DNA from: a bacterium
Lineage (GTDB): Bacteria; CSSED10-310; JAJRTK01
Direction: 5' to 3'
Length of the DNA stretch: 14,226 nucleotides
NCBI GenBank assembly: GCA_024278345.1
Contig: JAJRTK010000348.1
Location: 1 to 14,226 of the forward strand
Shown: in pieces, positions 1-14,226 of the stretch
Layout of the letters: every line of letters begins with the position of its first letter
How positions within the stretch are numbered: position 1 is the first letter of the stretch
Program-made: the position numbers and the translations under genes
The notes under the pieces: generated by a model
Databases searched by the model: none
What the model was told of the DNA's origin: nothing
Seen by the model: only the letters and a program-made list of their open reading frames with translations

Positions 1-3000
1 CAGTCGAAAGTTCGGGAAAAGGCTCCCCGCTTGCCGCCCAGGAGCCGGTGGAGGCCAAATCCAGTGGCTCCCAGCAAGAGTTGGCTCTCCCGGGCCAGCT
101 CTCCGGCATCTTCCAAGGGTTTCACTCCGCCGTTTTCCCCGCAATCGGACTGCCGGCCGAGCTTCCTACAGGTAACAGGAGAGAGGTGATGCCGTTCTAG
201 CAGGACTGAGACCCTCTGGAGGAGCTCGTCGATGGCCCGGTGGGTGAGGGCCGTCACGGCGATCCGGAGCTCCGAGCCCGCCGCCTTCGCGTGCTGGAAG
301 AGGGCAATCAAGATCCAGGCCAACGTCCGGGTTTTGCCTGTTCCAGGGGGGCCATCGACGATTCCCAGCCGCTGCCGGAAGGGCAGCTCCAGAGCCTTTT
401 CCTGGGAAGCGTTGAGCCCATGGGTCGAAGCGTTTTTTTTGCACCAGCTCCGAACCCAATCCAGGTGGCGGGAAGGCGGTGGCGGAGGCGCATTCCCCGC
501 CAGGAGCGCCGTGGCTGTATGGTTCTCTTCTCCGGCCCGGCGAACCACCTGGAGAAGCTTTGGGGTGGTGAAGTCTTCGGGCTCTTCTTCCAGCGAATAG
601 AAAGCATGGCTGGCCGGCGCCAGGGAACCTTGGCGGGCACGGATGAAGAGTTGACGCGACGCCTGGTCGTGCCCGACGAGGATGACGGGGACTCCGGCTT
701 CGGGATTGCTGAAGCCCGCGGGCACGAGGCGGAGGAAATCTTGGCTCCGAAAGCGCGTGGGCCCTGGCGGAGCCTCGAAGAGGTGGAGAATCCGCCCCTC
801 GTCGTCGAGCTGCCGTCCCGCGACCTTCAGCGGTCCTAGAGCCCGAAAGCGCTCCACCCGCTCCTGGAGCGAAAGCTCCCGCAGCGCCAACAGATCCTGG
901 CGCCTCAGCCTCCGTTCCTTTTCCAAAAACTTCTGGTAGCTCGCCAAGGGGGCTTCTTCCGATTCATGGGGCTCTTTAGAGAAAGCCTCGTCATCGCCCT
1001 CCACGTGCATTGAGATCCAGTTCCAAATCTGGGGCAAGAGAGCCAGCACCGTTTTGATTCTGGAAGCGGGTTCGAGCTTTGGTTCAGCGGTGAAAAGGTG
1101 GTCTGGGGCAGGTGGCCCTGGATCCAACCCCAGAACCCGGCTCAGAGCGAAGAGCGAGAGAATGCCGGGGATCGGCAGGTAGAAATGCTCGTCCATCAGG
1201 CGCCGAAGATCGGTCATCCGGTGGAGCAGCTCAACCGCGCTCGGCTCCGCCACTTCATCCCAGGATCTCGCCGCCTCCGGTCCACCGAGAACGAAGATAT
1301 GAGGCCGACCGCATTCCCTCGCCATCTCCCACAGCATTTCGAGCCTGCGGGAAAACCCGAGCCGCCCTTCTCCATCCTTTTCCAAATTCCAGATCCATCT
1401 CCTGGCCTCCCCATCCACCGGAGAAAGCGCGATCCCCGCTACCAGAGGCCGAGAATCCACGGGATCGAAGAGGGCGTGAACGAAGATCGGCGTCGTAAGA
1501 TTGGAGGGAAAAGAGAGAGACCGGCCCATCCGAAGGCCGATCCGCCCTGTTTCCAGCGCCGTGAGACGAGCCAATATCCCGTCCCTTTCCGCTGGGGTGA
1601 AAAGCCTGGCCAGACTGCCTGGCGGCCCTCCAAATGTTGCCGCGGCAGATCCGGGATCCTCTGGCAAGCCGCCAACCTGAGACGATCCGCGGATCCCGCG
1701 CAACCCCTTTGCCGCCGCGGCGATGGAAACTAGGCCAAGACTCCGCAAACGAGCCACCTGGCTGGGGCGAAGGCCACGGACGAACTGGATCTCCTCCTTC
1801 CCGAGCGCTTCCCGGTAGCAGCCCGAAAAACAGGGACACCGGCCGCAGGGACGCGCTATCCTCCATTGGGCGGAATCCACTGAGCGGCGGATAACCCTGG
1901 CCATTCCCCGAAGAAGGTCGGGGAAAACCGAAAAATAGGGCGCAAGCTGGAACCGCTCAACCCGCGGCCCTTTCCCGGTAGACTCGAACCGGAGCCACAA
2001 ACCACCAGTCTCCGAAACCTCGGCGCTGCCCACCGATTCCCTCTCCAGAACCCGCCCCAAAAGCGCGGCATAGAAGGCCACCTGCCAGCGGTGAGAATAA
2101 CGGGAGACCGGCGAATCCTTGATGTCCACGACCTCAATCCTCATGCCACCGGAACCGGGAAGGGGCTCCACCACAATCAGGTCCGGAATCCCCACAGCCG
2201 GCAGCTCCACCTCTTTCGCCATGAAGTCGATTCGGGTTGTGTTCCGCTCGGGCCGCTCGCAGCCGCTCCCGTCCCTCGCCAGGAAACGCCCCTCACCCAG
2301 GCCCGCACCCAAGGTGCGGAAGAGGAGAGAAGATGGTGTCTGTCGGTCGCCGGATTCACCGGAAATTCCGGCCAAAATCTCCGGATCCGCTCCCAAATCC
2401 CCGGCATTTCCAGGCGGGTATCCACGCAAGGCGGGACATTCCTGGGACTGTGGAATCGCAAGCGTCCGGGGAGCACGCTCATCTTCCCGTTGCAACGAAG
2501 GGCAACGGGATCCCTGCCCACGTTTTTGTACGCTGCGCCTCTTTTTTTGGTTTTGTTGCGTGTCCCGGCTTGAGTGGATACTCTTTCCAGGGGATTCCTT
2601 CGGAGCCGCTTCCTGGGCATCTCCGGCCAGGCCGCCATCAGAGTTTGCCGGAGCCGCGGCCCAGCACTCCAGGAGATCCGGAGCCGTCAGGACCGGATGG
2701 ATCAGGAAGCGGAACGAGCCTTCGCGGATCGCTTCCCGGATCTGGCCCAAAGTCTCCCGGGAGCGTTCTTCGATGGAACGGGGTCTTCCGGATTTGGTGG
2801 TTTCCGCGATCTCCACGACTCGTTTCCCGGTCTCCCGGAGCCAGTCCAGAACCCTGGCTTCGTGTGCCCGTCCCGCCTCCATCCGCCGAGGGGAGAGGGG
2901 ATCGTCCGGTAGCCCTGTCCGGGCGGGTCGCAACTGGAGCGGCAGCGTCTGGTACTTCAACCATCGCTCGCATTGGCGAAGCCCGATGAATCGCCCGATC

Positions 3001-5474
3001 CGGGTTCCCGTGAGGGTCAGATGGTGAGTTTTCGCCCTCGGATCGGCGGGTAGGGCGACGTTTCTTTCCGGCGCCATCTCCGCTGTGGGAGCTTGCGCCC
3101 CGTTTCTCTCGATCCTTGCCCCATTGGTTGCCGTTCCCATCACCCCCCAGCGCCGTTTCTCCCATTCCAGAAGGGAAACTGGCGCTACCGGCGCGGCGGG
3201 ATCTCGTGTTGTTTCGGCACGGGCTTTCCCCGGTGCCAGGCCCGCCGCGGCCTCGATGGTGCCACCGCCCGCGGCGGATTCCAGTCCCGGCGCCGCCAGC
3301 CAATGGCTGTGTGCCGCCTTCAGTTGATCTCGCGTCAGTTGCTTCAGCAGTTCGGTTGGATCTTTGGTAGACCCACGCCGAATCCTGGCGAAGGCCTCGA
3401 GGACTCTTGGGTCATAGAGGAAATCCGCGACCTCGGAAACCAGAAGAGATCGCGGAAGAGCGGCGGCGAATGAATTGAGCGGCAAGGAGGGAAGCAGCGT
3501 CTGGAGGCGTCGGCTCACCCAGCTTTCCAGCTCCGTCCGGGTGCGAGGGATATCGAGCCTGTGAAAATCGATCCAGTCGGAAAGCTCGATCCCGATTTCG
3601 TCCCAAACCGGCCGCGGAACCGCCGAGGACCGAAATTGCTCCGCCACCGCCTGGCTTAGAAGCATGTTCCCCGTGGAGCCAAGAAAAGTCATGATGCGAA
3701 AATCGCCCGACTCCGCCAAAACCAGTTCGATCCCGTTTCCCAGCTCGACCCTTCCCTTGAACCGCTCTCTCTCTTGGCGCCAAAGCCGGAGCGGTCGCCG
3801 GAACAAACCAAATTCGGGGCCGGCAAGCTCCGCTTCATCCATCTTCAGAACAGCGGCCATTTCTTGGGCGACCTCGTGGGAAACCCGGCCTCCGCTTCCG
3901 ATCCAAACGACTTCATCAGGCTCTTCATCTCTGCCGAGAGTCTCCGCCAAAACCCGTCGTCGCGGGCCAGGATCGATCTCCAGAATCCGAAGGCGCCGGC
4001 CCGCAAGGCGAACCCGATCCCCCACGTTGAGCTGTTTCACCAGGAGCGGCGGCAATTCGGCCACCGCCTTTTGGTTCACCTCCAGAGTCAACGGCTCCCC
4101 CGTGTCGGGAAAATTGCTCCAGATCCGCCGCTCCATCAGGGCGTCCCGGTATCGCCAACTTCCCCGGAGCAAAGGCCGGAGATGAGCCGGCCGCAACCAC
4201 CGAAGCCGGATCATCTTGGGGATCAGCCGGGACAACGTCTTCGCTTGGTCGCAAAAGAGTCCCTGGAGGGCCGAAAGAGAGATCTGCCGGTGCTCGTAAA
4301 GGCAGGAGACGGCCTGTTGCGCCAGAACACTGGGCAGCTCCCGAGACGGCGGCTCCTCCACCTTCCCGGCCCTGGCCAGACGGAGAAGCGCCAAAAAACG
4401 GACCACTTGCGGGCCGGCTCTTCGGCCACGGCAGACGCCCCAAAAACGTGTCGTTTCCTGGCGCCGGTTTGCCCGGCCGATCCGTTGCAGGAAGGCCGAA
4501 ACCGTGTCCGGCGGCTCGTAGAGCACCACGGCATCGACATCCCCGATATCGATTCCCAGCTCCAGAGTACTCGTCGCAACGCAGATCGCCCTCCGGCGCT
4601 CGCGAAAGCGAGCCTCGATCCTCTTTCGTTCCAGCGGTTTGAGGTTCGAGTAGTGGAGATCGACGCGGCCGCGAAACGGTTCGGCTCTGCCCAGGAGGTC
4701 CACCAGCAGGTCACAGGTTCGGCGGGTATTGGTGAAGACCAGCAGCTTGTTGTGGCCGAACCGCTCGTGGAGATCCCGGGCGAACGCCATGGTTTCGCCC
4801 TCGTTCCCAAGATGCACCAGACGGGGCTCGATTTTTCGGCCCACCGGCTCCAGGATCTGGATGGCATCGGCGCGAAATCCAAAAAAGTCCAGGACCCTCG
4901 CCGGGGAGGCGATGGTGGCCGACAGCCCGATCCTCTGGAGGCGTTCGCTCCGCCGTTCCAACCGGGTCAGAACATAGGTGAGCTGTTTTCCCCGGTACTC
5001 CTGGAGCAGCGGATGGATTTCGTCGAGGATCACCGCGCGGGCACGGGTCAGCGCGGCCCGCAGCTCTTTGTTGCGGCTTCCCACGGCGATGTCCAGGGAC
5101 TCGGGAGTTGTCAGGAGCATATCGGGTGCGGCGCCGCCGCTTTTCTTGATGTCGCCGGTCCGCACCGCCAGAGAAAGCTCCAGCCGCTGAAACACCGGCT
5201 CCAGCCGGCGGAGCAGGTCCAGGGCCAAGGCTCGCGTGGGGACGACGTAGATCGCCGTCCGTCCGCGACCGGACGCCAAGATCCGTTCCAACACGGGCGC
5301 CAATACGGCCTCGGTCTTCCCGGAACCGGTGGCCGACTGGCAGAGGAGGTCTTCCCCGGCCAGGACCGGCTCGATAACCTGGCGCTGGATGGGCCGCAGC
5401 GCCTGGAACCGCCCGTAGAAGGCGCGATAGGTGTTGGGCAGAAGCAGTAGAGGGGAAACGGGAGTGGGGGGCAT
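1..5474 (-). CDS. Giant SF2 helicase - RecB/Cas4-like nuclease - SF1 helicase fusion (3' end outside window)
   Basis: The reading frame is open from ATG 5474 to the left edge (at least 1824 codons, no stop); the C-terminus is missing. Residues 24-60 hold a Q-motif (RPIQRQ) and Walker A ATGSGKT (K53). DEIH is at 151-154, LSAT at 184-187, TSTLELGIDIG at 301-311 and QRIGRANR at 330-337, followed by a winged-helix/beta-barrel region ('RLAGRRLRILEID'): an Lhr-like SF2 helicase. After a low-complexity linker (about 730-825) comes a Cas4/AddB-like PD-(D/E)XK nuclease: C835, H871, GIPDLIV (D1098), VVDIK (D1117, K1119), QVAFY (Q1131, Y1135) and CGRCPCFSGC (C1210, C1213, C1215, C1219), which fits a 4Fe-4S set with C835. 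Residues 1325-1430 look like the YprB/TM0106 RNase H fold but lack the first D-x-E. LNASQ (1687-1691) and GPPGTGKT (1708-1715) open an SF1 AAA_11-type helicase. The last three modules match TM0106-family layout. A MITE sits at residues about 964-1020. The start is chosen for the Q-motif spacing and a weak GGAG upstream; GTG 5486 is an alternative. Role: DNA unwinding plus nuclease; a defence or repair role is inferred. Confidence 0.9.
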   Translation of the reverse strand, partial: MPPTPVSPLLLLPNTYRAFYGRFQALRPIQRQVIEPVLAGEDLLCQSATGSGKTEAVLAPVLERILASGRGRTAIYVVPTRALALDLLRRLEPVFQRLELSLAVRTGDIKKSGGAAPDMLLTTPESLDIAVGSRNKELRAALTRARAVILDEIHPLLQEYRGKQLTYVLTRLERRSERLQRIGLSATIASPARVLDFFGFRADAIQILEPVGRKIEPRLVHLGNEGETMAFARDLHERFGHNKLLVFTNTRRTCDLLVDLLGRAEPFRGRVDLHYSNLKPLERKRIEARFRERRRAICVATSTLELGIDIGDVDAVVLYEPPDTVSAFLQRIGRANRRQETTRFWGVCRGRRAGPQVVRFLALLRLARAGKVEEPPSRELPSVLAQQAVSCLYEHRQISLSALQGLFCDQAKTLSRLIPKMIRLRWLRPAHLRPLLRGSWRYRDALMERRIWSNFPDTGEPLTLEVNQKAVAELPPLLVKQLNVGDRVRLAGRRLRILEIDPGPRRRVLAETLGRDEEPDEVVWIGSGGRVSHEVAQEMAAVLKMDEAELAGPEFGLFRRPLRLWRQERERFKGRVELGNGIELVLAESGDFRIMTFLGSTGNMLLSQAVAEQFRSSAVPRPVWDEIGIELSDWIDFHRLDIPRTRTELESWVSRRLQTLLPSLPLNSFAAALPRSLLVSEVADFLYDPRVLEAFARIRRGSTKDPTELLKQLTRDQLKAAHSHWLAAPGLESAAGGGTIEAAAGLAPGKARAETTRDPAAPVAPVSLLEWEKRRWGVMGTATNGARIERNGAQAPTAEMAPERNVALPADPRAKTHHLTLTGTRIGRFIGLRQCERWLKYQTLPLQLRPARTGLPDDPLSPRRMEAGRAHEARVLDWLRETGKRVVEIAETTKSGRPRSIEERSRETLGQIREAIREGSFRFLIHPVLTAPDLLECWAAAPANSDGGLAGDAQEAAPKESPGKSIHSSRDTQQNQKKRRSVQKRGQGSRCPSLQREDERAPRTLAIPQSQECPALRGYPPGNAGDLGADPEILAGISGESGDRQTPSSLLFRTLGAGLGEGRFLARDGSGCERPERNTTRIDFMAKEVELPAVGIPDLIVVEPLPGSGGMRIEVVDIKDSPVSRYSHRWQVAFYAALLGRVLERESVGSAEVSETGGLWLRFESTGKGPRVERFQLAPYFSVFPDLLRGMARVIRRSVDSAQWRIARPCGRCPCFSGCYREALGKEEIQFVRGLRPSQVARLRSLGLVSIAAAAKGLRGIRGSSQVGGLPEDPGSAAATFGGPPGSLARLFTPAERDGILARLTALETGRIGLRMGRSLSFPSNLTTPIFVHALFDPVDSRPLVAGIALSPVDGEARRWIWNLEKDGEGRLGFSRRLEMLWEMARECGRPHIFVLGGPEAARSWDEVAEPSAVELLHRMTDLRRLMDEHFYLPIPGILSLFALSRVLGLDPGPPAPDHLFTAEPKLEPASRIKTVLALLPQIWNWISMHVEGDDEAFSKEPHESEEAPLASYQKFLEKERRLRRQDLLALRELSLQERVERFRALGPLKVAGRQLDDEGRILHLFEAPPGPTRFRSQDFLRLVPAGFSNPEAGVPVILVGHDQASRQLFIRARQGSLAPASHAFYSLEEEPEDFTTPKLLQVVRRAGEENHTATALLAGNAPPPPPSRHLDWVRSWCKKNASTHGLNASQEKALELPFRQRLGIVDGPPGTGKTRTLAWILIALFQHAKAAGSELRIAVTALTHRAIDELLQRVSVLLERHHLSPVTCRKLGRQSDCGENGGVKPLEDAGELARESQLLLGATGFGLHRLLGGKRGAFSRTFD
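2415..2583. mobile_element. MITE-like element copy 1, inserted in-frame inside the helicase-nuclease gene
   Basis: Imperfect 23-bp terminal inverted repeats at 2416-2438 and 2561-2583 (20 of 23 matching; left end GGGTATCCACGC) bound about 168 bp. The interior has a 7-bp-stem hairpin (CCGTTGC/GCAACGG, about 2489-2511) and the motif CCCACGTTTTTGTACGCTGC. Outside the ends, TTTCCAGG occurs at 2407-2414 and again at 2584-2591, which looks like an 8-9-bp target-site duplication. Element plus duplication is 177 bp, exactly 59 codons, and no stop occurs in the host gene's frame. It encodes no protein of its own and is presumably moved by a transposase elsewhere. It is a shorter relative of 10729-10991, lacking about 95 bp from the middle. 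Confidence 0.85.
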
Positions 5475-5634
5475 GGCCGGAGTCACTCCGATCTTGGGCC
5501 AACCGATGGAAAGAGGGGCGAAGATGGCGAGTGGCGGCGGACGGATTGCCGCCGCCGGGAGCGGAACGTAACACGCTGATAAGAAAGAGGTGTCCGGAAT
5601 CTCTGTCCAGGATCTCTCCCGTCATCACCGATGG
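5475..5634 (-). other. Intergenic spacer with strong GC hairpin before the helicase-nuclease gene
   Basis: This 160-nt gap interrupts an otherwise overlapping operon. It contains an 8-bp perfect stem, 5533-5540 with 5549-5556 (GGCGGCGG / CCGCCGCC, 8-nt loop). No T-tract follows it on the minus strand, so it is not a convincing intrinsic terminator. It could be a 5'-leader structure or an RNA-processing site limiting expression of the giant gene. The helicase frame is also open through this gap up to a stop at 5622-5624, so an unusual upstream start cannot be fully excluded. Confidence 0.4.
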
Positions 5635-6885
5635 TCAAAGAGGTCTGCTCCGGAAAACCCGTTCTTGGTGAAGGAGGTCCAAATGCTCCACGAGGGCCTT
5701 GAAAACGGAGCGCGTTTCTTGTCCGAACAGCTCGTATGCCCTTGCCGCCAGATCTTTCCCCGTCCCGGACGGAGGCGTCCAGCCGTAGGCACGACCGTGG
5801 AGATCCGTGAGCTTGTCCGAAAGCTCCTTCCAGTGGCGCCGCGACAACTCCTCCGGTGCGTGGCGCTCAAGCCCCCGCCAGCATTGGGACCAATCGGCTG
5901 AAAAGTAGGGGCTTTCTTCACCTCGCCGAACCCGGATCCTTTGATAATCCTCCGCCTCCAAGCGCCGGAAGAACTCACCGGTGAAGGCGAAGACCGAAAA
6001 AAGACCGGGGCTCACGTCGGGCGGACGAAAGAAGAGGTCCAGCGTCTCGTAGCTCTTGTTCCGCTGAACGATACGCGCCTGGAGGATCGATTCCCCTTCG
6101 TCGAACAAGAGCGCCAGGCCGCCATACGCCATTCGCTGGAACAGTTTTCCCAGAGCCGCCAGCATTCGCACGTACGGCTCGTTTCCAAGAAGGCGCAAAG
6201 ACCTGATCCCGGAGAGATCCACGCCCCGCTCCCGAATCACCCGCCGCAGCGTGGTCACGGGAACCGCTTCCCCCAGGAGCGCCCGGCGAAGCAGAAGCTG
6301 AGATGCCCCGTGCCGAAGCCCATGCATTCTCCGCCGGGATTCAGACAGCGCACGACTCGCCATGGCCGCCATGGTCGTTCGGAAGAGAGGAGGCATTTCC
6401 CTGGGCAAATGAGCCATCACCCGCCCGGGAAGCGGATTCTTCAACTTTTTTTTCACCCACTCCTCCCAGCGGGCCGCCAGGGAGGCCGAACTATCTGGAA
6501 AACGAAGATTCTCCATCAACCCCCGGTAGATTCCCCGGAAATTGTGGAAGGGCCGCTCCCGTGGATCCAGATCCACCATGCTCGTGACGAAACCCGCCTG
6601 GTGCGCTCTGGCCCGGATGTAACTCAGGGTGTGGGACTTGCCCCGCCCATAGGCTCCCACGATGCAGAGATTCGCGCCTTTGCCCGCCGCCCGGGAAAGC
6701 CCGATGTCCGCAACCTTCCGGATCCGCGCTGCGCGGGCTGTCAGGCGGAGCACCGCCAGGGGATCGAACAGACCGTCCCGCAATCGCTCCACGGCCCGCC
6801 GCAGCTCGAACTCCGAAGGCCTGGAACCCCTTGAAGCCGGCGCCAGGGGATAGGCCAGCCCGCGATTTCCGGAGCCTCTCCTCAT
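5635..6885 (-). CDS. P-loop ATPase, BrxC/BrxD (DUF2791)-like, second paralogue, 416 aa
   Basis: A cytoplasmic NTPase with Walker A GAYGRGKSH at residues 77-85 (K83) and Walker B 'GGLALLFDEGES' at about 255-266 (D262, E263). The same G-x-Y-G-x-G-K-[ST]-H loop and an acidic LL(F)DE box occur in the neighbouring 428-aa ATPase, so the two look like divergent paralogues. The remainder is mostly helical with many Arg residues and no membrane segment. The start is ATG 6885, which overlaps the upstream TGA by 4 nt (ATGA), implying translational coupling. Longer upstream extensions of the frame would lie inside the upstream ATPase gene. It ends at TGA 5635-5637, 160 nt before the helicase-nuclease start. 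BrxC/BrxD-type proteins act with Lhr-type helicases in BREX-related loci. A role in loading or controlling the helicase-nuclease is inference; the substrate is unknown. Confidence 0.82.
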   Translation of the reverse strand: MRRGSGNRGLAYPLAPASRGSRPSEFELRRAVERLRDGLFDPLAVLRLTARAARIRKVADIGLSRAAGKGANLCIVGAYGRGKSHTLSYIRARAHQAGFVTSMVDLDPRERPFHNFRGIYRGLMENLRFPDSSASLAARWEEWVKKKLKNPLPGRVMAHLPREMPPLFRTTMAAMASRALSESRRRMHGLRHGASQLLLRRALLGEAVPVTTLRRVIRERGVDLSGIRSLRLLGNEPYVRMLAALGKLFQRMAYGGLALLFDEGESILQARIVQRNKSYETLDLFFRPPDVSPGLFSVFAFTGEFFRRLEAEDYQRIRVRRGEESPYFSADWSQCWRGLERHAPEELSRRHWKELSDKLTDLHGRAYGWTPPSGTGKDLAARAYELFGQETRSVFKALVEHLDLLHQERVFRSRPL

Positions 6886-8168
6886 TGGTCCCACCGGGGC
6901 TCGAACTGTTCCGCCTTTTCCTGCTCCACCTCCTGCTGGCTGGTCACCAGGTGTTCCGCCAAATCCACCTCTTCCAGGGAAGTTTCTCCTTGTTCCGCCA
7001 CGTCCAGCAGGCGGATCACCTGCTTGACGAAGAGGCGCGTCTCGCTGAGGAGGCCCATCTTTTGTTGGTTGGCGCAGAGCTCCTTCAAGAGGGTCGGACC
7101 CACGAGATCTTTTGCGTCCCATCGGTAGGCCCGTTCATGGATCGTGCAGAGCCGCCGGCCCAACTCCACAAGTTCCGGCGTTGCCAAGGGGGTCCTGTGG
7201 AGGTCGATGAGAACGCTTCGATAGTTGAGGCGCTGGCTCGTCCCAAGGGATCGGACGCGGCTCCAGAGGGCGTCGTACGACTTGAATCCCTTTTCCGACA
7301 GCAGCACCTCGGGAATGATGGAGAAGAAGACGTGCAAGGTGCCGGCCTGCTCGCTATTGTCGATAAGAAGGCGGACATTTTCATAGGCTGCGTTGCGCAT
7401 GGTTTTCGATTGGGCGATGACGGTCTCGAGCTCGTCCAACAAGAGCACGAGGCCCCTGTGTCCAAAATGGCGCAACAGTGCTACCAGCGAGGCCAAGAAC
7501 CGCTTGCTGTTGTTCTTGTTCAGCGTTTCATAGATCTGGAACGGCTTGAGATCCCGCTTGCTAAGACGCATCCCTTCAAGCCACAGGTAGAGCTGTTCTT
7601 CGGCTTGTTGCCGATCCTCCGGGGATTCGCCCTCCTTCTCCGCCCCATACCGGAGCTCCGCCAGCGACACCAGCGCATTGGCGAAATTGATGTCGAGTTT
7701 CTCGATTCCCCGGAGTTCCCGGGCCAAGGCCGCAAACTTCTCCTCGGCCTCCTCCTTCATCCTTTCGGACAAGCCGGCCAACCAGCTCTCTACCATGGCC
7801 CGAATCCCCGTGCCTTCGAACTTCCCCCGAAGCTGTCGGACCAGCTCCTGGTACACCTGCTCGAACCGGTGGATGGGCGTCTCCCGGGTCAGCACCACCA
7901 TGGAGACCGCGAAGCCCCGCGCCAGTGCCGTATGGCGGACGATGGACATGAAATGCGTCTTTCCGTCGCCGTAATCGCCATTGATGAAACGCACCTTGGC
8001 CCCGCCCTCGGCAATGTAGCTTTCCAGGTCGTCATCGATAAAGCGAAGCCACTTCTCCCGACCAACGCTGAAAAACTGCACGTGCTCGAACGGAACACTA
8101 CCCTTGCGAAGCGCCTCGATGATGGTCCGCGCTTCGTAGGCCACAAGATCTTCCAGATCCCGCTTCAC
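6882..8168 (-). CDS. BREX-type ATP-binding protein (DUF2791, BrxD-like), 428 aa
   Basis: A soluble P-loop ATPase. Walker A is FINGDYGDGKTHFM (about 61-74, K70, T71); Walker B is GLVLLLDELETVI (about 239-251, D245, E246). A charged helical insert (about 130-200) lies between them, and 'FFSIIPEVL' follows Walker B. This layout and the G-x-Y-G-x-G-K-T-H loop are characteristic of the DUF2791 BrxC/BrxD family, which in type 2 BREX sits beside an Lhr-like helicase (BrxHI). The start is GTG 8168, supported by GGGAGGTG about 6 nt upstream and a 4-nt GTGA overlap with the stop of the preceding gene. It ends in ATGA shared with the next ATPase. The length is close to single-domain BrxD proteins and much shorter than BrxC (over 1000 aa). 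What is seen: family motifs and coupling. What is inferred: cooperation with the second ATPase and the fused helicase. Confidence 0.85.
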   Translation of the reverse strand: MKRDLEDLVAYEARTIIEALRKGSVPFEHVQFFSVGREKWLRFIDDDLESYIAEGGAKVRFINGDYGDGKTHFMSIVRHTALARGFAVSMVVLTRETPIHRFEQVYQELVRQLRGKFEGTGIRAMVESWLAGLSERMKEEAEEKFAALARELRGIEKLDINFANALVSLAELRYGAEKEGESPEDRQQAEEQLYLWLEGMRLSKRDLKPFQIYETLNKNNSKRFLASLVALLRHFGHRGLVLLLDELETVIAQSKTMRNAAYENVRLLIDNSEQAGTLHVFFSIIPEVLLSEKGFKSYDALWSRVRSLGTSQRLNYRSVLIDLHRTPLATPELVELGRRLCTIHERAYRWDAKDLVGPTLLKELCANQQKMGLLSETRLFVKQVIRLLDVAEQGETSLEEVDLAEHLVTSQQEVEQEKAEQFEPRWDQ

Positions 8169-9004
8169 GAGTCACCTCCCTGGAAACTGATCCCCGCCAC
8201 CTTCCGCTTTTCCCCGTCCCGATCAATGAGCCATAACCCGCCACGCCCAGACCCGAAACGCAGAGCCGCGCCATTGGAGCTTTCAGCAATCCCGGCCTCA
8301 AAACAGCGCCACAGATCCACGGCAAATCGGGCCAGGGGGTAACCACGGAACTTCGACTTGTCCATGTCCTGGAAAAAAGTTTTCGCCTGAAGGGAAAGCA
8401 CATAGCCCCGGTAGAGGGCTTCCGCCGGCACGGCGTGTCCTTCCGGCCACACGTGCTGCTGGAGAAGGCTCTGGTACACCACGTAGAGTTGCTCGAGGAA
8501 GGCCCGAGGATCCAAAGGCCGATCATACAGATCCCGCTTCAGGCGCAAGAGCTCGGAAACAATCCGTCGCGGGTCGATGGACTTGATGCGCTTTTTGTTG
8601 ATGGTCGTGCGCCGTGCCCCAAAATCGACCTCCCCTTCGATGCCGCGAAGAGACTGGAAACGCGGGAAATCGAATTTAACGGGAAGCCCGGCCTCCTCAG
8701 CACGCTCGGCCACGTCTTCAATAAACTCCAGCCGGTACCGTTCCACCTTGGCGGCGGCATCGACCCGCAAGCGTTCGAAAAAGGATTTCAGTCCTTCAAG
8801 GCCAGCTTCTTCCTCGGCTTCCTTCGCCAGCTTGGAGCGGAGAAATTCATCGACTTGAATAAAGTCATCGCGCTTGAGGCTCCTGCCAAGGCGAGAAAAG
8901 AAGTCCGCCAACCGATTGCGGCGCCGGAGATCACGGGTGAACGGCAGAATCAGCTCCTTCAGGCCCGCTTGCAGTTCCTCAAAAACAGTTTCAGCGTCGC
9001 TCAT
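8165..9004 (-). CDS. Unrecognised helical protein, first gene of the ATPase/helicase-nuclease operon, 279 aa
   Basis: I do not recognise the family. The protein is soluble and highly charged. Its N-terminal half (about 1-110) is rich in Glu/Lys/Arg/Leu and predicted helical, possibly coiled coil (about 45-110). The middle (about 120-150) has 'EVDFGARRTTINKKR', followed by more helices and a short Gly/Ser-rich beta-like tail ending 'GISFQGGDS'. No catalytic motif, Cys cluster, signal peptide or membrane segment is visible, and the acidic pattern of a TerB domain was not evident. The start is ATG 9004, with AGGAG about 10 nt upstream and a sigma-70-type promoter 55-83 nt upstream. Its TGA overlaps the GTG of the ATPase gene, so production is tied to the ATPases in a fixed ratio. 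It may be a structural, adaptor or target-recognition subunit; this is context-based inference only. Confidence 0.75.
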   Translation of the reverse strand: MSDAETVFEELQAGLKELILPFTRDLRRRNRLADFFSRLGRSLKRDDFIQVDEFLRSKLAKEAEEEAGLEGLKSFFERLRVDAAAKVERYRLEFIEDVAERAEEAGLPVKFDFPRFQSLRGIEGEVDFGARRTTINKKRIKSIDPRRIVSELLRLKRDLYDRPLDPRAFLEQLYVVYQSLLQQHVWPEGHAVPAEALYRGYVLSLQAKTFFQDMDKSKFRGYPLARFAVDLWRCFEAGIAESSNGAALRFGSGRGGLWLIDRDGEKRKVAGISFQGGDS

Positions 9005-9058
9005 GGATTGGATGCTCCTGTATACCGGGAAAGCGGAGTAGTCGAGGCAAAAGAACTT

Positions 9059-9087
9059 ATTTTAAAGCACCCAAGAACTTTTCGCAA
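9059..9087 (-). promoter_or_regulatory. Sigma-70-type promoter of the four-gene minus-strand operon
   Basis: On the minus strand TTGCGA (9087-9082) and TAAAAT (9064-9059) are separated by exactly 17 bp. They lie in a locally AT-rich stretch, about 48 nt upstream of the first ATG counted from the expected transcription start near 9052. AGGAG of the first gene follows. No operator-like palindrome was seen around it. Confidence 0.55.
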
Positions 9088-9140
9088 AGGATCGAACTTC
9101 CTTCTTTTTGGCCGCGCCTCTTTTTGGAAGGGGGCGCAAG

Positions 9141-9163
9141 CTAAACAAAAGCCGCCGAAGGCG
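9141..9163 (-). terminator. Weak possible terminator downstream of the Uma2 gene
   Basis: On the minus strand a small hairpin, CGCC-TTC-GGCG (9163-9153), is followed by GCTTTTGTTT. The stem is only 4 bp and the T-tract is interrupted, so activity is doubtful. Its position between the Uma2 stop and the operon promoter would suit transcriptional insulation. Confidence 0.25.
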
Positions 9164-9282
9164 CCACCCATGACCCCCTCCCTCACTTGTTCATCGCCTC
9201 TTCATCGGCAACCATGGCATCGGATATCGGTGGTCGGGTGGGCAGGGAACACCGGGGAACTTATGGCCTAATGGCCCATGCC

Positions 9283-10032
9283 TCAATCGGCGCGATTACC
9301 CAAGGCAATCAACCGGGCCTCGAGTTCCCGAATCCGCTCCAACCCCCGGTCCCTCTCAGCCTCCGCTACAGCCGCCCGCGCCGCTTCCTTCTCCGCCCGC
9401 GCCGCTTCCTTCTCCGCCCGCGCCGCTTCCTTCTCCGCCCGTTCCCTCGGAGTCGGCAGGGGCTCCGCTCTTCCCGGAAGATAAAACCGCAAGCGCCCCT
9501 CCGATTCCCCGAGCTCCAGACCCAACACCTCGCTTACAATCCGACCTCTCTCGTCCGGTTCTTCCTCCTCCAACCGATCACCGTTCCTCCGCTTCATCGC
9601 CAGCAGCGGCCCAAACCTCTCCCCGGTGCTGTCGAACAAAAAATACTCCCGGACTCCCATATCGTGGTAGAGAACCGATTTCTCCGTCAAGTCACGGAGC
9701 CAGGTGGAGTCCGAGGCTATCTCGATGACCAGGTCTGGCGCCTTCCGTTCCTTCCAGATCAGGTAGCTCTTCCGTTTCTTCTTCTCCACGCCGTGAACCA
9801 CCAAGACGTCTGGAGCCACCCGAAGCCGCGGATTCCCTTCCCGGTAATAGACCAGAAGGTCACCGGAAACATAGACGTCCCGGCGGTTCTGGTAGTATTC
9901 TTCCAGCACCTGGATGCTGTCCACGATCAGCTCGCGTTGCCAGTCATTCTCGGCCATCGGTTGACCATCCGTATCGGGGTAGATGATCGATTCTCGAATC
10001 GTCACCAAGGGAGGAGATTCGACAAGACTCAT
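9283..10032 (-). CDS. Uma2-family (DUF820) PD-(D/E)XK putative endonuclease, 249 aa
   Basis: The Uma2 core is clear: 'LRVAPDVLVVHGV', 'APDLVIEIASDST', 'LTEKSVLYHDMGVREYFLFD'. These correspond to the family's PD, E-x-x-S and K...Y...GV.EY motifs, so the restriction-like active site appears intact. The last ~60 residues (about 188-249) are an Ala/Glu/Lys/Arg coiled coil with the heptad AEKEAAR repeated. The start is ATG 10032, chosen for AGGAGGG 7 nt upstream; the frame is open further up to 10215, but that part lacks family sequence. Uma2 proteins are common, often multicopy genes of unknown substrate, sometimes near transposons or defence loci. Here it has its own putative promoter and is 278 nt upstream of the ATPase/helicase operon, so it is probably an independent unit. 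Confidence 0.9.
   Translation of the reverse strand: MSLVESPPLVTIRESIIYPDTDGQPMAENDWQRELIVDSIQVLEEYYQNRRDVYVSGDLLVYYREGNPRLRVAPDVLVVHGVEKKKRKSYLIWKERKAPDLVIEIASDSTWLRDLTEKSVLYHDMGVREYFLFDSTGERFGPLLAMKRRNGDRLEEEEPDERGRIVSEVLGLELGESEGRLRFYLPGRAEPLPTPRERAEKEAARAEKEAARAEKEAARAAVAEAERDRGLERIRELEARLIALGNRAD
9377..9439. repeat. Three perfect 21-bp tandem repeats in the Uma2 coiled-coil tail
   Basis: Units at 9377-9397, 9398-9418 and 9419-9439 are identical, each beginning CGCGCCGCTTCC and ending TTCTCCGCC. Because 21 bp is seven codons, each unit adds one heptad (A/E/K/R-rich) to the coiled coil without a frameshift. Identical units suggest recent slippage and possible copy-number variation between strains. 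Confidence 0.9.
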
Positions 10033-10105
10033 AAAAGACCCTCCTGCGGTTGGAAGGCGGGTGGTTAGGAAGGGAGCCATGGGGAAAAGCACTACAACCA
10101 TTCTC

Positions 10106-10134
10106 ATTTTCGTATGCCATCCGTTAGAAGTCAA
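10106..10134 (-). promoter_or_regulatory. Possible promoter of the Uma2 gene
   Basis: On the minus strand TTGACT (10134-10129) is followed 17 bp later by GAAAAT (10111-10106). The -35 is good and the -10 is poor (4 of 6). The expected start would leave a leader of about 65-70 nt before ATG 10032. Confidence 0.3.
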
Positions 10135-10262
10135 CTTGGTGGTGGAGTTTTGCGGAACTTCCAGCCCACATTGACCGAAAGGCCCATGAAACTGAAGTTT
10201 GTCTCCTGGCTCCATGCCGTTGGCATCGGCTTTTCCCAGGTTCTACCGGATTTAGTGGTAGA

Positions 10263-10704
10263 GAGAAGGCATAAAAATGAAGGAGTTGTAGAACCCGGAT
10301 ATCTCATCAAAAATCTGCTGCGGCGTCTGATCCATCGTCTCCACCGGCGTCTTCGTCGGTCGGACATCCTCGACGTAGTGCAAGACTACGCCTCCGGTGT
10401 CCGCCTCTCCCTCCTTGGTGGAAACGCGCCGCAGACTGCCTCGCGACGATCCTTGATGAGATATCCGGGTAGAAAAGACGGTCGTGCTCTTCTTTTAGGG
10501 CGGAGTTGTCGGCAAACCCTTTGTTTTCTTCGTGTTGCGTTCCGCTCACATCGGTTCGACCCGCGCCTGTGGCGCGAGTTCCCCGCGGCGCCCGCTGCTC
10601 GCCATTGTCGCCGCCTTCGCTCCATTGCCCTAGGGCTGGAGCACCACCAAGATTCCTGCGATCCCGGCAACCCGCTTTGCCCAAGCAATTTTTCTCGCTA
10701 TCAT
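10263..10704 (-). pseudogene. Possible decayed small secreted-protein gene (unrecognised)
   Basis: One minus-strand frame starts at ATG 10704 with a signal-peptide-like stretch ('MIARKIAWAKRV', then 'AGIAGILVVLQP') and stops at TAG after 24 codons. Two more stops (TGA, TAA) follow in the same frame. The frame is then open to TAA 10263, including 'VVLHYVEDVRP' and 'MDQTPQQIFDEISGFYNSF'. Three in-frame stops rule out an intact gene. The pieces look protein-like, but I cannot assign a family, and the C-terminal part overlaps the inverted-repeat element at 10293-10470. It could equally be chance open frame in GC-rich DNA. Confidence 0.2.
10293..10470. mobile_element. Small element bounded by perfect 18-bp inverted repeats
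   Basis: ACCCGGATATCTCATCAA at 10293-10310 is repeated exactly in inverted orientation at 10453-10470, enclosing a 178-bp unit. The interior (about 142 bp) has no convincing gene. No clear target duplication was found beside the ends. This is the structure expected of a miniature inverted-repeat element or a remnant of an insertion sequence; a long-armed regulatory structure is the alternative. Its ends are unrelated to those of the MITE at 10729-10991. Confidence 0.5.
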
Positions 10705-10728
10705 ATCTCTTGTTGCCTGGTATCAAGC
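10471..10728. other. Non-coding, hairpin-bearing spacer
   Basis: No convincing intact gene on either strand. A 6-bp-stem hairpin CGCGCC-TGT-GGCGCG lies at 10562-10576, followed by a C/G-rich run to about 10620 and an AT-rich stretch (10685-10715). The N-terminal part of the possible decayed frame on the minus strand (to 10704) overlaps it. Confidence 0.4.
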
Positions 10729-10991
10729 GGGTATCCACGCAAGGCGGGACATTCCCGGGACTGTGGAATCGCAAGCGTCCGGGCAACGCCTCGCTATCGC
10801 TCGGCGGGTCACGCCGCACGTTACCCGTAGGTGGTCCGGGGATTCCATCCCCTGGCAGGGCTTCGCCCTGCACCCACCAGGGAGCGTGCAAGGACCCGTT
10901 GCAATGAAAAGCAACGAGTTCCCCACCCACGTTTTTGTACGCTACGCGTTTTCCTTTTTTTTCTGTTCTGTCCCGCCTTGCGTGGATACCC
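10729..10991. mobile_element. MITE-like element copy 2 with perfect 23-bp terminal inverted repeats
   Basis: The ends at 10729-10751 and 10969-10991 are perfect inverted repeats (starting GGGTATCCACGC). The flanks TATCAAGC (10721-10728) and TATTAAGC (10992-10999) match at 7 of 8 positions, consistent with an aged 8-bp target-site duplication. The first ~60 bp and last ~100 bp match the copy inside the helicase-nuclease gene. The extra middle contains triloop hairpins (GGGGAT-TCC-ATCCCC near 10838-10852; CAGGG-CTTCG-CCCTG near 10856-10870). The right part has a GTTGC/GCAAC hairpin, CCCACGTTTTTGTACGCTAC and T-runs. It has no coding capacity of its own. The transposase family is undetermined; an 8-9-bp duplication restricts the choice. 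Confidence 0.88.
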
Positions 10992-11247
10992 TATTAAGCC
11001 TTGTTTTTTTGCATTTCATCACCGTCTCCGGCCGTTTTCGATTTCCGTGGATTTCTCCTGTCCCGTTTCTTGGTGCGCAATGAATATGCCAAAGATGAGA
11101 TATATTCTGCGATTAGATCATAATCCCATGTATAAATAGATGATTGTGCTCTAGGTCGTCGATATTTTGAGGAATCTTGACCGAAAAAAAGTTCTTGTTT
11201 TCGTGCCTAACACCCTCTCAATGCCCACTTGAGTCGGCGGAGTGCCT
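10992..11247 (+). promoter_or_regulatory. AT-rich leader upstream of the CAT-fold gene
   Basis: Base composition changes sharply here: about 11090-11210 is AT-rich against GC-rich surroundings, as expected of a promoter region. TTGACC at 11177-11182 could be a -35 box, but no good -10 lies 16-18 bp further. TATAAA near 11135 lacks a partner -35. No sigma-54 GG-N10-GC site was found. I therefore call only the region, not a specific promoter. Confidence 0.3.
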
Positions 11248-12177
11248 ATGAACTTCATCTCCACACTCGTCGCGATCCTCGCCTTGCTCTGGCTCTTTGC
11301 GAACCTCAAGAGATCCAGGCCTGACGGCGAGCTGGTCAAAGACGTTCCCCACTACCGCACGCTCATGGGCTACATCATGCCCACCCGAAGCGAATCCATC
11401 GTCTTTTTCGATCTGCTGGTGGATGCGGAGCCGTTGCTGGCCTACCTGGAAGAGGCGCGAGAAAAACTCTCGGCGAACGTGACCCACTGCCTGGTGGCCG
11501 CGGCCGCCATCAGCCTTTCAGAAAACCCAAGGATGAACCGGTTCGTCGTGGGGCGGCGCCTCTACCAGCGTCGCGGCCGCTTCATCACTTTCAGCATGAA
11601 GCGGAAAAAGCTCGACAGCAAGGCAAAGCTCGCGGCTGTGAAGCTTGAAATGCTGCCGGGAGAGACTTTTGCTGATCTGGTCAGCCGGATCAACGCCCAG
11701 ATTGGTCGCGAGCGATCCGGGGAAAAGACCTTTGCCGACAAGGAATTCGATCTTTTCATGAAGCTGCCCCGAGCCATCCTGGTCCGTGCCGTGGGCTTCT
11801 TCCGGTGGCTCGACTACCATAATCTGCTGCCTGGCAGCTTTATCGCCACCGATGGCATGTACACCAGCCTCTTCTTGGTGAACCTTGGCAGCCTTGACAT
11901 GGGCAGCGTTTATCACCACCTGTGGGAATGGGGAACCTGCTCCGCTTTCCTTGCCATTGGCGCCATGGAGGACCGCGCTTTGGTCGAAGACGGAAAGGTC
12001 GTCGTGGGAAAAGTGCTCCCGGTTCGGGGGACCTACGACGAGCGAGTTGATGATGGTCTCACGGCTCGGGCCGGGCTGGAATCATTCCGCGGAGTCCTGG
12101 AAAACCCTTTCGAAAGGCTGGGTTGTCTTGCCGAAGACGGTTCCGACCGGCGTCCTTTGGATGGCTGTCTCCCATGA
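11248..12177 (+). CDS. Membrane-anchored CAT-fold protein, 2-oxoacid dehydrogenase E2-like, catalytic His replaced, 309 aa
   Basis: An N-terminal hydrophobic helix (about 3-20, 'FISTLVAILALLWLF' followed by K/R) predicts a single membrane anchor with the rest cytoplasmic. The body matches the catalytic domain of E2 acyltransferases: 'MPTRSESIVFFDLLVDAEPL', 'NPRMNRFVVGRRLYQRR', 'LVNLGSLDMGS' and 'AFLAIGAMEDRALVEDGKVV', then DERVDDG at 264-270 where true E2 enzymes have D-H-R-x-x-D-G. The active-site His is Glu265 here, so ordinary acyl transfer from a lipoyl domain is unlikely. No lipoyl or subunit-binding domain is present, and no E1/E3 genes are nearby. It may bind acyl-CoA, act on another acyl chain, or be structural. 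The start is ATG 11248, with GGCGGAG 5 nt upstream; GTG 11242 is the alternative. The sigma-54 activator follows on the same strand after 187 nt. Confidence 0.82.
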   Translation: MNFISTLVAILALLWLFANLKRSRPDGELVKDVPHYRTLMGYIMPTRSESIVFFDLLVDAEPLLAYLEEAREKLSANVTHCLVAAAAISLSENPRMNRFVVGRRLYQRRGRFITFSMKRKKLDSKAKLAAVKLEMLPGETFADLVSRINAQIGRERSGEKTFADKEFDLFMKLPRAILVRAVGFFRWLDYHNLLPGSFIATDGMYTSLFLVNLGSLDMGSVYHHLWEWGTCSAFLAIGAMEDRALVEDGKVVVGKVLPVRGTYDERVDDGLTARAGLESFRGVLENPFERLGCLAEDGSDRRPLDGCLP

Positions 12178-12183
12178 GCCATG

Positions 12184-12240
12184 GTACCCCAAGCCTGGCT
12201 CGCCGCCGGAGATCTGGCGGTGCCTTCTTTCTTGGGGTAC
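12184..12240. repeat. Nested inverted repeat between the CAT-fold gene and the activator
   Basis: GTACCCCAAG (12184-12193) pairs perfectly with CTTGGGGTAC (12231-12240). Inside it CCGCC (12203-12207) pairs with GGCGG (12216-12220). It begins 6 nt after the CAT-fold gene's stop. With no T-tract it is not a standard terminator; it may be an mRNA 3'-end stabiliser, an operator or a small palindromic repeat. Confidence 0.45.
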
Positions 12241-12326
12241 AAGCTTGGTTTGACAGCGATGATAGGCGAGTGGCGGCGGCCGGATGGACGCTGCCGCGAG
12301 TGGAACACAACCCAAGTTCGCATCCC

Positions 12327-12355
12327 TTGCCAAGCGGTTTGGAGGAGTCTATCAT
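12327..12355 (+). promoter_or_regulatory. Putative sigma-70-type promoter of the sigma-54 activator gene
   Basis: TTGCCA (12327-12332) and TATCAT (12350-12355), each one mismatch from consensus, have an ideal 17-bp spacer. Transcription would start near 12362, only about 3 nt before ATG 12365, giving a leaderless or nearly leaderless message. GGAGGAG at 12341-12347 is 17 nt from that ATG, too far to be its ribosome site. Confidence 0.4.
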
Positions 12356-12364
12356 TCCAAGACC

Positions 12365-14002
12365 ATGGTGATTCGTTCCAATGACAAGGATGGCGTCAAC
12401 GGTTTTTTTTCCGCCATCGACGCCGAAATGGCCGAGGTGGGAGACCTTCTCCAGCGGGCGAAGGAAAAGCTGTCCGGCGGTGTGCCGCAGCCTTCCATGG
12501 CCCTCCAGCGCCTGCACCGCAACCGTCTGGCGACTCTCCATGAGATTTCTCAGCAGCTTGGCTCGATCCATTCGATTCGCGAGCTTTTGCCTCGCATCAT
12601 GGACCTTGTCATCGAGACGATGAAGGTAGAGCGCGGCCTTATCATGCTTCGCAACCGCATGACTGGCGAGCTGGAAGTCACGGTGACTCGGAACATGGAG
12701 GCCCAGACCCTCACCGATGCGTCGAGGCTGTCACAGAGTATCATCGACGATGTTTTGGGAGGCGGCCAGCCGATCATCACCTCCAATGCTCAGCTCGATC
12801 CCCGTCTCCGCGACCGCCAAAGTGTGATGGAGTACGGGATCAAATCGATCCTTTGCGTGCCGATTCGTCTCCGCGACCAGGTGATCGGCACCGTCTACAT
12901 CGATGATCGCCGGGCCGCGAGCCATTTCGATGAAGAAGACCTGGCTTTCCTGGTCTGTTTTGCCAACTTTGCGGCCATCGCGTATGAGAACGCCCTGCTC
13001 CTGGAGCGTGCTCGGGGCGAACTGCTTCACCTCAAGCGGGAAGTCAAGCGGAAATACGCTTTCAAGAACATTATTGGCGATTCAGCGGTCATGCGGCAGG
13101 TATTCCGAAAGGTCGAGTCCGTGCTCCAGTCCGACGTGAACGTGCTCCTTGAAGGCGAAAGCGGGACGGGTAAGGAGCTTATCGCCCGGGCGATCCACTA
13201 CAACTCGAACCGCAGACAGAAGCTCTTTGTGCCCATCAACTGCGGAGCGATGCCGGACAACCTTGTGGAGAGCGAGCTTTTCGGCCACCGCAAGGGCTCT
13301 TTTACCGGTGCCGTAGGCGACAAAAAGGGCCTTTTTGAAATGGCGCACCAGGGGACCATTTTTCTTGATGAGATCAGCAATACTTCTCTCTTGTTTCAGG
13401 CGAAGCTCCTCCGCATCCTCCAGGAAGGCGAGTTGCGCCGCGTTGGGGATTCCGCCCAGCGCTACGTGGATGTTCGGGTTATCGCGGCGACCAACAAGAA
13501 TCTGCGCGACGCGGTTCGTGACGGCACCTTCCGGGAAGACCTGTACTACCGGATCAACGTCATTTCCATTCATCTTGCGCCCCTCAGGGAACACAAGGAA
13601 GACATCCCGCTCCTCATGGCGCACTTTCTTGAGCGGCACGCCAAGAAGGCGGGCCGATCTCCGCCAACCCTTTCTTTGGAGGCTCGCAACGCCCTCATGG
13701 CCTACGATTGGCCCGGCAACATCCGGGAACTGGAAAACACTCTCCAAAAGGGGATGATCCTTGCCATGGGCGAAGATATCGGCTCGGACCACCTGGAACT
13801 CCCGCGGTCGGTCATCCTTCGTGGCCGCTCCCAGCGCCTCCGGGACGCCAGAAACCAGTTTGAGGCTGAGTTCATTTCTCAAGCCCTTAAAGAGAGTGAC
13901 GGCAATGTGTCTGAAACCGCTCGGCAACTTGGCATTTCCAGGCCCCAGCTTCACCGGCTGCTGCAAAAACATGGCCTCCGGTCCAAGGATTTTCGACCCT
14001 AG
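12365..14002 (+). CDS. Sigma-54-dependent transcriptional activator (GAF - AAA+ - Fis HTH), 545 aa
   Basis: A bacterial enhancer-binding protein that remodels sigma-54 RNA polymerase by ATP hydrolysis. A GAF sensor lies at about 58-225 ('TMKVERGLIMLRNR', 'YGIKSILCVPIRLRDQ'), followed by a short charged linker. In the AAA+ domain Walker A is GESGTGKE (264-271), the sigma-54 contact loop is GSFTGA (311-316; Ser for the usual Ala, a common variant), Walker B is FLDEIS (D335, E336), and the arginine-finger/sensor region includes 'FREDLYYRINV' and 'WPGNIRELEN'. The C-terminal Fis-type HTH is 'NVSETARQLGISRPQLHRLL'. There is no receiver domain, so the signal is probably a small molecule sensed by GAF rather than phosphorylation. 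The start at 12365 was preferred for the promoter position; the frame is open back to ATG 12284 (27 more residues with less coding-like codons). It may regulate the adjacent CAT-fold gene, but no sigma-54 site is visible in the window. Confidence 0.92.
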   Translation: MVIRSNDKDGVNGFFSAIDAEMAEVGDLLQRAKEKLSGGVPQPSMALQRLHRNRLATLHEISQQLGSIHSIRELLPRIMDLVIETMKVERGLIMLRNRMTGELEVTVTRNMEAQTLTDASRLSQSIIDDVLGGGQPIITSNAQLDPRLRDRQSVMEYGIKSILCVPIRLRDQVIGTVYIDDRRAASHFDEEDLAFLVCFANFAAIAYENALLLERARGELLHLKREVKRKYAFKNIIGDSAVMRQVFRKVESVLQSDVNVLLEGESGTGKELIARAIHYNSNRRQKLFVPINCGAMPDNLVESELFGHRKGSFTGAVGDKKGLFEMAHQGTIFLDEISNTSLLFQAKLLRILQEGELRRVGDSAQRYVDVRVIAATNKNLRDAVRDGTFREDLYYRINVISIHLAPLREHKEDIPLLMAHFLERHAKKAGRSPPTLSLEARNALMAYDWPGNIRELENTLQKGMILAMGEDIGSDHLELPRSVILRGRSQRLRDARNQFEAEFISQALKESDGNVSETARQLGISRPQLHRLLQKHGLRSKDFRP

Positions 14003-14006
14003 GTCG

Positions 14007-14207
14007 GGCCTCGGTCATGGTACCGGCCACGGTGCAGATTTCAGACGCCGCGCCAGGGCTTCCAGCCCTGGAACCCGGCGGAGGCTCCGCCTCCGGACCT
14101 CCGCTGGGAGCGCCGCTCCCAGACCCACGCCAGGGAGCTGGCTCCCTGGACCCACATCTTTGTGCGCTGCGCGCTTTTTTCGGGTGGCCGGTACCATGAC
14201 CGAGGCC
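14007..14207. mobile_element. 201-bp hairpin-rich element with perfect 24-bp inverted repeats
   Basis: Arms at 14007-14030 and 14184-14207 are perfect inverted repeats (left arm begins GGCCTCGGTCATGG). Between them are four successive short-loop hairpins: 14053-14071 (CCAGGGCT-TCC-AGCCCTGG), 14077-14091 (GGCGGA/TCCGCC), 14105-14121 (TGGGAGC/GCTCCCA) and 14130-14149 (CCAGGGAGC/GCTCCCTGG). Next comes CCCACATCTTTGTGCGCTGC and a T6 run, clearly related to the motif in both MITEs. It begins 4 nt after the activator stop. It is probably a non-autonomous element; it may also serve as the activator's transcription terminator. Confidence 0.7.
14130..14180 (+). terminator. Possible terminator of the activator gene within the hairpin element
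   Basis: A 9-bp stem with a 2-nt gap (14130-14149) is followed at 14164-14174 by a small GCGC-TGC-GCGC stem running directly into TTTTTT (14175-14180). The strong hairpin is too far from the T-run to act alone, and the proximal stem is short, so efficiency is uncertain. Confidence 0.35.
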
Positions 14208-14226
14208 GCAAGTTGCAACGGGAAGA

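Follow-up and report, generated by a model that had tools for sequence, protein, structure and literature searches.

The locus described here raises the question of how a small mobile element came to lie within the coding sequence of a nuclease, and whether the interrupted gene still specifies one continuous protein. The window, i.e., the whole stretch of DNA analyzed (14,226 bp), was the entire contig C278 of a genome of 6.06 Mb in 550 contigs. The nearest relatives of this genome among those compared shared only its phylum. The features of the window that bear on the question were the following.

3–5486, minus strand: host gene, encoding a BrxHI/SngC-like DEAD helicase with a PD-(D/E)XK nuclease and an SF1-type helicase
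2233–2281, no strand assigned: a further short interspersed repeat of about 48 bp, unrelated to the MITE and likewise in frame within the nuclease loop that holds it
2407–2414, no strand assigned: left copy of the target-site duplication (TSD), TTTCCAGG, from the sequence
2415–2583, plus strand: MITE copy with an internal deletion, from sequence comparison
2459–2480, plus strand: deletion junction CAAGCGTCCGGGGAGCACGCTC, found once in the assembly
2584–2591, no strand assigned: right copy of the TSD, TTTCCAGG, from the sequence
10729–10991, plus strand: full-length MITE copy outside the host gene, with 23-bp perfect inverted ends and an imperfect 8-bp TSD

The first-pass annotation had described a MITE with a TSD at 2407–2591, and these coordinates were reproduced exactly: TTTCCAGG occurred at 2407–2414 and again at 2584–2591, with 169 bp of element between the two duplications. 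The would-be ninth base of the TSD was mismatched (C at 2415 versus G at 2592). The left end of the element, GGGTATCCACGCAAGGCGGGACA, was intact at 2416–2438, and its right end had diverged. Compared with the copy at 10729–10991, which is flanked by TATCAAGC and TATTAAGC, the left 60 bp of the element were 97% identical and 68 bp of its right part were 79% identical. An inner segment present in the usual copies of 265–266 bp was absent; the inner loss reported earlier is present, its measured size being 97–98 bp rather than about 95 bp. Judged by its sequence, 2415–2583 is a MITE insertion with a target-site duplication in one gene.

The 23-bp terminus, with no more than three mismatches, occurred at 413 sites in the 6.06 Mb, and the reversed control at none. 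Statistics for the family come from about 1.3 Mb of the 6.06 Mb, a sample whose selection was guided in part by copy content. In this sample, TSDs of 7–9 bp, mostly perfect ones of 8 or 9 bp, were found in 28 of the 50 full-length copies with both flanks. The lengths of single copies ranged from 168 to 303 bp, and the copies were modular, with inner hairpins and a 23-bp unit variably present. By folding, the element can form a long hairpin. No frame in the 245-bp consensus exceeded 81 codons, and the element had no transposase of its own. Short length, terminal inverted repeats, a near-fixed TSD, high copy number and the lack of a transposase are all features of a MITE, and the inverted ends, the duplications and the 413-site family upheld the original identification. 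No autonomous element with the same ends GGGTATCCACGCAAGGCGGGACA was recognized in the 1.3-Mb sample, and the assembly may miss multicopy elements. An IS-like element at L189:551–1787 is inserted in a MITE copy, and its 363-codon ORF had no Pfam match; this IS-like element was rejected as the source of transposase given that it has ends of its own (CAGGTTCTACCGGATTTAGTGGT). The exact terminus had no match in 84,980 species genomes, and the consensus had none in 386 genomes beyond a chance-like match of 31 bp. Thus, as far as these searches reach, the family appears private to this lineage.

Other repeats were also abundant in the window. At 14007–14207 lies a different high-copy MITE family; its ends, GGCCTCGGTCATGGTACCGGCCAC, are 24 bp long, its core is similarly rich in hairpins, and many contigs end within this repeat. 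Further high-copy repeats were located at 5484–5591, 10291–10659 and 12242–12319, with as many as 96 matches across the sample.

The host gene is cut by the contig end. Its protein gave a PDDEXK_1 profile match beside the insert, and alignment with homologues showed that the ORF retains the helicase motifs as well as the DIK and C-C-C motifs of the nuclease. Two genes for BrxD/SngB-like ATPases adjoin it. Together with a gene whose 279-residue product had no Pfam match, these genes occupy positions 3–9004 of the minus strand, and the cluster is likely a defence-type operon.

Three other genomes and two plasmids yielded homologues of the host protein, and there were further partial ones; those compared were from G123, G370, G104, Skermanella, Azospirillum and G064. 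A homologue scan with conserved peptides gave no matches. In the alignment of the homologues, a short link joins the first nuclease motif to GxPDL; at this place the present protein has an expansion of about 140 residues, of which the element accounts for 59. The full-length homologue of G123 aligned to residues 8–710 and 1099–1828 of the host protein. The expectation that orthologues would lack the 59 residues was therefore confirmed for the homologues from other genomes. Within the nuclease domain, the insert lies in a loop that has the first conserved histidine on one side and the GIPDL motif on the other. These are the motifs named in the first-pass annotation, although the residue numbers given there were off by a few (the histidine is at about 930 with a GTG start). 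The unrelated repeat at 2233–2281 had at least eight other copies in the sample, one of which was in frame in a 1798-codon ORF of L144. Given that this repeat, too, keeps the frame within that expanded loop, the loop took at least two repeat insertions.

The element plus one TSD amounted to 177 bp. Read in the host frame, these are 59 stop-free codons, and the host ORF was 1814 codons long with the empty site and 1873 codons at present. The proposed in-frame addition of 59 codons, which would include those for the peptide stretch SVQKRGQGSRCPSLQR, was thereby substantiated. The left half of the copy matched many other copies equally well. Its right half was nearest to copies of 266 and 296 bp, which exceed it by 98 and 128 bp, respectively. 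Both differences are 2 mod 3, so that such a copy with the same TSD would break the frame. Thus, an internal deletion probably made this copy readable. Together with the unique junction, this renders plausible the earlier suggestion that the inner loss restored or keeps the frame; the loss may have come before or after insertion. The nuclease probably carries the insert as a tolerated loop, which we infer to be translated and to lie at the surface. A single-sequence structure model of the protein had a mean pLDDT of 37 and was too poor to use.

Similar to the nuclease gene, several other genes contained in-frame copies. At L139 (contig C512), a TSD-flanked copy was in frame in a 1397-codon kinase/ATPase/TPR ORF, with LEC on either side of the insert, and at L208 (C379) another was in frame in a 930-codon Omp85-type ORF, with DSA on either side. 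Decayed in-frame copies were identified in at least three more proteins: in the 1798-codon ORF of L144, which had two and in which Pfam aligned a single AMP-binding domain across one insert, in an exosortase linker (L121) and in a methyltransferase, between two CxxC pairs (L103). C199 and C546, where frames of 950 and 1076 codons, respectively, stay open, are candidates for further cases. Long ORFs spanning copies at L142, L098, L144 (8965–9267) and L091 were discounted, as the copy was upstream of the likely start. Likewise, an apparent frame break at L119 was set aside, as the copy was just upstream of the start of adenylosuccinate synthetase. No out-of-frame copy was seen in a clear gene body in the sample, although genes with such copies decay and are harder to recognize. 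Six of the seven in-frame copies in the sample, all but that of L121, were antisense to the host gene.

Window, 2415–2583, antisense to the host gene: MITE copy with an internal deletion
L139, 4075–4318, antisense: copy in the kinase/ATPase/TPR ORF
L208, 3008–3206, antisense: copy in the Omp85-type ORF
L144, 1042–1291 and 2900–3076, antisense: the two copies in the 1798-codon ORF
L103, 5816–6019, antisense: copy in the methyltransferase gene

An antisense bias of in-frame copies is unproven with this small number. A terminator inside the element was considered as its cause and rejected, as no terminator was found.

For the position of copies relative to genes, empty-site ORFs replaced hexamer coding scores of the flanks, which were too weak for gene calls. 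Only 5 of the 28 copies with TSDs were interior to ORFs of at least 300 codons, compared with 67% of random positions, and 2 of these 5 were upstream of the likely start. The remaining TSD-flanked copies in gene bodies were open and in frame in 3 of 3 cases. The chance of this outcome was about 0.011 (0.222 cubed, for random strand, phase and length), for a small set chosen after looking. The depletion suggests that insertion avoids genes or, more likely, that most insertions into genes were removed. Given this depletion and the three open, in-frame copies, the in-frame copies would be the survivors of selection against gene-body insertions that shift or stop the frame.

Several other explanations were weighed against this one. 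If the host gene were a pseudogene or unexpressed, its frame would be open by luck and the insert would never be part of a working protein. The truncation of the gene by the contig end is compatible with this, as is the possibility that the deleted copy stems from a frame-shifting one. However, 1873 open codons, the intact helicase, DIK and C-C-C motifs relative to homologues and the same type of in-frame insert in several other proteins argue against it, and we consider it unlikely. Far less probable still is an assembly artefact in which a repeat caused the misjoining of two loci. The assembly often breaks at these repeats, leaving roughly 200 copies broken, and family termini are frequently less than 200 bp from contig ends, but here the TSDs match on both sides, the deletion junction is unique and the G123 homologue matches both flanks, indicating one gene and no misjoin. 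Equally far-fetched is that the protein lacks the insert, through its excision from the mRNA or through ribosomal bypassing. Although the long hairpin could bring the ends of the element together, keeping the frame and excluding stops would then be unnecessary, and no Rfam intron or other family match was found in the window.

The element might also be adapted to coding sequence, with selection on the element itself excluding stops, as proposed for Rickettsia palindromic elements (RPEs). Stop codons per copy in all six frames averaged 5.3, compared with 10.0 in dinucleotide shuffles, the open frames of six per copy were 2.9 versus 1.1, and the terminus was stop-free in every frame. Fewer stops would ease tolerated insertion. 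The case for selection is weakened, however, by shared descent, which makes the copies close to one observation, and by the hairpin-rich, GC-rich composition, which may itself account for the few stops. Moreover, there is no single conserved frame, as the reading frame differs between the inserts of L139, L208 and the window, and copies avoid gene bodies, a depletion that fits survivors of selection better than a gene-adapted element. We therefore regard such adaptation as rather improbable.

The first-pass annotation had likened the element to RPEs, which also colonize genes. RPEs are small palindromic repeats found in frame in conserved proteins, with no obvious host function (Ogata 2000, 2002, as cited in PMC10969869 and PMC2229807). 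They are 105–146 bp long, occur in Rickettsia and encode a conserved peptide, and their TSD is listed as uncertain (PMC10969869, PMC2229807). An RPE-bearing guanylate kinase was made and active, with altered substrate affinity (PMC2229807). Similar to RPEs, the present family is found in frame inside conserved proteins. Different from RPEs, its copies are 168–303 bp long with clear TSDs of 8–9 bp, and it encodes no conserved RPE-like peptide, given that different copies are read in different frames. Its host genome, at 6.06 Mb and 58% GC in the sample, is also unlike Rickettsia. The likeness fails for the colonizing of genes: nearly half of RPEs are in ORFs (PMC10969869), whereas the present copies are mostly outside gene bodies. 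By the features tested, and the autonomous partner aside, the family is a MITE and not an RPE.

ERIC/RU-1 and RU-2 of enterobacteria, of 127 and 168 bp, are MITE-like with open frames; some copies form in-frame fusions inside genes, and others are intergenic (Delihas 2007; PMC2759123). The present family shares this combination of in-frame fusions and copies between genes, but differs in hosts and lengths, the likeness being one of description. The Correia/NEMIS elements of Neisseria are high-copy MITEs with 24-bp inverted ends, a TSD and TA at the termini; a shorter form of 107 bp, which is open, occurs inside genes, and their 155-bp form contains stops and is almost only intergenic (PMC2229807). 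The 107-bp form is a close parallel to the deleted copy at 2415–2583, although hosts, lengths and the TA termini differ and no 8–9 bp duplication is described in that source (PMC2229807). In-frame MITE fusion is thus already established from RPE, ERIC/RU and Correia elements, and what is new is this lineage and family.

The account that we consider very probable as a whole is as follows. A non-autonomous MITE of this genome transposed, as the sequence shows, into the nuclease loop with a target duplication of 8–9 bp. About 97–98 inner bases were lost, in place or before insertion, leaving 59 stop-free codons; insertion followed by later deletion would imply a temporarily broken gene, which counts against this account. 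Translation most likely continues through the insert, giving an additional loop that is probably disordered. The enzyme would tolerate it, given that homologues already differ in length there. Frame-breaking insertions into gene bodies would be purged, while in-frame ones survive.

In-frame insertion of small mobile elements is best known from Rickettsia, and these results extend it to a large genome without near relatives among those compared. Cases that look datable, with an intact element and TSD, stand alongside decayed ones and form a natural series. This series lets one ask how proteins absorb 60–80 random residues, and also bears on internal deletions that convert frame-breaking insertions into tolerated ones. 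A further reading, which we hold to be quite doubtful, is that the MITE has been kept poor in stops on both strands and that frame-restoring deletions turn it into new protein loops genome-wide. If that were true, mobile DNA would serve this organism as a genome-wide source of new protein segments.
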